A stretch of DNA of 64,000 nucleotides from NCBI RefSeq assembly GCF_030156785.1, contig NZ_JASGLW010000002.1, positions 1 to 64,000 of the forward strand, in the 5' to 3' direction. Positions 1-64,000 of this stretch are shown here, one piece after another. The notes beneath the pieces were generated by a model that was given only the letters and a program-made list of their open reading frames with translations, ran no database searches and was not told the origin of the DNA. Both the position numbers and the translations under genes were made by a program. This DNA comes from Methanohalophilus sp. Its GTDB lineage: Archaea; Halobacteriota; Methanosarcinia; Methanosarcinales; Methanosarcinaceae. Positions within the stretch are counted from its first letter, which is position 1, and every line of letters starts with the position of its first letter.

Positions 1-356
1 TTATCAATTAATTTATCATAAGAGATGTTAGTTTATTTAAATAACTAAACAGACGAAGGACTAGAGCAAATTCGTTTTTTTAAAGAATATTTGGTTAAAT
101 ATTATTCAGTTGAAAGTGACTATAAGATTGAAGATCTTGGCTTGCCGGTTCGGTTTTTGTATAAGGATGAATTTAAACTTACAGAAAAATGGACGCTTCA
201 TTTTAATATGTGCCTTCTTTATAGATGAAGGCGAGTATCTGATTTTATTTACTTTTTGTTTCAAAAAGGATCGAGTTAGGTCCAGCAACCAATAGCTATA
301 ACTTGAATAGCTTCCGATATTTTTCAGGAAGGGTTTGATGCATAAAAGAGTAAAAG
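1..356. other. AT-rich stretch without a convincing gene
   Basis: This stretch lies downstream of the leftward NAC gene and is AT-rich. Short open frames of about 60 codons exist on both strands (around 106-295), but they overlap each other and have neither a good ribosome binding site nor a recognisable sequence. A small inverted repeat (GCCTTC ... GAAGGC, about 211-231) is present. I see nothing else that can be called a feature; the stretch may carry the end or promoter of a gene outside the window. Confidence 0.4.
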
Positions 357-384
357 TTATCTTCCTGTAAAATCAGGAAGATAA
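357..384 (-). terminator. Hairpin terminator of the NAC gene, overlapping its stop codon
   Basis: Positions 357-367 and 374-384 form a perfect 11-bp inverted repeat with a 6-nt loop. Read on the minus strand, the stem contains the last two codons and the TGA stop of the NAC gene (373-375) and is followed by a pyrimidine-rich run. This fits a 3'-end or termination hairpin. The structure is seen directly; its role is inferred. Confidence 0.55.
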
Positions 385-723
385 TGTCATTATTGCTTCA
401 GCAAGATCGCCGTTTGCATCCTTGAGGGCCTGTCTAGCCGCATCTTCAGAAACATTTGCTTGTTCCATGACAAGCCTTATATCATCTTCAGGAATTTCTA
501 GTTCTCTTGCTACTTCTTCAGGAGTTCCGACTATCTGGTAAGTGTCAACTCCCTGGGCATTCATTATGGTTACATTGGCATCATTGAATACTATCTCACG
601 ATCCGGCAGGCGTATAATTACCTGTTCAACATCAGATAGTTCATCGACGTTGATACCCATTTGCTTCATCATTTGCTTAAGCTTCTTTGGGTTCATGCCC
701 CTTCCGCCCATGTTTGGAATCAT
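373..723 (-). CDS. nac: Nascent polypeptide-associated complex protein (archaeal NAC)
   Basis: This 116-residue protein has the archaeal NAC layout. A glycine- and methionine-rich start is followed by a basic segment (MNPKKLKQMMKQMG), the NAC beta-barrel to about residue 70, and a C-terminal UBA-like helical domain (residues 78-116). Archaeal NAC forms a homodimer at the ribosome exit site and contacts nascent chains. The open frame extends nine codons upstream, but the ATG at 723 is preceded by GAGGT at proper spacing, so I start there. It is the last gene of its leftward unit and ends inside a hairpin. Confidence 0.93.
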   Translation of the reverse strand: MIPNMGGRGMNPKKLKQMMKQMGINVDELSDVEQVIIRLPDREIVFNDANVTIMNAQGVDTYQIVGTPEEVARELEIPEDDIRLVMEQANVSEDAARQALKDANGDLAEAIMTLSS

Positions 724-786
724 ATTGAATACCTCATTCGTGTAATACACCAGTTATATAATGTAGGACATAAATGCATGCTCAAA

Positions 787-1110
787 TTAGTGGCATCCAC
801 CACCACATGAACTGCAACCACTCATAGCTTTTGGGTTATCAATGATGAAACCTTTGCCATCAGGAGTCTCAATAAAGTCAATTTTCGCCTCATGAAGATC
901 CTGCTCAATGTCAGGTGCCATTACGATCTTGAGATCTTTGTCGGTAATTGTTACATCATCATCTTTTGTTTCGTTGTCAAGTGCCATGCCATACTGTACA
1001 CCACTGCAACCAAGACCTGCAACAAAAATTCTCAGAGCATAATCTTTTTTATTCTCGGATTCCATCAGGGATTTAAGTTCCTGAGCTGCGAGATCAGTAA
1101 TTTCTACCAT
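787..1110 (-). CDS. HesB/IscA-family (A-type) iron-sulfur protein
   Basis: The 107-residue product matches the A-type carrier family in length and layout, with a conserved cysteine in the centre (C35, in GLGCSGVQYG) and a cysteine-rich C-terminus (C99, C102, C106). The bacterial family ends in CGCG; here the tail is CSSCGGGCH, a spacing seen in archaeal variants, so the exact cluster ligands are uncertain. It probably holds or transfers Fe-S clusters in the cytoplasm, which suits a methanogen rich in Fe-S enzymes. It lies upstream of NAC on the same strand. Confidence 0.88.
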   Translation of the reverse strand: MVEITDLAAQELKSLMESENKKDYALRIFVAGLGCSGVQYGMALDNETKDDDVTITDKDLKIVMAPDIEQDLHEAKIDFIETPDGKGFIIDNPKAMSGCSSCGGGCH

Positions 1111-1181
1111 TGTTCTCTCCTTTGTAAGTAATTATACTTCCCTTAGTCGGGTGTTACTATATTAATTTGTCGTCCTCAGTT

Positions 1182-2228
1182 TTACACGAATTCTACATCA
1201 CTATCTGAAGGGTTTGCAAGAACTTCGGCGGTGGAAGCGTTGATTTCTACGGAATTTCTTTTACCTTTTGCTTCCCATACAGGGACGTAAACAAGTTCAG
1301 TCTTGATTGATATATCATCTTTCATTGGCTTGAACCGCTTGTGCTCGGAAATTATTGCTTCTCCGACTGTGTTCCCAAACTTAACATCTTTGGTATGTTC
1401 ATCGATTATTTTCTCAAGAAGTTCTTCCCGAATTTCCGAGTCTGTTAGAGAAGGACTTCTAATGTCATACTCGCCTTCAACCTGCACGCTGTTACAAATT
1501 TTCGGAAGCACAAATTCTTCAGTGTTCCCATTAACAGCATTAATAAATCCTTCTCCTTCTCCTGAAATATCTATAATCTTGGACTTAAATTGGTACTCCG
1601 AATGCAGGGAATAAATATATTTCCAGAAAGGAACAAACTTCAGTTCTGCACCACTGACATTTCCAAGATGGGGCCTCGCAATTGAAATGGCTTTGTCTTT
1701 TGTAATATTTATTGGTGAAGACTTCAGGTTAAGTTCGGTTATTTTTTCCGTATCTTCATTCATGATGGTTGCAGCAGGTTTTAATGTGCTGTTTCTCTCT
1801 TCATCTGGAACCGAAGTTACAAACATGTTGTTCTGGAAAGTGTTATCCTCTGCAATGATGTAGTTCTCTTGGGGACTATCAACTGCTTCTGTTTGTACAA
1901 GATCAACATCTTTTTCCTCCAGATCTGCCAGCACGGCTTTACCTATCTGGTAAGCCAGTTCGTCCCAATCCCATACCATGATTCCGTTTCTTCTGGCATT
2001 TGCTACCATTTCTTGCTCGGTACCGCCGGTAATGACAAAAAGACCAACGCCGTCAGAAATGTTTCTGGAAAAATTCTCTATGGAACTACGATCAAGTCGG
2101 CTTTCAAACTTGATATACATTTTTTCTCCGTTTTTCTCAGCAATCAAATCCGCAGTACTGGAATCCATCACGTTGTATCCGGATGAAGTAAGTATATCAT
2201 TCAGTATTTTTGAAAGCTTATTTTTCAT
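1182..2228 (-). CDS. Unknown protein with a restriction-endonuclease-like N-terminus
   Basis: The 348-residue product is not one I can name. Residues 1-100 look like a restriction-endonuclease-type alpha/beta fold: a helix, then strands around EKMYIKFESRLD, then LFVITGG and GIMVWDWDEL. Only part of a PD-(D/E)xK centre is visible, so nuclease activity is not assured. A linker of about 70 residues follows. The C-terminal half carries two similar segments beginning with a VPFW or VPVW motif (about residues 211 and 316), suggesting a duplicated module. It directly follows the KaiC-like gene on the same strand and may act with it. Confidence 0.6.
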   Translation of the reverse strand: MKNKLSKILNDILTSSGYNVMDSSTADLIAEKNGEKMYIKFESRLDRSSIENFSRNISDGVGLFVITGGTEQEMVANARRNGIMVWDWDELAYQIGKAVLADLEEKDVDLVQTEAVDSPQENYIIAEDNTFQNNMFVTSVPDEERNSTLKPAATIMNEDTEKITELNLKSSPINITKDKAISIARPHLGNVSGAELKFVPFWKYIYSLHSEYQFKSKIIDISGEGEGFINAVNGNTEEFVLPKICNSVQVEGEYDIRSPSLTDSEIREELLEKIIDEHTKDVKFGNTVGEAIISEHKRFKPMKDDISIKTELVYVPVWEAKGKRNSVEINASTAEVLANPSDSDVEFV

Positions 2229-2259
2229 TAATTGCCACCTTTTATTGTTTTAGATTCAA

Positions 2260-3033
2260 TTAAAGGATTCTTGTTGTGGTTTCAAGTTCAATTCCTTTTT
2301 TAGTAATATTGTATGAAATGGTTTTACTTGGTGGGATCATGCCACGCATTTTCCGAATAAGAATTGATCTTTCAACTTCACTTCCCTTCTCTTTCATCCT
2401 GAATTCAATAACACCGTCACATATGTCTTTCATGGTGTTTTCTATGATTGGATCATGCATGCCTGACGTCATCATGATAAGTTGTACGGCATTGGTAGCC
2501 TTTCCGATAGCAGAAATTACTTCAATTTCCTCAACAACGTCATTGAGTTCATAAGCTCTCAAAAAAAAGGATATTGAATCAATAACTCCCCTGTATTTCT
2601 CTTTTCGTGGCTCGTTTATAACTACTTTTAACAGATTCATGGCATCTATATTCTGCTTGATGAAGTCTTTCGCAGAAAGATCAATGGAAAGGTGCTTTGG
2701 AAGAACATTGTAAAAACGAAGACTATATGCGTCGATAAAATCCATCTGATTGTTGTTGATATAATCCTCAATATCCCACCCGAAGTTTTTCATATCTTCA
2801 ATTATTTCATCGATGGGATGGTCAGTAGAGAAATAATAGACTTCTTCTCCCTCGGTGAGACCACCATATACGAATTGTTGTGCAAAAATTTCTGAACTAG
2901 TCCCGGGTTCAGCCAATAGCAATATTGTAATTCCAGAGGGGACTCCCCCTCCCAATTGTACGTCAAGCCCCTCGATTCCCGTTGGTGTCATGTAGCCACT
3001 TGTTCCATCAAAAATATATTCCATTGCCTTCAC
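2260..3033 (-). CDS. KaiC/RadA-like RecA-superfamily protein with a degenerate Walker A motif
   Basis: The 257-residue product has the archaeal single-domain KaiC-like pattern: an N-terminal TGIEGLDVQLGGGVPSGI segment, a P-loop region, then a core resembling archaeal RecA-fold signal-transduction ATPases. The P-loop reads LLLAEPGTSSE instead of GxxGxGKS/T, so the invariant lysine is missing and ATP hydrolysis in the usual way is unlikely. The strand corresponding to Walker B (GVIDSISFFL) retains an aspartate. It is probably a sensory or scaffold protein and is followed 31 bp later by the unknown gene at 1182-2228. Confidence 0.75.
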   Translation of the reverse strand: MKAMEYIFDGTSGYMTPTGIEGLDVQLGGGVPSGITILLLAEPGTSSEIFAQQFVYGGLTEGEEVYYFSTDHPIDEIIEDMKNFGWDIEDYINNNQMDFIDAYSLRFYNVLPKHLSIDLSAKDFIKQNIDAMNLLKVVINEPRKEKYRGVIDSISFFLRAYELNDVVEEIEVISAIGKATNAVQLIMMTSGMHDPIIENTMKDICDGVIEFRMKEKGSEVERSILIRKMRGMIPPSKTISYNITKKGIELETTTRIL

Positions 3034-3116
3034 CTAACAATGATGTGTATTTTTAGGTAATTACAAAAGTAATACCGACAAATAAGTGAATTATTACTTT
3101 TCATATGAAGCCTCTA

Positions 3117-3130
3117 CTTTTTATAGTTAT
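3117..3130 (+). promoter_or_regulatory. TATA box for hisI
   Basis: The sequence TTTTTATAGTTATAG is an archaeal TATA element centred about 25-30 bp before the hisI start codons at 3146 and 3155, with no ribosome binding site between. This suggests a leaderless or nearly leaderless transcript. Confidence 0.45.
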
Positions 3131-3154
3131 AGTATATCATCACAGATGATTACC

Positions 3155-3517
3155 ATGATTGATCTTGATGAACTGAAATTTGACAACGGCTTAATTCCAG
3201 CAATTGCACAGGACAATGAAACGGGCGAAGTCCTTATGTTTGCTTATATGAACAGAGAAGCTCTTGAAAAGACAATTGAAACCGGAATTATGCACTACTG
3301 GAGCCGCAGCCGCCAGAAACTATGGAAAAAGGGAGAAAGTTCGGGTCACCTCCAGACAGTAAAAGAGCTTCTGGTTGACTGTGATATGGATGTCCTGCTT
3401 GCAAAAATTGAACAGGAAGGCGGTGCCTGCCACAAAGGTTACAGGTCATGCTTCTACCGCAACATTGAAGGCGAAGTTGTCGGAGAGAAGATGTTTAATC
3501 CGGAAGATGTTTACTAA
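3155..3517 (+). CDS. hisI: Phosphoribosyl-AMP cyclohydrolase
   Basis: HisI catalyses the third step of histidine synthesis, opening the purine ring of phosphoribosyl-AMP. The 120-residue product is a stand-alone HisI of normal length. It has the N-terminal [11 protein letters not shown] block, the YMNREAL and HYWSRSRQ motifs, the metal-binding DCDMD segment, and the [14 protein letters not shown] motif that provides zinc-ligand cysteines. Starts at 3146 (MITMIDL) and 3155 (MIDL) are both possible; I chose 3155 because family members begin this way. hisH lies 3.3 kb downstream, so the his genes are scattered. Confidence 0.95.
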
Positions 3518-3564
3518 CTCTTTGAAGGATTGAATTAAATATATTCACAAACAATTCACATATT

Positions 3565-5397
3565 ATGGGTAACTCCACAGACTTGAAAGTAGTTCCTGAC
3601 ACAAGTGTAATCATAGACGGCCGGATCTCGGAAAAAATACGGTCCGGCGATTATACAAATGCGAAAATCATCATTCCCGAAGCTGTGGTTGCCGAAATCG
3701 AGGCACAGGCCAATCGTGGTCTTGAAATTGGATACAAGGGACTTGAAGAACTACAATCTATTCAGGAATTATCCCGGAAGGGATTGGTAGATGTTTCTTT
3801 TGTGGGTATTCGCCCTAGCCCGGATCAGGTCAAACTTGCAAAAGGAGGGGAAATTGACGCTCTTATACGTTCAGTTGGTGAAGAACTGGGCGCGAAATTT
3901 GTGACTGGGGATCGGATTCAAGCAGAAGTCGCCCTGGCGAGGGGGATGGATGTAGAGTACCTTAAACCCTCTTTGTTTGAACTAACTCCTCTTAAAATAG
4001 AAGATTTTTTCTCAGACGATACGATGTCTGTTCATCTCAAAAATGGTGTGCTTCCCATGGCAAAAAGGGGTAGCATTGGCGATGTGAAATTCGTGCCCAT
4101 ACGTGATACTCCATGTACGTATGGGGAATTACATTACATTTCAAGGGAGCTGTCTGAAAGGGCAAGATCAGACAACGAATCATTTGTTGAACTTTCCAGT
4201 ACAGGTGCTTCTGTTTTACAGATTCGAAATATGAGAATAGCAATTTCAAATCCGCCTTTCTCCGATGATATCGAAATAACGGCAGTAAGGCCGGTGGCAT
4301 CAGTAAGGCTTGAAGAATACCGTTTAAGTGATCAATTAAAGGAACGTGTCCTCATGCAGCGTGGTGTCCTGATTGCCGGTCCCCCAGGAGCAGGTAAATC
4401 CACATTTGCTGCCGGGCTTGCCAATTACCTTCACGAAAATGGATATGTTGTCAAAACCATGGAATCTCCCAGGGATCTTCAGGTGCCGGCTGAAATAACA
4501 CAGTATGCTCCGCTGGAAGGAGATATGACAAACACTGCCGATGTATTGCTGTTGGTAAGGCCTGATTATACCATTTATGACGAAGTGCGCAAAACACATG
4601 ATTTTGAAATATTCGGAGATATGCGGCTTGCAGGTGTAGGAATGGTGGGTGTTGTGCATGCAAACCGGCCGGTTGATGCAGTACAGCGTCTGATTGGAAG
4701 AGTTGAACTGGGTATCATTCCACAGGTAGTTGATACTGTTGTTTTTATTGACAAAGGTGAAGTCTCAAAAGTACAGGTTCTGGAATTTACTGTAAAAGTA
4801 CCCTTCGGGATGACCGAAGCAGACCTTGCAAGGCCCGTGATTCTAATTTCTGATTTTGAAAGTGGGCAGGTGGAATATGAAATCTACACCTTTGGGGAAC
4901 AGGTAGTTGTAATGCCTGTTTCAGAGGAAGCAAGAAAACCCACATGGAAGCTTGCGGAAAATGAGATCCGAAGTCTGATGGAGCGCTATGTAAATGGTCC
5001 TGTTGAAGTTGAGATGATTTCTGACAGTAAAGCAGTCGTTAAGGTTTCAGACTACGAAATTCCACAGGTAATAGGAAAGAACGGTTCAACCATTGCTAAA
5101 ATTGAAAAGCAACTGGGCCTTAGCGTTGATGTTCGTGAACTGATTGGAAAAGGTGGCAAGCGAGAATCTTCAAATTCTGAATTAAGGCCGGCCGTTGAGC
5201 AGACAAAACGTCATATCATCCTTGATGTTCCCGATCTTTCTACCCATGACGTTGAAATTTTTATAGGGCAGGATTATCTTTTTACAGCTACGGTAAGTAG
5301 GCATGGGGAAATCAAAATCCGGAAGAATTCCCATGTTGCTGCAGATATCCTGGATGCACTTGAAGCAGGGGAAGCTATTGTTGTGAAACCGGTTTAA
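3565..5397 (+). CDS. PIN-domain, ATPase and KH-domain protein (PINA-like)
   Basis: This 610-residue protein has three parts. A PIN nuclease-like domain begins with PDTSVIIDGR (D12) and occupies about residues 5-130. A PilT/VirB11-type ATPase has a Walker A motif GPPGAGKST at 272-280. A KH-like RNA or DNA binding segment carries VIGKNGSTIAKIE near 502-514. The architecture matches the archaeal PINA family, hexameric ATPases linked to Holliday-junction processing in Sulfolobus; the role here is by analogy. A TATA-like AAATATATT about 25 bp before the ATG suggests a leaderless message. Confidence 0.88.
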   Translation: MGNSTDLKVVPDTSVIIDGRISEKIRSGDYTNAKIIIPEAVVAEIEAQANRGLEIGYKGLEELQSIQELSRKGLVDVSFVGIRPSPDQVKLAKGGEIDALIRSVGEELGAKFVTGDRIQAEVALARGMDVEYLKPSLFELTPLKIEDFFSDDTMSVHLKNGVLPMAKRGSIGDVKFVPIRDTPCTYGELHYISRELSERARSDNESFVELSSTGASVLQIRNMRIAISNPPFSDDIEITAVRPVASVRLEEYRLSDQLKERVLMQRGVLIAGPPGAGKSTFAAGLANYLHENGYVVKTMESPRDLQVPAEITQYAPLEGDMTNTADVLLLVRPDYTIYDEVRKTHDFEIFGDMRLAGVGMVGVVHANRPVDAVQRLIGRVELGIIPQVVDTVVFIDKGEVSKVQVLEFTVKVPFGMTEADLARPVILISDFESGQVEYEIYTFGEQVVVMPVSEEARKPTWKLAENEIRSLMERYVNGPVEVEMISDSKAVVKVSDYEIPQVIGKNGSTIAKIEKQLGLSVDVRELIGKGGKRESSNSELRPAVEQTKRHIILDVPDLSTHDVEIFIGQDYLFTATVSRHGEIKIRKNSHVAADILDALEAGEAIVVKPV

Positions 5398-5469
5398 GTT
5401 TCGTTTTAGTAGCTGAATAATTATCCTAATATATTAATAAAAACATTTTACAATTCGGGAGAGGTCATA

Positions 5470-6765
5470 ATGAGAGTGTCAATTATAGGTACTGGTTACG
5501 TTGGCTCAGTAACTGCAGCATGTTTTGCAGCTCTTGGACATGAAGTGATTTGTATTGATATAGATGAGAAAAAAGTCAGGCAAATCAATGACGGTTATCC
5601 ACCTGTCTGGGAGGAAGGTCTCGAAGATCTCATGCAGGAGCATGTGGGGAAAAACCTGATAGCAACTTCAGATTACGAATATGCTGTCCAGAATACTGAC
5701 ATCTCATTCATTTGTGTTGGCACTCCCTCAGGCGATGACGGCGGAATTGATCTTTCAATTGTTGGTGCTGCAAGCAAGAGTTTGGGTTCTGCAATCGCCA
5801 CCAAAAAAGGTTATCACGTTGTTGTTGTCAAAAGCACTGTAGTTCCCGGCACCACAGAAGATGTTGTTTTGCCTCTGATTGAAGAGTATTCCGGTCGCAT
5901 TGCAGGTGAAGGTTTTGGAATAGCAATGAATCCGGAATTCCTGCGGGAAGGCAGGGCAGTTGCTGATTTCATGAATCCTGACAAAATTGTGGTGGGTTCC
6001 ATTGATGAACGATCTGGGGCACTTGTTTCCGAACTCTATAGAGATATAGACTGTGAAATCACTCATACCAATATACGAACAGCAGAAATGATCAAATATG
6101 CAAACAATTGCCTTCTTGCAACCAAGATTTCTTTTGCAAACGAAATCGGGAATATCTGCAAAAAGCTGGGTATTGATACCTATGAAGTAATGGATGCTGT
6201 AGGGAAAGACTCCAGGTTAAGTCCTTATTTCCTCAATAGTGGGGTGGGATTTGGTGGTTCCTGCTTCCCAAAAGATGTCCGGGCACTCATAGCAAAGGCA
6301 AAGGATATGGATTATTATCCTTCATTACTTGAATCTGTAATAGAGGTAAACGAATTACAGCCTCTTCAAATGGTGGATTTGCTTCAGGAAAAGATTCCTG
6401 ATCTTTCCGGGAAAAAAATATCAGTTTTGGGTCTTGCTTTCAAAAGCAACACGGACGACATAAGGGAATCCCGTTCAATTCCTGTTATCAGAAAACTTCT
6501 CGAACTTGGTGCTGAAGTTAAGGCATATGATCCGCTCGCATCTGAAAACATGAAAATGGTTTTTGATAACATCACTTATTGCGAAAACATCGATGATTCT
6601 CTCAGAGATGCAGATGCTTGCCTGATAATGACAGAGTGGGATGAATTTAGGGATCTGGATGAGTCCTTCTCATTGATGAAAGAGAAGCTTGTCATAGACG
6701 GTCGTCATGTTATAGACCCCGACGCCCTGTCTACGGATATAGAATACATAGGAATTTGCTGGTAA
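5470..6765 (+). CDS. UDP-glucose 6-dehydrogenase (UDP-glucose/GDP-mannose dehydrogenase family)
   Basis: The enzyme oxidises a nucleotide sugar twice with NAD+, typically UDP-glucose to UDP-glucuronate, supplying precursors for surface glycans and protein N-glycosylation. The 431-residue product has the Rossmann motif GTGYVG (7-12), a conserved GTPSGDDG segment, the central helical domain, and the catalytic cysteine in GFGGSCFPKD (C265). The C-terminal domain has GLAFKSNTDDIRESRS. A strong ribosome binding site (GGGAGAGGT) precedes the ATG. Substrate choice among UDP-glucose, UDP-GlcNAc and UDP-ManNAc cannot be settled from sequence alone. Confidence 0.9.
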   Translation: MRVSIIGTGYVGSVTAACFAALGHEVICIDIDEKKVRQINDGYPPVWEEGLEDLMQEHVGKNLIATSDYEYAVQNTDISFICVGTPSGDDGGIDLSIVGAASKSLGSAIATKKGYHVVVVKSTVVPGTTEDVVLPLIEEYSGRIAGEGFGIAMNPEFLREGRAVADFMNPDKIVVGSIDERSGALVSELYRDIDCEITHTNIRTAEMIKYANNCLLATKISFANEIGNICKKLGIDTYEVMDAVGKDSRLSPYFLNSGVGFGGSCFPKDVRALIAKAKDMDYYPSLLESVIEVNELQPLQMVDLLQEKIPDLSGKKISVLGLAFKSNTDDIRESRSIPVIRKLLELGAEVKAYDPLASENMKMVFDNITYCENIDDSLRDADACLIMTEWDEFRDLDESFSLMKEKLVIDGRHVIDPDALSTDIEYIGICW

Positions 6766-6814
6766 ACAATATCGGTTCGTTAGATTGATGTATTAAAACC
6801 ATTACATACTCACC

Positions 6815-7423
6815 ATGAAAAATATTGTGGTTATTGACTACGGTGTTGGAAATCTCCGGAGTGTCCAGAAAGGACTTGAGCATGCAGGGGCTTCAGTAAC
6901 TATTACGAAAGATCCTGCTGTTTTGGTTCATGCAGATGGTCTTGTTCTTCCCGGGGTCGGGGCATTCAATGATGCCATGAAAAATATTGTTCCGTTCCTT
7001 GACAGAATAGACCAATTTGTCAAGTCTGGGAAACCAATGCTCGGGATTTGTCTGGGACAGCAGATGCTCATGGAACATTCTGAGGAAGGAGAGAAAGCAA
7101 ATGGTCTGGGATTGATTCCCGGTAAGGTTGTTCGTTTTCCCCACTCTGATCTGAAGGTGCCGCACATGGGCTGGAATGCCCTTTCCATAGTACAGGAACA
7201 CCCGCTTTTCAAAGGCATAAAAAACGGTTCATTTGTTTATTTTGTGCACTCGTATTATGTGAAAACAGATCTTTCTCACACACTTGCCTCATGCAATTAC
7301 GGTTTGGATTTTGCAGCTTCAGTTGTGAATGACAGTGGTAATGTCATGGGAACCCAGTTTCATCCCGAGAAAAGTGGGGATGTGGGACTGAAGATACTCC
7401 GCAATTTTGTTGACATGTGCTGA
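6815..7423 (+). CDS. hisH: Imidazole glycerol phosphate synthase, glutaminase subunit
   Basis: HisH is the glutamine amidotransferase half of imidazole glycerol phosphate synthase and passes ammonia to HisF in histidine synthesis. The 202-residue class I GATase has the nucleophile elbow GICLGQQM (C79) and the His-Glu pair in QFHPEKSG near the C-terminus. The N-terminus VIDYGVGNLRSV is typical. The next gene begins 9 bp downstream and may be cotranscribed. HisF is not in the window. Confidence 0.95.
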   Translation: MKNIVVIDYGVGNLRSVQKGLEHAGASVTITKDPAVLVHADGLVLPGVGAFNDAMKNIVPFLDRIDQFVKSGKPMLGICLGQQMLMEHSEEGEKANGLGLIPGKVVRFPHSDLKVPHMGWNALSIVQEHPLFKGIKNGSFVYFVHSYYVKTDLSHTLASCNYGLDFAASVVNDSGNVMGTQFHPEKSGDVGLKILRNFVDMC

Positions 7424-7432
7424 AGGGATATC

Positions 7433-8755
7433 ATGGATATTGAAGGATATGCAAAACGTGCCCTCTTAAAGGGTGAAGAAGACATTGAAAGACGGCTTGC
7501 AGCGTTAATTCAGGAAATAAAAGGTTCCACCCATGAACACTCTCTCGCACTTGCAAAAGCTGCAATTGAAGAAGCAAAAGCAACTCTGAATGTAGAGGGA
7601 GATGCCCTTACTTCATCCGTTTCCGGAGTCAGTATGGGACGTTTTGGTGTAGGTTCACGTGGGATAGGCGATTTTTATACCCATGAGAAGATAGCAGAGA
7701 TAATAGGCAATACATCCGCAGTCGTTGACAGCAGCCAGCTTGATGATTCAGGAGCCGTTCAAATTGATGATGATAAATATCTTGTGATAACTATAGACGG
7801 TATGCATTCACGCCTGAGTGATTTTCCCTATCTTTCAGGTTTCCATGTTGCAAGGGCTTCGTTAAGGGATGTCTATGTAATGGGTGCCAGACCACTTGCT
7901 CTTTTATCTGACATTCATGTCGCAGATGACGGGGATGTTGGTATGATCTTTGATCATATTGCAGGAATTACTACTGTTTCCGAACTCACCGGTATTCCTT
8001 TGATTACAGGAAGTACTCTCCGGATCGGCGGGGACATGGTTATCGGTGGTCGTATGACCGGCGGTGTGGGCGCAGTAGGGATTTCATCATCACTTGCCGC
8101 AAGAAAAAATACAACAGTGGGTGATGTAATTCTCATGACGGAAGGTGCCGGAGGAGGTACAATTTCAACCACGGCACTTTATTATGGGATGCATGACGTG
8201 GTTGACGAAACCATAAATATTAAATTTCTTGTGGCATGTGAGGCTCTTCTTGATTCAGGGTTAGTGGACAGGATTCATGCCATGACTGATGTAACCAACG
8301 GAGGAATTAGGGGGGATGCCAAAGAGATTTCCCGGACAGCAGGTGTCAAACTTGTATTTGAAGAGGATAAACTCCGTCCGCTTGTAAATCCCCGTGTCCT
8401 TGAAATGTTGGAAAAACTTGAGATTGACTATCTGGGAGTGTCACTGGATGCACTGTTGATTATAGCTCCTGGGGATGAAGCTCCCGCAATCATGGAATGC
8501 ATACGTAATGCAGGAGTAGCCATTGATATTGTGGGTCGTGTGGAAGAAGGATCTGGTGCGGATCTGGTTGTTGATGGTGTAGTGAAGGACTTTTCTCCAA
8601 GGTTCAGGGAATCTGCGTACACGCCTATCAAGAAAATGATGGGTGAGGACCTACCTGGAGATTTCGAAAACATGAAAAAGGCTATTGACAGAGCTGCAAA
8701 TGAAGCCATTGAAAAGAAAAAAAAGGTTGTGGAAAGACTCAAAAACCTTCCATGA
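7433..8755 (+). CDS. AIR synthase-related protein (PurM/HypE/SelD superfamily)
   Basis: The 440-residue protein has a helical N-terminal extension (about 1-80) followed by a PurM-type ATP-binding fold. Visible blocks are the dimer strand ending DDSGAVQIDDDKY, the glycine-rich SMGRFGVGSRGIGD segment, DVYVMGARP, and the C-terminal domain with TDVTNGGIRGDAKE. Family members phosphorylate or activate carboxylates and amides; the HypE branch matures hydrogenases and other branches are uncharacterised in methanogens. It starts 9 bp after hisH with an AGGG ribosome site. The precise reaction is unknown. Confidence 0.8.
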   Translation: MDIEGYAKRALLKGEEDIERRLAALIQEIKGSTHEHSLALAKAAIEEAKATLNVEGDALTSSVSGVSMGRFGVGSRGIGDFYTHEKIAEIIGNTSAVVDSSQLDDSGAVQIDDDKYLVITIDGMHSRLSDFPYLSGFHVARASLRDVYVMGARPLALLSDIHVADDGDVGMIFDHIAGITTVSELTGIPLITGSTLRIGGDMVIGGRMTGGVGAVGISSSLAARKNTTVGDVILMTEGAGGGTISTTALYYGMHDVVDETINIKFLVACEALLDSGLVDRIHAMTDVTNGGIRGDAKEISRTAGVKLVFEEDKLRPLVNPRVLEMLEKLEIDYLGVSLDALLIIAPGDEAPAIMECIRNAGVAIDIVGRVEEGSGADLVVDGVVKDFSPRFRESAYTPIKKMMGEDLPGDFENMKKAIDRAANEAIEKKKKVVERLKNLP

Positions 8756-8756
8756 T

Positions 8757-10058
8757 TCATTTTTGTTTTTCTTTTCGTTTGACTGTCAAAACAGGTCCGT
8801 CTTTTCCGATTATTTCCACTTTGTCTCCAGCATGAATTGTTTCTTCGGATTCGGCTTTCCAATATTCTCCGTGATATTGCACATATCCACTGCTTTTGGG
8901 TGAAATATCATCAAGAGCTTCTGCACGATCGCCTACCATATCTTCTCCGATTATGGGTTTCTTTTTCCTTACCTGCATTACCTTGTAAAGGGCAAAGATA
9001 AAGAATATCGCTACAATAGATGTGGGTATCAGTACATAGTATATCATTGTCATTTGTGCCTCCGCCGGTCCATACCAACGAGGAAAATCATTCGGTACAA
9101 GGAAGACACTCCCGGCAATCAGGCATATTATTCCTGCTATGCCAAAGATTCCAAACCCCGACGCCTGCAATTCCAGTATCAACAACACAATTCCAATACC
9201 GATTAGGAATATTGCTGCAAGGTTCACGTCAAAGCCTATTCCTATCAGGCCAAGGCACAGGCTGATACCGCCAAAAATTTCCGCTCCCACACCAGGGCTT
9301 GAAATGCCGAAAATAATTCCGTATATTCCCAGCATAAGAAGCAGGGAAGAGACTATCGGGTTTGAGATTATTTGCATAAATGCCAGAGAGATTCCCGGTT
9401 CATAGTTTACGATATCTGCTCCGGATGTGTTGAGTATCTCACCTTTTACATTTTCGCCATCAACCTGTTCAAGCAGATCATCAATATCCTCAGCAATGTA
9501 TTCGATTACCCCGGCTTCAAGTGCTCCCTCTGCGTTAAGGTTGAGATTTTTTGTGATAAACTCTTCAGCAGCGGTTTCATTCCTATCATGCTGGCTTGCC
9601 TTTTCCTTTGCAAGGGCAACAATTGCGTTTATGACTTTGGAATCATTGACGGGCTGGGAACCTGTTGCTGATATGCTTACTGGCTGGGCAGAGCCAATCA
9701 CTGTGAAGGGTGCCATTGCTGCCACATCGGTACTGATGAGTATGAGAGTGCCGGCTGACCATGCTTTTGTGCCTTTAGGGTACACATATCCGATAACCGG
9801 GATAGATGAGTCATCGATTCTCTCGATTATTTTTAGGGTTTCGTCAAGTCCTCCTCCAGGTGTATTAAGGGTTATTACAAGGGCTTCGTAACCTTCTTCC
9901 TCACAGATTGCAAGTGCATCTGCTACCATATCATCGGCAACTGGTGTGATGGAATCATCCATGTCAAGAACCATTACCTCTTCTGCCGAAGCAGACGGAA
10001 CCAGCACTAGCAGGATAAGGATAAAAGAAAAGAAAGAAAGGTATTGGAGCCCTTTCAT
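8757..10058 (-). CDS. NfeD-family membrane serine protease
   Basis: This is a full-length NfeD protein of 433 residues. A signal peptide or first membrane helix (1-25) leads to a ClpP-like protease domain with LNTPGGGLDET and the serine-containing AWSAGTLI segment. Four to five membrane helices follow (about 230-365), then a C-terminal OB-fold (EDMVGDRAEALDDISPKSSGYVQYHGEYW). In Pyrococcus the homologous protease cleaves the C-terminus of its partner stomatin. Its stop lies 13 bp from the upstream stomatin gene arrangement on the same strand, forming the conserved nfeD-stomatin operon. Confidence 0.92.
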   Translation of the reverse strand: MKGLQYLSFFSFILILLVLVPSASAEEVMVLDMDDSITPVADDMVADALAICEEEGYEALVITLNTPGGGLDETLKIIERIDDSSIPVIGYVYPKGTKAWSAGTLILISTDVAAMAPFTVIGSAQPVSISATGSQPVNDSKVINAIVALAKEKASQHDRNETAAEEFITKNLNLNAEGALEAGVIEYIAEDIDDLLEQVDGENVKGEILNTSGADIVNYEPGISLAFMQIISNPIVSSLLLMLGIYGIIFGISSPGVGAEIFGGISLCLGLIGIGFDVNLAAIFLIGIGIVLLILELQASGFGIFGIAGIICLIAGSVFLVPNDFPRWYGPAEAQMTMIYYVLIPTSIVAIFFIFALYKVMQVRKKKPIIGEDMVGDRAEALDDISPKSSGYVQYHGEYWKAESEETIHAGDKVEIIGKDGPVLTVKRKEKQK

Positions 10059-10071
10059 ATTTTATTCTCCA

Positions 10072-10833
10072 TCATTTCTTTGCAAAGGCTTCCGTGAGGG
10101 CAGCAATATTGCCTGTATCACCGGTATTGGTAACCACTACCATGTTGCCTTCTCTTGCAACTTCCGCAATGGTCTGGAGTTCCCTGAGTTTGATGGCTAC
10201 AGGAACATCCTGATACAACTTAGCTGCTTCCTTCATCTTTTCGGCTGCCTTGAATTCACCATCCGAAAGGATGATACGTGAACGTTTCTCCCTTTCAGCT
10301 TCCGCTTGCTTTGCAATGGCACGCAGCATTGACTCGTCGATGCTCACATCACGTAGGGTAACGGCTGTAACCTTTATACCCCACGGGTCAGTGGATACGT
10401 CCAGCATTTCCTGAATTTCCTTGTTGACTTTATCTCTTGATGAAAGGACCTCGTCAAGTTCCATCTGTCCGATGATATCACGCAAAGTGGTCTGTGAAAG
10501 CATTGCGGTTGCATACTTGTAATCTTCGACTTCTGTAATCGCAGATTCTGGTTTGAGGACCTTGTAATATACCACCGCATCCACTGCCACCGTAACGTTG
10601 TCCAGTGTTATGACTGCCTGCTTTGGGACGTCAATGGTTACGACGCGCAGATCCACTTTGATTGCCGTATCTATGATCGGAATAATGAAGAATATCCCGG
10701 GACCTTTAACACCGCTGAATCGACCAAGTCTAAATATCACAACACGTTCGTATTCCTTTACGACCTTGATGGCCTGTGTAAGGATAGCTATCACTACAAT
10801 AAGTGTAAGTATTGTAAATTGTTCTAACACCAT
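10072..10833 (-). CDS. Stomatin/prohibitin-like SPFH (band 7) protein
   Basis: The 253-residue product has one N-terminal membrane helix (about 5-22) followed by an SPFH domain with the motifs EYERVVIFRLGRF, GPGIFFIIPIID and VDAVVYYKV, then a charged coiled-coil region (AIAKQAEAEREKRSR). Such proteins form large rings at the membrane and help organise membrane proteins. It is the first gene of an operon with nfeD, 13 bp upstream of it. The pairing of these families is long established in prokaryotes. Confidence 0.92.
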   Translation of the reverse strand: MVLEQFTILTLIVVIAILTQAIKVVKEYERVVIFRLGRFSGVKGPGIFFIIPIIDTAIKVDLRVVTIDVPKQAVITLDNVTVAVDAVVYYKVLKPESAITEVEDYKYATAMLSQTTLRDIIGQMELDEVLSSRDKVNKEIQEMLDVSTDPWGIKVTAVTLRDVSIDESMLRAIAKQAEAEREKRSRIILSDGEFKAAEKMKEAAKLYQDVPVAIKLRELQTIAEVAREGNMVVVTNTGDTGNIAALTEAFAKK

Positions 10834-11082
10834 GATTATATCTCTCCCTGGTAGTAATAGTTTGTAAGTGTTGATTATAAAGGTTGTTGAATGAATATCA
10901 TAAATATCAGATGAAAAACTCTATGATTTATCGCATAATCCAATAATTTTAGCTAAAATCAAATTTAGTATATGGTATATGCAAGAAAGTTTGCAATACA
11001 AATAGATCATTCTAGGAAAAATGGGAACACAAAAGACCGGAAGATGTGAAATTGAAAGAATATCTAAATCTGAGATCACATT

Positions 11083-11289
11083 TCAACTAATTCCAAGCAT
11101 TAATAACAATATTTCCGAAACAATTAGTGCTATCAAAATAATGATAATCCAGTGCTTTTTTTTAGGATTCCATTTCATTCTGAGGGACAATAATCTTGCT
11201 ACTATTAGTATCACAATGGAAAAGAATAGCCATAACAATGTAGCAAAAAGATCATATTGTATTCCAAAACCCCATAACGCAGAAGACAT
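11083..11289 (-). CDS. Small hypothetical membrane protein, two helices
   Basis: I do not recognise this 68-residue protein. It has two hydrophobic segments, about residues 13-30 and 43-65, separated by a basic stretch (RMKWNPKKKH), so a two-helix hairpin in the membrane is likely. The frame could begin with GTG at 11298, but AGGTG lies seven bases before the ATG at 11289, which I take as the start. It stands alone between the stomatin gene and the secreted-protein gene, both on the same strand. Confidence 0.5.
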   Translation of the reverse strand: MSSALWGFGIQYDLFATLLWLFFSIVILIVARLLSLRMKWNPKKKHWIIIILIALIVSEILLLMLGIS

Positions 11290-11370
11290 CTTTCGCACCT
11301 ATTTTTTATAGCATTTAAGTGAAATTCGGGGGTTGAAATAACACCCCATTTTCTCCAGATTAAAAGGCAC

Positions 11371-12012
11371 TTAATTTACATAAGTCCAGTCTGTAAATGA
11401 GGAGCCTGCATAATAACCTGGGCTTGCGGGCCATTCAACATAGTGCAGTCCAACAGCTTTATAGTATCCTGAAGTACTAGCAGTGTAAGAGCCACTGGCT
11501 TCTAGTTTATACACATTGTAACCTGTTTTCCTCTTTACTCCTACGATTGTAACATGATCTCCATCATTACGTTGCAGATTAGTCACGACTTCCATGTAAG
11601 CAACTCTTGTATAAGGAGTTGGTAATACCATTCTTTGCCAAGATTTATAGTCAATGTTGGAGTTGGAAACGTCAATTTCGGATTCTCCATGTATCAAATA
11701 AGGGATTGGAACTGAAAGTTTTTGATCCTCACTAGTTGAAGAAGCTTCCATGGCTCCATTAGTCTTATCAAATTCCTTTGATTCATCTGGCCAGCTTATC
11801 TTTGTGGAGTAGAATCTCGCTTTGGAAGGGTCAGGTGATTCATCATATTCTTCAGGGAAAAGCTGCTTTATGTATTCACCATATGTAATATTAATTCCAT
11901 ATAGTTCATTTGCAAGCTCGAGTTTATCCTCGGCCATTGTGTGGGTTTCAATTTTTTCTGCACTTACCATTCCTGTAGACAACAATATCAAAAAAATTAT
12001 TGACATTGCCAT
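11371..12012 (-). CDS. Hypothetical secreted protein
   Basis: The 213-residue product begins with a signal peptide (residues 1-18, ending VSAEK) and has no further membrane helix, so it is probably exported. The mature part is rich in Ser, Thr, Tyr and Asp. It ends with a Tyr/Trp/Gly-rich segment (KAVGLHYVEWPASPGYYAG). I do not recognise a family. Composition and position suggest a surface or extracellular protein. A long non-coding region lies upstream of its start. Confidence 0.6.
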   Translation of the reverse strand: MAMSIIFLILLSTGMVSAEKIETHTMAEDKLELANELYGINITYGEYIKQLFPEEYDESPDPSKARFYSTKISWPDESKEFDKTNGAMEASSTSEDQKLSVPIPYLIHGESEIDVSNSNIDYKSWQRMVLPTPYTRVAYMEVVTNLQRNDGDHVTIVGVKRKTGYNVYKLEASGSYTASTSGYYKAVGLHYVEWPASPGYYAGSSFTDWTYVN

Positions 12013-12636
12013 CAGTCCTTTTTTACTAAATTAGACATGTATTTCTTACCTCATTTAATCTACTCGAGGCAAGATCACGCAAGTTTTAAACCGGATTGAA
12101 AACAAACCTAACCCTGCCTTCGGGTCAATGTGGAGTTCTGGTTGGTTAATATTCATTCGAACTCCACGTTACAAATTCTTATTAAGGCCAGGGCATATAT
12201 TGATTACTATATGTCAATTTCATTCGGGCAATTAATATTAATCACTCCGATTAATCCCTGACATGCCCAGAAACCGATGTCCCTGCGAAAACCAGAACCA
12301 AACACAACTATTAATCCTCTCTTTCCCGATTATTTGGCAGGGGAAAGAAACCGCTGCTGTATTTGACAGTGTAGACACCCTGCTTCATATGTACAGGCTT
12401 GCCAGATCAATGGCATATCTCTGATTTATCTTACCCTTTCGGGAAAACCTTGGGGATTCAAAATAACTGCTGCATGTGGAAGGTTTGGTCTGTGAGCGGC
12501 TACAATGAGATAATGAGCCAGGCATCGGTTACCCACGCGATGTTAAAGAAAACCGTCCTCTTTACCTTCATAATCCAAAAATCTTCGTTTCAGCAACCTA
12601 AATAAACCAGTAGATCAATCACCCCTACAGATAAGA
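12013..12636. other. 624-bp non-coding region with several inverted repeats
   Basis: This is one of the longest gaps in the window. It separates the leftward secreted-protein gene from the rightward DHH gene, so both promoters should be here. It holds a 12-bp hairpin at 12127-12170, a small ACCC/GGGT hairpin just before it, and CATATA ... TATATG at 12194-12213. A 53-codon open frame lies at 12263-12424 (begins MPRNRCPCEN), without a good ribosome binding site; I do not call it a gene. It could be promoters, an RNA gene or decayed coding sequence. Confidence 0.4.
12127..12170. repeat. 12-bp inverted repeat (hairpin) in the non-coding gap
   Basis: AATGTGGAGTTC at 12127-12138 can pair with GAACTCCACGTT at 12159-12170, with one G-U pair and a 20-nt loop. 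It is the strongest hairpin in the gap and is not followed by a clear T-run. The orientation of any transcript is unknown. Confidence 0.5.
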
Positions 12637-14766
12637 ATGAAAGAGAAATGCAAAAACTGCGATGGTGCAGGTTATACTTCCATATCAAAGGTAAAATGCC
12701 CGGAATGTAAGGGTTCCGGCAAACCACGCTCTGTTAATCTCATGTCCCTTTCCGAAAAGGATATGAACAGTTTGTTAAAAGGCTCAGCTGCATGTGAGAA
12801 ATGTAATGGAACCGGAGAAGTAGAAATAAAAGAAAAGTGTTTTTCCTGCAAGGGTGCAGGTTATTTCTACAAATGTGATATATGTGGCAAACCTATCGAT
12901 GAGCTTCTTGATGACAAAGAGGTTTGCAGAAACTGCGAAGAAATCCATGTCGTACATGAACTGGATGATTCCTGTGATATTGTAGAACTTGAGGTTGGAA
13001 AACTCTACCATGCTAAAGTGAACAATGTGGTGAATTTTGGGGCATTTGTTAACATAAATTCCAATGTCCGGGGTCTTGTACATTCCAGTAATATCAAGGA
13101 TAAGCTGGAAGTAGGAGACAAAATCATAGTGAAACTTAATGAACTCCGGCAGGATGGTAAGATGGACCTGATTCCAAAAGCTATCAAGGAATTCAGGACC
13201 GTTGAAGTAGAAAAAGACATTCCTATCCGCAAATCTTCTGAACTCAAGAACTTTGTAGGTAAGCTAGTAAAAGTAGATGGTGAGGTTATACAGGTCAAAC
13301 AGACTGGTGGACCAACAATTTTTATAATTTCCGATGAGGAGGGATTGATTTCCGCGGCTGCATTTGAAAGAGCCGGAGAACGCGCATATCCGGAAATTGA
13401 CACAGATATGATAGTTCGCGTTACTGGGGAAGTAAACCAGAGGGCAGATAGGCTACAGGTTGAAGTACGCAGCATGAAACATCTTTCCGGTGAAAGGGAG
13501 AAATATGTAAAGGCAAGGATAGATGCTGCTCTTGACAAAAAGGCTGAACCTTCGGATATAGAGTTTCTTATAGAAAGTGAAGTCATGGAAGCCCTACGTC
13601 CTGCAATGAGGGATGTAGCCCGCGTGATCAAAAAAGCTGTAATAAGATCACGACCTATCCTCCTGCGTCATCATGCTGATGCAGATGGTATGACTGCAGC
13701 GGTGGCAATAGAGAAAGCCATTTTACCCATGATCCTAGAGATTAACGGTGCGGATTCAGAACATTATTTTTACAAGCGTGCTCCTTCAAAAGCACCATTT
13801 TATGAGATGATGGATGTTACCAAGGACATATCCTTTGCCCTTGAAGATTCTGAGCGACATGGGCAGAAACTACCTCTCATAGTTATGGTTGATAACGGTT
13901 CTACGGATGAGGATGTTCCTGCTATGAAACATGTGGAACTCTATGGTATGGATATGGTTGTAGTTGATCACCATCATCCCCATGAATCGGTTGACAGGTA
14001 TTTGAAAGCGCATGTAAATCCTGCACATGTGGGAGGGGATTTTGGAGTCACAGCCGGTATGCTTTCCGTGGAAGTTGCAAGAATGATTAATCCAGATGTG
14101 ACAGAAAAAATCAAACATTTACCTGCGGTATCAGCTGTAGGGGATCGTTCCGAAGCACCTGAAGCAGAGCGTTATATTCAGCTTGTTTCAGACACTTATC
14201 CAATTGAGAAACTAAAGAAAATGGCTCTAGCACTTGATTTTGAAGCTTACTGGCTAAAATTCAGTAGTGGGAAACATATAATTGATGATATCCTAAATCT
14301 TTCAGTAAGTCCCCGCCACAGCAAGCTGGTTTCATTGCTATGCGAACAGGCAAATGAAATGATTAATGAGCAGCTTGACGCGTGCTTGCCGAATGTCAAA
14401 TCCACGGAATTGCCAAATGGTGCAATTATGAATGTTCTGGATGTGGAAAATTACGCTCACAAATTCACATTTCCTCCACCCGGTAAAACCTCGGGTGAAG
14501 TTCACGACAGGCTATGCCAGAAATATGAAGGAAAGCCTGTCATCACCATTGGATACGGGCCGGATTTTGCTGTAATCCGTTCCCGTGGGGTAAAAATGAA
14601 TATCCCGCAGATGGTTCGTGAGCTTCACGATGAACTTGTAGGTGCTGGTGTCAATGGTGGAGGTCATCTTGTAGTCGGCAGCATCAAATTTGTTGAAGGT
14701 ATGAGAAAAGAAGTACTTTCGAGATTGGCTGAAAAAGTTGGTGCTGCAGAAGTAGAGGAAGTGTGA
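12637..14766 (+). CDS. DHH-family phosphoesterase with zinc-finger, S1 and OB domains (RecJ-like)
   Basis: The 709-residue protein is a fusion. Residues 1-105 carry DnaJ-type cysteine repeats (CKNCDGAG, CPECKGSG, CEKCNGTG, CFSCKGAG) and two further CxxC pairs. An S1 RNA-binding domain follows (GKLYHAKVNNVVNFGAFV, near 120-175). An OB-fold near 195-285 precedes the DHH phosphoesterase domain, with HHADADGMTAA and the signature VVDHHHPHES. The C-terminus has the DHHA1-type GGGH motif (GVNGGGHLVVGS). The architecture matches archaeal single-strand nucleases related to RecJ. Action on RNA, DNA or both cannot be read from the sequence. Confidence 0.9.
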   Translation: MKEKCKNCDGAGYTSISKVKCPECKGSGKPRSVNLMSLSEKDMNSLLKGSAACEKCNGTGEVEIKEKCFSCKGAGYFYKCDICGKPIDELLDDKEVCRNCEEIHVVHELDDSCDIVELEVGKLYHAKVNNVVNFGAFVNINSNVRGLVHSSNIKDKLEVGDKIIVKLNELRQDGKMDLIPKAIKEFRTVEVEKDIPIRKSSELKNFVGKLVKVDGEVIQVKQTGGPTIFIISDEEGLISAAAFERAGERAYPEIDTDMIVRVTGEVNQRADRLQVEVRSMKHLSGEREKYVKARIDAALDKKAEPSDIEFLIESEVMEALRPAMRDVARVIKKAVIRSRPILLRHHADADGMTAAVAIEKAILPMILEINGADSEHYFYKRAPSKAPFYEMMDVTKDISFALEDSERHGQKLPLIVMVDNGSTDEDVPAMKHVELYGMDMVVVDHHHPHESVDRYLKAHVNPAHVGGDFGVTAGMLSVEVARMINPDVTEKIKHLPAVSAVGDRSEAPEAERYIQLVSDTYPIEKLKKMALALDFEAYWLKFSSGKHIIDDILNLSVSPRHSKLVSLLCEQANEMINEQLDACLPNVKSTELPNGAIMNVLDVENYAHKFTFPPPGKTSGEVHDRLCQKYEGKPVITIGYGPDFAVIRSRGVKMNIPQMVRELHDELVGAGVNGGGHLVVGSIKFVEGMRKEVLSRLAEKVGAAEVEEV

Positions 14767-14772
14767 ACTTCC

Positions 14773-15387
14773 TCAATCAACCCTTACAATATGAACAAGG
14801 GCATTTACCGGAACGCCTTCAATATGATCTGCATTTTTCTTGTCAAGAATGACGGCAATTGAAACAGGTTTTGCGCCACTCTCTTTCAACTGCTTACAGA
14901 CATCGGTAGTTGTGGTACCAGATGAAATGACGTCATCAACAATTACACAATTCTTTCCTACGACATTTCCAAAGTTTCTGCTGAATATACCTCTTTGAGT
15001 ACCCTTTTCTTTCTTACTGTCATAGCCGTGGAATATTGTAAATTCAGCACCAAGTTCTTCTGCCATCATGGTTGCGATTGGAACTCCACTGAGTCCTATT
15101 CCCACTACCATGTCTACGGAATCTCCACTTTCGCTCAGGCTTTCCAGAACCATATCACAAAGCGCCTGGGAAATGTACCGAAGGCGGTATGAGCTTTTTC
15201 CGATGTTGCTCCAGTTTACGGAGATATCTTTTGGTGCAGCAGGAGATGCGGCACCTCTTTTTGCTCTTGTAAGGAGCCAGGTTACAGTGTCTCTTGACAC
15301 ATTCAATTCATTGGCAATTTCCCCGGTAACCAATCCATTTGCCTGCAGTTCAACTGCTTTCTGTATTAATTCATCAATATTCTTCAT
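14773..15387 (-). CDS. gfcR: PyrE-like transcriptional regulator of the GfcR type
   Basis: The 204-residue product joins an N-terminal helix-turn-helix (about 1-45, [15 protein letters not shown]-type) to a phosphoribosyltransferase fold with the PRPP-binding motif [15 protein letters not shown]. This is the domain order of archaeal GfcR, an orotate-phosphoribosyltransferase-like protein that regulates central sugar metabolism in haloarchaea. In methanogens it may sense a phosphorylated ribose compound and control nucleotide or sugar genes. It converges with the DHH gene, six bases away. Confidence 0.85.
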
Positions 15388-15427
15388 GTTGGACCACTTT
15401 CTACTGACATATCTTATATCGTTTAGC

Positions 15428-15904
15428 TTATACTTTTCTTTTGCGGGTTTTTTTCAAAGGGGACCCACAGACAGGGCATTCATCCCCGCTATCAAACTTT
15501 CTTCTGCAGCCGGTGCATCTTTTTTCCCATATTATACGATCCTTGATCTTTTTTTGAGTGACGGGTTTAACTTCTATTCCGAGAAGTAATGCAACGTTCT
15601 GCATCGCATAATCGTCTGTTAGGAGTATTGCATTGTCTTTATATTCAAAAGCCTTGGCAAGAATCTCAATATCTGTTTTTGACAGTTCCTCAATGTCTCG
15701 GGTATTTCTGGCCATGCGATGGATTTCTGCAATAGCTTCCGGATTAGGTTGTTCCACCTTTGCTCCGCTTTCAATTGCCAATAATCCCTCAATGCTGGAT
15801 TCCCTGCTTTTTAGTTCTTCAATAACAGAAGGGACAGTTACAAAAGTAGCATCTCTCCTATAACGGTTGATAAAAACTGCAGTATCCGCCACGAAGATTT
15901 TCAT
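15428..15904 (-). CDS. nob1: rRNA maturation endonuclease Nob1 (PIN domain and zinc ribbon)
   Basis: Nob1 cleaves the 3' end of pre-16S rRNA in the small ribosomal subunit. The 158-residue protein has an N-terminal PIN domain ([12 protein letters not shown], then acidic residues in [12 protein letters not shown] and [10 protein letters not shown]) and a C-terminal zinc ribbon with CTGC and CPVCGS, followed by a basic tail. The open frame extends 12 codons further upstream, but the family begins at the ATG at 15904. It lies upstream of gfcR on the same strand. Confidence 0.9.
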
Positions 15905-16176
15905 ATCCTTTGCGTATGCATTAATAGGATTAAATAACATCGATGTGTTAAAATAGAGATTTTGAAGGGAATTTTTAATTTTAAATCCATTTTTTGCTGT
16001 TGTTATAAACTCCTATTACAATAATTTCATCGAGTCCTTTTTATGTGAAAATGGCTTCTTCCATTGTTGCACCTCTATCGACATATAAAATTATATTGAA
16101 TTATTAATTATCTTCTCCTCTTTTCCTAGGAAAGATACATATATTGTATTCCTAAACCTTCTCATGGTGCATACTA

Positions 16177-16959
16177 ATGGAAATTATTGCCTCAAAGGAA
16201 AGAATAGTAGAATTTATTCGTACGAAGTGTGATGATGCAGGATGTAGTGGAGTTGTGCTGGGTCTAAGTGGGGGAATCGATTCTACTTTGGTTGCATACC
16301 TTTGCACGGAAGCACTTGGTTCTGAAAATGTTCTTGGGGTACATATGCCGGAACTAAATGTCACACCTGCCGAGGATGTGCTGGATGCCACACAAGTTGC
16401 TGACATTCTGGGAATTGAATTCAAGACCATCGATATATCTGAAATTGTGGCATCTTTTCTAAACAATATACCAGATGGCAACCCTGCAGAGTCTTATGCA
16501 AATAGCAACCTGAAAGCCAGAATCCGGATGTCCATATTGTATTACTATGCAAATCTCACAGGATACCTTGTGGTAGGTACCGGCAACAAGACAGAAATTT
16601 TGCTGGGTTATTTCACAAAATACGGAGATGGTGGCGTTGACATCGAACCCATTGGTGACCTCTATAAAACAGAAGTGAGGCAGATGGCTGAGATATTAGG
16701 TATTCCAGCCGATATAATCAGCAAGCCTCCATCAGCGGCTCTCCATGTTGGGCAGACTGACGAAGAAGACCTTGGTTTACCGTATGAAATTATTGACAGA
16801 ATTCTTTCCCTCCTTCTGGAAGGTCTGGATACGCATGTGGTACAATCGATGGTAGGAGTTTCCGCTGAGGATATGCATTCACTATTGGTCAGGATTGATT
16901 CTAACATCCACAAGAGAAAAGTTCCTCCAATTGCAGATCTTAGTGACCTGCGCTTCTGA
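16177..16959 (+). CDS. nadE: NH3-dependent NAD+ synthetase
   Basis: NadE amidates nicotinic acid adenine dinucleotide to NAD+ using ATP and ammonia. The 260-residue single-domain protein has the PP-loop motif LGLSGGIDST near residue 28, GTGNKTEILLGYFTKYGDGG, and the PSAALHVGQTDEEDLG loop. It has no glutaminase domain, so it uses free ammonia. A TATA-like element (ACATATATTG, about 16137-16146) close to the ATG suggests a short leader. It converges with tiaS. Confidence 0.95.
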   Translation: MEIIASKERIVEFIRTKCDDAGCSGVVLGLSGGIDSTLVAYLCTEALGSENVLGVHMPELNVTPAEDVLDATQVADILGIEFKTIDISEIVASFLNNIPDGNPAESYANSNLKARIRMSILYYYANLTGYLVVGTGNKTEILLGYFTKYGDGGVDIEPIGDLYKTEVRQMAEILGIPADIISKPPSAALHVGQTDEEDLGLPYEIIDRILSLLLEGLDTHVVQSMVGVSAEDMHSLLVRIDSNIHKRKVPPIADLSDLRF

Positions 16960-16964
16960 AAAAC

Positions 16965-18248
16965 TTATCTTGACGGATGAATATAGCTATTTTGTTCTTT
17001 TCTTATAAGAGGCATTGACAAATGTCTCCTTGCACAGGGAGGGACTTCGTAAATCCCGATTTCAATATCCCTTGGGATTTCAATTATTTCAGGCTCAGAT
17101 GCAGTGGTTTTGCAGTTTCGACACCTGTATCCCTGATTCTTCCCGGCAGATTTCATACGTTTTCCGCAGGAAGGGCATGTGGGGTTCACAAGTTCGAATT
17201 TTGGTTCTAGCCTTTTGATCTCAAGTTTTTCAAGATTGAGTGTACCGTCTTTCATGCTGCCGGATAAAATGACGAGGTCGCCGGGAATAAGTTTCCTCAC
17301 AAGTTCCCTGAAATTCTTGGTTGGTTCAAAAGCTGCGCAATCTATATTTTTATCCTTCTTGTCAGCAGCCTTAAAAAAAGTATGCCCCCCCTCAATGGTA
17401 TGGGGAACTGTTGTAACTTTCAGTTCGATTGTGTAGGAATGCAAATCCTGTAAATCTTCAATGAAGGATGCTGGAATCAGATGCATGTCTGTTCCCTGGT
17501 TTGTCCGGTAGAGCAAAGATCTTTCGATAGCCTCACCTAAAATCATGTTTGCAGCTTTTCTGATTGTGTCCTTATTCTTTCCCCGGATGCCATAAAGGAC
17601 CGGATCAACGGAATGTGGCACACACACAACCATATTGTTTGCGACATCAACATTATCCCATGTTTCGGGGTAGGTTACATTGTCAGCTTCCCAGATGCTT
17701 TTTTCATTAACACGGCGCAGGGTTCCCCAGTTATCAGGTTGCCTGTAAGCAAGTAATTCGTAAGTGTAGTCCCACTGTCCTGCAAGAACTGCCCCGCAGG
17801 CAGCAAGGGCGCCAATTAATCCTCTGCCGTTCTTGTATCCACGTGCTTCAATTTTGTTTCTTGCAATGATTTCCTTTGCACGATCAATTGGGATAACCTG
17901 CTGCACCGTTTCAAGGAAAAAGTTTGCAAGCTCTGTCCTGCAACTCTCGAATTGTTCTGGGCGGATAAACACCACGCCGGGATTGGTGTTCTCATCTTGG
18001 AATTGGGCAAAATTCTCTACCCTTCCTATTACATGGGAGATGACTTCCTCTGGCTTGCTTGTTTCTATTTGCAAAGCAACAGCTGCATTTCCTCTTGTCT
18101 TGTAGGGGATTGTGGGGTTTAGGCGAATGAGTAGGGGGTCATCTGTAATCGGACCGTATTGTTGCAGTTCCTCGAAAAGCAAAGCTCCAAGATATGTGGT
18201 GCACATGCCTGTATTCCTGGAATCTGTATCATCAAATGCAATTATCAT
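16965..18248 (-). CDS. tiaS: tRNA(Ile2) 2-agmatinylcytidine synthetase
   Basis: TiaS attaches agmatine to C34 of tRNA-Ile2 so that it reads AUA, an essential archaeal modification. The 427-residue product has the N-terminal FDDTDSRNTGMCT motif, the conserved NPTIPYKTRGNAAVA segment, a central kinase-like domain, an OB-fold and a C-terminal zinc ribbon (CPSCGKRM ... CRNC). Length and domain order are normal. It is divergent from the HTH regulator at 18315, with 66 bp between the starts. Confidence 0.95.
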   Translation of the reverse strand: MIIAFDDTDSRNTGMCTTYLGALLFEELQQYGPITDDPLLIRLNPTIPYKTRGNAAVALQIETSKPEEVISHVIGRVENFAQFQDENTNPGVVFIRPEQFESCRTELANFFLETVQQVIPIDRAKEIIARNKIEARGYKNGRGLIGALAACGAVLAGQWDYTYELLAYRQPDNWGTLRRVNEKSIWEADNVTYPETWDNVDVANNMVVCVPHSVDPVLYGIRGKNKDTIRKAANMILGEAIERSLLYRTNQGTDMHLIPASFIEDLQDLHSYTIELKVTTVPHTIEGGHTFFKAADKKDKNIDCAAFEPTKNFRELVRKLIPGDLVILSGSMKDGTLNLEKLEIKRLEPKFELVNPTCPSCGKRMKSAGKNQGYRCRNCKTTASEPEIIEIPRDIEIGIYEVPPCARRHLSMPLIRKEQNSYIHPSR

Positions 18249-18314
18249 GTGTCCAACATCCGCATTTTACAACAGATATCTTTATATAGAAGTATTCGAA
18301 AGATTCTATCAGCC

Positions 18315-19280
18315 ATGACTAAAGACATCCTCATACATCAAATTATTGATGTATTGAAACAGGCTGATTTTGTAATTTCTAACAGATGCGATATACGTCC
18401 GCGAAGTTTTGATCTTGCTGCAAGGAAAGGCGATGTGCTTCTTTTCTGCAAGGTTTTATACAACATTGATAGCCTTAATGAGGATACGGCATCTGAAATG
18501 AGATCGTTGTCGGAATATTTGGGAGGATCCCCAATACTCATTGGCGCTAAAACACGGGATCAGTTGCTTGAAGACAGCGTAGTTTACATGAGGTATGATA
18601 TCCCGGCTTTCAATATCCAGACGCTCTACGACTGTTTTGTTGAAGATGTCCCTCCACTGGTTTCAGCGGCACCAGGTGGACTCTACGTTTCAATTGATGG
18701 TGAAGTGCTAAAAGAAGCCCGCAAAAGGATGGCACTGTCATTGGGTGCTCTTGCATCACATCTTGGTGTTTCAAGACGCACTATCAGTAAGTATGAAGAG
18801 GGCTGTATGGATGCTTCCATTGATGTGGTTCTCCAGCTTGAGGAATTGCTGGATGTAGCGCTTGCACGTTCCATTGATATTCTGCAACGGGGACTAAAGG
18901 ATAACAAACAGGAGAAAAATGTCGAAAAGTTTGTTCCCCAGCGGGATAGCATCCTGAGTTTTATTCAAGACCTTGGTTATGATGTACTATCAACGGATCA
19001 GGCACCCTTTAAGGCAGTCTCTAAAGACCCATCCACGACTTTTCTTACGGGAATCAGCGAATATAGTGGTTCCATGCTCAAACGGGCTCGTTTGATGAGC
19101 AGCATTTCCGAGGTTACCCTTACCAGATCCGTTTACATTATTGAAGGGAACAGTAAATACACTTCAGTGGAAAACACGGTTTTGATTGAGAAGAATGAAC
19201 TTGATTCCCTTTCTGATTCTGATGAATTGGACAATCTAATCAATGAGCGATCAAAAGAATGTTTCCGAATTTCAAGTTGA
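18315..19280 (+). CDS. Archaeal HTH-type transcriptional regulator
   Basis: The 321-residue product has an N-terminal domain of about 125 residues with a nuclease-fold look (SFDLAARKGDVLLFCKV), a Cro/C1-type helix-turn-helix (LGALASHLGVSRRTISKYEEG, about residues 145-170), and a C-terminal domain related to the N-terminal one. This matches a conserved euryarchaeal family of predicted regulators. The frame is open 52 codons further upstream over the tiaS promoter, but the first sensible ATG is at 18315. Targets are unknown. Confidence 0.82.
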   Translation: MTKDILIHQIIDVLKQADFVISNRCDIRPRSFDLAARKGDVLLFCKVLYNIDSLNEDTASEMRSLSEYLGGSPILIGAKTRDQLLEDSVVYMRYDIPAFNIQTLYDCFVEDVPPLVSAAPGGLYVSIDGEVLKEARKRMALSLGALASHLGVSRRTISKYEEGCMDASIDVVLQLEELLDVALARSIDILQRGLKDNKQEKNVEKFVPQRDSILSFIQDLGYDVLSTDQAPFKAVSKDPSTTFLTGISEYSGSMLKRARLMSSISEVTLTRSVYIIEGNSKYTSVENTVLIEKNELDSLSDSDELDNLINERSKECFRISS

Positions 19281-19336
19281 GTGTATTTAGTCAGTTTCCA
19301 AAACTCTAATATATACTTATTAACTATGGTTGTCCG

Positions 19337-19945
19337 ATGACTCTCAACATAGCAGTGCTGGCCTCAGGGAGAGGCTCAAATCTCCAATCCATAATTAACA
19401 GCATAGAAAACGGTTACATCAAGGATGCTGCTATCCGTGTTGTTGTCAGTGACAAGAGGGAGGCTTACGCGCTTGAGAGAGCCAGAAATCACGGCATTGA
19501 CGCAGTTTTTGTGGATCCGTTATCCTTCTCCGACAAGGATCAGTATGAAGGTCGTATTTTAGAAGTCCTTGATGGGTATGACGTGGAATTATTGTTGCTC
19601 GCAGGTTATATGCGGTTGCTTGGATCGAATATTGTCCGGCATTTTAAAAATAGGATAATAAATATTCATCCAGCACTTCTTCCTTCTTTTAAAGGACTTC
19701 ATGCACAAAAACAGGCACTGGAGTATGGGGTTAAAGTCGCAGGCTGTACAGTTCATTTTGTGGATGAAGAGATGGACTCGGGTCCTATCATCCTGCAAAA
19801 ATGTGTTCCTGTATTTGATGATGATACGGAAGATTCCCTTGCAGAGCGTATTCTTAAGGAAGAGCACCAGATTTTCCCCGAAGCCGTGAAATTGTTTGCA
19901 GAAGGGCGTCTTAACATAAAAGGACGTATTGTTTTAAGATCATAA
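19337..19945 (+). CDS. purN: Phosphoribosylglycinamide formyltransferase
   Basis: PurN transfers the formyl group of 10-formyl-tetrahydrofolate to GAR in purine synthesis. The 202-residue protein has SGRGSNLQSI for phosphate binding, the catalytic INIHPALLPSFKG motif, and HFVDEEMDSGPII. Many archaea use the formate-dependent PurT instead. The presence of PurN, with glyA, folD and purH nearby, indicates real tetrahydrofolate-linked C1 transfer in this methanogen. Confidence 0.95.
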   Translation: MTLNIAVLASGRGSNLQSIINSIENGYIKDAAIRVVVSDKREAYALERARNHGIDAVFVDPLSFSDKDQYEGRILEVLDGYDVELLLLAGYMRLLGSNIVRHFKNRIINIHPALLPSFKGLHAQKQALEYGVKVAGCTVHFVDEEMDSGPIILQKCVPVFDDDTEDSLAERILKEEHQIFPEAVKLFAEGRLNIKGRIVLRS

Positions 19946-19987
19946 TTTTATAATAAATCTCATTGAATCCAGAGGAAAGGAAAAGGT

Positions 19988-21229
19988 ATGTCTTATATTT
20001 CAGAAATCGATCCGGAAATTGAAGAAGCACTGAAATTGGAGGCTGAAAGGCAGGAATTCAGGCTGAATCTGATTGCGTCCGAAAACTATGCCAGTCGCGC
20101 AGTGATGGAAGCACAGGGTTCCATCATGACTAACAAATATGCAGAGGGTTATCCAGGGAAACGTTACTACGGAGGATGTCAGTATGTGGATATTGCCGAA
20201 GATCTTGCAATTGAAAGGGCAAAGAAGTTATTCGGTGCGGAACATGTGAATGTACAGCCACATTCCGGATCAGGTTCCAATATGGCGGTTTACTTCTCCG
20301 TCCTCAAGCCCGGAGATAAAATCATGTCCATGGATCTCTCACATGGTGGACACCTCTCCCACGGAAGTCCTGTAAGTTTCTCAGGTCAGTTGTATGACAT
20401 TGTGCCTTATGGTGTTGATCGTGAAACCAAAGTACTTGATTATGATGCCCTTATGGAAATGGCAAAGAAAGAACTTCCGCAAATGATTGTTGTCGGAGCT
20501 TCTGCATATTCAAGAATTATTGATTTTAAGCGCTTCAAGGAAATTGCCGATGAAGTAGATGCATATCTGCTTGCGGATATTGCACATATTGCCGGTCTTG
20601 TTGCTGCAGGTGTTCACCCAAGCCCAATACCATATGCAGATTTCGTCACAACAACCACCCACAAGACCCTCAGGGGGCCAAGAGGTGGAATGATTATGTG
20701 TAAGAAAGAATACGCAAAAGATGTTGACAAAGCTGTATTCCCGGGTATCCAAGGTGGTCCCCTTATGCACACCATTGCTGCAAAGGCAGTTGCCTTTAAG
20801 GAAGCCCTTTCTACTGATTTTAGAAAATATCAGGAGCAGACTGTGAAGAATGCAGATGCACTCGCCCGTGCTCTCATTGAAAGGGGGTTCGATATAGTGT
20901 CCGGTGGTACTGACAACCACCTTATGCTCATGGATCTTAACAAGTTTGACATCACCGGCAAAGATGGCGAAGCTATAATGAGTAAAGCTGGCGTTATTAT
21001 TAACAAAAATACAATTCCTTTTGAAACCAGAGGTCCATTTATTACAAGCGGTCTGCGTGCAGGCACTCCTGCTGTAACAACCCGTGGTATGAAAGAAGAG
21101 CAGATGGATGATATTGCAGGATATCTTGACACAGTTCTCAGAAATCCAAACGATGAAAAAATTCTTGCTGAAGTAAGTGCTGATATTCAGCAGCTGTGTA
21201 CTGATTTCCCAATCTATCGGAATCTCTAA
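19988..21229 (+). CDS. glyA: Serine hydroxymethyltransferase
   Basis: GlyA converts serine and a tetrahydropterin to glycine and the methylene-pterin. The 413-residue product is a normal PLP enzyme with [10 protein letters not shown] near the start, [16 protein letters not shown], and the PLP lysine in [13 protein letters not shown] (K226). The enzyme of Methanosarcina barkeri uses tetrahydrofolate while that of other methanogens uses tetrahydromethanopterin. The position next to folD (10 bp) argues for folate here. A GGAAAGG-type ribosome site precedes the ATG. Confidence 0.96.
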
Positions 21230-21239
21230 GGTGTATTAA

Positions 21240-22118
21240 ATGACAGATGAAAGCAAGATTATCGATGGCAGAGGACTTGCAAAAAAGATTGAAGAGCGTG
21301 TGAAGTATGAAGTTGAAGGTCTAAAAAAAAGCACAGGCGTTGTTCCCGGTCTTGCCACAATTCTCGTAGGAGATGATCCTGCTTCTAATATGTACGTACG
21401 TCTCAAACACAAGGCATGCGATCGGGTGGGCATCAATGCGGAAGACCATAAGCTTGATGCTTCCATCTCGCATCAAGAACTTCTTGCTCTGATTGAATCC
21501 CTTAATTTAAGGGAGGATATTCACGGCATACTCCTACAGCTTCCGCTTCCTTCTCATCTGGATGCACAGGAAGCTATGCAGACAATAATTCCAACTAAGG
21601 ATGTGGATGGGTTCCATCCCTGCAATGTGGGAAAGCTGCTGATCGGGGATGAACAGCTTGTACCCTGTACTCCTGCAGGGATAATCAAGGCCCTTGAAGA
21701 ATACGGTGTGGAAATTGAGGGCAAGAATGCAGTTGTTGTAGGTCACAGCAATGTTGTTGGAAAACCGATGGCTGCAATGCTCTTAAACCGCAATGCAACG
21801 GTTTCAATTTGTCACGTTTATACCGATGATCTGAAACGCTACACCAAAGAAGCAGATATTCTTATCGTTGCAACCGGTGTCAAACACCTCATCAAAGCCG
21901 ATATGGTGAAAGACGGTGTTGTAATATTTGATGCAGGTATCACCGAAGAAGACGGCAAGGTTTACGGTGACGTAGACTTTGAAAATGTTTCCAAAAAAGC
22001 GTCTCTCATTACGCCTGTTCCGGGTGGTGTGGGCCCCATGACCATTGCGACTCTTCTTACACACGTGGTTATTGCAGCAAAGCATTTTGCAGGGCAACGG
22101 ACGCACTTATATAAGTGA
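21240..22118 (+). CDS. folD: Methylene-tetrahydrofolate dehydrogenase/cyclohydrolase
   Basis: FolD interconverts 5,10-methylene-, 5,10-methenyl- and 10-formyl-tetrahydrofolate. The 292-residue protein has the active-site region [50 protein letters not shown] and the NADP-binding [13 protein letters not shown] segment, plus the C-terminal [13 protein letters not shown]. Most methanogens carry these steps on methanopterin with unrelated enzymes, so this marks a second, biosynthetic C1 pool that feeds PurN and PurH. It follows glyA by 10 bp. Confidence 0.96.
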
Positions 22119-22145
22119 TAAAATAAGCTTTCTATTGGTAATTTC

Positions 22146-23369
22146 ATGGTCGTTGACGTTGATATATGCGGATTGAAGGTAGGAGACCGACATCCTGTCC
22201 ATATCATGGGAGTGATGAACCTAAGCCGCGAATCTTTTTATAAAGGCTCGGTTGTCGAAAGTGATGCTCTTCTGGATGTCGCCTGGGAAATGATTGATGA
22301 AGGTGCTACGATTCTTGATCTGGGGGCACGTTCTACATGGCCGTTGGCGGATCCGATTTCAAAGGACGAGGAACGCAACCGTTTACTTCCTGCTCTTGAA
22401 ACTCTTGCCGGGAATGTTGATGCGGTTATCTCTGTAGATACAATATTTTCCGATCTCGCCGAAGCAGCCCTAGAAAAAGGAGCTGATATCATCAATGATG
22501 TTTCCGGATTTGCAATTGATGAAAAAATGGTTGATGTTGTGGCGGATTTCGGCTGTCCGGCTGTAGTTATGGCATCCCGGAAAGTTCCAGGGGATGTTCT
22601 GGGCATGGATGCAGTGATGCAATCTTTGCAGGATATTCTTCAGTTAAGTGAGGATAAAGGGATTGATACGAATAAGATAATCCTCGACCCTGCTATAGGC
22701 AAATGGATCCCCGAAAAAGTACCCATGTATGATTTTGAGACTTTTGATAGGTTTGAAAGACTTAAGAGTTTCAACAAACCCATTCTGGCAGCACTCTCAC
22801 GCAAATCATGTATCGGTGAAGTTTTGAATAAGCCTCCTGAGGGCAGGCTTTACGGAAGCCTTGCTGCGACTGCTATTGTAGTCCAGAAAGGTGCTCATAT
22901 TATCCGCACCCATGATGTGGGTCCAACCCTTGACGCTGTCAAAGTGGCATCCGCAATCCGCGGGAACCCTGCTGTGGAAGTTGACGGCGATCGGGAAGTG
23001 GAGATTCTGGAAATCAGAAGTCCAGTGGATTCTGTGAGAATAATGCAGTCCCTGGGTGTGACTTCCACAGGGGCGCAAATAATGAAAAACAAAACAGTGA
23101 TGTTTAACTTGTTGATCAAAAACATTACAACTACAGAAGCCCTGATTATCAAACAGGAAATCCTTGCAAGAGGAGGGGATGCCGCTCTTGAAAGGAATGC
23201 TGTGTCCCACGAAACAGAAAAGACGGATTTAATGGTTATGGGAACCCTGTTGCAACTCAAAAAGCTCTCTGAAAAGCTTCAGGGGCAGGCACGTGGTCTT
23301 CCACGGATTGCAGAAATGATTGACACAGTGCTTTGGGAATATGATGATATAACTTACCGGTACCAATGA
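22146..23369 (+). CDS. Dihydropteroate synthase-like protein with C-terminal extension
   Basis: The N-terminal part (about 1-275) is a pterin-binding TIM barrel with the DHPS motifs GVMNLSRESFYKG, ATILDLGARST, ISVDT and IINDVSG. The total length of 407 residues exceeds classical FolP by about 130. The extension (SLGVTSTGAQIMKNKT ... WEYDD) resembles that of longer DHPS-like proteins of some anaerobes and archaea. The position after folD suggests a role in making folate from pABA. A corrinoid or methyl-transfer role is less likely but not excluded. Confidence 0.78.
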   Translation: MVVDVDICGLKVGDRHPVHIMGVMNLSRESFYKGSVVESDALLDVAWEMIDEGATILDLGARSTWPLADPISKDEERNRLLPALETLAGNVDAVISVDTIFSDLAEAALEKGADIINDVSGFAIDEKMVDVVADFGCPAVVMASRKVPGDVLGMDAVMQSLQDILQLSEDKGIDTNKIILDPAIGKWIPEKVPMYDFETFDRFERLKSFNKPILAALSRKSCIGEVLNKPPEGRLYGSLAATAIVVQKGAHIIRTHDVGPTLDAVKVASAIRGNPAVEVDGDREVEILEIRSPVDSVRIMQSLGVTSTGAQIMKNKTVMFNLLIKNITTTEALIIKQEILARGGDAALERNAVSHETEKTDLMVMGTLLQLKKLSEKLQGQARGLPRIAEMIDTVLWEYDDITYRYQ

Positions 23370-23382
23370 TCAGTGATACAAA

Positions 23383-23994
23383 ATGATAATTTCTTCTTCC
23401 AAACCGTTTGAGGAAATCCTTTCCATGCTGGAGGATGCCGGCAAAATCTTTGTTATAGGATGCGGAGTCTGTGCTACAAAATTACACGTGGGGGGTGAAC
23501 CCGAAGTTAAGCAAATGTGTTGCAAACTCCAGGAAGCAGGAAAAGATGTTATCGGAGGAGCAGTCGCAAAAGCGGCATGCAACGTAAAGTCGATGAATGC
23601 TTTGCTGGAACTTGATCCACGGATTGGCGAAACTGATTCTCTTCTTATAATGTCCTGCGGAAGCGGGCTTTCCATAATTGCTTCCGTTGTAAACTTGCCG
23701 GTGTACCCTGCTACAAATACGTGCTCTCTCGGAGGAATCTCCTGTGGGGAAGTAAAGGAAAATCAATGTGCTATGTGCGGGGATTGCATTGCAAACTTTT
23801 TTGGAGGGATTTGTCCCACAGCACGATGTCCCAAGGGATTGCTGAATGGTCCATGTGGTGGTTCAATGGATGGCAAATGCGAGGTTGATCCAGAAAAGGA
23901 TTGTGTGTGGGAGTTGATCTATGTTCGGCTAAAGGATCTGGGTCGTCTGGATTTGCTGGATAGGATATTTGAGCCAAAGGAATATAATGCCTGA
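23383..23994 (+). CDS. MetV-like zinc-binding partner of methylene-tetrahydrofolate reductase
   Basis: The 203-residue product matches the MTHFR C-terminal (MetV) family. An alpha/beta part with GCGVCATKLHVGGEPEV is followed by a cysteine-rich block, CAMCGDC ... CPTARCPKG, and NGPCGGSMDGKCEV. MetV partners MetF in acetogens and other anaerobes and probably binds an Fe-S cluster or zinc. No metF is seen in the window, so the partner must be elsewhere. The next gene overlaps its end by eight bases, indicating translational coupling. Confidence 0.82.
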   Translation: MIISSSKPFEEILSMLEDAGKIFVIGCGVCATKLHVGGEPEVKQMCCKLQEAGKDVIGGAVAKAACNVKSMNALLELDPRIGETDSLLIMSCGSGLSIIASVVNLPVYPATNTCSLGGISCGEVKENQCAMCGDCIANFFGGICPTARCPKGLLNGPCGGSMDGKCEVDPEKDCVWELIYVRLKDLGRLDLLDRIFEPKEYNA

Positions 23995-24307
23995 ATTAGA
24001 CTTGAAGCGTTTTTCGGGTGATGATTTCAGATATCTGTTTACTTGCCATGGTGAAGAAAACAGCAAAGGTCACAAATTGATTGTTCTTGATTGGGAGATA
24101 AATGAGCTTGCACGTAATATCATAAAAGCGAAAGAGGATATAACTCCCGAAGAACTTAAAGAAAAGATTAGATTGAAATTAATTGAATTTATAAGGGATC
24201 TCTATCTTGTTCTTGGCACGCATTTTCGCTATGCTACTTGGATGATCATAGGTCTTTTGTATCCTCCAAAACAGGACACAAAACAAAAGAAAATACTTGA
24301 CTTTTGA
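23987..24307 (+). CDS. Hypothetical protein coupled to MetV
   Basis: The 106-residue product is unrecognised. It is charged in the N-terminal 70 residues (MPELDLKRFSGDDFRYLF ... EELKEKIRLKLIEFIRDLY) and has a short hydrophobic segment near 85-95. Its ATG at 23987 overlaps the metV stop and has AAGGA at good spacing, which makes it a real downstream gene of that operon. It may assist the reductase complex, but this rests on position only. Confidence 0.6.
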   Translation: MPELDLKRFSGDDFRYLFTCHGEENSKGHKLIVLDWEINELARNIIKAKEDITPEELKEKIRLKLIEFIRDLYLVLGTHFRYATWMIIGLLYPPKQDTKQKKILDF

Positions 24308-24373
24308 ATCTCAGTCTGATTTCATCTTAGATTACACGCATGGCAGAGCACACAAAAAAGTTAAGAGGCATTT

Positions 24374-25990
24374 TCAATGCAGAAAATGCCTCATTCCGGT
24401 GAATATCAGTGAAACACCAAGCCTGTTGGCAGTGGCAATTACTTCTCCATCACGGATTGATCCGCCAGGGGATACAATATATCTGATATTGTTTTCATTG
24501 GCATGGATTATACTGTCGTCGAAGGGGAAGAAAGCGTCGGATGCCATGACACATTCGGACATCACGCTGTTGCAGTATTCATCAAAGTCCACTTCCGGTT
24601 TCTCCCTCTCGTAGATGATTTTAAGATTCTCACGGGCTTTGGTTGCTGCAAGCTTGCGAATAGAATCCACTCGGTTAGGTTGTCCTGCACCCATTGCCAG
24701 CATCATGTAGCAGCCGTCATCGTACTCATAAGCAAGGTTTACGGCATTGGATTTGGTGCTCTTGCATGCTGCGATACAGAATTCTGCAAGTTTTCTTTTT
24801 TCTTCAGGGAATGGTGTTTCGGTGACACAATCCCATTTCTCGTAAAGCCCTATGTTGCGGGACTGCTTCAGCATGCCGCCGATGACATACTTGTAAGTGT
24901 AATCCACGTCAAATGGCTCGTTGAGTTGCGGAAGTTCCAGTAACCTAAGGTTTTTGCTTTTGTTTTTCAGGAATTCCAGAGCGTCATGCTCAAAACCGGG
25001 AGCAAGAATAATTTCCACGAATTTGTTCTTAAGATATTCTGCAGCCTTCAGGTCGACGATTGTATTGGTGCAGATTATGCTTCCGAACGCAGAGATAGGA
25101 TCGCCATCCCATGCAGCCTTCAATGCCTGTTCAAGGGTTTTACCTGTGGCAAGTCCGCAGGGATTATTGTGTTTGACAATAGCAACAGCCGGATTGCCGT
25201 TACTGATTTCCTTTACTGCCTGTAGGGCATTGTCTGCATCGATATAATTGTTATAGGAAAGTTCCTTGCCGTGCAGCTGGTGGCAATTGGAAAGTGAGGG
25301 TCCGGTTACGCTGGTATCCCTATAGAACATTGCTTCCTGATGCCAGTTTTCACCATACCTTAGTTTTGTACCCTCTGTGAAGTTCATGCGAAGAACTTTC
25401 TCACCCAGCAGTGTGCTGCTCAGGTAAGTATCGATGGTGCTGTCATAGTTTGCAGTGTGCCGGAATGCTTTGACTGCAAGCTTTTCCCGTGTTTTCAGGG
25501 AAGTTACGCCGCTTGAGCGGAGTTCCTTTAGAATGTGTCCGTAATCGTCAGGGTCACAGACTACAGTTACTGCACTGTAATTCTTGGCGGCAGCCCTGAG
25601 GAGTGTGGGCCCCCCGATGTCGATGTTCTCAATAGCTTCCTCAAGATTTACTTTGTCCTTGGATATGGTGATCTCAAATGGATAAAGATTCACGACTACC
25701 ATGTCGATAAGTCCAATGGATAGCTTTTTGGCATCTTCTAAATGTTCCGGGTTCTCTCTCATACACAAAAGTCCGCCGTGGATGTGTGGATGAAGTGTCT
25801 TTACCCGGCCTCCCATCATTTCGGGAAATCCGGTGACTTCTGATACGTCGGTTGTTTCTATGCCTTCGTCGCGGAGGATTCTTGCTGTACCTCCGGTGGA
25901 TATTATTTCTATGTCCAGTTGCTTGAGCCCACGCGCAAATTCGACAATTCCGGTTTTGTCAGAAACGCTCAGCAATGCCCTTTTAACCAA
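24374..25990 (-). CDS. purH: Bifunctional AICAR transformylase/IMP cyclohydrolase
   Basis: PurH performs the last two steps of IMP synthesis, formylating AICAR with 10-formyl-tetrahydrofolate and closing the ring. The 538-residue product is full length. It has the N-terminal methylglyoxal-synthase-like domain with SVSDKTGIVEFA and STGGTARIL, and the C-terminal transformylase with KHNNPCGLATG and SDAFFPFDD. Many archaea replace PurH with the folate-independent PurP and PurO. The complete folate-type enzyme agrees with the purN, glyA and folD genes that converge on it. Confidence 0.96.
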   Translation of the reverse strand: MVKRALLSVSDKTGIVEFARGLKQLDIEIISTGGTARILRDEGIETTDVSEVTGFPEMMGGRVKTLHPHIHGGLLCMRENPEHLEDAKKLSIGLIDMVVVNLYPFEITISKDKVNLEEAIENIDIGGPTLLRAAAKNYSAVTVVCDPDDYGHILKELRSSGVTSLKTREKLAVKAFRHTANYDSTIDTYLSSTLLGEKVLRMNFTEGTKLRYGENWHQEAMFYRDTSVTGPSLSNCHQLHGKELSYNNYIDADNALQAVKEISNGNPAVAIVKHNNPCGLATGKTLEQALKAAWDGDPISAFGSIICTNTIVDLKAAEYLKNKFVEIILAPGFEHDALEFLKNKSKNLRLLELPQLNEPFDVDYTYKYVIGGMLKQSRNIGLYEKWDCVTETPFPEEKRKLAEFCIAACKSTKSNAVNLAYEYDDGCYMMLAMGAGQPNRVDSIRKLAATKARENLKIIYEREKPEVDFDEYCNSVMSECVMASDAFFPFDDSIIHANENNIRYIVSPGGSIRDGEVIATANRLGVSLIFTGMRHFLH

Positions 25991-26266
25991 AAAATCACCA
26001 AGTCACATTGTTAGAAATAGGCTATAAAGTTTCTGGTTGATGATGGCAATCATATTTTTGTCCTACTGAATAACAAAACATTTTATTTATGTCTCCAAGT
26101 ATTCAGCGGGTGGAAACTATACTTGCCGCACAATGGTATTCATGTGGTATTTTGATGAGAATACTGCATTTCTTAAAACAGAGGTTAATTTGTTTTAGTA
26201 TCTGATTGTATCAGATTGCAGAGTTTTGTTATATCAGTGAAGGCAGTGTAGCCAGTTGAATGCACC

Positions 26267-28168
26267 TCACCTGAACTTCACCACAGGACAGCTATCAATA
26301 CAATTGCCGCAGCTTGTGCAGCTCTCATCAACATAAGCCTGCTTCTCCTTCAGTGAAATAGCACTTACAGGACACCTCCCCACACAAACACCACAACCCA
26401 CACATCCAAGTGCCCGAAGCACGTTTTTTTCGGTTTTTCGAAGCAGTGCCTTGGTCTTGTCCTCTGACTTTGCCCTTGCAATGATATTACCGGATGCAAA
26501 AAGCTGAACCGATTTGTCGCCGGAATGGATATAAACAACACCGGTCGTATATGCCGTTTTCCCGATTGTATTCATCATACCGGTGTCCAGGATATGATCG
26601 AGATCAATGGCTGCCGAGAAACTTCCTTCTGCCGTGATTTCACCAGTTTTACAGGGCCTGTAGCCAGAGCTTGATTTGAATGTGAGTTTGGTATTGTCTT
26701 TCCGGGTTGGAAGGATGGTAATATCCAACTTATCAGCTATCTCCCTTATTGCGGGAGGATGCTTTTTCCATCTCCACATCCCGTACTCTGCCCAGCCTGG
26801 ATCAAGCCCCATCTTCTCTGCGTGTCTGAGGAGCATTTCTTGAAGCCTGCGGTCAAGTTCCGGGTGTGTTTCCTTAAGATTCATAAGATCTGCAAGTGAG
26901 GAAGACGGGCAGAGCCAGCAGCCAATGCGATCAAACCCTTTTTCGTAAAGCGGATTGTAGGGCAGTTTGTTCTTTAAAATGTAGAGCCAGACGTGCATAG
27001 CAGTCCAGTCCTGTATCGGGGAAGCAGCTGTCTGGTTTGCAACCCACGGATTTTTCCAGACTCGATTGCTTCGTGCACGGGTGGCGGATTCATACTTGCG
27101 CTGTCCCACAAAAGTCAGGCAACCTTTTTCGTAATTGTCTTCAATAAGCTGGGTGATGGGGCCAAGCTTGCATATCTTGCAGCACCACCGCATTTCAAGG
27201 GTAGGGGGTCCGAAATCATCAACTGATTCCCAGAATGCGTTTCCCACACTTTTCACAGTGGGATTCTTGCCGTAAAACTCTGCGACATCCTTCACATTTT
27301 GAAGAGTTTCCGGAAATTCCAGTCCGGTATCTGCAAAAATAATCTCATAATCTTTTGTGCAGTCATGCACAAGATGCAATGTAGCTAGGCTGTCTTTCCC
27401 ACCGGAATAAGATACCGAAAGGGGTCTGTTCACCTTCTCAATGGTGTTGTGGATAAACTCATATGCCTCCTTCTGGAATTTATCCAGAATTTGTGAGTTT
27501 GCCTCAATAACATCATCCCAGTTTTTGAGGGCAGGTGCAACATCAGGTGTTTTCCTTCCCTTATCTTTCTTACGTGGCTTGACAGCAATACCTTTCTTTG
27601 CTTCTGCCATTTCCGGACCGCTCATCTTCGCCCGACCGGTTGCAACGACCCGTTTTTCGGAATTGATTACAATCACTTCATCTTCAGGCATGATGGAGGG
27701 GTCCGCATCAATCACACCAGGTGCGAGTAAGCTTGCTCCTTTGAGCAGGAATTTTTTCACTTCATCTTCTATCAAAACCCAACCTTTCAGTTCTCCTGCA
27801 TCCGTGGCTACAATCCGCTTTGCACCAGCAATCCGTGGAAGCATCATCCATCTCAGTTTTTCGGTTTCATATCGGATGCTTGCGATTACCTGTCCGTCTG
27901 TGATAATTTCGTCCATCCGGTCGTCATAGGGTGCCTTGTTAAGGACAACAACATTGTTCTCAGGGAGAAGCGGACGATTGAATTGCTCCTTTGCAATCCG
28001 GTTAATGTGCTTTATGTCATGTTCAAAAGCAGGGCGAATATCACCGGGAGGTGTAATCTCCACATGGAATGTTTTCTTTCCACATCCGCATTTCTTCCCA
28101 AGTACAGGCACATTACAATCAGGGCACCAGTAGAGTAAAAGGTCTCCCAGATAGACAGGTTTTGACAT
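26267..28168 (-). CDS. PAPS-reductase-family protein fused to zinc ribbon, PUA and ferredoxin domains
   Basis: The 633-residue protein starts with a zinc ribbon (YWCPDCNVPVLGKKCGCGK), then a PUA-like region (about 130-195). A PP-loop ATPase of the PAPS reductase family follows, with SYSGGKDSLATLHL near 253-266. Cysteine pairs (WCCKICKLG; GCWLCPSS) sit in the catalytic domain. The C-terminus has two 4Fe-4S motifs (CVGCGVCVGRCP and CTSCGNCIDSCP). Such fusions are common in methanogens. PUA suggests an RNA substrate, so tRNA or rRNA thiolation is as plausible as sulfate reduction. Confidence 0.85.
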   Translation of the reverse strand: MSKPVYLGDLLLYWCPDCNVPVLGKKCGCGKKTFHVEITPPGDIRPAFEHDIKHINRIAKEQFNRPLLPENNVVVLNKAPYDDRMDEIITDGQVIASIRYETEKLRWMMLPRIAGAKRIVATDAGELKGWVLIEDEVKKFLLKGASLLAPGVIDADPSIMPEDEVIVINSEKRVVATGRAKMSGPEMAEAKKGIAVKPRKKDKGRKTPDVAPALKNWDDVIEANSQILDKFQKEAYEFIHNTIEKVNRPLSVSYSGGKDSLATLHLVHDCTKDYEIIFADTGLEFPETLQNVKDVAEFYGKNPTVKSVGNAFWESVDDFGPPTLEMRWCCKICKLGPITQLIEDNYEKGCLTFVGQRKYESATRARSNRVWKNPWVANQTAASPIQDWTAMHVWLYILKNKLPYNPLYEKGFDRIGCWLCPSSSLADLMNLKETHPELDRRLQEMLLRHAEKMGLDPGWAEYGMWRWKKHPPAIREIADKLDITILPTRKDNTKLTFKSSSGYRPCKTGEITAEGSFSAAIDLDHILDTGMMNTIGKTAYTTGVVYIHSGDKSVQLFASGNIIARAKSEDKTKALLRKTEKNVLRALGCVGCGVCVGRCPVSAISLKEKQAYVDESCTSCGNCIDSCPVVKFR

Positions 28169-28212
28169 TAAGCCGGATGAATTCTTTGAATATAGATATA
28201 GGTTTTGCCACG

Positions 28213-29022
28213 TCAGAATAATCGTGAGAGAAGAGAAGTTGGTTCACTGATGCAGCTTTCCCGGAATCCACAACTTTCACACAAGGGATTTTCCTTTCTT
28301 TCCGGCATCGTTCCCATTTTTATTTTCTCAATTTTTTTAATAACATTGATGGCATTGCGGCGATCTGTAGAATGGATTCTTACTTTTCTTATACTTCCGA
28401 AGGCAGCATATTGAACAATGCCTTCTGTAGGATGTGTTCCGGTATGTTCTCCCATTAGGAGGGCACTTGCAGCAAGATGTATCCTGTCATTTTTCCAGAT
28501 GCCGTTTTCAGGTGCCTTACCGGTTTTGATCAACATTGGGGATGGTTTTTCACCCAGACAAACTATTGCAGGAATTTGTCCTGTGAGATTCAGCTTTTTA
28601 CTTACAATGATGGGCTCGGTTTCAATCTCTGAAATTTCCTTTAGAACCTTCTTTTTTCCATGTTCATTGACGTATGCCATTAGATTTGAAGCGATGTTTT
28701 CCACTGGTACTTCCCTAAGTATACCCGGCATTTGAGCCTCGCTAAATAATTCAAGTTCGGGTCCATGGATCTGAAAGAGTTCTTGTGCTAATTCCTGGAG
28801 TCTATCTCTCATCGCGCTTACCAGTTCGATTTTATCGGCTGCATCTTGCAACAATTCCGGGTATTTATGTGCAAATTCCCTTATCAGAAGGTGCTTTAGA
28901 TATGCTTCCGAAATGTCTTGTTTTTCTTCTGTTTTCGAAGAAAAATACACTTTCCTAGGGCATCGAAGATAATTAACAACATCGGATAGTTTAGTATATC
29001 TAAATGGAAAAATTTCACTCAT
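28213..29022 (-). CDS. Cas4-like (RecB-family) protein, catalytic residues apparently altered
   Basis: The 269-residue protein shows the Cas4 pattern: an N-terminal cysteine in VVNYLRCPRKVYF and a C-terminal triplet (CESCGFRESC) that would hold a 4Fe-4S cluster. The central nuclease motifs are changed. LTGQIPAIV replaces the G-x-x-D motif, MLIKTGKAP lacks the acidic residue of E-x-K, and DRIHLAAS has His for the usual Gln. No CRISPR array or other cas gene is nearby. The frame extends to an ATG at 29082, but family starts and a TATA box at 29087-29098 favour 29022. Confidence 0.7.
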   Translation of the reverse strand: MSEIFPFRYTKLSDVVNYLRCPRKVYFSSKTEEKQDISEAYLKHLLIREFAHKYPELLQDAADKIELVSAMRDRLQELAQELFQIHGPELELFSEAQMPGILREVPVENIASNLMAYVNEHGKKKVLKEISEIETEPIIVSKKLNLTGQIPAIVCLGEKPSPMLIKTGKAPENGIWKNDRIHLAASALLMGEHTGTHPTEGIVQYAAFGSIRKVRIHSTDRRNAINVIKKIEKIKMGTMPERKENPLCESCGFRESCISEPTSLLSRLF

Positions 29023-29086
29023 CGGTCTATAATCTAGACTGAAATCATATAAACTCTCCTTCGACAATAGACGAACTACCATTCGT

Positions 29087-29098
29087 TAAATATATATG
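29087..29098. promoter_or_regulatory. Divergent TATA element
   Basis: TTAAATATATAT lies between the divergent Cas4-like gene and the HTH regulator gene. Its centre is about 33 bp before the regulator ATG (29126), giving a leader of only a few bases, and it could also serve the leftward gene. A second AT-rich stretch (TTATTATTTAG, about 29107-29117) is an alternative box for the leftward gene. Confidence 0.45.
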
Positions 29099-29125
29099 CA
29101 TTCTGGTTATTATTTAGTCTGACCC

Positions 29126-29866
29126 ATGGACGAGGATATATCCAGAGAAAACGTTCGGAGGCGTCTTGCCGAGAAGATGGCAGGGGAGATTACTCTCTCC
29201 GACAAACCAGGCGAAGCTCTCAAAAAATGGCGGCTTAATTTTGATATTGCTCAGACAGATCTGTCAGGATATCTGGGGGTATCTCCGTCGGTAATCAGTG
29301 ATTATGAAAGTGGGAGAAGGAAATCTCCGGGGACACTGATTGTCAGTAAGATAGTAGAAGCACTTCTGGACATAGACGAGTCTAAGGGAGGACAGAAAAT
29401 TCATGCCTATGAAGGGATGCTTTTCAGTGAAATCGCTTCACGGGCAGTTTATGCGACTTATGAATACACGTATCCTATACAGCTGGCAAAACTTGCCACG
29501 CTGATAGATGCAGACTTTGTCAATAAGGGCAATGAAAAACCTCTTTATGGTTTCACAGTGGTGGACAGCCGAAAAGCAATAGTTGAGCTGTCATCCCATG
29601 AATTCCAGAAATTATATGGATGGAGTACAGAGCGTGCAATGGTTTTCACCAAGGTGACTACGGGGAAGTCCCCCATGGTTGCAATCAGGGTGACAACTCT
29701 AAAACCTGCGGCAGTTGTGCTTCACGGGATTTCGGCAAAGAACGTGGATCCGATGGCAAAGAAGATGGCGGAGGTCGACAGGATACCTTTGCTTGCAACA
29801 ACGAAAGATCTTGATGAAATTGTGGATGTGCTTAAGAAGTACAGCCAGTATCATGTAATGGAATAA
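29126..29866 (+). CDS. HTH transcriptional regulator upstream of mevalonate genes
   Basis: The 246-residue product has a Cro/C1-type helix-turn-helix ([23 protein letters not shown], about residues 43-66) and a C-terminal domain of about 150 residues conserved in euryarchaea. It stands directly before HMG-CoA synthase, thiolase and the DUF35 protein, an order found in many euryarchaea. It probably regulates or is coregulated with isoprenoid precursor synthesis; the ligand is unknown. Confidence 0.85.
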
Positions 29867-29898
29867 AATCGCATCTACCAAAAAAGGTGATTTCAACA

Positions 29899-30948
29899 AT
29901 GACTGTTGGCATAGTTTCTTATGGGGCTTACATCCCCAAATATCGTATAAAAGTAGAGGATATAGCTAGGGTTTGGGGAGATGACGCCGATATCCTAAGT
30001 GCGGGACTTATGGTTAACGAGAAATCTGTCCCTGATCTTGATGAGGATACAGCTACCATTGCAGTTGAGGCAGCAAGGGCAGCCATCTGCAGAGCGGGAA
30101 TAAATCCTTCACGTATTGAAGCGGTTTATACCGGTTCAGAGAGTCATCCCTATGCTGTCAAGCCAACCAGTACCATAGTTGCAGAAGCAATCGAGGCAAC
30201 TCCCTCTATGACTGCGGCAGATTTTGAATTTGCCTGCAAGGCAGGTACTGCCGCTATTCAGGCATGTATGGGTCTTGTACAGTCTGGAATGGTGGATCTT
30301 GGAATTGCAATAGGTGCGGATGTTTCCCAGGGTGCTCCGGGTGATGCACTCGAATACACAGCAGCGGCAGGAGGCGTTGCATATATTATCGGCAGCAACG
30401 AATCCGAGATGGTTGCAGTTATCGAAGACACTTTTTCATTTACTACTGATACCCCTGATTTCTGGAGACGCGAAGGAATGCCCTACCCGGAACACGGGGG
30501 TCGCTTTACCGGGGAACCGGGTTATTTCAAACATGTTATGGGCGCGGCACGGGGTCTTATGGAAAAAATGGGCACATCGCCGGAAGATTATGATAATGCT
30601 GTATTCCATCAGCCAAATGGGAAATTCCCTTCAAAGGTAGCGAAAATGCTCGGTTTTAGTAAGGAGCAAATAAAACCCGGTCTTGTGGTTCCATGGTTGG
30701 GAAATACCTATTCCGGTTCTTGCATGATGGGAATAGCTGCAACCCTTGATCAAGCAAAGCCGGGAGATCGGATATTTGCAACTGCATTTGGATCCGGTGC
30801 AGGCGGTGATGCTTTTAGTTTCCGTGTAACAGATCGTATTGATGAAGTAAGGGATCAAGCCCCAAAAGTGGAAGAATTGCTTGCAAACCCTGTTTACATG
30901 GATTATGCCATGTATGCAAAGCATAAGGGCAAGATAAGACTTGGGTGA
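29899..30948 (+). CDS. Hydroxymethylglutaryl-CoA synthase
   Basis: HMG-CoA synthase condenses acetoacetyl-CoA with acetyl-CoA in the mevalonate pathway for archaeal lipids. The 349-residue archaeal form has [13 protein letters not shown] at the start, the nucleophilic cysteine in [12 protein letters not shown], and the [10 protein letters not shown] and [10 protein letters not shown] motifs. An upstream GTG at 29887 is possible, but the ATG at 29899 has AAAGGTGA at ideal distance. In archaea this enzyme works in one complex with thiolase and the DUF35 protein encoded next. Confidence 0.95.
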
Positions 30949-30957
30949 GGGATAAAC

Positions 30958-32130
30958 ATGAGAGACGTAGCTATTATCGGTGTGAAAACTACAAAATTTG
31001 GAGAAATGTGGGGTAGGTCCTTTAGGGATATTGTTGTAGAAGCAGGTGTAGGGGCCCTTGAGGATGCTATGGTTTACGGAGAAGATATCGATAGCATCTT
31101 TGTTGGGAATATGAGCGGAGGACAGTTTGTAGAACAGGAACACATTGGTGCCCTTATTGCGGATTATTCCGGTCTTGCGGGTGAATTGCATATCCCTGCC
31201 ACACGTGTGGAAGCCGCCTGTGCTTCCGGAGGCCTAGCCCTGAGGCATGGAATACTGGCTGTTGCTTCCGGTTACGACGATATTGTTGTTGCAGCAGGTG
31301 TAGAAAAGATGACAGACGTTTCCTCAAGCAGTGCTTCAACTGCCTTGGCAGCGGCGGCAGATCGTGAATGGGAAGGGATGATGGGTGCAACATTCCCGGG
31401 GCTTTATGCAATGATAGCCCGCCTTCACATGCATAAGTACGGTACTACCAGCGAACAACTTGCACAGGTAGCCGTGAAAAACCATGAAAACGGTTCAATG
31501 AACCCAATTGCCCAGTACCACAACAAAATATCCGTAGAACAGGTGCTTAAATCCGTAATGGTTGCTGATCCTTTGCACATATTCGACTGTTCTCCGATTA
31601 CAGACGGTGCAGCAGCAGTTGTGCTGGCTCCTGCGGATATGGCTCGTGAATATACTGATACTCCGATTTATGTTAAAGCAACGGCACAGGCAAGTGATAC
31701 AATCGCACTGCATGATCGCCGCGATATCACTACTCTTGATGCTACAGTACATGCCGGCAAGCGTGCTTATGAAATGGCTGGGCTGGGTCCAAAAGACATC
31801 GATGTAGTTGAAGTACATGACTGTTTCACAATTGCAGAAATTTGTGCGATTGAGGATCTGGGTTTTGTCGAAAAAGGACAGGGTGGAAAAATAACTGAAG
31901 AAGGTCAGACCGCCATAGGAGGCAGCATTCCCATAAACACATCGGGCGGATTGAAGGCATGTGGTCACCCAGTGGGTGCCACAGGTATCAAGCAGGCAGC
32001 TGAAATCGTAACACAACTGCGCGGTGAAGCCGGTAAGCGTCAGGTTGACGGTGCAGAAGTAGGGATGACCCACAATGTAGGTGGTTCAGGTGCTACCGCT
32101 GTGGTTCATATACTTTCGAGGGAGAGGTGA
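30958..32130 (+). CDS. Acetyl-CoA acetyltransferase (thiolase)
   Basis: Thiolase makes acetoacetyl-CoA from two acetyl-CoA. The 390-residue protein has the acyl-binding cysteine in [12 protein letters not shown], and the C-terminal motifs [25 protein letters not shown] and a final [16 protein letters not shown]. It follows HMG-CoA synthase by 9 bp. In Methanothermococcus the thiolase and HMG-CoA synthase form a channel-like complex through DUF35; the same gene set here suggests the same assembly. Confidence 0.95.
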
Positions 32131-32134
32131 GAAA

Positions 32135-32524
32135 ATGTCAGTTCCAAGATTCTGGAGGCAGCAGGTACAGAGGTACAATCTCGTTGGTACACATTGTAAA
32201 AACTGTAATGAATATTATTATCCACCACGGAATACCTGCCCCATCTGCAGAAGGGAAGGTGCAATCGAATCTTATAAATTCAAAGGACTGGGTGAAGTTG
32301 TTTCCTATACAATAATTCACACGGCGGCAGAAGGGTTTGAACACCAGACTCCTTATGTATTGGGAATTGTGAAACTTGATGAAGGTCCCAGGCTTACTTC
32401 ACAGATTGTAGCAGATATTGATGAAGTGGAGATAGGGACAAGGGTCCGCCCGGTTTTCCGCAAATTAGGTCAAAGCGGGGATCGCGGTATGATCTATTAC
32501 GGAACAAAGTTCACTCCGGTCTGA
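32135..32524 (+). CDS. DUF35 OB-fold protein, scaffold of the thiolase/HMG-CoA synthase complex
   Basis: The 129-residue protein has an N-terminal zinc ribbon (CKNCNEYYYPPRNTCPIC) and a C-terminal OB-fold, the standard DUF35 layout. In the archaeal complex it bridges thiolase and HMG-CoA synthase. The frame is open upstream into the thiolase gene, but the ATG at 32135, four bases after the thiolase stop and preceded by GGGAGAGGTGA, is the evident start. Confidence 0.92.
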   Translation: MSVPRFWRQQVQRYNLVGTHCKNCNEYYYPPRNTCPICRREGAIESYKFKGLGEVVSYTIIHTAAEGFEHQTPYVLGIVKLDEGPRLTSQIVADIDEVEIGTRVRPVFRKLGQSGDRGMIYYGTKFTPV

Positions 32525-32528
32525 TTAT

Positions 32529-33047
32529 ATGATCGAAGTAGAGGTCAAGGCGAGGCTTTCTCTTACCCGCGCAAGGGAAGTCTTAAAAGAACTTAAAGCA
32601 AAATTTGTGGAATCAGAGAAGCATTATGACATCTATTACAATGCTCCTCACCGCAATTTTGCCATAACAGATGAAGCCCTCAGACTTCGATTGGTAAACG
32701 GCCGTTCGGTTATGACTTACAAGGGTGAGAAACTGGATGACCTTACAAAGAGCCGAGAAGAGCTCCAGACCACAGTGGAATGGGATTCAACATAGGCAAT
32801 CTTGGATCGACTGGGTTTCACAAAAGCGGCAACAGTTGAAAAACTTCGCGATGTATATAAAGTAGGGGATATTACTGTTTGTCTCGATCAGGTAGACTCA
32901 CTGGGCGAATTTATTGAATTCGAACTGTTTTCAGAAAAAAGCATTGAAGAAAGCCGTGACAAGCTTTTTGAGCTTATGGAGAAATTTGGTTTGGGAGTAG
33001 ACGATTCCATCAGAAAATCTTATATGGAATTGGTGATGGGTGAATAA
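32529..33047 (+). CDS. CYTH-domain protein (class IV adenylate cyclase-like) with in-frame TAG
   Basis: Read across the TAG at 32793-32795, this is a 172-residue CYTH protein of normal length. The first part has the EVEVKARL signature, ALRLRLVNG and MTYKGEKLD; the second has LDRLGFTKAATVEKLRDVYK, VCLDQVDSLGEFIEFEL and IRKSYMEL. Both parts are in one frame with no shift, and the TAG falls at codon 89, between TTVEWDST and AILDRLGF, where relatives have a continuous helix. Pyrrolysine or suppression is likely; a nonsense mutation is the alternative. CYTH enzymes act on triphosphates such as ATP or thiamine triphosphate. The gene starts 4 bp after the DUF35 gene. Confidence 0.82.
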
Positions 33048-33077
33048 ACCCATCACTATTTGTCTTTTGCTTAATCT

Positions 33078-35123
33078 TTAACCGATATTTGTGCCGGCAT
33101 CTACTTTCTTTTCCGGCTGGAGAAGGATCGCACTACCATTATCATCGATTCCTGCCAGTACCATTCCATTGGATTCAACACCGCACAGCTTTGCAGGCTC
33201 AAGGTTTGCAAGAACGATTACCTGTTTGCCTTTTAAATCCTCGGGATTATGGGTCAGAGCAATTCCTGCAACCACCTGACGCAGATTTTCTTCCCCAAGA
33301 TCAACTTCAAGGCGCAGTAGTTTCTTGGATTTCTTGATCTTCTCGGCATTTACAATGGTACCCACACGCAGGTCTAATTTTGAAAAGTCATCAAATGTGA
33401 TAAGTTCTTTCATCTTTTTTATCTCCTTTTTCTTCTCGGTTCCACTCTCTTTTTCCATCGCTGCTTTCACTCTTCTGGATGCAATGGTTTCCATCTCTTC
33501 GATTTTTTCGTCTTCTATTTTATCAAAGAGGATGGATGGTTTTTCAAGAGTTATCCCGCTTTTTACAGGTGTCAGAGCATCAGCATATCCTGCTGTGTGA
33601 ACATCAGTTTCCATACCTATTTGTTTCCATGCATTTTCCATTTTTTCCGGCAGGATAGGTTCAAAGAGCAGGCAGAGGGCTTTTGCAATCTGGATACAAT
33701 TTTTAATAACTTCGCCACATGCATCCTTATCTTCTTTGATGAGTTTCCATGGTTCGTTGGATTGGAAGTATGTGTTTCCGTATGATGCAAGTGCCATTGT
33801 TGTGTCGGCATATTTTTTAAACTCATAGTTTTCCATTGCTTCGCTGCTGGATTCGATAGTCTTACGGATCTTCTCTATTATTTCAGGTTTTATCTCACCT
33901 TCAGGGATTTCCTTGAAATTCTTAAATGTGAAGAGAAGTGTTCTGTACAGGAAGTTCCCAAAAACACCCACAAGCTCAGTGTTGACCTTGTCCTGGAATA
34001 CCTTCCATGAGAAATTCAGTTCCTTTGTGTGCGAGGTGTAGCTTGCAAGGTAATAGCGAAGCAAATCCGGATGGAATCCGTGATCAAGATAATCCTCACC
34101 AACCCATACAACATATCCGCGACTCTTTGAGAATGTCTTATCCTCAATTTTCACCATTCCCGAGGCAACAACCGCCCATGGCTGGCTGTATCCTGCACCC
34201 TTGAGCATTGCCGGCCAGAAGATACAGTGGTGGTAGATAATGTCTCCTCCGATAAAGTGGATAATACGCCCATCGCCTTTCCAGAACTTCTCCCAGCTTT
34301 CATTGTTTGCTTCTGCCCATTCCTCTGTAAATGCAATATATCCAATAGGAGCATCAACCCAAACATAAACAACAAGGTCATCATGTCCCGGGAATTTAAC
34401 TCCCCACTCAAGGTTTCGGGTGATACACCAGTCAGTAAGTTCCTGCTTGATCCATCCCAGTGCATAATTTTTTGCATTGGTAGTTCCTCCAAGGTTTTCA
34501 AGGTAATCTAGCAGGAAGTCTTTGAATTCCGAAAGCTTGAAGAAAAAGTGCTCCTGTTTTCTATATTCTGCAGGTCCTCCACATGTTGTACAGGTAGGGG
34601 ATTCCAGTTCTCCCGGTTCAAGGTGTTTGCCACATCCCTGATCACACTCGTCACCTCTTGCCTCTTTTTTACAGTGGGGGCATATCCCCTTAACATACCT
34701 GTCCGGCAGGAAGCGGTCACATGAAGGGCAGTAGGCTATCTCGACGATTTTCGGAAATATATAACCGTTTTCGATTAATTTGTTCACAATTTCGGTTGTA
34801 CGATTGTGATTTATGGGGTCATCAGTGGTACCAAAGGCGTCGAACTTCACTCCCACTTTCTTGAAGGTTTCATCAAAGTGCTTGTGATAGATCTTTATCA
34901 GCTCAGCAGGTGTTGTATTCAATTCCTCGGCATTGAACACAATAGGTGTTCCATGCGTGTCGGAACCGCAAACAAAGGTAACTTCCTGACCCATTTTCTT
35001 TAATGAGCGCACGAAAATATCTGCCGGGATATAAGTTCGCAAATGCCCGATGTGAGCCATTCCGTTTGCGTAAGGAAGACCACATGTTACAAGTACGGGT
35101 TTATCAGATGGAAATTGTGACAT
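33078..35123 (-). CDS. metG: Methionyl-tRNA synthetase
   Basis: This 681-residue enzyme charges tRNA-Met. The class I HIGH motif is AHIGHL near residue 24 and the KMSKS motif appears as KTFSKSRGY. The connective domain carries two CxxC zinc knuckles (CPSCDRF, CPHCKK) and further CxxC-type pairs (CDQGCG, CTTCGG). The C-terminal 110 residues form an EMAP-II/Arc1p-type tRNA-binding OB-fold ([18 protein letters not shown]). Size and order fit archaeal MetG with fused OB domain. Confidence 0.96.
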
Positions 35124-35267
35124 TTTGATACTCCATTATGAATGATATGAATGATATTTCAATGGAATTGGAGCCAATTATAAAATACGTTTCGCTTGTT
35201 AACTGATTGTCGGGAAAGTTTTTATGTCCTGCCTTGTATATTTCGTTTACTTGCAAAGGGGCCTTTG

Positions 35268-36461
35268 ATGACTGATAATTCTGATAAGATTTTTGAAAAT
35301 GAAACAGATCGTATTCAGGAAGTGGATTCAGATTCACATTCTCATATCGCACCTGAAGGCAATTCCGGTGATTTCCCGGAAAGTGACTTTGGTATTTACA
35401 CTGAAATTGAAGATTCAGCTCCAGAGAAAGAAGTTGAAAACAATCATGAGGAATCTGTTTCCAATAAAGTTGATGAAATCGTTTCACCGATTAAGAAGAA
35501 TTCTGCAAGTGCAAAATCCTCGTATTCATCTTCCTTTCCACAGCCTAGGAAAGGCAACTGGATCAAATATATGGCAGTTGTTGCTGGTTTACTTCTCATA
35601 GTATTTGCAAGTTTTGCAGTTATAATTTATTCAGTCGAAGGAGATCTTTATCCCTCAGGGGAAAGAGTGGCTGTGATTTATCTTCAGGGAACCATGATCA
35701 CTGGCAGCATTCCATCGGGATATGGCTATGTGACCTCCGAGGAAATCATAGAAAACATCCGTGAAGCCGTTGATGACGAAAGCGTCAAGGCCATTGTACT
35801 GCGCATCAACAGCGGTGGCGGTTCGGCTGTGGCGGGGGAGGAGATATATAATGAGGTTAAGAGAGCAAGGGAGATGGGTGTTCCAGTAGTTGCGTCCATT
35901 GGCGATATTGGGGCAAGTGCAGCATATTATGCAGCATCAGCTTCGGATGTGATTGTTGTCAATCCCAATACCATGACCGGCAGTATTGGAGTCATCTGGG
36001 TTTTCACCAATATGTCTGCATATTATGAAGAAGAAGGCATTGAGTATTATGTTGCCAAATCAGGCGATTTCAAGGATATGGGAAGTTCCTGGAGGGGTCT
36101 GACAGATGAAGAAAAGGAATATGCGGACGATGTTGTAATGGAGGTCTACACTCTGTTTATAGAGGATGTAGCCAAAGGGCGCAATATGACGATCAGTGAA
36201 GTTGAGATGCTTGCAGACGGCAGGATTTATACTGGTGCTAATGCCAGACGGCTTGGGCTTGTGGATGAGTTCGGGAACCTTTACGATTCCATTGAAATAG
36301 CTGCAGAACTTGCGGGGATTGAAGGGGAACCAGATGTGTATTATGTTAATAAACCATCTCTCTCAAGCCTGCTTTTTGGCTCAGAAGCCTCAATTCAGGA
36401 AATTATTAGGGGGTTGGTAAGCTATTATAAGGAATCGCCTTTCGGGGTTTTGACGGCATGA
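35268..36461 (+). CDS. sppA: Signal peptide peptidase SppA (S49 family)
   Basis: The 397-residue protein has an acidic cytoplasmic N-terminus of about 95 residues, one membrane helix (YMAVVAGLLLIVFASFAVII) and an S49 protease domain. Catalytic-region motifs are LRINSGGGSAVAGEEIY and DIGASAAYYAASASD, followed by NTMTGSIGVI. The upstream TTG of the frame is not needed; the ATG at 35268 has AAGGGG before it. It probably degrades signal peptides or membrane proteins. The acidic N-terminal extension is unusual in length. Confidence 0.9.
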   Translation: MTDNSDKIFENETDRIQEVDSDSHSHIAPEGNSGDFPESDFGIYTEIEDSAPEKEVENNHEESVSNKVDEIVSPIKKNSASAKSSYSSSFPQPRKGNWIKYMAVVAGLLLIVFASFAVIIYSVEGDLYPSGERVAVIYLQGTMITGSIPSGYGYVTSEEIIENIREAVDDESVKAIVLRINSGGGSAVAGEEIYNEVKRAREMGVPVVASIGDIGASAAYYAASASDVIVVNPNTMTGSIGVIWVFTNMSAYYEEEGIEYYVAKSGDFKDMGSSWRGLTDEEKEYADDVVMEVYTLFIEDVAKGRNMTISEVEMLADGRIYTGANARRLGLVDEFGNLYDSIEIAAELAGIEGEPDVYYVNKPSLSSLLFGSEASIQEIIRGLVSYYKESPFGVLTA

Positions 36462-36470
36462 GGATAAAAG

Positions 36471-37409
36471 TCATGCCGTTTCTTTCATGTCTTCCATAAG
36501 TTCCAGCCCGAGGTAATCCCTGATAACAACAAAAGCCATGCTTGGGGGAAATGCTCCAACCTCGGTGACTATAAGATCGATGTATTCCGATGGTGTAACA
36601 TCAAATGCCGGATTTCTGACTTTTACATTCGGCAGTTCTGCAATTATTTTGGGATCGATGACCTCGTCAGCTGATCTGTCTTCAATTTCGATCATGTCGC
36701 CCATCACGGTCATGGGATGGAATTTGTAAGTTTCGGCAGCGGAAATGAAATTTACCCGTGCTTCTTTTGCGGCAAGTGCAAGCTGGGAAGTGCCGATCTT
36801 GTTAACCAGTGCGCCATTGGCTGTAATGGAGTCTGCACCCACGATAACCACGTCGACTTCCTTCATGAAAATGCGCACGGCAGAATCAACAATAAGTGTG
36901 GTTTGTATTCCTGTTTCATTCAGTTCCCGGATTGTGATGAATCCCTGCCTGCGTGGTCTGGACTCGGTTGTGTAAACCCTGATGTTCTTTCCCTGCTTGT
37001 GGGCAGCTTTTATAATAGCAAGGGCTGCATGTGAATTGCAGTGTGTCATCACAACATCTCCGTCTTTCAGGCGTTTCGCCCCGATCTGTGCGATAGTTTC
37101 CAGTGCTTTTTTTGCTCTTTCAATAAATTTGTCAGCATTAGCAATAATTTGCTCCCGTGCCTCTTCCACGGTGGACGCATCATACCTAGTGGTAAGCATA
37201 ACGGCGTTTGGAAGGGATACTGCTGTGGGGCGGGTATCCACAAGAATGGCGGCTGCTTCCAGAACTTTGGCCTCAAACTCTTCTAAAGATGATACCTGTA
37301 ACTCCCTCACATAATCTCTGAGGGCAGTGGCTGCTGCAACAGCTATCCGACCTGCTCCCCTGATCTCCATTGTGCGAATTTTTTCTGCGGTTTCAAGTAA
37401 TTGCTGCAT
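36471..37409 (-). CDS. Ribose-1,5-bisphosphate isomerase
   Basis: The enzyme converts ribose-1,5-bisphosphate to ribulose-1,5-bisphosphate in the archaeal AMP/pentose bisphosphate pathway, upstream of type III RuBisCO. The 312-residue product belongs to the eIF2B-alpha/MtnA superfamily, with EIRGAGRIAVAAATAL at the N-terminus, VMTHCNSHAALAIIKAA, TESRPRRQG and the VIVGADSITANGALVNKIGT block. The RGAG and CNSH motifs favour R15P isomerase over an eIF2B-like protein. RuBisCO and AMP phosphorylase genes are not in the window. Confidence 0.85.
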   Translation of the reverse strand: MQQLLETAEKIRTMEIRGAGRIAVAAATALRDYVRELQVSSLEEFEAKVLEAAAILVDTRPTAVSLPNAVMLTTRYDASTVEEAREQIIANADKFIERAKKALETIAQIGAKRLKDGDVVMTHCNSHAALAIIKAAHKQGKNIRVYTTESRPRRQGFITIRELNETGIQTTLIVDSAVRIFMKEVDVVIVGADSITANGALVNKIGTSQLALAAKEARVNFISAAETYKFHPMTVMGDMIEIEDRSADEVIDPKIIAELPNVKVRNPAFDVTPSEYIDLIVTEVGAFPPSMAFVVIRDYLGLELMEDMKETA

Positions 37410-37531
37410 GTAAAGGAATTTGGAGTTGGGGAATTTATAGATATGGGAAGGGATTTTTGATCATGTCTTAATCAATAGCCTATAATGGTGATCAATAGGT
37501 CAATTTTAAAAAACAGTATAAAAAAATACTT

Positions 37532-37915
37532 ATGTCAAAAATCTATTTATTTGCTAATATGCCCCAACCAGAAGACACTGTGAATATAGCAGTGAAAGAA
37601 TTGATTGTTGGTTTTGGAGCAGCTGAAGGGTTATGGATCCATACTGGTGTGAATCCATTGGAAGAGATTTTGAATGCTTTCACTCCGCTTCTTCAAGGAA
37701 CTCATTTTGAATATTGTGTAACTCTTTCGTGGATTCTAATATTTGTTATAATTCCGATATTTCAAATTTTGCTGACTTATGCTTGGGGTGGGATTCTAGG
37801 ATTATTGGCACTTCTCATGGCATTTATAGGGGGTATATTCATTAGCAACATCGTCGGAATATTTCTTGTATTTGCTGGGATTTTGCTTGGAATCTATTCA
37901 TTTTCAGCAGATTAA
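37532..37915 (+). CDS. Hypothetical membrane protein
   Basis: The 127-residue product is unrecognised. A soluble N-terminal part of about 60 residues is followed by three hydrophobic stretches (about residues 68-83, 86-101 and 103-123) rich in Ile, Leu, Phe and Gly. A TATA-like AGTATAAAAAAA sits close before the ATG, so the message would be nearly leaderless. A second ATG at 37559 is possible. It stands alone between R15P isomerase and a small basic/acidic protein gene. Confidence 0.5.
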   Translation: MSKIYLFANMPQPEDTVNIAVKELIVGFGAAEGLWIHTGVNPLEEILNAFTPLLQGTHFEYCVTLSWILIFVIIPIFQILLTYAWGGILGLLALLMAFIGGIFISNIVGIFLVFAGILLGIYSFSAD

Positions 37916-38050
37916 ACGATATATTTTTCTGATTTGATTTGTTTTGTTTTTAAACTCTTGTACCATATAGTTAGTTATGATTATAGCTTCATGAAGTAGA
38001 CATGAGCTATCGGAAAGTGATTTATTATCTCAGTCCAATTTGATGAAATC

Positions 38051-38200
38051 ATGTCAGAATCTAAAAGCAACATCTCCGATGAGGAACTCGATGAATTGCT
38101 CGTCAAAACCAGTCAGAAGCAAATTCGCAGTGATTACCGGAGAAGCTTGGGCTCGGAAGCGGGCAGACGTTATCGGGACAAAGACCTGAAAAAAGAATGA
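38051..38200 (+). CDS. Small hypothetical charged protein (49 residues)
   Basis: A short gene encodes a 49-residue, highly charged, soluble protein that starts MSESKSNISDEELDELLVKT and ends in the basic stretch RRYRDKDLKKE. Third-position choice resembles the neighbours, and an acidic helix is followed by an Arg/Lys-rich one, as in small nucleic-acid or protein-binding factors. I do not recognise a family. It lies 95 bp before the aldehyde dehydrogenase start. Confidence 0.45.
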   Translation: MSESKSNISDEELDELLVKTSQKQIRSDYRRSLGSEAGRRYRDKDLKKE

Positions 38201-38295
38201 AATTCAGGCAATCGATAAAATCCTTTTTTCTTTGGAATGTTAAGGAGCCCACAATTACCCATCTCTTATATTCCATCAGTCACAAAGTTACAATC

Positions 38296-39663
38296 ATGAA
38301 AACGATTGCTTCAATTAACCCTGCTACAGGGCAGGTGAACAGGGAATTTACTCTACATTCACAGGAAGAGATTTCCGGAAAGGTTCGAAAGTCAGCTTCT
38401 GCGTTTGAAGTGTGGAGTAGTCTGGACGTTTCAGAAAGGGCTGATTACCTGAAAAATGTATCCTCGCTATTACGCGGAAAAAAAGAGGAACTTGGTCAGC
38501 TTATAACCATGGAGATGGGGAAGCCCGTCAAACAGGCAAGGGCGGAAGTCTCAAAATGTGCTGTTATTTTTGATTATTATGCGGACAATGCGCAGCAGCT
38601 GCTTGCAAGCCGTGAAGAGAAAACAGATGCTGAAAAATCGGTAATTTTCTTTGAACCCATGGGAACTGTCCTTTGCATCAAACCCTGGAATTTCCCATTT
38701 TGGCAGGTGTTGAGTGCTGCATCGCATATCCTTGCAGGCGGTAATGTTATACTGCTCAAGCATTCCAGTTACGTTCCGGGATGTGCCCTGAAACTGGAGG
38801 AACTTTTTATCGAGGCAGGTGTACCTGAGGGTGTTTTCCAGACTTTGCTGACGGATTCTTCCACTGCTTCATCGTTAATAGGTTCCGACAAAATAGCAGC
38901 CGTATCCTTTACCGGGGGCACAGATGCCGGAAGAAAAGTGGCAGTAGAAGCTGCATCCCATATGAAAAAATTTGTACTTGAGCTGGGTGGAAGTGATCCC
39001 TTTGTAGTCCTTGAGGATGCAGATGTCAAGAAAGCCGTGGAAGTGGCTGCTCGCAGCCGTTTCCTTAATAGTGGGCAGACATGCATTGCATCGAAGCGTT
39101 TTATTGTTCATGAAGCAATTGCTGACGAGTTTACATCCGGGTTTGTTGAACAAACGATGAAAATGAATGTAGGAGACCCCTTTGATGAGGATACTGATAT
39201 CGGGCCTCTGGTACGTCTCTCACAGGTTGAAGAACTGGATTTGCAGGTTCATAAATCGCTGGACATGGGTGCAAAAATGGAACTTAAAGGCGGTCCTGTT
39301 GAAGGAGAAGGTTTCTTCTATTCGCCGGTTATTCTGTCCAATGTGAATACTGATATGCCGGTAATGCAGCAGGAAACTTTTGGCCCAGTAGCACCGATAA
39401 TAACTTTCGAGGGCAGGGATGAAGCAATCCGGTTTGCCAACGCGACACCCTATGGGCTGGGTGCCAGTATCTGGTGTGGGGAACTTCAGGATGGCATATC
39501 CTTTGCAAAGAAAGTTCATGCAGGAGTAGTAGGAGTAAATGGGTTCTTCAGGCCTGACGCCTGCCTGCCCTTTGGCGGGATGAAAAATAGCGGGATGGGG
39601 CGCGAACTATCGGATTTCGGATTGTATGAATTCATGCACATACGGTCAATGAAACTGTATTAA
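38296..39663 (+). CDS. NAD(P)-dependent aldehyde dehydrogenase
   Basis: This 455-residue enzyme has the ALDH cofactor region KPWNFPFWQVLSAA, FTGGTDAGRKVA, the glutamate in LELGGSDPFVV, and the catalytic cysteine in NSGQTCIASKRF. The C-terminal EEGFGP-type block is QQETFGPVAPI. The short N-terminus resembles succinate-semialdehyde and lactaldehyde dehydrogenases; the substrate is not settled. The frame is open upstream, but the family starts near the ATG at 38296. The ThDP enzyme follows closely and probably shares its operon. Confidence 0.9.
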   Translation: MKTIASINPATGQVNREFTLHSQEEISGKVRKSASAFEVWSSLDVSERADYLKNVSSLLRGKKEELGQLITMEMGKPVKQARAEVSKCAVIFDYYADNAQQLLASREEKTDAEKSVIFFEPMGTVLCIKPWNFPFWQVLSAASHILAGGNVILLKHSSYVPGCALKLEELFIEAGVPEGVFQTLLTDSSTASSLIGSDKIAAVSFTGGTDAGRKVAVEAASHMKKFVLELGGSDPFVVLEDADVKKAVEVAARSRFLNSGQTCIASKRFIVHEAIADEFTSGFVEQTMKMNVGDPFDEDTDIGPLVRLSQVEELDLQVHKSLDMGAKMELKGGPVEGEGFFYSPVILSNVNTDMPVMQQETFGPVAPIITFEGRDEAIRFANATPYGLGASIWCGELQDGISFAKKVHAGVVGVNGFFRPDACLPFGGMKNSGMGRELSDFGLYEFMHIRSMKLY

Positions 39664-39721
39664 ATTTTCCATGCACAAATAAGGATTTATGAAGATAACA
39701 TTCAGTCAAAAGGGTATTGAT

Positions 39722-41344
39722 ATGAAAGGAAGTGACCTGTTTGTCAGGTGTCTGGAAAATGAAGGCGTAGAGTATATTTTTGGGATACCGGGAGAGGAAA
39801 CACTGGATTTTATGGATTCTCTTTCCAGATCAGACATCGAATTTATTGTGGTAAGGCATGAGCAGTCTGCAGCATTCATGGCAGATGCCTACGGACGTTT
39901 GGTGGGCAGGCCAGGAGTATGCCTTTCAACACTGGGGCCGGGCGCTACCAATCTCATAACAGGTGTTGCAGATGCGCATCTTGACAGAGCTCCTCTTGTG
40001 GCAATTACGGGGCAAGGCTCTCTTGACAGGGCATATAAGGAATCGCATCAGATTCTGGATGTTGTGGGATTATTCGACAAAATTACCTCATGGAATGCAA
40101 TCGCCACTGCTGCTCACCAGATTCCAGAGCTGGTAGGGAAGGCTTTTGACATAGCAACGGATGTACCGGGCGCTACCCATATTGAATTGCCTGAAGATGT
40201 TGCTTCGCAGGAAACCGACGCAATACCTCTTGAGAAAAAAAGTTACTCTCATTCCTGCAATTTCGAAGAAAATGAATTGCATAAAGCACTTGAAATGATT
40301 TCGGGAGCTTCAAAGCCATTAATCATCGCAGGAAACGGTGTGATTCGTGAAAACGCTTCTGCCGAGCTGGAACAGTTTGTAGATGCTTCGAATATAGGCG
40401 TTGTAACCACTTTCATGGGAAAAGGTGCAATCAGTGCAGACAATGATCATTTCATTGGTTCTATGGGTATGTCAGAGAAGGATTACATCATGTGCGGACT
40501 CGATGTGGCAGATGTTGTTATTACTGTGGGGTTTGATTCAGTGGAATACAGTCCTGATCACTGGAACAAAAGGGCTACCACAAAAATAATTCATGTACAC
40601 ACCAGGCATCCTGAAATAGAATCCAGCTACATACCCGAATGTGCGCTTATAGGTTCACTTAAGACAACTCTCAAAGCAATGCTTCATAAAATACATGCTA
40701 AGGAATTCCCGAAATATTATCGCAATATCAAGGTTTCCATGGAAAATGAGTTGCTTAATTACAGGGATGATCCGTCTTTTCCGATGAAGCCCCAGCGCAT
40801 TATCTGGGAAGTGCGACAAATTCTGGATCGGGGGGACATTCTGGTAAGTGACGTGGGCGCTCACAAACTCTGGATCGGGAGGCTGTATCCCGCATTTGCC
40901 CCGAATACAGTGCTGATGTCAAACGGGCTGGCTTCCATGGGCTTTGCCCTTCCTGCAGCAATAGCTTCCTGTCTTGTACATCCTGAAAAGAAAATAGTGG
41001 CAATTTCCGGAGACGCAGGATTCCTTATGAACCTGCAGGATCTGGAAACCGCTGTAAGACTGGATTGCGATCTTGTTATTGTTATTTTTGATGATTCATC
41101 CTATGGACTCATCGAGTGGGAATGCAACAGGGAATTTGGCTCTTCTTTTGGTACTACTTTCAAAAATCCCGACTTTGTGGAACTTGCGCATAGTTTTGGT
41201 GCTAGGGGTGTACGTGTGCGCAGCGCTAATGAACTGAGTAATATTTTTCAGGATGCTTTCAATGAGGGTGGCGTCTGGCTTGTGGATGTCCCGGTGGATT
41301 ACTCGGAAAATCTGAAGCTCACATCAATAATGGAAGGTAAATAG
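39722..41344 (+). CDS. Thiamine-diphosphate enzyme, acetolactate synthase large-subunit family
   Basis: The 540-residue product has the three ThDP-enzyme domains. The catalytic glutamate is in VVRHEQSAAFMADAYGR, the N-terminal domain ends near residue 180, and the ThDP-binding block is SGDAGFLMNLQDLETAVRL followed by FDDSSYGLIEWE. GDA replaces the common GDG. No small regulatory subunit is nearby, so it may be a catabolic or special-purpose enzyme working with the aldehyde dehydrogenase before it. The ATG at 39722 has AAGGG upstream. It ends in TAG, with TAA three codons later. Confidence 0.85.
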   Translation: MKGSDLFVRCLENEGVEYIFGIPGEETLDFMDSLSRSDIEFIVVRHEQSAAFMADAYGRLVGRPGVCLSTLGPGATNLITGVADAHLDRAPLVAITGQGSLDRAYKESHQILDVVGLFDKITSWNAIATAAHQIPELVGKAFDIATDVPGATHIELPEDVASQETDAIPLEKKSYSHSCNFEENELHKALEMISGASKPLIIAGNGVIRENASAELEQFVDASNIGVVTTFMGKGAISADNDHFIGSMGMSEKDYIMCGLDVADVVITVGFDSVEYSPDHWNKRATTKIIHVHTRHPEIESSYIPECALIGSLKTTLKAMLHKIHAKEFPKYYRNIKVSMENELLNYRDDPSFPMKPQRIIWEVRQILDRGDILVSDVGAHKLWIGRLYPAFAPNTVLMSNGLASMGFALPAAIASCLVHPEKKIVAISGDAGFLMNLQDLETAVRLDCDLVIVIFDDSSYGLIEWECNREFGSSFGTTFKNPDFVELAHSFGARGVRVRSANELSNIFQDAFNEGGVWLVDVPVDYSENLKLTSIMEGK

Positions 41345-41407
41345 TGTGACATTTAAGGGATTATTTACACATTGGTATGTTTTTGTAGCAGCAGGTTAGG
41401 TATTGGT

Positions 41408-42217
41408 ATGCGCAGAAGAGATCTAAGAAGTACTCTGGAAGGAGAAATTCCTGCGGCTCTTCTTCAGGATGTCCCTAATCGTTTTGATGTCATAGGTGAC
41501 ATTGCTATTGCTTCAATCCCTCCGTCACTTGCGGAATATCGGTTTCAGATTGCAAAAACCATAGCAAACAGAAGGGGGAATATAAAAACAGTTCTCAACA
41601 AAATAAGTCTTGTACAGGGTGATCACCGCGTTTCGGAGTTTGAAATATTACTTGGTGAAAGCACTGTGACTACCCATAGAGAATACAAACATAGATATAA
41701 TCTGGATGTTTCCGAAGTTTTTTTCAATAGCAGACTTAGCTTTGAACGCCAAAGGGTGATGTCACAGGTCCAAAAAGGGGAGAATATTCTTGTTCCGTTT
41801 TGCGGGGTTGGACCATTTGTAATTCCGGCAGCTGCAAGGGGTGCCAATGTACTGGGAATTGAGAAAAACCCTGCGGCTTGTAAGTGGCTTTTTGAGAATA
41901 TCTACCTTAATAACGTAAGCTCAAAAGTTGATTTAATTTGTGCAGATGCTCTGGATATACCAAACATGGTGAAAAGCCGGTTTGACAGGATAATAATTCC
42001 GATTCCTTATGGTATGGACTTTTTCTTTGAGCTTCTGTCCCCTCTGGCTAAAAAAGAAGGTTTTCTTCATTTCTACACTTTCAAAGTGGCAGGGGAGATT
42101 GAGTCTATTAAAGAGAATTTTAGCGAGCTCGGATATGAAATATTGGGTGTCAGAAGATGCGGGAACGTGGCTTCAGGTGTGAGCAGGTGGGTATTTGATC
42201 TCCAAAAACACATATAA
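41408..42217 (+). CDS. Trm5/TYW2-family SAM methyltransferase
   Basis: The 269-residue protein has an N-terminal domain with RFDVIGDIAIASIP and a Rossmann-fold methyltransferase with VPFCGVGPFVIPAAARGANVLGIEKN and ADALD. This is the layout of archaeal tRNA (G37) methyltransferases and wybutosine enzymes. The NPP-type motif is altered to IIIPIPYGMD, so the exact reaction is uncertain. ATG at 41372 is also open; AGGTTAGGT before 41408 favours that start. A tRNA substrate is supported by dtdA next to it. Confidence 0.82.
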   Translation: MRRRDLRSTLEGEIPAALLQDVPNRFDVIGDIAIASIPPSLAEYRFQIAKTIANRRGNIKTVLNKISLVQGDHRVSEFEILLGESTVTTHREYKHRYNLDVSEVFFNSRLSFERQRVMSQVQKGENILVPFCGVGPFVIPAAARGANVLGIEKNPAACKWLFENIYLNNVSSKVDLICADALDIPNMVKSRFDRIIIPIPYGMDFFFELLSPLAKKEGFLHFYTFKVAGEIESIKENFSELGYEILGVRRCGNVASGVSRWVFDLQKHI

Positions 42218-42244
42218 TGTAAAATCATATTTTCAGGTTGAAAA

Positions 42245-43708
42245 TTGAGCAGAAAAACAGAACTAAAACCGGCGGGAGTTTGTATTCCTATGGATGATCA
42301 TGACAAAAGTCCAGTACCCATGTCCACCATTGTTTGCTCGCGAGTGGATACTGCGAGCCAGAACATCAAAAATAACTTATTGAAACTTGATTCATGGTCA
42401 AAACTGGAAATTAATTGTCCGGAGTTTGAAGATCTGGCAGAGGTTTATGAATCCAACAGATTTAGGCTTGTAGAAGTTACAAATCATCATATTTTTCAGG
42501 ATGGAATTGACCGAAAACTGGAGTCATGCGGTCTTCCGGCTAAAAACATTATTTTTATCTCCAAACACAAAAGCAATGATGGAAGACGGTTATTAACTGC
42601 ACATTTTACTGGGAATCCTTCGGAGGCAAAATATGGTGGCAAAGATGGTGAATTGGTAGTTGCATACACTTCTGCCATTAAACCCATTATCATGGAATTA
42701 CTGAAATATTCAGAAGCGATTGGATATCAGGTATCTATGGAGTCAACTCATCATGGACCAACTGATCTCAAAATTCCATCTATCTATGTGGAAATTGGTA
42801 GTGGTCCTGATCAATGGGATGATCTGCAAGCTGGTGACGCAGTTGCCAGAGCAATTTTGTCTTTTATTCCGCAGGATTTGCCTGTGGCTGTGGGATTTGG
42901 AGGGGGTCATTATGCTGTCCGCCAGTCGGAAATCCTGATGAACAACAATGTAGCTTTCGGGCACAATTTTCCATCATATCAACTCAAAAACATCAATGAA
43001 TCCCTGTTTCTTCAGGCAATGGCTAAATCCAATGCGGATTTTGTTTACATGGACCGCAAATCTATGTCAGTTGCCGAAAAAACCCGGATAGAAAAATGGT
43101 CTAAGGAAAAAGGTTTTCTGATATTGCGTGAGAGTGATATCAATGGAATGAAAGGGGTTCCATGGGCATTTTTCAGGGAAGTTTTTTTAGAGGTGGAAAA
43201 AGTTGAACCCGGAGCTACTCTTCATATTTCTAAGCGTTTGAGGAGTATGCTGGATCGGGGTTTACTTTCTGATTATTTAAATTTCAAGACAATAATGGTA
43301 GATCCAAGGCTTGTGCATCTTACCTGGAAACATAACTCTGATAGTTTTATCGACTGGCTTGAAAATCGTTCTCTGGTGTGGCTCGAAAAGGACAATGGCA
43401 CTCTTTCAGGCATTTTTTTTGTATGGGAATCTGATGCAGGAGTTTTATTGGAAGATATAGTAAATGAATGCATTAAAATACTAAAAGAACATTATGAAAT
43501 TGAGTATATTCCGGACAATACCACGCTCTATCTATCCAAAAAAAGGTTCAATCCTTACCTTGCAGAGAAACTAGGGATTCCTAAAGGTTCCTTATATGGA
43601 AAACTTTCTAAGGGCATCCCGATTGAGATGGATGGGCATATTGTTGACCCGGAAATGGTCCATGAAAAAGTAACAAAACAACTTGTGCTTGATAGCAGGG
43701 TCCTTTAA
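42245..43708 (+). CDS. dtdA: D-aminoacyl-tRNA deacylase (DtdA) with C-terminal extension
   Basis: The N-terminal 270 residues are archaeal DtdA, which removes D-amino acids from tRNA: TIVCSRVDTASQNIK, FISKHKSNDGRRLLTAHFTGN, ESTHHGPTDL and GFGGGHYAVR. The whole protein is 487 residues. The extra C-terminal 200 residues end with LGIPKGSLYGKLSKG and DGHIVDPEMVHE, reminiscent of the C-terminal segment of RNase Z. The start is a TTG at 42245 with AGGTTGA upstream; an ATG at 42290 is an alternative. Confidence 0.88.
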   Translation: MSRKTELKPAGVCIPMDDHDKSPVPMSTIVCSRVDTASQNIKNNLLKLDSWSKLEINCPEFEDLAEVYESNRFRLVEVTNHHIFQDGIDRKLESCGLPAKNIIFISKHKSNDGRRLLTAHFTGNPSEAKYGGKDGELVVAYTSAIKPIIMELLKYSEAIGYQVSMESTHHGPTDLKIPSIYVEIGSGPDQWDDLQAGDAVARAILSFIPQDLPVAVGFGGGHYAVRQSEILMNNNVAFGHNFPSYQLKNINESLFLQAMAKSNADFVYMDRKSMSVAEKTRIEKWSKEKGFLILRESDINGMKGVPWAFFREVFLEVEKVEPGATLHISKRLRSMLDRGLLSDYLNFKTIMVDPRLVHLTWKHNSDSFIDWLENRSLVWLEKDNGTLSGIFFVWESDAGVLLEDIVNECIKILKEHYEIEYIPDNTTLYLSKKRFNPYLAEKLGIPKGSLYGKLSKGIPIEMDGHIVDPEMVHEKVTKQLVLDSRVL

Positions 43709-43746
43709 TCTCATGATTATCTTTTGGTCGTGGAGGAGAATACATT

Positions 43747-44850
43747 ATGAAATCCATAGTTGAAGAGGCGTTAGCGCGATCGGCAGAAGAGAAGCGTGTC
43801 ACTGCACAAACCCCCGAACAGTCGGATGTAAATGCAGAGATTGAAGCTGTGCTGCGGGAATTACATACCAATATCAAAGTAATCGGATGTGGTGGCGGTG
43901 GTTCCAACAGTGTTCAGCGAATGGCCGATGAGGGAATCAAAGGCGCAGAACTTGTAGCTATAAACACCGATGCTCAACATCTCCTTAACATAAACTCTGA
44001 CAAAAAAGTTCTCATTGGCAAGAAGAAGACAAGGGGGCTGGGTGCAGGCAGCCTTCCGCAAATTGGAGAGGATGCTGCCCTTGAGAGTATTGATGAACTC
44101 AGTGCAATTGTAGAGGGCACTGATATGGTATTTATTACAGCCGGTCTTGGTGGAGGCACCGGAACAGGTTCAGCTCCGGTTGTTGCAGAAGCTTCCCGTG
44201 ATGCAGGCGCTCTCACCATTGCTGTTGTAACTCTTCCTTTTGCAGTTGAGGGTGAAGTCAGAAGAACAAACGCAGAAGCAGGTTTAGAAAGGCTCAGGGA
44301 TGTTGCAGACACGGTTATTGTGGTTCCCAATGATAAACTTCTTGAAGTAGTGCCCCGTCTTCCTCTTCAGGCAGCATTCAAAGTTTCTGATGAAGTCCTC
44401 ATGCGTGCAGTTAAGGGAATTACCGAATTGATTACCAAACCGGGCCTTGTCAATCTTGACTTTGCTGATGTTCGCACTGTTATGCAAAACGGTGGTGTAG
44501 CAATGATTGGTTTGGGTGAGGCTGATGGTGAAAGTAAAGCTGTGGAATCTGTGCAAAAAGCACTTCGCAGTCCTCTTCTTGATGTGGATATTTCTGGTGC
44601 AACGTCTGCTTTGGTGAATGTGGTCGGTGGACCGGACATGACCATCGCAGAGGCGGAAAGTGTGGTTCAGGAAGTATACAGCCGCATTGATCCAAGTGCC
44701 CGTCTTATATGGGGTGCCCAGGTTGATCCTGATCTCGAACACAGTGTTCGTACCATGATTGTTGTTACAGGTGTGAAATCCCCACAGATTTACGGTCACG
44801 GAAGTGCTAAAAACGTCACTAGAAGGTATGGAATTGATTTTGTAAGATGA
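43747..44850 (+). CDS. ftsZ: Cell division protein FtsZ
   Basis: FtsZ is the tubulin-like GTPase of the division ring. The 367-residue protein has [16 protein letters not shown], the GTP signature [17 protein letters not shown], and [19 protein letters not shown]. Residue 36 onward matches archaeal FtsZ1, and the C-terminus is short and basic. It stands just before secE, spt5 and ribosomal protein genes, an arrangement common in euryarchaea. Confidence 0.97.
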
Positions 44851-44995
44851 GAATAGTCCACGACCCTCTTCTCTTCTCCTCTTATAAGTGATTTCGTTTG
44901 AGTGGAAAGGTTTTTTAAGCAATAAGTTGTTTGAAGGGCGCTATAGATTTATATCATAATTGAACTGTAAGTATCCCCGTATCACAATACCGGTT

Positions 44996-45214
44996 GTGAA
45001 GATTTTGGCAGGAAATATACTTGAATCAACAAAAATCAATGGCAACATCAGCCAGATACTCAAATCCTACTTCAGGGTTCTCAAGCTGGCCCGGAAACCC
45101 TCCCGGGAAGAGTTCTTGATGATTTCAAAAGTAGCAGGTGCAGGAATCCTTGTTATTGGATTTGTTGGCTTTCTACTGTATGTGCTATTAACTGAATTAC
45201 CTAAATGGGTGTAA
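44996..45214 (+). CDS. secE: Protein translocase SecE/Sec61-gamma subunit
   Basis: SecE is the single-helix subunit of the Sec61-type translocon. The core LKSYFRVLKLARKPSREEFLMISK followed by one membrane helix (AGILVIGFVGFLLYVLL) and a PKWV end is typical. No ATG precedes the core, so the start is unsure: a TTG at 44960 or the GTG at 44996 fit the frame. The GTG gives a normal length of 72 residues. Spt5 begins four bases after the stop. Confidence 0.85.
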   Translation: MKILAGNILESTKINGNISQILKSYFRVLKLARKPSREEFLMISKVAGAGILVIGFVGFLLYVLLTELPKWV

Positions 45215-45217
45215 TCC

Positions 45218-45679
45218 ATGAGTGAAAATGCCGCTATATTTGTAGTCAAGACGACTGCAAATCAGGAACGTTCTGTTGCAAATCTGCTGGCACAGACTGC
45301 ACGCAAGGAAAAGCTTGATCTACGTGCAATTCTGGCTCCGGATGAGCTGAAAGGCTATGTGCTTGTAGAAGCTCCGGATTCCGGAGTAGTGGAATTAGCA
45401 ATTCAGACAGTTCCACATGCAAGAGCAGTTGTGAAAGGGCAATCCAGTCTAGCGGAAATTATGCATTTTCTGACGCCGAAACCTACAGTTACCGGTATCA
45501 CGGAAGGTACTATCATTGAAGTCACTTCCGGGCCGTTTAAGGGTGAAAAGGCCCGTGTTAAGCGTGTGGACGAAGGGCATGAGGAAATCACTGTCGAACT
45601 TTTCGACGCAGTGGTTCCAATTCCCATTACAATCCGTGGAGATACGGTGAGAATTCTCAGGAAAGACGAAGATTCCTGA
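45218..45679 (+). CDS. spt5: Transcription elongation factor Spt5 (NusG-like)
   Basis: Archaeal Spt5 binds the RNA polymerase clamp with Spt4 and increases processivity. The 153-residue protein has the NGN domain (FVVKTTANQERSVANLLAQ, residues 6-24) and a C-terminal KOW domain (EVTSGPFKGEKARVKRVD). Its place between secE and L11 is the classic secE-nusG-L11 order. Confidence 0.95.
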   Translation: MSENAAIFVVKTTANQERSVANLLAQTARKEKLDLRAILAPDELKGYVLVEAPDSGVVELAIQTVPHARAVVKGQSSLAEIMHFLTPKPTVTGITEGTIIEVTSGPFKGEKARVKRVDEGHEEITVELFDAVVPIPITIRGDTVRILRKDEDS

Positions 45680-45717
45680 TCTTATTAAATTTATCAAATT
45701 AAAAAGGTGATTATTTA

Positions 45718-46203
45718 ATGTCAAGCGTTGTTGAAGCCTTGGTTCCGGGCGGTAAAGCAAATCCAGGACCGCCACTCGGTCCAGCATTGGGTCCGCTGGG
45801 TGTCAACATTAAAGAAGTTGTTGATGCTATCAATGAGAAGACAAAAGATTACAATGGCATGCAGGTTCCTGTTAAAGTAATCGTAGACGATGACAAAAAT
45901 GTGGAAATTGAAGTTGGTACTCCTCCTACCACTGCCCTGATCAAGCAGGAAATTGGAATTGAAAAAGGTTCAGGTGAGCCAAATGTTAACATTGTTGGCA
46001 ATATAACAATTCCACAGCTTGCAAAAGTTGCCCGCATGAAGAAGGACGATTTGCTGTCCTATGATCTCAAGGCAGCTGTTAAGGAAGTAATTGGTACCTG
46101 TGTCACAATGGGTGTTACAACTGAAGGTATGAAACCCCAAGAATGCCAGAAAGCCATTGATGAAGGTAAATTTGATGATGTATTGGCAGCTGAATCATGG
46201 TGA
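45718..46203 (+). CDS. rpl11: Ribosomal protein L11
   Basis: L11 forms the base of the stalk at the GTPase centre. The 161-residue protein has [21 protein letters not shown] near the N-terminus, the linker and the RNA-binding C-terminal domain ([24 protein letters not shown]). It is followed by a 112-bp gap before the L1 gene that contains its own TATA-like element. Confidence 0.97.
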
Positions 46204-46269
46204 TTCATACTGCCTTTTAACCGATAGCTTTAAAATAAATAGCTCTATTTGAGAGCCCTTATAGTATGA

Positions 46270-46310
46270 TCCGTAGGAGGCCCAAGAGGTTCTATCGAAC
46301 TACGGGAGGT
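46270..46310 (+). promoter_or_regulatory. Candidate L1-binding leader element of the L1-L10-L12 operon
   Basis: The leader upstream of the L1 ATG can fold as a stem CCGUAG/CUACGG (46271-46276 with 46300-46305), a GA bulge, an inner stem GGCC with GGUU and a 3' internal loop CUAUCGAA. The Shine-Dalgarno GGGAGG follows at once on the 3' side. L1 represses its operon in Methanococcus vannielii by binding an mRNA hairpin with a GA bulge and asymmetric loop. The layout here is similar; function is inferred. Confidence 0.55.
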
Positions 46311-46315
46311 ACAGA

Positions 46316-46957
46316 ATGGTAAAAGAAACTATACTGGACGCCGTAAATAAGTTATTTGAGGAGTCCCCACAACGCAAGTTCACTGAAAGTGTTGACCTTG
46401 CAATTAACTTAAAAAATATTGATCTGAGCCAGCCTAAAAACCGTGTGGATGAAGAGATAATTCTTCCCAATGGTCGTGGCAGGGATGTCAAGATCGGTGT
46501 TTTCGCAAAAGGTGAGGTTGGGCTTCAGGCCAAAGAGGCTGGTTGTGAATATGTTTTCTCCGAAGAAGATATTGAAGAACTTGGAGAAGACAAAGCAAAG
46601 GCAAGAGCAATTGCCAATGAATGTGACTTCTTTATTGCAGAAGTGCAGTACATGCCTCTGATTGGTAAGACCTTGGGTGTTGTGTTGGGTCCAAGAGGGA
46701 AAATGCCAATTCCTCTCCCCCCCGGTAAGAACATAGTAGATCTTATCAATTCCTCAAAGAACTCAATTCGTATTCGTTCCAAAGATAAGATGACATTCCA
46801 TGTGGCAGTTGGAAGAAGGGACATGGATGCGGAAAAAGTCGCAGAGAACATTGAGACTGTCTTAAATAGGGTTGAACATGCCCTTGAAAAGGGTGTACAT
46901 AACCTCAAATCAGTGTATGTTACAACCACTATGGGTACATCCGTGAGGGTGGTATGA
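46316..46957 (+). CDS. rpl1: Ribosomal protein L1
   Basis: L1 forms the mobile L1 stalk and, in methanogens, represses its own operon. The 213-residue product has the two-domain L1 fold, with KFTESVDLAINLKNIDLSQP, the GPRGKMPIPLPPGKN motif, and the C-terminal SVYVTTTMGTSVRV. The ATG follows a GGGAGGT ribosome site that is part of the leader hairpin. Its stop overlaps the L10 start. Confidence 0.97.
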   Translation: MVKETILDAVNKLFEESPQRKFTESVDLAINLKNIDLSQPKNRVDEEIILPNGRGRDVKIGVFAKGEVGLQAKEAGCEYVFSEEDIEELGEDKAKARAIANECDFFIAEVQYMPLIGKTLGVVLGPRGKMPIPLPPGKNIVDLINSSKNSIRIRSKDKMTFHVAVGRRDMDAEKVAENIETVLNRVEHALEKGVHNLKSVYVTTTMGTSVRVV

Positions 46958-48003
46958 TGGAAGCAATTCATGAAGCAATTCATCACAGTGAACACATCCC
47001 GCAATGGAAGAAGAAGGAAATTGAGGATATCAAGGAACTTATTAATTCCTATCCGCTTTTCGGCATTGTTGGTGTCGGCGGAATTCCTGCAAAACAGCTT
47101 CAGTCCATGAGGAGAGTACTGAAAGACCTCGCGGTAATTAAAGTCTCACGAAACACTCTCATTAAGAGGGCACTTGAAGAGTCCTCTCCAGAACATGCAG
47201 AGATGGTTGATTTCCTTGAGGAACAATCAGCTCTTGTTTTCACAAATGAGAATCCTTTCAAGCTTTACAAATTACTTGAGAATAGCAAGACTCCTTCCCC
47301 TATAAAGGCAGGTGCAGTTGCACCACAGGATATTAAAGTGGAGAAGGGGCCAACAGGCTTCCCGCCAGGTCCTATTCTTGGTGACCTGCAAAGTGCAGGT
47401 ATCCCTGCTGCCATCGATAAGGGTAGCGTGGTTATCAGTCAGGATAAAGTCGTAGCTGCAAAGGGTGAAGTGGTTTCCCAGAAACTGGCATCCATGCTTG
47501 CAAGACTTGAGATTTATCCCGTGGAAGTAGGTCTTGATCTCAGGGCAGTGTTTGAGGATGGCTCAATATTCGGTCCGGATGTACTGGCCATTGATGAGGA
47601 TAAATACTTCTCAGATATTTCAATGGCAGCTCAGCAGGCCTTTAACCTAGCTGTTAACGTGGCATATCCAACAAGTGCTACAATCAGCACTCTCATTTCA
47701 AAAGCCGTTTCAGAGGCAAAGAACCTCGGAATCAATGCCGCAATTACGGAGCCGGAAATTATGGATATCCTCCTTTCCAAGGCACAGTCACAAATGCTTT
47801 CCCTTGCTTCTGCTATAGCAGAGAAGGATGCAAATGCTGTGGATGAGGAATTGAGTTCAGCACTTGGGGCAGCAGCTCAGAGTGCTGCAGAAGCGGTGGC
47901 ACCTGCAGCAGTTGAAGAAGCTCCTGAAGAAGAGAACGAAGAAGAGGATGAAAAAGAATCCGAAGAGGAAGGAATGGTCGGACTCGGCGCACTCTTTGGT
48001 TAA
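46954..48003 (+). CDS. rpl10: Ribosomal protein L10 (P0)
   Basis: L10 (P0) anchors the L12 dimers on the ribosome stalk. The 349-residue archaeal form has the conserved rRNA-binding N-terminus (PQWKKKEIEDIKELI, VSRNTLIKRALE), the archaeal insertion, and the C-terminal helical spine with an Ala/Glu-rich hinge ending EEEGMVGLGALFG. ATG codons at 46954 and 46957 are adjacent; the first overlaps the L1 stop. Confidence 0.96.
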   Translation: MMEAIHEAIHHSEHIPQWKKKEIEDIKELINSYPLFGIVGVGGIPAKQLQSMRRVLKDLAVIKVSRNTLIKRALEESSPEHAEMVDFLEEQSALVFTNENPFKLYKLLENSKTPSPIKAGAVAPQDIKVEKGPTGFPPGPILGDLQSAGIPAAIDKGSVVISQDKVVAAKGEVVSQKLASMLARLEIYPVEVGLDLRAVFEDGSIFGPDVLAIDEDKYFSDISMAAQQAFNLAVNVAYPTSATISTLISKAVSEAKNLGINAAITEPEIMDILLSKAQSQMLSLASAIAEKDANAVDEELSSALGAAAQSAAEAVAPAAVEEAPEEENEEEDEKESEEEGMVGLGALFG

Positions 48004-48028
48004 ATTTGATATTAATTAGGTGATTTAA

Positions 48029-48340
48029 ATGGAATACATATATGCAGCACTTTTACTCCACAACGCAGAAAAGGAGATTACAGAAGAAGCAGTAAACGCT
48101 GTTCTCAAAGCAGCAGGTATCGAAGTAGATGAAGCACGCACAAAAGCACTCGTTGCAGCACTTGATGGCGTAGACATTGCAGAAGCAATGGCAACTGCAG
48201 CAGTTGCAGCAGCTCCAGCAGTCGCAGCAGCTCCAGCAGCAGTTGAAGAGGCACCCGCAGCAGAAGAAGAAGCTGCAGAAGAAGATGCAGAGGAAGCAGA
48301 AGAGAGCGGCATGGCCGGTCTTGGTGCACTATTTGGTTAA
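48029..48340 (+). CDS. rpl12: Ribosomal protein L12 (P1)
   Basis: The 103-residue archaeal L12 has an N-terminal dimerisation domain ([20 protein letters not shown]), an alanine- and glutamate-rich hinge (about 55-90) and the conserved C-terminal tail [10 protein letters not shown] shared with L10. The hinge is encoded by GCA-rich repeats, which is normal for this gene. It is preceded by an AGGTGA ribosome site and ends the L1 operon. Confidence 0.97.
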
Positions 48341-48435
48341 ATTGGATGGCAATGTCCGCAATTTTGCGGGCACAATTTTTCTTTTTTTATATCTAAGGGC
48401 TTAACTTATCTGTTTTCAAGACTAATAGACAACAA

Positions 48436-49404
48436 ATGTTCGATTTTAATACTGCAGTGCGTGCTCTGTGGCAGATGCGAGTTCGTAAACGTCCCTTTGT
48501 CCTGTCTCATGGAATTAATTCAACCTGTAATATGCAATGCAGTTTTTGTGATTACTGGCGTGAAGAAAAACAGGAAATGGAGGTTGAAGAAATTTTCTCC
48601 ATGCTGGATGATGCAAAGGACTTTGGAATTGGGGTTTATAATGCATGGACTGTTGAGCCTCTGATGAGATCTGAATTACCGGAAATTCTTGGACATGCTC
48701 ATTCATTGGGATTAACCACATCCCTTGTGACCAATGGCCTTTTGCTGAAAAAACGGCTTTCAGAACTTACTGATCTTGATTATCTCTCAGTTTCAGTTGA
48801 TGGGATTAAGACGTATCGTGATGCACGAGGAGTGGATTTTTCCCGCATACTCCCAGGAATTGAACAGGCTGTGTCCACTTTTGAAAAACCTGTTCTACTA
48901 AACTGTGTCATCAGCAACAAAAATCTCCATGAACTTCGTGATCTTGTGCTGCTTGCAAATGATCTTGGTGCTATGATTTCCTTTGAGCCAATGTATGAAT
49001 TTACCAGCATTGGAAGTAATGTATGGAATGAAATCGGAGTGCGGGATAAGCATCAGCACAGAAAGGCAGTTGAAGAACTGATCCATATGAAAGAGGCAGG
49101 ATATCCGATAATCAATTCAAAAACTTATCTTCGGATGGTCAGGGATATGCGACCTCTGTGGAGGTGCCACGCTCCGAATATTGTAATTGGGGTGTCGCAA
49201 GAGGGAATGGTTTATACTTGCAGGGTTCACCGGGATCCTCTTGCAGATATTCGTGATGGATTTGAAAAAGTATGGAACCAATGCTGGAAAAAGATGCAGG
49301 AGACAGCATCTTCCTGTGAAGGCTGTCTTTTTTTCGGATATGCGGAAAACAGTATGATGTACTCTTTTAATCCGGAAGTCATTCGTTATTATCAGTGGAT
49401 GTAA
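48436..49404 (+). CDS. Radical SAM protein with C-terminal cysteine cluster
   Basis: The 322-residue protein has the radical SAM motif CNMQCSFC near residue 31 and a TIM-barrel core. A C-terminal region with further cysteines (CHAPN, TCRVH, SCEGCLF) points to a SPASM-like auxiliary cluster. It belongs to the broad MoaA/PqqE-like group; the substrate is unknown. Its last 26 bases overlap the convergent SAM hydrolase gene. Confidence 0.82.
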   Translation: MFDFNTAVRALWQMRVRKRPFVLSHGINSTCNMQCSFCDYWREEKQEMEVEEIFSMLDDAKDFGIGVYNAWTVEPLMRSELPEILGHAHSLGLTTSLVTNGLLLKKRLSELTDLDYLSVSVDGIKTYRDARGVDFSRILPGIEQAVSTFEKPVLLNCVISNKNLHELRDLVLLANDLGAMISFEPMYEFTSIGSNVWNEIGVRDKHQHRKAVEELIHMKEAGYPIINSKTYLRMVRDMRPLWRCHAPNIVIGVSQEGMVYTCRVHRDPLADIRDGFEKVWNQCWKKMQETASSCEGCLFFGYAENSMMYSFNPEVIRYYQWM

Positions 49405-50170
49405 TCTTCTGAAGACATATTGCAGGATGGCCTGAGATTGAAAGCATTTCTGCAGCATTGCCCATACTCACTGCAATTTCAAGGAATCCATGGCTTCCAA
49501 TTAATGCAATTGTTTCTTCAGGATTTGAATTTGCGTAAGTCTCGACAAACCTGATATCATTTCCTTCAAGTTTAAGAATATCTCTTGGTTTTAGAATGTT
49601 ACACAATGAATGGGCAGGAATACTTGTAATTACATTTCCAAAGTCATCCACATAGTTGACTTTACCTCTGATTGTATCGGTTTCAATTATTGCTTCTTCA
49701 AGATTGAGGCAAACATAGCAGTCGCTTGGTTTGGCCAAATCCTCTACATTCCTTCCGGCTGCGAGATATGCACCAACAGGTGCAAATACATCTCGACCAT
49801 GGAACGTTGAGGAGATTTCCGGGAAGAGCCTGTCTACCTGAATTGTCCATACCTTCATTTTCCTGCATCTGTGAGCTGCGGGAATCATTAGCCCGTTGTC
49901 AGGTCCTACAAAATATTGTCCACCGGCTTCCAGTATGAGGGCTTTTCGGCATGTTCCAACTCCAGGATCTACCACTGCCACATGAACCGTTCCTTTCGGG
50001 AAAAGGTATGCTGTGTTGTAAAGGACAAAAGCTCCTGTAAGAATATCTCCCAGTGGCACTGTGTGAGAAATATCGACAATAGTAACATCTTTGCATATGT
50101 TCAGAATAACAGCTTTCATGGCTGCCGGATACAAAGTCCCGAAATCTGTTGTCAGGGTAACTAATGCCAT
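49379..50170 (-). CDS. S-adenosyl-L-methionine hydrolase (adenosine-forming), DUF62
   Basis: The enzyme splits SAM to adenosine and methionine. The 263-residue protein has the DUF62 N-terminus ALVTLTTDFGT, the VVDPGVGT and GPDNGLMIPA motifs and the C-terminal domain with YVDDFGNVITSIP. It overlaps the convergent radical SAM gene. In methanogens it could limit SAM levels or serve a special pathway; neither is shown by the sequence. Confidence 0.92.
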   Translation of the reverse strand: MALVTLTTDFGTLYPAAMKAVILNICKDVTIVDISHTVPLGDILTGAFVLYNTAYLFPKGTVHVAVVDPGVGTCRKALILEAGGQYFVGPDNGLMIPAAHRCRKMKVWTIQVDRLFPEISSTFHGRDVFAPVGAYLAAGRNVEDLAKPSDCYVCLNLEEAIIETDTIRGKVNYVDDFGNVITSIPAHSLCNILKPRDILKLEGNDIRFVETYANSNPEETIALIGSHGFLEIAVSMGNAAEMLSISGHPAICLQKITSTDNNE

Positions 50171-50283
50171 CAGTATATTATTGTTTTTCAGATTATTACT
50201 GTCTTTTCCTCCTCTTAAATAGAGCTTCCAAGTTGGATTATGTTTCAGGAGGATTAAGGCATAGTTTTCCTTTTCATGCTAAA

Positions 50284-50297
50284 ACAAATATATTTGT
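50284..50297. promoter_or_regulatory. Perfect 14-bp palindrome upstream of the symporter gene
   Basis: ACAAATATATTTGT is a perfect palindrome about 83 bp before the symporter ATG, upstream of the likely TATA box (AATTATATATTT, about 50323-50335). Its position and symmetry fit an operator for a dimeric regulator. It also lies 114 bp before the leftward SAM hydrolase gene, so either gene could be the target. Confidence 0.4.
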
Positions 50298-50379
50298 GAA
50301 CAAGTAAAGTTGATTTTTTGAGTAATTATATATTTTAGCATTTACTTTCTATCAACACTTAATCAATTGAGGAATCACT

Positions 50380-52305
50380 ATGGATGCATATCAACTGTTT
50401 ATCGTATTACTTGCACTCTATCTGGGTGTACTGATAGCAATTGGTTGGTACTTTACAAAACGGCAGAAAACCGTTACCGACTTCTGGCTTGCAGGAAGGA
50501 GAATTGGTACTATTGGTGTTGGATTCTCCTCTGCTGCATCGTGGTTAACTACAGGCGGTATCCTCGCAGTTATTGGTTTTTTCATGCTGCTTGGTATGGG
50601 CTCCATCTGGGGCTTTGTTGCCCCCAATATTCTTGCACTTTTGATCATTGCCATGTTTGTCAAGAAAATCAAGAGCCTCCCGACCATCACACAACCTGAA
50701 TTGCTTGAGCAGCGTTACAGTTCGGCAATTCGTGCACCTGTGGGAATCATCATTACAATAGTAATGATCCTTTTTGCTGTAGCTGATATTAAAGGCTTTA
50801 CAATGGTTCTTCAAGTATTCTATGGTCTGAACCCAGTTTATGCAGCACTTCTGGTAGCTCTGGCAGTTTCTGTTTATGTTATCCTTGGAGGGTTACATGC
50901 AGTTGTCTGGACTGATGTAATGCAGTTTATGTTCCTGATGTTGGTAACACTTGTAATAGCAGTATTTTCAGTGGGTGCTGCAACCGGTGGGGCAGGAGCT
51001 CCGGCGGATGCCGCGGAATTATTCTCTTCAGTTCCTTCAAACTGGTGGAATCCCCTGAGTATAGGTATTCCGATGATCTTAATTTACATCATCGCAATCA
51101 TTCCAGGATGGATCACTGAGCAGGATCCATGGCAGAAAGTCTGGGCGGCCAAGGATTCAAAGTCTTCCCGTAATGGTCTATTACTTGGTTCAGTTTTGAT
51201 TACAATTGTCTTTGCAGCTTGTGCAATTATTGCCATCGCTCTGAGTTCGATTTATCCTGAAATACCGGCGTCTTTCGAGGAAATTGGGATGGGGGCTATG
51301 GCACAGGCAGAACCTGCGATGCTTATGTTCATCAATTCGTATTTCTCTCCCATGGTAATTTCTGTATTGTCCATAGGTCTTGTTGCAGCTGCAATGTCTT
51401 CGGCAGACACCTTCGCAACTTCGGGTGCCTCTTCTCTTTCACGTGACGTCTACCAGCGTTTCATCAAGCCGGATGCAACAATGAAGGAAATGCTTACCGT
51501 CAACCGCATCTGTGTCCTTATTATTGTTGCAGCGGCTACAATTGGTTCATTCCTGATTGATGGTATCATTGCCGCAATTCATATTGCAACTTTCATCGCC
51601 AGTGCCTCCTATTTCTTCCCTTTGATGGGAGGTCTGTATTGGAAACGTGCAACCAAGGAGGGCGCATTGGCAGGATTGATTGTAGGAGGTGTCTCCCAGA
51701 TCTCCCTTATTGTATATGATCTCTACATGACACCGCCGTTATCAACGCCGTACCTTGAAAGCATTCATCCGATCCTGATGAACCATGGAATTATTGTGGG
51801 TATGCTTCTCAGTGGCGTTGCTTTCTTTGGCGTTTCTCTTGCAACAAAACCTTCAAGCAGTATTAACCTCGCTCCTTTCTTCGAAGATGAGGCAGAAAAT
51901 CTTGCTGCAGATGAGGCAAAAGCTGTAGATGAGAATGATCCTGATTTCCAGACATTCCTTACAACAATCCAGGAACAAGCGGTTGGAGAACGTGCTCATT
52001 TGCATGTGAAAATGGAATGTTCTGCATCAATTAATTGGAAGAGATTTGTTGATGTACTGCGTAACAACTATCCCGCATGGGTTACATCTGCAGGTATTGA
52101 TTCTATTTACAGGCTTGTTCAGGCAGACATGCTTGCATGCGTTTCAATTACCAGAGGTAACAATGACAAGGAAATCTGGTTTGCATCAGAGCCAAATGTA
52201 AGTGAAATGGAGATCCATAAAAAAGAACTCTTTGTTGCATACAATGAAGTATCCAAGGCACTTGAGAGTATTGGGCTCTTCATTAGTATCCCTGAAAAAG
52301 ACTAA
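50380..52305 (+). CDS. Sodium/solute symporter (SSS family) with cytoplasmic C-terminal domain
   Basis: The 641-residue protein has 12 to 13 membrane helices over about 510 residues, with the SSS motifs DFWLAGRRIG, FSSAASWLTTGG, GGLHAVVWTDVMQF and SADTFATSGASSLSRD. The remaining 130 residues form a soluble tail (about 515-641), acidic at first and then folded-looking. Solutes in the family include proline, pantothenate and sugars; the substrate here is unknown. It is followed by a strong intrinsic-type terminator hairpin. Confidence 0.9.
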   Translation: MDAYQLFIVLLALYLGVLIAIGWYFTKRQKTVTDFWLAGRRIGTIGVGFSSAASWLTTGGILAVIGFFMLLGMGSIWGFVAPNILALLIIAMFVKKIKSLPTITQPELLEQRYSSAIRAPVGIIITIVMILFAVADIKGFTMVLQVFYGLNPVYAALLVALAVSVYVILGGLHAVVWTDVMQFMFLMLVTLVIAVFSVGAATGGAGAPADAAELFSSVPSNWWNPLSIGIPMILIYIIAIIPGWITEQDPWQKVWAAKDSKSSRNGLLLGSVLITIVFAACAIIAIALSSIYPEIPASFEEIGMGAMAQAEPAMLMFINSYFSPMVISVLSIGLVAAAMSSADTFATSGASSLSRDVYQRFIKPDATMKEMLTVNRICVLIIVAAATIGSFLIDGIIAAIHIATFIASASYFFPLMGGLYWKRATKEGALAGLIVGGVSQISLIVYDLYMTPPLSTPYLESIHPILMNHGIIVGMLLSGVAFFGVSLATKPSSSINLAPFFEDEAENLAADEAKAVDENDPDFQTFLTTIQEQAVGERAHLHVKMECSASINWKRFVDVLRNNYPAWVTSAGIDSIYRLVQADMLACVSITRGNNDKEIWFASEPNVSEMEIHKKELFVAYNEVSKALESIGLFISIPEKD

Positions 52306-52314
52306 CTTCACAAT

Positions 52315-52346
52315 GCCTCCTTTATGAAGGAGGCGTTATCTTTTTT
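52315..52346 (+). terminator. Terminator hairpin after the symporter gene
   Basis: GCCTCCTT (52315-52322) and AAGGAGGC (52327-52334) form a perfect 8-bp stem with a TATG loop, followed by a T-run at 52341-52346. It lies nine bases after the symporter stop. Its loop contains the ATG at 52324 that opens the next reading frame, which argues against that ATG as a start. Confidence 0.75.
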
Positions 52347-52362
52347 ACATAGGTTGACTGTG

Positions 52363-53277
52363 ATGAGTATAATGGATAGCAAAGCTGTTTGCATTTTTCT
52401 TATGATCCTGTTTTCCGTTGTTTTTGCAGGTGGATGTGTTGATGAACTGGTAACTGGTCATGATGAGGGATCTGTAAATATTTCCGATTATGAACTCATT
52501 TTTCATGGAAAACAAGCAAATGCATCGACTTTAAATGAGACCACTTTTTACCTGACGACGGACGGCTTTGCAACAGGCGTTTATGCTCTGGATAATGCCT
52601 CATCTATTGAAATAGTACCTATGGAAGATCTCACAAACATGGGAAACGAGCCCATTTACGACATAGTAATAATTGCAGAAGACTCCAGTAATGTAACTGA
52701 TGTTGAGGAAACTTTAAGGCATCTTTCTTCTCTGAAAGAAGCTACAGATCTGAATTTTACAATTAAGGAGCGCGTGATCAAGGGGCAAAAAAGACAGGTG
52801 ATAGATTTTAACCGATCAATTACTGGATTTGTTGCCTTTAAAATGGCAGTGCCATTGGGGCAGGATTTCATTTATATGCCTACACACGATTCGGTGCTGC
52901 GAATAGTCCTTCCGCCAGGTTACACTACAGGAAATCCATTCTTAGGAAAAGTTCAGCCGGAGGCTAATTTCACTTACTATGATGAAAGTGGCAGGCAGGT
53001 TCTTGTATGGCTGGAACTGCAGAGGAAATCATCTTCATTACTATCAATGGATTTCTTTAACATAACCGCCAAAAGACTGCACGATGAGGACACTGTGGAA
53101 TATAGGCCTGTTGTCCTTAGGTTCTATAGGACTTACGCATCCACAGGGCTCTTAATCGGGACTTCTATACTTAGTATTGCAACGTTTGTAGTTGCCTTAA
53201 ATTACGCTTTAACCCGGCGCAAGCTTGAAGAGAGGATTAAGGAAATAGAACAAACAGATCAACGCAAAAAAGATTGA
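52363..53277 (+). CDS. DUF5803-like membrane-anchored lipoprotein
   Basis: The 304-residue protein has an N-terminal signal ending in FAGGC, a lipobox-like motif with the cysteine near residue 25. An extracellular domain of about 220 residues follows, then one membrane helix (TGLLIGTSILSIATFVVALNYA-type, near 265-285) and a basic/acidic coiled tail (RRKLEERIKEIEQT). This resembles the DUF5803 family. The ATG at 52363, with AGGT before it, is preferred over the ATG in the terminator loop. Confidence 0.65.
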   Translation: MSIMDSKAVCIFLMILFSVVFAGGCVDELVTGHDEGSVNISDYELIFHGKQANASTLNETTFYLTTDGFATGVYALDNASSIEIVPMEDLTNMGNEPIYDIVIIAEDSSNVTDVEETLRHLSSLKEATDLNFTIKERVIKGQKRQVIDFNRSITGFVAFKMAVPLGQDFIYMPTHDSVLRIVLPPGYTTGNPFLGKVQPEANFTYYDESGRQVLVWLELQRKSSSLLSMDFFNITAKRLHDEDTVEYRPVVLRFYRTYASTGLLIGTSILSIATFVVALNYALTRRKLEERIKEIEQTDQRKKD

Positions 53278-53284
53278 AGCACTT

Positions 53285-54031
53285 TCAAATTTCAAGCTGC
53301 ATGCCGTCATATCCCAGTGGATATTCTTTGCTTGCCTCTACATGTGGTTTGAAATAGTGGCTCAGATGCGTCAAAACAATATTTTTCGCATGGATACGTT
53401 TCCCGAGTTCCATTGCCTCTATGGCATCCATGTGCTTTTTTATGTGGAAGATGGATCTATCCGGTACAATAGCATCTGCGATAAGAAGATCAGGACTATC
53501 CATAACTTCAAGGCTCTTTTCAAGGAACTCACTTTCAGAATCGCCAGTGAACACAACCTTTTTGACTCCTTCCTGAATCATCACCCCAACGGCCCTTTTG
53601 TAAGGGCGGTGTTTTACCTCGAAAAGTGTGAACTTAAGACCAATGAGTTCAAAGGGTTTGTACATAGGGATATCATGCCGCTTTGGTCCCAAAAATGAAA
53701 GGTAATCTACGATATAATCAAGGGTTTCCGTAATCCCGTAGACATCAACTTTATATTGCACGCGGTGGAATTCTGCAAAACCTGTGAAATGGTCGTAGTG
53801 GCCATGTGTCCATATCACTCCGTCAACATGCTCAACTCCGTTTTTCAGAAGCTGTGCACGAAGATCCGGTCCAGTGTCGATAAGCACTTTTCCATACTCA
53901 TTTTCCACTAGCAAGGAGCTTCGAAGTCTCTGGCTTTTGGTTCCTCTCTGTGCATCGTTACAGGTAGGACAATGGCATCCAATTATAGGTGTTCCGGGAG
54001 CATCACCGGTACCAAGTAACGTGATTTTCAT
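53285..54031 (-). CDS. MBL-fold metallohydrolase (PhnP-like)
   Basis: The 248-residue protein has the metallo-beta-lactamase metal-binding motif THGHYDHFTGF, a C-terminal VLTHLSHYF histidine, and an N-terminal GTGDAPGTP segment with CHCPTC, typical of PhnP-like phosphodiesterases. The Cys residues may bind an extra zinc. Substrates could be cyclic phosphodiesters. It converges with the DUF5803-like gene, eight bases away. Confidence 0.88.
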   Translation of the reverse strand: MKITLLGTGDAPGTPIIGCHCPTCNDAQRGTKSQRLRSSLLVENEYGKVLIDTGPDLRAQLLKNGVEHVDGVIWTHGHYDHFTGFAEFHRVQYKVDVYGITETLDYIVDYLSFLGPKRHDIPMYKPFELIGLKFTLFEVKHRPYKRAVGVMIQEGVKKVVFTGDSESEFLEKSLEVMDSPDLLIADAIVPDRSIFHIKKHMDAIEAMELGKRIHAKNIVLTHLSHYFKPHVEASKEYPLGYDGMQLEI

Positions 54032-54046
54032 AAGCTACCCCCGTTT

Positions 54047-55330
54047 TCATGTAAAATTGCGACGTATATATTCATCCGATTTGATGATATCTCTTGCATT
54101 GAATATTTCAATTGCATTAAGGAGATCCTCCTGTGAGAGTTCAGTCCTCTCTTCAAGGAGGGCAGATAGGACGCTTTCCCTGATTATCATTCTGAGGTCG
54201 GAACCTGTGTATCCTTCGGAGAGTTCTGCAATTTCTTCAGTATTTATTTCACCTTTAATTTTTTGAGTAACAATATCAAGGATTTCCTTTCGCATCTCAA
54301 GATCGGGTAACGGGAATTCCATTATTTCATCAAAACGTCTCCATGCAGCAGAATCAAGCATTTGCGGATGGTTTGTTGCAGCTATCAGCAGAACGCCATT
54401 GTTTGTCAGGCTAATACTATCAATGGCCTTCAGGAGAGTGTTAACTGCTCTTTTCAGAGCTGCATGCTCGTCGGAAGTTCGGGTTTTGGCGATAAAATCG
54501 AATTCATCAATAAACAGGATGCAGGGGTTTAACCTCTTAGCCAGTTCGAAAACCCTGTCAATATTCTTGGCTGTTTCTCCCAGATACTGATCGGTTATCA
54601 TGGAAAGCTTGACTTCTACAAAAGGCAAGGCAAGTTTTTCGGAGAGTGCCCTTGCAACTGACGTCTTTCCGGTACCTGGAGCTCCAACAAAGAGGATTTT
54701 TCCAACATCATAAAGACCTATTTCTTTTAGATAATCTCGATATGTAATCGCCTTGACAATTTTCTTAACTTTTTCTTTCTGTTTGGAGGTAAGGACAAGT
54801 TCATCAAGTGGCTGGATAATATCCTCGGGGGCGATGAGATGGGCAAGCTTGAGCATATCCTCGCCACCTTCTTCTTTGCTGATCTTTTCCTGAAGGGATT
54901 CCAGCCATTCCCTGTCTACTTCCTTGGGGCGGGTAAATTCCAGCGCAGCATTATAATCAGCATGCTCATGTTCACGTTTTTCAAAATAATATGCAAGGAC
55001 AGGGTTGTTGTTGATTCTCTCCGTTGAACTATCCTGTTTTTCAAACCACTTTGCAGCTATGTCAAAAGATGTAAGTTTTAATTTGTATCCAACATCATCG
55101 ATTTCAAGAAAGGGGATTCCTTGAATTTCAGCTTTTGGGTTATCTATTCCATATAGTTTTTCCAGATCTAAGAGCGATACTTTAACAGGTTTTGGAACAC
55201 CATTATATTGTCTGTTCCAGTAGTTTTTCCTGATATTGCGAGGTAGACTGTTTTCATCCAACTCTTTGTGATCGTTATAGATGCTGGTTGTGAGCAGCAG
55301 TTCAACAGCGTCGAGACTACTTTCTGACAT
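54047..55330 (-). CDS. AAA-family ATPase with a unique N-terminal domain
   Basis: The 427-residue product has an unrecognised N-terminal region of about 190 residues and one AAA domain. It shows Walker A GAPGTGKTS, Walker B CILFIDEFDFI, a sensor segment IAATNHPQML and AWRRFDEIMEF with the arginine fingers. The C-terminal lid is helical. It resembles proteasome-type and Cdc48-type AAA modules but with a distinct N-terminus, so the client is unknown. TTG at 55336 is an alternative start. Confidence 0.8.
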   Translation of the reverse strand: MSESSLDAVELLLTTSIYNDHKELDENSLPRNIRKNYWNRQYNGVPKPVKVSLLDLEKLYGIDNPKAEIQGIPFLEIDDVGYKLKLTSFDIAAKWFEKQDSSTERINNNPVLAYYFEKREHEHADYNAALEFTRPKEVDREWLESLQEKISKEEGGEDMLKLAHLIAPEDIIQPLDELVLTSKQKEKVKKIVKAITYRDYLKEIGLYDVGKILFVGAPGTGKTSVARALSEKLALPFVEVKLSMITDQYLGETAKNIDRVFELAKRLNPCILFIDEFDFIAKTRTSDEHAALKRAVNTLLKAIDSISLTNNGVLLIAATNHPQMLDSAAWRRFDEIMEFPLPDLEMRKEILDIVTQKIKGEINTEEIAELSEGYTGSDLRMIIRESVLSALLEERTELSQEDLLNAIEIFNARDIIKSDEYIRRNFT

Positions 55331-55413
55331 ATTCAAATTTTCTCCACAGTTTATAAAAAGTACTTCGAACCATACTGTTATGATTCTTTTTTAGATATAA
55401 TTTGTGCAAAAAA

Positions 55414-55890
55414 TCATGCTCTGCGGAAAATCCCGTTTTTAGGTTCGTAAACCTCTCCAGATTCAAGCAACTTGTGCAATGTATCCTCAAATTTCTCTTC
55501 ATCAAGGCCCATCGTTTTAACGAGGCTCATTAGTTCTGTGAAGGAGATGCTTTCCCCGGCGGGAATTTTTGAAAGTACAATCTCTTGGGGTTTGTTGGGT
55601 ATTGGTTTTTTTCCCTTTTTCTCCTTAATTTTGGACTTATCGAATTCTATCGTCGAAATTATTCTAGAATCCCCTTTCCCTACAAGAGATGCCTGCAATT
55701 TTGTTCTTATCAGGATGGCTTCCTCTAGATCAGTTGAATTATGGAATTGTCGCAGTTTTCTAAATCGGAGATTTGTACCACAGTTCTGACAGCGTACGCT
55801 TTTTTGCCCCCTATCATCCACTATCTGAGAATGTACTCGGCATTTCGGGCATACAACAACTACGTAATGTCTTTCCCATCCTGAACTCAT
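55414..55890 (-). CDS. Zinc-ribbon and winged-helix protein (DUF5817-like)
   Basis: The 158-residue product starts with a zinc ribbon (CPKCRVHSQI ... CQNCGTN, residues 14-39). A basic linker follows (KSKIKEKKGKKPIPNKP), then a C-terminal winged-helix-like domain (FTELMSLVKTMGLDEEKFEDTLHKLLESGEVYEPKNG). It may bind nucleic acid. Its start overlaps the stop of the cis-prenyltransferase homologue by four bases (ATGA), so the two are coupled. Confidence 0.72.
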   Translation of the reverse strand: MSSGWERHYVVVVCPKCRVHSQIVDDRGQKSVRCQNCGTNLRFRKLRQFHNSTDLEEAILIRTKLQASLVGKGDSRIISTIEFDKSKIKEKKGKKPIPNKPQEIVLSKIPAGESISFTELMSLVKTMGLDEEKFEDTLHKLLESGEVYEPKNGIFRRA

Positions 55891-56546
55891 TTCCCAAATC
55901 TCCGCTGGCGGTTCTGGAAGTCACGGATTATTCTCAGAAGATCTATTTTTCTGAAACTTTCCCAGTTGACATCAGTAAAAAATAATTCCGCGTATACGGA
56001 TTGCCAAATGAGAAAATCAGAAAGATGCTTTCCCCCTGCACGTATTATTAGATCAGGTTCCGTCTTGATTGTTAGATTGTTTTCTATGGATTTTTCAGTT
56101 ATTTCATCAGGCTGAAGTTCGCCGATCTCAACTTTTTCAAGAAGGCTTCTAACAGCATGTGTGAGTTCCTTTTTTCCCCCGAATCCTACGAGAATGTTGA
56201 TTAAAGGTTGTTTGCTCCCATCTTTTGCCACAAGAGTCCCTTTGGAATTGTAAATTGCATATTCTGTTTTCAGGGGCATGGTGGCAAACATTTGTCGGAG
56301 GGTATCAGCAAGCTTGCTTTCCATCTTTTCTTGTAGCTGAGGAACCGTATCGAGAACATCAATGTAGATGCTGATTTCAATAAATCCTATCTTTAAACTC
56401 CAGTTAATGAAATCCTTAAGCTTGTTAGTGCCATGATTTTTCAGGATATCTGTTTCTGCGAGAACTACAGCAATATGCTCAGGAATCTTCTTTCCTGGTT
56501 TCATTACTGTATTCTGAAGGTGTTTTTCGTAGATTCTCCTTAGCAC
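55887..56546 (-). CDS. cis-Prenyltransferase homologue lacking the usual active-site motif
   Basis: The 219-residue product is related to undecaprenyl diphosphate synthase. The C-terminal motifs are intact in form (DLIIRAGGKHLSDFLIWQ, AELFFTDVNWESF). The N-terminal motif that in active enzymes reads MDGNxRW is replaced by HIAVVLAETDILKN, so the catalytic Asp and phosphate-binding Arg are missing. This pattern recalls the non-catalytic subunit (NgBR/Nus1) of two-part enzymes; a heteromeric cis-prenyltransferase is known in Methanosarcina mazei. Role: probably glycosyl carrier lipid synthesis. Confidence 0.72.
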   Translation of the reverse strand: MLRRIYEKHLQNTVMKPGKKIPEHIAVVLAETDILKNHGTNKLKDFINWSLKIGFIEISIYIDVLDTVPQLQEKMESKLADTLRQMFATMPLKTEYAIYNSKGTLVAKDGSKQPLINILVGFGGKKELTHAVRSLLEKVEIGELQPDEITEKSIENNLTIKTEPDLIIRAGGKHLSDFLIWQSVYAELFFTDVNWESFRKIDLLRIIRDFQNRQRRFGK

Positions 56547-56566
56547 GGTACTTAACTCCGCTATCC

Positions 56567-57751
56567 TTAACGGGCAGTTGATACAATTTTAATGACATCT
56601 CCATCCTGTAATTCGTGTTTTTCCCCGAGTCTCATTTTCGTGCGTCCGTCAACTGCATAGAGGAACGCTTTCCCTATGTCTGTATGAACACGATAGGCGA
56701 GGTCATGGGCTGTTGAGCCGCGTTTCATTAGATAGGCATCGGGAAGCATGTTTTCATTTGTGTCTGTCCAGTGGGTCTCGTCTTCCACAGGGTAGACAAC
56801 AATCAGGTCAAGCAGCTCAAAAACTGCTTTATCTATGCATTCCTGCACACCGCAGCCATTGGGCCTGTGTGCCCTCATGAATGCCTTGAGACTTTCCAGC
56901 CCTCTCTTTTGTTTCTCATCGAGATCCTCGGAAATTATGTTGAAATCCTCGTTCCCTGGAATGTAATCAATAAGTTTCTGTTTTGCAGCATTTCGAAGGG
57001 CTAGTTCGGCCGCAGCACTTGTAGGTACCACAATGAGATCGAGTTCACTGAGCTTTTTCAGGTTTTTAGGTGGAGCAATATCCATCTTGTTGGCTGCGAT
57101 CATTATGGGTTTGCTGAGTGTCCGTATGTGTTCACAAAGTTCGACAAGTTCGTTTTCTCCCCATTTTTCGTAGTTATCATCCTTGTACTGGCAGAGAGCT
57201 CTGTGTACATCACTTTCGCAGACACCTGCTCCCATGAGCTGTCCGGCGATTGCCTGTTCGGGTTTGAGCCCTTCAGCCTTTATTTTTCGTGCGAGTCTCA
57301 ACCAGTTGCGGTTAAGGATGCCTGCCATCCACATGGTAATTTCGTGGTTGAGGAAGTCAACATCCACAAGAGGATCGTGGCTATCGATATCTCCGGGATT
57401 GCCTTCGATGTCAGTGCTTCCGGAGGCGTCGATTACGTGGATAATTGCCTGTGCCTGCCGCAATTCGTCAAGGAAGGCGTTACCCAATCCGCGCCCCTTG
57501 TGTGCATCCGGAACTAATCCCGCAACATCGATTATCTCTATGGGGACGTAGCGCACACCGTTGTTGCATTTGCCGCAGGGTTTGCCTTTCTCGGTGCAGG
57601 GGCAGGTAGTGCGCACATACGTAACACCGCGGTTGGCGTTGATGGTTGTGAACGGATAGTTTGCAATTTCCACATCAGCCAGCGTGGCAGCTTTGAAAAA
57701 TGTTGATTTTCCGGCATTAGGTTTGCCGGCGAGGCCTATGGTCATTGTCAT
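56567..57751 (-). CDS. OBG/YchF-type GTP-binding protein with TGS domain
   Basis: The 394-residue protein has G1 GLAGKPNAGKST, G3 DVAGLV and G4 ANKMD motifs, a helical insertion, and a C-terminal TGS domain (VYPVEDETHW ... GRTKMRLGEKHELQDGDVIKI). A cysteine-rich insert (CPCTEKGKPCGKCNNG, near 52-65) lies in the switch region, as in the archaeal YGR210-like branch. These GTPases bind ribosomes and act in translation control. It is the first gene of the leftward run towards the MBL gene. Confidence 0.9.
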   Translation of the reverse strand: MTMTIGLAGKPNAGKSTFFKAATLADVEIANYPFTTINANRGVTYVRTTCPCTEKGKPCGKCNNGVRYVPIEIIDVAGLVPDAHKGRGLGNAFLDELRQAQAIIHVIDASGSTDIEGNPGDIDSHDPLVDVDFLNHEITMWMAGILNRNWLRLARKIKAEGLKPEQAIAGQLMGAGVCESDVHRALCQYKDDNYEKWGENELVELCEHIRTLSKPIMIAANKMDIAPPKNLKKLSELDLIVVPTSAAAELALRNAAKQKLIDYIPGNEDFNIISEDLDEKQKRGLESLKAFMRAHRPNGCGVQECIDKAVFELLDLIVVYPVEDETHWTDTNENMLPDAYLMKRGSTAHDLAYRVHTDIGKAFLYAVDGRTKMRLGEKHELQDGDVIKIVSTAR

Positions 57752-57848
57752 ACTAATCCTTCATACTTTGCATGCATTTAATTCTTATCTATTTTCTCAG
57801 CTCATCAGCAAGCTTTATATCTGAAAAACATGTACAACATCAAAGCGT

Positions 57849-57920
57849 GTCCCGGTAGGGTAGCGGATATCCTTGAGGCCTGCGGAGCCTTAGACCCGAG
57901 TTCAAGTCTCGGTCGGGACG
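57849..57920 (+). tRNA. tRNA-Arg (anticodon GCG)
   Basis: The 72-nt sequence folds as a cloverleaf. The acceptor is GTCCCGG with TCGGGAC (one G-U), discriminator G73. The D-arm contains AGCGGATA, and the anticodon stem is GAGGC with GCCTT. The anticodon loop CTGCGGA has anticodon GCG after U33. The T-arm is CCGAG-TTCAAGT-CTCGG. No CCA is encoded and no intron is seen. It reads CGC and CGU. Confidence 0.92.
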
Positions 57921-58237
57921 CTTTAACTTATTTTTGTGAGTACCTCTATTATTTTTGTAAATCATACTCGTAATATTGTTTTTATATTTATCAAAAAAGT
58001 CTTCATCCTTTATGGCACCCACCTTATTTCTTCCTATCTCCGCAGCTTTATACAAACATAATATGTTCCCATGTTCCCGCACATTTGAGGAGTATTTGGA
58101 AACACCGCCTGCTTTTTCCATTTATGTAATCCCAACTTGCATGGCAATTTAATGAAAAATCCTGTACAGTTAACCCCTTTTAAATTAGTATATTTTTCCT
58201 TTTCCATCCTATTTGTCATTGGGGCAGATAAGCAATG

Positions 58238-58246
58238 TTTATATAG
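58238..58246 (+). promoter_or_regulatory. TATA box and structured 5' leader of the thermosome gene
   Basis: TTTATATAG at 58238-58246 places the transcript start near 58270, about 70 bases before the start codon. The leader opens with a potential hairpin (ACCC-TAC-GGGT, 58279-58289, flanked by AGCA and GCT). A strong GGAGGT ribosome site lies at 58329-58334. Confidence 0.55.
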
Positions 58247-58341
58247 AAGTTCATTCATTTAGAACGAGCAGAGCATGTACCCTACGGGTGCTATGTCAGT
58301 ACTATAATAATCACTATATTATTTATCAGGAGGTCAGAATT

Positions 58342-59967
58342 TTGGTAGGATATATGGCAGGACAGCCAATTTACATTTTAGCAGACGGTAGTAAAGTAAC
58401 ACGAGGTAGGGATGCACAGAGCAACAACATCCTCGCAGGAAAAGCTGTGGCAAACGCAGTACGTACAACCCTTGGTCCCAAAGGCATGGATAAAATGCTC
58501 GTGGACAGCATGGGTGACGTTGTAATTACTAACGATGGTGCAACCATTCTTAAGGAGATGGACATCGAACACCCTGCAGCAAAAATGATTGTTGAAGTGT
58601 CCAAGACCCAGGATTCAGAGGTTGGTGACGGAACAACCACCGCTGCAGTAATTGCCGGTGCACTTCTTGAAAATGCAGAAGAACTCACCAACAAAGGCAT
58701 TCATCCGACAATCATCTCAACCGGATACAGGGAAGCATCCAAAAAGGCTATTAAAATCCTTAATGATATTGCAATTTCAGTTTCGCCTGATGATGACGAA
58801 GCCCTGAAAAAGATTGCATCCACTGCAATTACCGGAAAAGGTGCTGAGAATTACAAGGAAAAACTTTCTGAACTCGCTGTTGACGCAGTGAAAATGATTG
58901 TGGAGGAGACTGAGGACGGGCTTGTAGCTGATGTTACTAACATCAAGGTGGAAAAGCAGGCAGGAGCAAGCATCAAGGAATCTCATCTTGTAAAAGGTCT
59001 TGTTATTGACAAAGTACGTACCCATCCCAACATGCCTGAAAAGATCGAAGGTGCAAAAATCCTTGCGCTCAGCATCCCTATTGAATTCCGCAAGACTGAA
59101 ATGGATGCTGAAATCAAGATAACTTCTCCTGAACAGATGCAGATGTTCCTTGATCAGGAAGAGAAAATGGTCAAGGAAATGGCTGACAAGATTATCGCAA
59201 GCGGTGCAAATGTTGTCTTTAGCCAGAAAGGAATTGATGATCTGGCACAGTATTATCTTGAGAAAGCCGGAGTATATGCTGTCAGAAGGGTAAAGAAGAG
59301 CGACATCAAGAGAATATGTGAAGCAACAGGTGCAACCAATATACAGGATATTGATGAAATCACTCCTGAAGATCTCGGTGAAGCCGATGTGGTTGAGGAA
59401 CGTGACATTAAAGGCACCAAGATGACTTACATCACAGGCTGCAAAGAGAAAAAGGCAGTCACTGTAATTCTTCATGGTGGAACCGAACACGTCGTAGCTT
59501 CCCTCCAGCGTGCAATGGATGATGCACTTCACGTTGTAAGTGTAGCACTCGAAGACGGCAATGTAGTTGCCGGCGGCGGGGCTCCGGAAGTTGAATTATC
59601 CTTGCGTCTCAACGAATATGCAGCAAGTCTCAAAGGAAGGCAGCAGCTCGCAGTAAGCAAGTTTGCCGAAGCACTTGAAACAATTCCAGAAACCCTTGCT
59701 GAGAACTCAGGACTCGATCCAATTGACAAACTTGTTGAACTTCGCTCACAGCACGAGGAAGGCAACAAGAATGCAGGTCTTAATGTCTACACAGGTAAGG
59801 TTGTAGACATGTGGGACGCAGATGTTATTGAACCACTCCGCATTAAGGTACAGGCTATCGAGTCTGCAACGGAAGCAGCTGTGATGATCATGAGAATTGA
59901 TGACGTAGTTGCAGCTTCTCCAAATGAAGCAGGTCCTACACCTGAAATGCCTGATATGGATATGTGA
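58342..59967 (+). CDS. Thermosome subunit (group II chaperonin)
   Basis: The thermosome folds proteins in a double-ring chamber. The 541-residue protein has the ATP-binding [20 protein letters not shown] and [15 protein letters not shown], the [16 protein letters not shown] motif, and the C-terminal [13 protein letters not shown] with an acidic and methionine-rich tail (MPDMDM). The GGAGGT ribosome site is ideally spaced for the TTG at 58342; the ATG at 58354 (MAGQPIY) is the alternative and matches family starts. Confidence 0.96.
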
Positions 59968-60021
59968 TGTGGCTCACAAAGCCCATCACTCTCTTTTTTT
60001 AATCTAAAGGTCTCAAAACAA

Positions 60022-60030
60022 AATTATATA
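60022..60030 (+). promoter_or_regulatory. TATA box of the biotin transporter operon
   Basis: AATTATATA at 60022-60030 is centred about 27-30 bp before the bioY ATG at 60056, so transcription should start within a few bases of the ATG. No ribosome site precedes it, consistent with a leaderless first gene. Confidence 0.5.
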
Positions 60031-60055
60031 TTACTTGTTAACCAATAACTCCGCA

Positions 60056-60604
60056 ATGGTTGACATCGTTGTAAATTCATCTGAACGTATACGTAAAATG
60101 GTCTATGCTTCCCTGTTTGCATCAATGAGTTCAGTAGGGGCCTACATGGTAATCCCAATAGGTGGGCCGGTTCCGATAACCCTTCAGTTATTGTTTGTAT
60201 TCTTTGCGGGGGCATTCTTAGGTGCTCGTTGGGGTATGACCAGCATGCTTGTTTACCTTCTTCTTGGAATTGCAGGACTCCCTGTTTTTGCCGGAGGTGC
60301 AGCAGGGTTGGGTGTGCTTCTTGGTCCCACAGGTGGTTACTTGTTAGGATTTGTGGCAGCAGCCTATGTGATAGGTTATCTGGTAGAGCATTTCCCCACC
60401 AAATCATTTTTCCGTGTTTCACTCTATTTCCTTGCGGGAATGGTTACAATTTACGTATTTGGCTATCTGCAGCTTATTTATGTGGCATCCCTCACCCCCA
60501 AGGAAGCATTCATTATAGGGATAGCTCCGTTTATACTTCTTGATGCCATTAAGGCGATCGCTGCGGCCGTATTGTTTACACACTTGGATATGAGCTATGA
60601 TTGA
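60056..60604 (+). CDS. bioY: BioY-family biotin-binding S component of an ECF transporter
   Basis: BioY is the membrane S component that binds biotin. The 182-residue protein has five to six hydrophobic helices and the family motifs GGPVPITLQ, GARWG, and LLGPTGGYLLGF. It is followed by two ATPase genes and the T component, giving a complete ECF module. An upstream TTG at 60035 is open, but the TATA box position fits the ATG at 60056. The last eight bases overlap ecfA1. Confidence 0.93.
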   Translation: MVDIVVNSSERIRKMVYASLFASMSSVGAYMVIPIGGPVPITLQLLFVFFAGAFLGARWGMTSMLVYLLLGIAGLPVFAGGAAGLGVLLGPTGGYLLGFVAAAYVIGYLVEHFPTKSFFRVSLYFLAGMVTIYVFGYLQLIYVASLTPKEAFIIGIAPFILLDAIKAIAAAVLFTHLDMSYD

Positions 60605-61406
60605 AACAAAAAATCTGTCATTTCGGTATTCTGGGGATGATTACATCCTCAGGAATATAAATATTAAGATAACAACCGGTGAATATGTTGCAATTGTGGG
60701 GGAGAACGGTAGTGGTAAATCAACTCTGGCGCGACATCTCAACGGCTTGTTGATTCCTACTGAAGGTTCTGTGAACGTTTTTGGAATGAACACGGCTGAT
60801 AAATCCTGCTTGCAGCAAATCCGTCAGACAGTAGGAATGGTTTTTCAGGATCCAATGACACAATTTGTAGGTGCTACGGTTTGGGAAGACGTCGCTTTTG
60901 GGCCATCAAACCTCTGCTTTCCCCGGAAGGAAATGCTTGAAGCTATTGAGTCATCACTTGCAAGTGTTGGAATGGATATGTTCAAAAAGAGATCCCCTTC
61001 CCAGCTCAGCGGTGGCCAGATGCAGCTGGCTGCAATTGCAGGAGTATTGGCAATGAAACCAAAATGCCTGGTTTTTGATGAATCGGTTTCAATGCTTGAT
61101 TCAGATACCAAAGAAAAAATAATTTCCGTAATCAGAAAATTGCATTCCGAAGGAAAAACTATCATCCAAATTGCTCACAATCTGGATGAAATAAACCACG
61201 CTGAGAGGGTTATTGCTCTGAAAAACGGTGAGGTTTTCTATGACGGGAAAATGGAACCTTTTCTTGGAGATTAGATCTTCTGGGAAGCAGGTCTGGAAAT
61301 ACCTCCCATTATGGAACTTTCCCTGAGACTCAAGCAGGCAGGTATTGTTGAAAATATATCATGTGATGTGAATGTATTGGTGGAGGGCATATGCCGATTC
61401 AGGTAA
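60597..61406 (+). CDS. ecfA1: ECF transporter ATPase EcfA1, with in-frame TAG
   Basis: Reading across the TAG at 61272-61274 gives a 269-residue ATPase. Walker A is GENGSGKST, the Q-loop region FQDPMTQFVGATVWEDVAFG, signature LSGGQ and Walker B CLVFDES. The 43 codons after the TAG (codon 226), IFWEAGLEIPPIMELSLRL and onward, match the C-terminal segment (GL-x-x-P-x-x-x-x-L) found in other CbiO/EcfA proteins. They end in TAA at 61404 inside the start of ecfA2. If TAG were a stop, the ATPase would lack this segment and leave an odd 116-base gap. UAG decoding, probably as pyrrolysine, is likely. Confidence 0.85.
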
Positions 61407-62203
61407 AAAACATAAGCTTTTCCTATTCAAATGATAAACCGGTGCTATCCGGCATTTCTATTTGTCTGAACAGGGGTGAAGTCTCCGGGCTTATGGGAGA
61501 CATTGGTTCTGGCAAATCCACGCTTATCAGACATCTCAATGGGTTGCTACTACCAGATAGTGGGTTGGTTATAGTGGATGATATTCCTGCATCTAATAAA
61601 AAAGCCAGAAAGCTTGTTGGTGTTCTTTTCCAGCACCCTTCCAGACAGTTGTTTGAACAAACTGTTTTCGATGACATCGCATTCGGTCCGAAAAATTATG
61701 GTTTAAAAGGGAATGACCTCAAAAAAACAGTCTTTGAAGCTGCAGATCTTGTGGGTCTGGGAAAAGAGTTGCTTGATCTTTCACCTCACAGGTTGAGTGG
61801 TGGCGAGAAAAAACTTGCATGTTTTGCAGGTATAATTGCCTGTTCACCTCGCTATTTGATTCTTGACGAACCTTTCAGTGGATTGGATAGTGTTTCCCGA
61901 AGCAGGATGGTAAATAGCATTGTAAAGTTGAAAGCAAGTGGATGTGGGATTTTAATAGCATCCCATCATTTTGATACATTTGTCGGGTTAGTTGACAGGA
62001 TTCTATTCCTTGAAAATGGGGGAATTGTTTATGACGGATCTCCAGAGTCCTTTGCTTCAGATTACCCTTTGCAATCTTCCACAATTGCTGCATTGATTTC
62101 CGTATTGCAAAGAAAGGGTATAGACATATCTCCTACGGATTTCACAGTTGAAAAAGCATTTGAAGCAATTCTCTCTGCCTGTAAAAAGGAGGGCACTGGA
62201 TGA
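61391..62203 (+). CDS. ecfA2: ECF transporter ATPase EcfA2
   Basis: The 270-residue ABC ATPase has Walker A GDIGSGKST, Q-loop FQHPSRQLFEQTVFDDIAFGP, signature LSGGEKK and Walker B YLILDEPFSGLD. It pairs with EcfA1 to drive the T component. It is complete without any internal TAG. Its ATG overlaps the read-through end of ecfA1, has GGAGGG before it, and its stop overlaps ecfT (ATGA). Confidence 0.94.
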   Translation: MPIQVKNISFSYSNDKPVLSGISICLNRGEVSGLMGDIGSGKSTLIRHLNGLLLPDSGLVIVDDIPASNKKARKLVGVLFQHPSRQLFEQTVFDDIAFGPKNYGLKGNDLKKTVFEAADLVGLGKELLDLSPHRLSGGEKKLACFAGIIACSPRYLILDEPFSGLDSVSRSRMVNSIVKLKASGCGILIASHHFDTFVGLVDRILFLENGGIVYDGSPESFASDYPLQSSTIAALISVLQRKGIDISPTDFTVEKAFEAILSACKKEGTG

Positions 62204-62976
62204 GAAAATATGATTTTTTTGGGTTTGTTATAAGCAACTCATTTGTTCATAAACTAGATCCAAGAGCCAAGCTTTTTGCCCTTATTGGATTAAGCATTTT
62301 AATATTCAGGATATCGGCATTTCAGAATCTGCTTTTTCCTTTAACCATCTTCATTATGGCAGCATATTTTTCCGGGACATCGATAAAGAGACATGTTTTG
62401 TCTGTCCGTCCACTAATTCCGTTTCTTATTGCCATCTTCTTGTTCCATTTTCTGCTGACCCCGGGTCAGGAATCAATTGGATTCTAGTGTTTTTCGATTT
62501 CGATTGAAGGACTACTCAGCGGCTTCCTTGTGATAGGACGCTTTATTCTGCTGCTTCTTTTTGCTTCTCTCTTTTCAGCAACGACTTCTCCTGCAATGCT
62601 TGCGCAGGCAATTGAAGCAATTTTAAAACCAATCCCCGTCCACCGGCTGGGGGTGACAACTTCTGAAATTGCCACAATGATGGCATTATCAATGAATTTG
62701 TTTCCGCTTCTTTTGCATTATATGGAAGAAGTCAGGGATGCCCAGCTTTCAAGGGGTTTAGGAAATAAGTTCATGATATCCGGAATATTTTCTCTAATAA
62801 TTCCTTTTTTTTCAGGAAGCATGAGACTGGCAGATGATATCTCAGTTGCGATGGAAAGTCGATGCTATCATGGCGGGTTAAGAACACAACTCTATGAAAT
62901 GAAATATAAAAATACAGACTATGGCTTAACTGCTCTCACAGCCATAATATTATTGATGTCAGTTTTTTATTTATGA
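62200..62976 (+). CDS. ecfT: ECF transporter T component EcfT, with in-frame TAG
   Basis: Reading across the TAG at 62485-62487 (codon 96) gives a 258-residue protein, the normal EcfT length. Before the TAG are FVHKLDPRAKLFALIGLSIL and two helices; after it are IEGLLSGFLVIGRFILLLL, TTSPAML, and the two coupling motifs EVRDAQLSRGL and MESRCYHGGLR that bind the ATPases. All key motifs lie on the distal side, so a stop at TAG would give a useless protein. The frame is unbroken otherwise. Pyrrolysine or UAG suppression is likely. Confidence 0.85.
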
Positions 62977-63088
62977 TGAAGATTGATTTTGGTAGATAGT
63001 ATTTTGTTCGGAGTGGTTTGTGCTCCTACATAATTCGATGTCAGCAGGCTTTATTTTTGAAGTTCACAGCGATGAGACAATACGGAAT

Positions 63089-63098
63089 CTTTATATAG
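63089..63098 (+). promoter_or_regulatory. TATA box of the hydantoinase-family gene
   Basis: CTTTATATAG at 63089-63098 is a strong archaeal TATA element; the transcript should begin near 63120, leaving a leader of about 50 bases with GGAA before the ATG at 63170. Confidence 0.5.
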
Positions 63099-63169
63099 TG
63101 AGCATTTGATGGTATCTCTCTGCCGCATATAATTAAATCAAACTGATCCAAAAAAAGGAATTGTCTTTT

Positions 63170-64000
63170 ATGGTATATAGTCTTGGGATTGACGCAGGTG
63201 GTACCTATACTGATGCCGTTTTGTTAAATGACGATGATAATACTATTGTTGCTACAAACAAGGCATTAACAAGTTATCCAGATCCTATCGAGGGAATAAA
63301 AAACGCAATTAATGGGATTGATCCGAATCTACTAAAAGATGTAAGAATTGTATCTGTATCCACAACTCTTTCTACAAATACAATTCTTGAAGGGACTGGA
63401 TTTCCGGTAGCTCTCATACTCATTGGTAACTACGATATTAAACAGGAGCTTCCAACACCATATTATGTAAAAGTTGCAGGCGGTCACAATCACAATGGTG
63501 TGGAACAAGAAGCTCTTGATGAAGCAGGGATACGTAAGTTTGCTGGAGAAGTTAAGGATAAAGTCTCAGCATTTGCAATCTCTTCTTTTTTCAGTATACG
63601 CAACCCGGAGCACGAAGAAAAAGCAAAGGAAATTGTTCGGGAAGTCACAGGTCATCCGGTAGTATGTGCACATGAGTTATCTCTTGATCTCGGTGCATTT
63701 GAAAGGGCAACGACTGCATTTTTCAATGCTCAGCTGCTTCCAATCACGGAAAAATTCATGGAAACGGTTGAGAAGGATATAAAGAGTCGTGGGATTTCTC
63801 CAAAAATATTCATGCTTAAGTGTGATGGATCCGTAATTGGCATCAAGAGTGCCCTCGAAAAACCAATCGAATCTGTTTTTTCAGGACCAGCAGGAAGTCT
63901 TGTAGGTGCTTCTTTCCTTAGCGGAAAAGACACTTGTGCAGTCATCGATGTTGGCGGAACCAGCACGGATATATCAGTAATACAAAACGGTGTTCCTGAG
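63170..64000 (+). CDS. Hydantoinase/oxoprolinase-family protein, partial (runs off the window)
   Basis: The first 277 codons of a gene cut by the window edge. The N-terminus YSLGIDAGGTYTDAVLL is the phosphate-binding motif of the actin-like ATPase fold in hydantoinase A and acetone carboxylase families. Further motifs are STTLSTNTILEG, HELSLDLGAFERATTAFFNA, FSGPAGSLVGA and AVIDVGGTSTDIS. It may hydrolyse a cyclic amide or carboxylate; methanogens carry uncharacterised members. The frame is open to the last base. Confidence 0.85.
   Translation, partial: MVYSLGIDAGGTYTDAVLLNDDDNTIVATNKALTSYPDPIEGIKNAINGIDPNLLKDVRIVSVSTTLSTNTILEGTGFPVALILIGNYDIKQELPTPYYVKVAGGHNHNGVEQEALDEAGIRKFAGEVKDKVSAFAISSFFSIRNPEHEEKAKEIVREVTGHPVVCAHELSLDLGAFERATTAFFNAQLLPITEKFMETVEKDIKSRGISPKIFMLKCDGSVIGIKSALEKPIESVFSGPAGSLVGASFLSGKDTCAVIDVGGTSTDISVIQNGVPE

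Follow-up and report, generated by a model that had tools for sequence, protein, structure and literature searches.

A single in-frame TAG in a CYTH gene of Methanohalophilus and its probable reading as pyrrolysine

The CYTH gene at this locus contains one in-frame TAG, and the question is whether this codon destroys the gene or is read as an amino acid. The window (the whole stretch of DNA that was analysed, 64,000 nucleotides) belongs to a genome of the genus Methanohalophilus (G000) of 1,550,882 bases on 19 contigs, 94.6% complete. With a probability of about 0.9, we read the gene as intact: UAG would effectively be a sense codon for pyrrolysine (Pyl) in the genus, the TAG would have arisen near-neutrally from CAG, and the full-length protein would be made.

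The CYTH gene and the position of its TAG

The gene lies between the following neighbours:

29887..30948, + strand: HMG-CoA synthase (TIGR00748, NF003274)
30958..32130, + strand: thiolase (acetyl-CoA acetyltransferase; NF053570, 690 bits)
32135..32524, + strand: DUF35/ChsH2-type zinc-ribbon OB protein (Pfam OB_ChsH2_C, zf-ChsH2)
32529..33047, + strand: CYTH / triphosphate tunnel enzyme gene, 172 codons when read through, ATG to TAA (Pfam, TIGR00318)
32793..32795, + strand: in-frame TAG, codon 89; CAG (Gln) in the sister genome G033 (sequence and sister comparison)
33078..35123, - strand: methionyl-tRNA synthetase, convergent neighbour downstream of CYTH (Pfam tRNA-synt_1g)

From its ATG at 32529 the CYTH frame runs for 88 codons to the TAG and is then open to the TAA at 33045-33047. 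The TAG is codon 89 of 172, there is no other in-frame stop within the gene, and the remainder is intact. This agrees with the preliminary description, which had placed both halves in one frame with only a TAG between them. The read-through protein of 172 residues is matched over its whole length by Pfam CYTH (residues 1-165, profile 1-179, E 1.8e-34) and also by TIGR00318 (E 1.5e-44). The latter model supplies the name class IV adenylate cyclase, and cyclase activity is predicted from this name. A search of the whole genome finds one CYTH gene, with this one TAG inside. The start lies four bases past the DUF35-type gene, which ends with TGA, as had been described, and DUF35 is directly upstream of CYTH in 28 of the 30 family loci examined. 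The label of a mevalonate operon suits the HMG-CoA synthase, thiolase and DUF35 genes, but the function of CYTH is tied to mevalonate only by the conserved gene order.

The ExExK motif is a mark of the CYTH / triphosphate tunnel metalloenzyme family, and its residues E3, E5 and K7 are invariant at the N-terminus (residues 3-7). Further conserved residues, K105, R107, D120, E130 and E132, follow the TAG. The Pfam match covers the full tunnel domain, and the structure model has eight strands with a mean pLDDT of 93.8. Codon 89 falls inside a predicted helix (85-94) just before LGF, which bears out the earlier placement in a helix ahead of an LG-F motif. The strands 98-112, 115-122 and 126-135 come after codon 89, so the predicted barrel of a product ending at residue 88 would be incomplete. 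Among solved structures the nearest is that of the triphosphate tunnel metalloenzyme Saci_0718 (PDB 7ns8 and others; E 1.2e-26, full-length alignment). At the putative Pyl site of CYTH it carries an ordinary residue, which reads as Asp in the printed alignment.

The sister genome keeps CAG at codon 89, so a single C-to-T change explains the TAG. CYTH is found in 107 of 111 family genomes, and the stop is inside the gene in G000 only, the best matches in the other 106 being uninterrupted. The TAG itself is seen in one genome of the species; none of the 80 relatives from a contig search, which may omit records close to the window, was labelled as Methanohalophilus, and there was no viral-contig match. 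Against the sister genome, dN/dS of CYTH is 0.117 before the TAG and 0.067 after it, and pooled over eight TAG genes it is 0.084 before and 0.091 after. Purifying selection continues beyond the TAG, and the gene has neither further lesions nor relaxed selection downstream. Decay in relatives had been named as an outcome that would overturn read-through, and the family genomes with CYTH give no sign of it.

Site 89 itself is one of the freest in the protein. Across 109 homologues (a subset of 29 family loci and the 80 contig-search relatives) the residue is Q, I, R, K, E, S, G, A, T, D or N, and the entropy of the site exceeds that of 161 of the 172 positions. The suggested comparison with homologues for Lys, Pyl or another residue gave Gln in the sister and free variation elsewhere. 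Directly after the TAG, where a PYLIS would be a stable stem-loop, no stable structure was found (z +0.44; an equal or better fold was obtained for 128 of 200 shuffled sequences).

TAG inside conserved genes and as a terminator

To a sample of 331,666 bases, or 21% of the genome, we aligned the open reading frames of three relatives, the sister genome G033, the congener G034 and G083 from another genus of the same family. With spurious rows removed, the comparison with G033 (165 genes) yields eight interior TAG codons in seven genes. The comparison with G034 (93 genes) gives seven TAG, no TAA and no TGA, and that with G083 (27 genes) adds one further TAG-interrupted gene. In total, ten in-frame TAG codons lie in nine conserved genes; none of the full-length conserved genes in the 332-kb sample is broken by TAA or TGA. 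In-frame TAG in many unrelated conserved genes, with other stops absent, is the pattern of a TAG used as a sense codon throughout. By profile, the interrupted genes belong to CYTH, an ABC ATPase, CbiQ, a TPP enzyme, an Elp3-type protein, a class-I glutamine amidotransferase and a glycosyltransferase (two TAGs); two more are, we assume, a ModE-like regulator and a methyltransferase. If single-step mutation sets the type of stop, nine of nine with TAG has a chance of 4e-5 to 2e-4, a caveat being that some sites are two steps from the sister codon.

Three of these TAGs lie in the window besides that of CYTH:

41342..41344, + strand: TAG three codons ahead of TAA in the TPP-dependent enzyme gene; the sister has Tyr there and the same end
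61272..61274, + strand: second in-frame TAG, in the ABC-transporter ATPase gene 60597-61406 (relatives' alignment, profile family)
62485..62487, + strand: third in-frame TAG, in the CbiQ-type cobalt transport gene 62200-62976 (relatives' alignment, profile family)

The TAG at 41342 fails the rule of 15 flanking residues and was added by inspection. CYTH had been counted as the third UAG case within 31 kb; this count holds with the sites at 61272 and 62485, and 41342 is a fourth. The accompanying view that chance nonsense mutations are unlikely is borne out by the uniform use of TAG in the nine full-length genes.

The rows removed with G000 as the subject were TAG C9:61312 and TGA C9:67608, which precede a conserved Met start in both cases; TGA C17:67081 and TAA C17:67078, in 51 residues of a 92-codon frame judged spurious; and two TAA at C9:42508 and 42499 in a decayed gene remnant with 70 of 276 residues aligned. 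Counting this remnant as a gene would leave TAG with nine of ten. With G033 as the subject three of five rows were removed: TAA 211914 as an upstream extension, TAA 368189 as antisense and TAG 247038 as spurious. The remnant itself (C9:42422-42628), presumably of an UppP-like gene, is intact in G033 and has the look of real decay in G000.

G033 has two interior TAGs of its own in genes intact in G000 and G034 has one, so the pattern seems to be common to at least the genus. The G034 site (C1, around 271088; L163) is Gln in both G000 and G033, in a gene that we take to resemble phosphopantetheine adenylyltransferase.

As a terminator, TAG is nearly absent. Six of 244 non-overlapping open reading frames of at least 150 residues in the G000 sample end at TAG, and five of these ends are internal codons (TPP enzyme, Elp3, ABC ATPase, MtmB, amidotransferase). 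With these set aside, one real end among 244 long frames is left, that of pylB. TAG-ended long frames number 10 of 429 in G033, 2 of 138 in G034 and 6 of 133 in G083, most of those in G033 and G083 not judged singly. In the G083 sample (L165 to L174) two of the six run on for 111 and 161 codons beyond the TAG, as would be expected of Pyl methyltransferases.

Pyrrolysine machinery and the pylB end

The preliminary description had named absence of a Pyl system as a refutation, and a complete one is present. A tRNA-Pyl with CTA anticodon lies on contig C9 (ARAGORN; L003 6923-6994); Rfam at gathering thresholds reports nothing at the pyl locus, though ARAGORN finds the tRNA there. PylS is found, PylB scores above the TIGR03910 cut-off, and pylS, pylB, pylC and pylD form one cluster on C9, in which we take two genes to be pylC and pylD by position and sequence. 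The methylamine methyltransferase gene mtmB carries one in-frame TAG, as in Pyl-decoding archaea. One gene scores above the aRF1 cut-off with its NIKS motif intact, so UAG may still act as a terminator biochemically. For the genus, Pyl (residue mass about 237 Da) at the UAG of MttB has been identified by mass spectrometry in M. portucalensis, according to the part of PMC4928046 consulted. A statement in a review that Methanohalophilus is without a Pyl system (PMC8211752, in the excerpted text) is contradicted by this result and by the genomes analysed here.

The exception among terminators, pylB (C9:38311-39363; L232), has TAG as its stop in 35 of the 40 family loci that were read (the 30 best-scoring and 10 chosen, out of 111 genomes searched) and in eight of eight within the genus. 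It is the sole TAG terminator common to orthologues of G000 and G033, and in both an open extension of 39 codons follows the TAG. In the portion of PMC2933860 available, the pylB stop is given as TAG for M. mazei, M. acetivorans and M. burtonii and as TAA for M. barkeri. Retention of this TAG in genomes that otherwise avoid TAG stops suggests a sensor for Pyl. With plentiful charged Pyl-tRNA, PylB would gain a 40-residue tail overlapping the start of pylC; with scarce charged Pyl-tRNA, PylB would end normally and Pyl synthesis would recover. The joint proposal that UAG is no terminator in the genus except in pylB, that the pylB UAG senses Pyl and that housekeeping enzymes with internal UAG depend on Pyl is doubtful as a whole. 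If it were true, CYTH, the glutamine amidotransferase, the Elp3-type protein and others would depend on the Pyl supply, and core metabolism would be linked to the amino acid required for methylamine use.

Alternative explanations and the reading of the CYTH TAG

That the TAG is an ordinary nonsense mutation and CYTH a gene just lost is unlikely. The stop is in this species only and one mutation from CAG, which may be too recent for decay to have followed, and true decay does occur in this genome, as the UppP-like remnant illustrates. However, dN/dS is unchanged downstream of the TAG, and the same stop type interrupts all nine full-length conserved genes, the glutamine amidotransferase, Elp3-type and CbiQ genes among them. 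At several TAG sites the sister codon (CAC, AAC, GAA) differs by two substitutions, which argues that these are not brand-new lesions. A sequencing or assembly error with C as the true base at 32793 would need a single base in an assembly of 19 contigs, but such errors would not favour TAG over other stops. Moreover, interior TAGs occur in the relatives too: two in G033, and one in G034, a genome on one contig of 2,012,424 bases, where the affected gene is conserved in both G000 and G033. We regard an error as very improbable.

Programmed recoding specific to this gene, through a PYLIS-like element further along the mRNA and with a special role of Pyl in CYTH, is just as remote. The same genome has a strong downstream structure at mtmB (z -2.05), but the folding result at CYTH led us to reject this candidate. 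Eight other TAG sites also have no downstream structure (z -0.81 to +1.53), and no residue, Lys and Pyl included, is conserved at site 89. A split gene, in which polypeptides 1-88 and about 92-172 associate, is hardly credible. A TTG at 32802 could start the second half, but no sequence like a ribosome-binding site is apparent ahead of it by eye, the best matches in the other 106 family genomes have no such stop, and the predicted fold requires strands of both halves.

The reading that remains is decoding of UAG as Pyl. TAGs in unrelated genes and the near-absence of TAG as a stop place the CYTH TAG within genome-wide UAG decoding, and on our best reading it is one near-neutral instance of what is seen elsewhere in the genome. 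The earlier interpretation thus stands as far as it preferred read-through to nonsense, given the Pyl system and the lack of decay, but it does not stand as an individual, gene-specific candidate with a meaningful residue. We infer that Pyl-tRNA-Pyl(CUA) reads the UAG of the CYTH mRNA at codon 89, giving the full-length triphosphate tunnel protein, and our views on its efficiency and on the neutrality of the change are drawn in the same way. If UAG is effectively a Pyl sense codon in the genus, the single step from the Gln codon would be near-neutral, and the TAG would persist by tolerance of Pyl at a variable helix position. The likely mechanism of decoding is competition between Pyl-tRNA and aRF1, as proposed in the accessible part of PMC9499178. 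A fraction of ribosomes may still stop at codon 89 and release a fragment of 88 residues without three strands of the predicted barrel. By analogy with an M. acetivorans reporter, for which an extract of PMC2933860 gives UAG read-through of only about 20-30%, truncation could be substantial. Against a full sense reading stand the aRF1 gene, the pylB end at TAG and a sample of 21% of the genome.

Archaea with a Pyl code, in which all TAG codons are read as pyrrolysine, have reportedly been described by Kivenson et al. (Science 2025). Similar to that code, we observe Pyl machinery, near-absence of TAG as a stop and TAG in many unrelated conserved genes; in contrast to it, the evidence in the present case is sequence from a sample of 21% of the genome, and TAG is still the stop of pylB.

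Outside the methyltransferases, in-frame amber codons are listed for Thg1 and transposases in the section of PMC8211752 at hand. Thg1 of Methanosarcina acetivorans is reported to have gained Pyl by neutral evolution (Heinemann et al. 2009, as cited in passages of PMC8211752 and PMC2933860); it is a different gene and was tested experimentally, whereas CYTH is known from sequence. Closer is the citrate synthase of Methanohalophilus mahii, annotated as a pseudogene with an amber codon for which Pyl was suggested (PMC3017947, in the text available). It probably shares the genus and likewise has the codon inside a housekeeping gene, but it is a different gene and was noted there as a single case and not as a genome-wide pattern. 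The CYTH TAG is very probably a further case of this already known altered codon use.

Standard annotation would truncate CYTH, the glutamine amidotransferase, the Elp3-type protein, CbiQ and others as pseudogenes, and reading TAG as Pyl would clear this whole class of annotation errors in the genus. The interrupted genes encode ordinary proteins that seem to have acquired Pyl by drift, and this set is suited to asking what Pyl does to proteins that do not need it. The genus would also be suited to testing whether a stop codon can be fully captured with one ordinary-looking release factor left.

Follow-up and report, generated by a model that had tools for sequence, protein, structure and literature searches.

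Introduction

Why should an operon for vitamin uptake carry in-frame UAG codons in two of its subunit genes, and do these codons tie biotin import to pyrrolysine? The question is raised by a stretch of 64,000 nucleotides (hereafter the window) at the start of contig NZ_JASGLW010000002.1 of a Methanohalophilus assembly (GCF_030156785.1, G000 below). A sequence-only reading of this DNA had proposed that complete assembly of an energy-coupling factor (ECF) transporter requires UAG decoding and that biotin uptake may thus be linked to pyrrolysine supply or growth on methylamines. Here, we examine the operon codon by codon, compare it with its homologues and ask how TAG is used in the rest of the genome.

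Results

An ECF biotin transporter operon with two in-frame TAG codons

The codon check confirmed the layout that had been described: bioY, ecfA1, ecfA2 and ecfT form a tightly overlapped operon at 60056-62976 on the forward strand, with overlaps of 8 nt (bioY/ecfA1), 16 nt (ecfA1/ecfA2) and 4 nt (ecfA2/ecfT), one TAG each in ecfA1 and ecfT, and none within bioY or ecfA2 (Table 1). The two TAGs are the sole inner stops of the operon, which contains no inner TAA or TGA and no frameshift. The family assignments are best or clear matches, both ATPases lying under the NCBIfam equivalog cut-offs, and the EcfA1 (TIGR04520) and EcfT (PF02361) matches extend across the respective TAGs. A BioY S component, two ABC ATPases and EcfT are thus encoded in one operon, the set by which an ECF biotin transporter is recognised. 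The four subunits, their motifs and the gene order are like those of known transporters of this type (BioY-EcfA-EcfA'-EcfT; solved relatives 4hzu, 4huq and 5d3m, with 4hzu_T and 5d3m_D for the ecfT product), from which the operon differs by its two in-frame UAG codons. Our literature search found no paper joining pyrrolysine, UAG and energy-coupling factor. Directly downstream, at 63172-64000 of the window, lies a hydantoinase/oxoprolinase-like gene (by sequence similarity), whose visible part is free of TAG.

Table 1. Coordinates of the operon, its two TAG codons and other genes with an inner TAG. Plain numbers are positions in the window.
Feature	Coordinates	Strand	Remarks
bioY, biotin-specific S component	60056..60604	+	ATG to TGA, no inner stop; PF02632 2.3e-42
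ecfA1, ECF ATPase, frame passing one TAG and ending at TAA	60597..61406	+	ATG start; TIGR04520 7.2e-93, residues 2-265 of 269
TAG in ecfA1, codon 226	61272..61274	+	C-terminal part, downstream of the ABC core; GAA (Glu) in G005
ecfA2, ECF ATPase	61391..62203	+	ATG to TGA, no inner stop; TIGR04521 9.7e-69
ecfT, transmembrane coupling component, frame passing one TAG and ending at TGA	62200..62976	+	ATG start; PF02361 3e-25, residues 13-225
TAG in ecfT, codon 96	62485..62487	+	predicted hairpin turn between membrane helices; CAC (His) in G005
First presumed EcfT coupling motif, AQLSRG, residues 181-186	62740..62757	+	invariant or nearly invariant columns
Second presumed EcfT coupling motif, MESRCYHGG, residues 218-226	62851..62877	+	invariant or nearly invariant columns
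CYTH-domain gene	32529..33047	+	TAG 32793-32795 (Gln in G005); PF01928 1.8e-34 across the TAG
TPP-enzyme (acetolactate-synthase-like) gene	39689..41356	+	TAG 41342-41344, just before the end (Tyr in G005)
mtaC, methanol corrinoid protein gene, adjoins mtaB	L069:5514-6278 (G000:C9:205514-206278)		TAG at codon 161
Glycosyltransferase gene	L127:9828-11039	minus	two inner TAGs in one frame
Hydantoinase/oxoprolinase-like gene (sequence similarity)	L069:12114-14042		TAG at codon 91

The sequence beyond each TAG

In EcfT, 162 codons follow the TAG, and a run of this length free of TAA and TGA arose in 0.08% of shuffles; the 43 codons that follow the TAG in EcfA1 are free of them in 14% of shuffles, so that the case for EcfA1 is one of homology instead. 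The alignment to G005, the nearest relative, spans both TAGs (75% identity for EcfA1, 76% for EcfT), which, together with the profile matches, bears out the claim that the frames run on into family-conserved sequence. Pairwise dN/dS against G005, a measure to which both lineages contribute and which is silent on whether selection persisted once the TAGs had arisen, was 0.14 upstream of the EcfA1 TAG and 0.19 downstream of it; for EcfT, in which dS upstream of the TAG was saturated, the downstream value was 0.105. Judged by these comparisons, the post-TAG sequence of both proteins is conserved and under purifying selection.

The two codons differ in what a failure to decode them would cost. Residues 1-225 of EcfA1 include the P-loop, LSGGQ and Walker B, as placed by sequence and by alignment to a solved EcfA1, and termination would therefore cost the C-terminal part only. 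In EcfT, two copies of an Arg-Gly type motif, conserved over 12 and 22 sequences, lie 3' of the TAG, and we take them to be the ATPase-coupling motifs. A ribosome halting at the EcfT UAG would omit both, so that a complete transporter, and with it biotin uptake, would depend on UAG decoding, as the sequence-only reading had argued.

Pyrrolysine machinery and genome-wide use of TAG

The means to decode UAG are at hand: a complete cassette of pylT(CUA), pylS, pylB, pylC and pylD, the genes that the earlier reading had suggested looking for, lies contiguous on contig C9 (L067 6922-11237), as in a pyrrolysine-decoding organism. pylC was identified by TIGR03909, having been missed by a Pfam search with the PylC N-domain. 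The mtmB gene of this genome carries TAG at the known position, codon 202. Of the 37 genomes of the family that were searched, 33 have pylS, and it is absent from all 23 searched elsewhere in the order. An altered release factor was also sought; aRF1 is single copy and apparently ordinary, its NIKS and YxC regions intact and genus-like, and this check found nothing that would prevent termination at UAG.

The assembly is a 1.55-Mb draft in 19 contigs, 94.6% complete, of which 473 kb (30% of the genome) were sampled for TAG usage with a custom codon-usage gene finder. Under the standard code, the genes of this sample end in TGA 205 times, in TAA 221 times and in TAG only 11 times, and 10 of the 11 TAG ends run on in frame into a continuation that is protein-like or, by homology, part of the protein. 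A looser count, in which a coding continuation had to reach at least 40 codons, gave 10/14 for TAG, 12/214 for TGA and 12/225 for TAA (Fisher p = 1.2e-9); the pooled TAA and TGA value (24/439, about 5%) is what in-frame neighbour genes give as background. The four TAG ends lacking a long continuation are those of pylB, the TPP enzyme and two short low-scoring frames, pylB being the one clear TAG terminator in the sample. Among 90 orthologous genes, inner stops were four TAG and one TGA, the latter at the very start of the gene as modelled in G005; this comparison was limited to coding-scored genes, which removes many TGA or TAA "inner stops" that come from spurious frames. Across the 30% sample, then, TAG is a rare terminator and most TAG ends are followed by coding sequence, pylB being a TAG-terminated exception, as expected if UAG is a general sense codon. 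In two other Methanohalophilus genomes, and likewise in G005 and in G009, TAG ends account for 0-2%, and in a control from another genus, G011, for 8 of 46 genes, none with a coding continuation. G011 (L095-L097) belongs to the same family and bears pylS, and about 17% of its sampled genes do terminate at TAG; the loss of TAG stops thus varies between pyl-bearing genera. Inner TAGs number about 12 in 473 kb of G000, the smaller genome, against none clear in 140 kb of G005, and these close species may differ in how fast they gain TAGs.

Genes with an inner TAG are unrelated in function (Table 1), and the sample adds to them an aminotransferase, a PHP protein, an unnamed 183-aa protein and MtmB. 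The codon-161 TAG of mtaC is absent from six closely matching Methanohalophilus relatives; PMC3941956 had stated that mta genes are free of amber codons. A second mtaC copy (L069:8208-8978) has no inner TAG. An apparent TAG gene at 27453-28130 was rejected as a shadow frame opposite a long conserved gene.

Conservation of the two sites

Each of the 65 other genomes in which EcfT was matched lacks TAG at the EcfT position, each of the 32 others in which EcfA1 was matched lacks it at the EcfA1 position, and G005 has sense codons at both. The columns are themselves variable, ranking at the 79th (EcfT) and 83rd (EcfA1) percentiles of the alignments; relatives show G, Y, A, H, S, P, Q and I, among others, in the former and P, E, V, a gap and others in the latter. 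In the predicted structure of EcfT (mean pLDDT 82, about 68 in block 91-100), residue 96 falls in the turn that links strand 91-94 to strand 99-101. A functionally required pyrrolysine is expected to be kept as UAG in the same column across species, which is the case for neither ecfA1 nor ecfT. Given the frequency of inner TAGs in the sample, about 1.5 operon-sized segments with at least two TAGs are expected per genome, and the double hit in the ECF operon therefore needs no special cause.

Discussion

We propose, with a probability of roughly 0.8, that UAG serves as a general pyrrolysine sense codon in this organism and that the TAGs of ecfA1 and ecfT are products of neutral drift, which imply no dedicated regulation of biotin uptake by pyrrolysine. 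The presence of pylTSBCD, the near disappearance of TAG terminators and the scatter of inner TAGs across unrelated genes would be the marks of such a codon, and where UAG is routinely decoded, a change to TAG in a tolerant position would amount to a near-neutral amino-acid replacement. ecfA1 and ecfT would each have gained one TAG, the simplest assumption being that this happened once the lineage had parted from its closest sequenced relative, at sites that appear tolerant, namely the predicted hairpin turn of EcfT and a variable stretch just past the ABC core of EcfA1. tRNA-Pyl would insert pyrrolysine at both UAGs, giving a full-length BioY-EcfA1-EcfA2-EcfT transporter. A UAG introduced into a reporter in M. 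acetivorans gave only 20-30% readthrough (PMC2933860), and on this basis truncated products may dominate.

It could be argued that the operon is decaying, its TAGs being ordinary nonsense mutations and the transporter a pseudogene or truncated. The TAGs are private to this genome and so may be recent, and only one EcfT-like match occurs in the genome. We nevertheless consider decay unlikely: (i), the frames downstream of the TAGs are intact and under purifying selection; (ii), no inner TAA, TGA or frameshift has accumulated in the operon; (iii), the genome-wide excess of coding continuations is limited to TAG; and (iv), loss would be costly. Indeed, no biotin synthase scored over the curated cut-off in this genome or in seven sister genomes, the best match being PylB itself, a BioB relative, and biotin stimulates the growth of M. 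mahii (PMC3017947). Taken together, these last two observations make it likely that the cell has a working transporter whose activity requires decoding of UAG.

The sequence-only reading went further and placed biotin uptake under pyrrolysine supply. As a selected control point, pyrrolysine supply, hence growth on methylamines, would govern the output of complete biotin transporter; a pair of UAGs within one operon would suit such a role, EcfT truncation would be null, and the ecfA1/ecfA2 and ecfA2/ecfT overlaps are such that ecfA1 readthrough could affect downstream translation by coupling. We find this quite improbable, and the proposed link was not upheld: neither TAG occurs in any relative searched, both sites are among the most variable, TAG is found in many unrelated genes, the double hit is expected by chance, and biotin matters on non-methylamine substrates too, which weakens the logic of the link. 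Just as doubtful is the stronger form, in which the UAGs and translational coupling would make the complete transporter track pyrrolysyl-tRNA, with the pyl genes essential even on methanol. The UAG dependence of biotin uptake would be general, common to all UAG-bearing proteins of this organism, and not specific to biotin.

Two further explanations concern the codons themselves. A sequencing or assembly error at both positions is conceivable in a draft of 19 contigs, but very unlikely, because errors should create TAA and TGA as often as TAG, whereas the real inner stops in orthologous genes are TAG only, and because the conserved TAG of mtmB shows that the assembly reads this codon properly. 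That UAG is read as sense by near-cognate readthrough rather than by pyrrolysyl-tRNA is most improbable of all given a dedicated tRNA-Pyl(CUA), PylRS and biosynthesis genes, even if the identity of the inserted amino acid is deduced here from sequence.

Neutral acquisition of UAG, the reading that we favour, has precedents. The closest described case is Thg1, the tRNA-His guanylyltransferase of M. acetivorans, whose in-frame UAG, according to the account in PMC2933860 (which cites Heinemann et al. 2009), is decodable as pyrrolysine and dispensable for activity, occurs in that species only and arose by neutral evolution. Like ecfA1 and ecfT, thg1 is a non-methyltransferase gene of a pyl-bearing member of the Methanosarcinaceae with a single UAG, found in one species, at a dispensable position; insertion was tested experimentally for Thg1, whereas the ECF case involves two subunits of one membrane transporter and is argued from sequence evidence. 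Within the same genus, the citrate synthase of M. mahii, also a housekeeping gene, has an in-frame amber codon proposed to be read as pyrrolysine (PMC3017947), a different gene and one isolated case with no genome-wide count. More broadly, amber has been described as seldom used as a stop in Methanosarcinaceae (PMC3941956), and a 2013 survey argued for neutral pyrrolysine genes (PMC3639795). The methylamine methyltransferases MtmB, MtbB and MttB have an in-frame UAG read by the same tRNA-Pyl, but in these enzymes the UAG is shared between species and the pyrrolysine is catalytic, whereas the UAGs of ecfA1 and ecfT are private and sit at variable sites. A 2025 paper is said to describe an archaeal "Pyl code" in which all TAG codons are read as pyrrolysine; as here, TAG is nearly absent as a terminator and is a sense codon in many genes. 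The ECF importer thus appears to be one example of a wider, already recognised UAG habit and not a special biotin-pyrrolysine switch.

An expanded genetic code of this kind can lock itself in. With UAG in a vitamin importer, MtaC and an aminotransferase, the pyl system would become impossible to lose even where methylamines are lacking, and one would expect pylT or pylS to be essential for growth of this organism on methanol, in contrast to Methanosarcina, whose pylT mutants are viable. A practical consequence is that standard annotation will split UAG-bearing genes or label them pseudogenes.

The one clear TAG terminator of the sample deserves a comment. pylB ends in TAG (L067:9361-9363, G000:C9) one base before the pylC ATG, and the same end is present in all five other Methanohalophilus genomes checked as well as in G009 and G017 (L217-L222, L224); in Methanohalophilus, readthrough would append 39 residues overlapping pylC. 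A TAG end of pylB had earlier been noted for M. mazei, M. acetivorans and M. burtonii (PMC2933860). Its retention despite the near loss of TAG terminators suggests a possible feedback on pyrrolysine synthesis.

Follow-up and report, generated by a model that had tools for sequence, protein, structure and literature searches.

In Methanosarcinaceae, UAG is decoded as pyrrolysine (Pyl) by means of the pylTSBCD genes, in MtmB, MtbB and MttB, and no obligatory cis element is involved. In the archaea of the 'Pyl code', reportedly described by Kivenson et al. in Science in 2025, TAG is said to be a general sense codon. Insertion of Pyl is a competition with the release factor for which no mRNA motif is needed, and nearby second stops follow terminal UAGs in Pyl archaea (PMC9499178). 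In pyl archaea UAG serves both as sense and as stop codon; the amber codon of a foreign uidA gene was read at 20–30% in M. acetivorans (PMC2933860). The gain of Pyl in a single species has been described for Thg1 of M. acetivorans and attributed to 'neutral evolution' (Heinemann et al. 2009, as far as that work is discussed in PMC2933860). A near-neutral gain of in-frame TAG has also been proposed for other candidates (PMC3639795).

The window analysed here is a stretch of 64,000 bp (positions 1 to 64,000 of contig NZ_JASGLW010000002.1) from Methanohalophilus sp., hereafter G000. It contains an operon with the gene order bioY-ecfA1-ecfA2-ecfT, all four genes of which were confirmed by Pfam. 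Within these four genes the only in-frame stops are one TAG in ecfA1 (at 61272) and one in ecfT (at 62485). The features of the operon, all on the + strand, are:

60056-60604, +, bioY, the biotin ECF S component (Pfam BioY PF02632, E 2.3e-42; frame check); ends in TGA (60602-60604) with an 8 nt overlap with ecfA1.
60597-61406, +, ecfA1, full-length frame of 269 codons with UAG at codon 226 (TIGR04520 ECF_ATPase_1).
61272-61274, +, TAG in frame, putative pyrrolysine codon; the nearest relative, G005, has GAA here.
61275-61403, +, 43 codons after the TAG, the ECF-type C-terminal helical segment (HMM, neutral simulation, pN/pS, model helices, fold alignment).
61382-61386, +, GGAGG, a Shine-Dalgarno-like sequence ahead of the ecfA2 ATG at 61391 (sequence reading).
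61391-62203, +, ecfA2, the second ECF ATPase (Pfam ABC_tran PF00005, E 1.6e-24); ends in TGA with a 4 nt overlap with ecfT.
61404-61406, +, TAA, the true end of ecfA1 (frame check).
62200-62976, +, ecfT, with TAG at 62485-62487 (codon 96; CAC in G005); Pfam CbiQ PF02361 (residues 13-225) spans the TAG.

The tRNA, synthetase, biosynthesis genes and codon are the same as those used for MtmB, MtbB and MttB. In contrast to these, EcfA1 is no methylamine methyltransferase, and its TAG, which relatives do not share, lies in a variable loop instead of an active site. The case resembles Thg1, in which an in-frame TAG was likewise gained by one species in an ordinary conserved gene with a sense codon in relatives. 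However, Pyl was seen in the Thg1 protein and is predicted here, and many genes are affected here, two of them in one operon. The known EcfA1/CbiO ATPases of ECF transporters (5x3x, 4huq, 8bmp) also consist of an ABC core followed by a C-terminal helical segment, but the present frame requires UAG decoding.

The first-pass annotation had described ecfA1 as continuing past its TAG for 43 codons, to a TAA that lies 16 bases inside ecfA2, and this layout was confirmed at 61272-61406. The junction overlaps in the operon (8, 16 and 4 nt) hold only if ecfA1 ends at this TAA; an end at the TAG would put 116 bases between ecfA1 and ecfA2. EcfA1 contains a Walker A motif (GENGSGKST), LSGGQ, a Walker B motif (LVFDES) and the ECF-type C-terminal segment. 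Downstream of the TAG the protein reads IFWEAGLEIPPIMELSLRLKQAGIVENISCDVNVLVEGICRFR, in which GLEIPP is the G-L-x-x-P element. Against TIGR04520 the full-length protein scored 310.9 bits, 4 bits below the cut-off of 315, and the protein cut at the TAG scored 295 bits.

The 43 codons that follow the TAG are genuinely coding. A profile HMM was built from 29 orthologues with G000 itself left out, and it matched the segment after the TAG with E = 6.8e-16 (best of 2000 shuffles: 0.57), in agreement with the first-pass claim that a conserved part of EcfA/CbiO ATPases follows the TAG. G005 belongs to the same genus, its EcfA1 is 75% identical and its ecfA1 frame is uninterrupted. In comparison with this relative, pN/pS was 0.23 upstream of the TAG and 0.315 downstream, a sign of purifying selection on the tail, so that the codon-level conservation check proposed in the first-pass annotation had a coding outcome. 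The substitutions after the TAG were distributed over codon positions 1, 2 and 3 as 12, 5 and 20, and as many synonymous changes were seen in just 6 of 20000 neutral simulations. The final 16 bases also encode ecfA2, so a small share of the constraint is joint. Openness of the frame by itself is unremarkable (47% of simulations were free of TAA and TGA), and the codon-usage score of the 43 codons alone was not significant (LLR 6.2; 7–10% of genes ending in TAA or TGA have downstream extensions that score >6). Neither of these two measures would by itself have revealed the coding status.

A structure model of EcfA1 had a mean pLDDT of 88, with values of about 70–80 in the tail. It predicts tail helices at residues 237-247 and 258-268 and places the TAG residue in a loop between two helices. 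The model aligned over residues 1-269 with CbiO and EcfA chains (5x3x, Z 33.1, rmsd 2.3 over 269 residues; 4huq, Z 32.2, rmsd 2.8 over 267; 8bmp, Z 32.2, rmsd 2.6 over 267). With most other ABC ATPases it aligned only up to about residue 220–240, the MetN type and a few others with C-terminal domains of their own being aligned further. Based on this difference in alignment length, the modelled tail is the C-terminal helical part that is typical of ECF/CbiO ATPases and missing from most other ABC ATPases.

The genome encodes a tRNA-Pyl with anticodon CUA, and pylS, pylB, pylC and pylD lie in one cluster adjoining the tRNA-Pyl gene. All four proteins scored above the NCBIfam cut-offs (672.7, 536.5, 461.1 and 358.9 bits for PylS, PylB, PylC and PylD, respectively). 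MtmB, with TAG at codon 202, matched PF05369 in full length across the TAG (1-450/450). A single, full-length aRF1 is present. It has retained the NIKS and YxCxxxF motifs, so some termination may still occur at 61272.

TAG usage was surveyed in stretches of G000 (452 kb, the window among them), G005 (720 kb) and a third genome, G002 (80 kb); the genome-wide figures are therefore sample-based. In the 452 kb, 381 open reading frames have 100 aa or more; TAG terminates 9 of them, several of which are interrupted genes. Of 186 conserved genes for which G005 has an orthologue, one ends in TAG. The true interruptions in conserved genes, in ecfA1, ecfT and the genes for a CYTH protein, hydantoinase A and an HTH-TOBE regulator, are all TAG. 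Under random single-step nonsense mutation, given the codons that are one step away from each stop, the chance of five out of five is about 0.005. The ecfT part after the TAG had a pN/pS of 0.207 in comparison with G005. Besides ecfA1 and ecfT, the following genes contain an internal TAG:

32529-33047, +, CYTH/CyaB-like gene, in-frame TAG at 32793-32795 (CAG in G005); Pfam CYTH 1-179/179 across the TAG; pN/pS after the TAG 0.122.
G000:C9:205514-206278 (L151:5514-6278), mtaC, methanol corrinoid protein, in-frame TAG; NF040655 2-253/253, 436.9 bits.
L144:9533-10093, HTH-TOBE regulator, internal TAG (E in G005).
L151:12114-14042, hydantoinase A, internal TAG.
L159:7726-8733, metallo-beta-lactamase-fold protein; match spans the TAG weakly (E 7e-6).
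L157:7680-8372, -, FkbM methyltransferase; domain match spans the TAG.
L147:7999-8616, MTS methyltransferase; domain match spans the TAG.

The CYTH/CyaB-like gene is under purifying selection on both sides of its TAG. The mta genes have been stated to carry no amber codon (PMC3941956). Including MtmB, the genes containing TAG number about ten per 452 kb; extrapolated to 1.55 Mb, this would amount to some 35 genes. In-frame TAGs are also present in G005, in different genes. One of these (G005:C1:98444-99553, L173:18444-19553, minus strand) is a nitrogenase-component-like gene by reading, with TAG after codon 228 and a coding score on both sides. Four TAA and two TGA 'interruptions' in the census were rejected by eye, as they either preceded an ATG at the N-terminus of the match or fell in short, poorly aligned matches. 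One of these cases was located just upstream of pylD, whose family match begins at MALL. A TAG in the CYTH match of another genus (g4) was the stop of the upstream gene.

Some TAGs are probably real ends. A 551-codon open reading frame (thiamine-diphosphate-enzyme-like by reading) ends in TAG at 41342-41344 with TAA three codons on, and a near-tandem TAG and second stop were also found in two other genes, on contig C6. pylB of G000 ends in TAG (G000:C9:39361-39363, about L113:14362-14364), as it does in 17 of 21 loci of the Methanosarcinaceae type from eight genera (relatives: L217-L237). In the same loci pylS and pylC end in TAA or TGA, never in TAG where readable, and in the majority a single base separates the pylB TAG from the ATG of pylC (TAGnATG). 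No pylB match of real strength was obtained in genus g4 (two genomes searched). The pylB end has been given as an example of a UAG stop, being TAG in M. mazei, M. acetivorans and M. burtonii and TAA in M. barkeri (PMC2933860). The 39-codon extension after the pylB TAG is not coding-like in that frame. In view of pylB and the three genes with TAA or TGA three codons on, UAG is probably not exclusively sense in this genome. The rarity of TAG stops and the scatter of TAG through ordinary genes are shared with the 'Pyl code' archaea; by comparison, some terminal TAGs seem to persist here.

Four features can be read from the DNA itself: the 43 codons are coding, the Pyl machinery is encoded, true interruptions are restricted to TAG, and TAG is seldom used as a stop. 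Taken together they indicate that the ecfA1 TAG is very likely read as pyrrolysine, UAG being a usable sense codon in this Methanosarcinaceae-type archaeon. At 61272, in the loop that joins the ABC core to the ECF-type C-terminal helices, a codon that is GAA (glutamate) in G005 would have drifted to TAG. The UAG would be decoded by Pyl-tRNA(CUA) charged by PylS, in competition with the canonical aRF1. The main functional product would be an EcfA1 of 269 residues that carries Pyl at position 226 and terminates at the TAA within ecfA2. Because aRF1 should still compete, some truncated EcfA1 is likely, and this product of 225 residues would probably arise as a by-product. Pyl as the residue at 226, the efficiency of readthrough and the absence of selection for the short product are what we infer from these data.

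The pylB end raises a wider idea, in which UAG would act as a sensor of Pyl supply: the two UAGs in the operon would tie complete biotin uptake to Pyl, and the UAG of pylB would give feedback on pylC. With much Pyl-tRNA, ribosomes would pass the pylC start (readthrough of pylB would take them 12–42 codons beyond it), and with little they would stop at the UAG and reinitiate. No mention of a feedback role for the pylB UAG was found in the literature; this feedback is an idea of the present analysis. We consider it possible, and the sensor as a whole unlikely.

The first-pass annotation had suggested that the UAG could set the ratio of two forms of EcfA1. In a rival reading of this kind, the UAG would have been selected so that the supply of Pyl determines the ratio of short to long EcfA1 and, together with ecfT, biotin uptake. 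Two of the four genes in one operon do have TAG, competition with the release factor is expected to yield some short product (PMC9499178), and only with readthrough does the ribosome leave ecfA1 just where ecfA2 begins. However, ecfA2 has its own GGAGG, so coupling to ecfA1 is not required. In a search of 59 other genomes no best ecfA1 match contained an internal TAG, and neither did the best ecfT matches in the relatives searched. The residue aligned with the TAG varies (P, V, E, S, I, A, G, D or L). No hairpin was found after the ecfA1 TAG (z +1.8; 197 of 200 shuffled sequences gave a fold of equal or greater stability), and a PYLIS-type element, which would be a stable hairpin in the roughly 100 nt that follow the UAG, is absent, the folding energy being weaker than that of the shuffles. 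Since TAG recurs in many unrelated genes, gene-specific regulation need not be invoked. A functional ratio of two forms thus found no support here, a conserved regulatory switch at the ecfA1 TAG is not supported, a lineage-specific one being conceivable, and we regard such a two-form gene as very unlikely. A TAG that is private to the species and located in a variable loop suggests near-neutral drift of an available sense codon.

A plain nonsense mutation, with the TAG as true stop, a truncated EcfA1 and the conserved tail as a recent relic, would be compatible with the canonical aRF1 and with the finding of the TAG in this genome alone. Against it, the parts after the TAG in ecfA1, ecfT and the CYTH gene all have a low pN/pS, although a recent mutation could be younger than most of the divergence being compared. 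Moreover, conserved genes are interrupted exclusively by TAG, never by TAA or TGA, and MtmB, which requires readthrough, is intact. Such a mutation is highly improbable. A sequencing or assembly error, conceivable in a draft genome of 19 contigs, is hardly credible given about ten genes in 452 kb with TAG and coding support on both sides, and an error has no reason to prefer TAG over TAA, TGA or frameshifts.

With the ecfA1 UAG read as pyrrolysine, the gene is longer than the standard code says. Such decoding is a known phenomenon, to which ecfA1 adds one more case, and several other genes of G000 are affected as well. Under standard gene calling, about ten genes in 452 kb are cut at TAG, so the proteome would be misannotated. 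The genes cut in this way include two of the four from one transporter operon, ecfA1 and ecfT. An ABC ATPase and its membrane partner are thereby added to the likely Pyl proteins beyond methylamine metabolism. If Pyl is required for full-length EcfA1 and EcfT, biotin uptake would depend on the Pyl pathway in this species.

Follow-up and report, generated by a model that had tools for sequence, protein, structure and literature searches.

In the archaeal Pyl code, which Kivenson et al. reportedly described in Science in 2025, all TAG codons specify pyrrolysine (Pyl). The stretch of Methanohalophilus sp. DNA analyzed here (the window, 64 kb) comes from a genome that resembles this system in having a pyl cluster, a near absence of TAG stops, and TAG codons at non-conserved positions of ordinary genes; the difference is that here the code is deduced from 364 kb of one draft genome, by sequence alone, and that EcfT, EcfA1, and GuaA are named on this basis as TAG carriers. 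MtmB, MtbB, and MttB offer an analogy for the in-frame TAG of ecfT, which would likewise be decoded with tRNA-Pyl and PylS, but their Pyl is conserved and catalytic, whereas codon 96 of EcfT is variable and a catalytic role is unlikely. Pyl at the UAG of MttB has been measured by LC-MS/MS in Methanohalophilus portucalensis (PMC4928046). In Thg1 of Methanosarcina acetivorans, according to the account of Heinemann 2009 given in PMC2933860, Pyl arose by neutral evolution. Like EcfT, Thg1 is an ordinary protein with a single UAG at a dispensable position, absent in relatives; it is, however, a rare case in a genome described as using UAG as both stop and sense codon, whereas ecfT is one of several TAG-containing genes in a genome in which TAG stops are nearly absent.

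The ecfT gene (62200..62976, forward strand) codes for the transmembrane coupling subunit of an ECF transporter and is the last gene of an operon whose order, by profile, is BioY, two ABC_tran, and CbiQ. The preceding genes, all on the same strand, are bioY (60035..60604; PF02632), the first in the operon and encoding a biotin S subunit, ecfA1 (60597..61406), a 269-codon ECF ATPase gene matching TIGR04520 (2-265), and ecfA2 (61391..62203), encoding the second ECF ATPase with no internal stop; from the BioY S subunit, we infer that the operon probably specifies a biotin-type ECF transporter. EcfT shares with the EcfT/CbiQ family (PF02361; EcfT of PDB 5d3m, 4huq, and 4hzu) its fold, the S-R-G coupling motif, and an operon that also encodes two ATPases and an S subunit, but among the family genomes listed only the genome studied has an in-frame TAG. 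The ecfA1 gene is also interrupted, by a TAG at codon 226 (61272..61274, forward strand) where the nearest sibling genome (G033) has Glu (GAA), and the conserved 43 codons that follow complete the ECF ATPase profile TIGR04520.

As the first-pass annotation had stated, the 258-codon ecfT frame is open apart from exactly one TAG, at codon 96 (62485..62487, forward strand), a predicted Pyl codon at a variable loop position. PF02361 (CbiQ/EcfT; cut-off, 25) matches the whole frame at 89.6 bits across profile positions 2-210 of 216, in an alignment that crosses the TAG, and this score exceeds that of either the half before the TAG alone (23.2 bits) or the half after it (64.1 bits). Two Arg-Gly coupling segments had been placed downstream of the TAG; both Arg-containing segments do lie there and are kept in relatives, but alignment of relatives shows an Arg-Gly in the first alone (S-R-G, residues 184-186, with R185-G186), the second being Ser-Arg-Cys (E-S-R-C-Y at 219-223, with R221-C222). 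The Cys of this second segment is invariant in 30/30 aligned sequences. Folding of the RNA 3′ of the TAG shows no unusual structure (z-score, -0.75).

That the second half alone matches the EcfT profile, at 64 bits, would suit a scheme in which translation stops at the TAG and re-initiates internally, giving two proteins that reassemble. However, the first in-frame start 3′ of the TAG is GTG 62530, 42 bases on; it lacks a Shine-Dalgarno-like sequence at normal spacing and encodes residue 111, within helix 102-128 as predicted by an AlphaFold2 model; these features agree with the earlier reading that there is no ribosome-binding site or good start after the TAG and that the GTG lies mid-helix. 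The true ecfT start has an AGGAGG a few bases 5′. Furthermore, among the family EcfT proteins listed, none is split at the TAG site, and those with long inserts there remain one open frame. We thus regard a split EcfT as extremely improbable.

Comparison with the sibling ecfT reveals 29, 14, and 56 differences at codon positions one, two, and three before the TAG, and 35, 17, and 78 after it, a third-position bias on both sides that is more than expected by chance. With a dN/dS of 0.09 after the TAG, the 3′ half of ecfT is, judging from these substitutions, under purifying selection, contrary to the idea that nonsense mutations have made ecfT and ecfA1 into decaying pseudogenes. Decay would be in keeping with two stops in one operon and with our failure to find a second ecfT in the draft genome, but it would also yield TAA, TGA, and frameshifts, none of which is seen in aligned gene bodies, and guaA, Elp3, and mtmB show the same TAG pattern. 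We consider decay highly unlikely.

The first-pass annotation had suggested comparing ecfT of close relatives at the codon 96 column, and there we find His, Tyr, Gly, Asn, Ser, Ile, or a gap, with His (CAC) in the sibling and Tyr in other Methanohalophilus. None of these relatives has TAG in this column, which argues against a functional (catalytic) Pyl site. The AlphaFold2 model of EcfT, which matches the EcfT chains of solved ECF transporters, has a mean pLDDT of 76.9, lower in the block around codon 96, and it places residue 96 within the hairpin (residues 87-101) that connects helix 70-86 to helix 102-128. In genera g6 and g8 (L163, L164), EcfT has a long insertion at the loop of the TAG site, within a single open frame. 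Because the column is variable and the interhelix loop permissive, a Pyl at residue 96 is probably tolerated and not functional, and on this modeled structure it is most likely neutral.

The earlier proposal that EcfT would be destroyed if translation ended at the TAG, which must therefore be read through, is supported by conservation of the sequence downstream, by an intact set of pyl genes, and by how TAG is used across the genome; the last of these, and not ecfT itself, is the strongest evidence. We surveyed 364 kb (the window plus 300 kb sampled) of the 1.55-Mb draft genome. Of the 57 genes in the window, 32 end in TGA, 21 in TAA, and 4 in TAG, and after each of these four TAGs comes sequence that is also conserved in the sibling, although one continuation is only three codons. 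Across the 364 kb, 8/281 called genes end in TAG—mtmB, pylB, cyaB, an acetolactate-synthase-like gene, ecfA1, Elp3, GMP synthase subunit A, and a small methyltransferase—and only pylB lacks a conserved continuation.

Besides ecfT and ecfA1, at least six ordinary genes in the 364 kb contain TAG. In the window, these include a cyaB-type CYTH-domain gene (32529..33047, forward strand) with a TAG at 32793-32795, where the sibling has Gln (CAG), and the acetolactate-synthase-like gene (39689..41356, forward strand), with a TAG at 41342-41344 where the sibling has Tyr (TAC), three codons before its TAA/TGA end; the length of this three-codon tail is equal in the sibling. Elsewhere, guaA (GMP synthase subunit A; L044:14204-14824, forward strand) has a TAG at codon 156, preceding the GVQWHPE motif with its catalytic His/Glu, and is single-copy, being the only gene over the family cut-off. 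The acetyltransferase domain of Elp3 is completed 3′ of its TAG, the small methyltransferase gene (L039:7999-8613, forward strand) has a TAG just before its NPPFG motif, and an MJ1255-like glycosyltransferase gene (L045:5831-6958, reverse strand) has two in-frame TAGs, at which the sibling has Tyr and Asn.

Alignment to the sibling, limited to called genes, covers 36,540 codons and contains nine TAGs and, within gene bodies, neither TAA nor TGA; six TAA/TGA matches are overruns, all located in the first 14 or the final 3 codons aligned. The robust set leaves out two TAGs, at C9:7177 and C9:61312, that are close to gene starts, since translation may really begin downstream of them, and the ecfT TAG, which falls outside the nine because the sibling ecfT was not called, adds one. 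The sibling codons at the robust sites are CAG, GAG, GAA, TAC, TAC, AAC, and CAC, plus CAC in ecfT; there is no shared amino acid, and several codons are one base from TAG, the pattern that tolerated drift would be expected to give. The TAG share of one-base mutational routes to a stop is 0.38, whereas all of the robust internal stops (8/8) are TAG, with a probability by chance of ~4e-4. A sequencing or assembly error at 62485-62487 might be invoked, as there is a single assembly and the sibling has CAC (His) at codon 96, but errors would produce other stops too, whereas these are all TAG, and we give this explanation only a very slight chance. As a general cause, sequencing error and gene decay are both excluded, because only TAG interrupts gene bodies and TAG stops are nearly absent.

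The machinery for decoding UAG is present, with complete pylT, pylS, pylB, pylC, and pylD genes together on contig C9, a tRNA-Pyl with a CUA anticodon, and mtmB and mttB genes with one TAG each. Two contigs start inside matching mtbB C-termini (G000:C16:2-115, L081; G000:C11:2-115, L082), and the assembly thus seems to break at repeated mtbB genes. The sample combines pylTSBCD and tRNA-Pyl(CUA) with TAG that is not a terminator, pylB excepted, and with TAG in conserved genes other than those of methylamine methyltransferases, as in the archaeal Pyl code. At TAG sites, the sibling has several different residues (Q, Y, E, H, and N), so the inserted residue is unreadable from alignments, and this variation would also be compatible with another amber suppressor tRNA inserting a standard amino acid. 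Nonetheless, in the 364 kb scanned, the only CUA tRNA is tRNA-Pyl beside pylS and we saw no other, which leaves a different suppressor very improbable.

We found one full copy of aRF1 in the genome and no second copy. The usual aRF1 motif is TASNIKS; here, it is QASNIKS, as in all family genera tested, including one that uses TAG as a stop, and we therefore rejected a change in aRF1 as the cause of reassignment. Across the whole family, aRF1 has QASNIKS-type motifs, and some genera have a second, diverged copy (L250-L270, L064, L065). Since this aRF1 shows no alteration that could account for UAG no longer terminating, partial termination is possible, and UAG could be decoded ambiguously, as Pyl part of the time and otherwise as a stop; the amounts of EcfT and EcfA1 would then follow the supply of Pyl-tRNA, tying biotin uptake to Pyl (methylamine) metabolism. 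This would suit the single, ordinary aRF1 and the behavior of UAG introduced in M. acetivorans, which mostly terminates, with 20-30% readthrough (PMC2933860), and it is compatible with all of the sequence observations. However, the near absence of TAG stops and the occurrence of TAG in housekeeping genes such as the single-copy guaA favor efficient decoding, and we view ambiguous decoding as a possibility to be entertained but on balance doubtful.

Genomes elsewhere in the family differ in their use of TAG. The 8/281 genes ending in TAG in the genome studied compare with 2/165 in the sibling and 0/70 in a third Methanohalophilus genome (G032), and with 1/71, 2/60, and 12/58 in representatives of genera g7 (G020), g13 (G079), and g10 (G043), respectively. 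All six genomes have pylS, and because G043 has this gene and yet 12/58 TAG ends, pyl genes alone do not remove TAG stops; most TAGs in G043 are soon followed by another stop and have non-coding scores, like true terminators. By these counts, Methanohalophilus has nearly lost TAG stops. In shared genes, there are more private TAGs in the genome studied than in its sibling.

The TAG that ends pylB (G000:C9:38311-39363; L001 2228-3280) stands apart. It lies right before or overlaps the pylC start in 8/8 Methanohalophilus genomes and in all examined genomes of genera g7, g13, g5, g3, and g4; pylB ends in TGA or TAA in most g10 genomes and in those examined of g14, g2, g6, g8, and g9. It also ends in TAG in M. 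mazei, M. acetivorans, and M. burtonii, and in TAA in M. barkeri (PMC2933860). Among the relatives compared (L103-L161), several genera that otherwise avoid TAG stops keep the pylB TAG, and the TAG-using g10 mostly has TGA. We speculate that the pylB TAG, the lone credible terminal TAG of the sampled genome, may be regulatory, possibly through Pyl-dependent feedback.

We think it very likely that UAG is decoded genome-wide as Pyl, that codon 96 drifted to TAG, and that a working full-length EcfT containing Pyl is made. UAG would be read by tRNA-Pyl(CUA) charged by PylS, and throughout the genome, given how rarely genes end in UAG. Gaining a TAG would then carry little penalty, so that codons at tolerant positions could drift into TAG, and the ecfT codon, probably an ancestral Tyr codon (TAT or TAC, one base from TAG), would have become TAG in a variable loop joining two transmembrane helices. 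Full-length EcfT with Pyl at residue 96 would function as a biotin transporter with EcfA1 (also containing Pyl), EcfA2, and BioY. With TAG read as Pyl, ecfT is almost certainly whole and not broken, and fits a known kind of altered genetic code.

A more far-reaching proposal, which we consider unlikely though worth stating, is that TAG is a true sense codon and Pyl is required for life—for GMP synthesis, tRNA modification, and biotin uptake—even without methylamines, with the TAG at the pylB end before the pylC start sensing the supply of Pyl-tRNA and tuning Pyl synthesis accordingly. According to PMC4928046, Mahapatra 2006 deleted tRNA-Pyl in M. acetivorans, which then no longer grew on methylamines. 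Here, we predict that cells would not survive the loss of pylT, as single-copy housekeeping genes depend on UAG being decoded. In the Methanohalophilus sp. genome, ecfT, ecfA1, guaA, Elp3, and other genes would be split or omitted by standard annotation. The contribution of these analyses is the set of genes identified as carrying TAG, most notably those for a single-copy GMP synthase subunit and for two components of the same transporter; from this set, pyrrolysine is predicted to be indispensable in Methanohalophilus sp.
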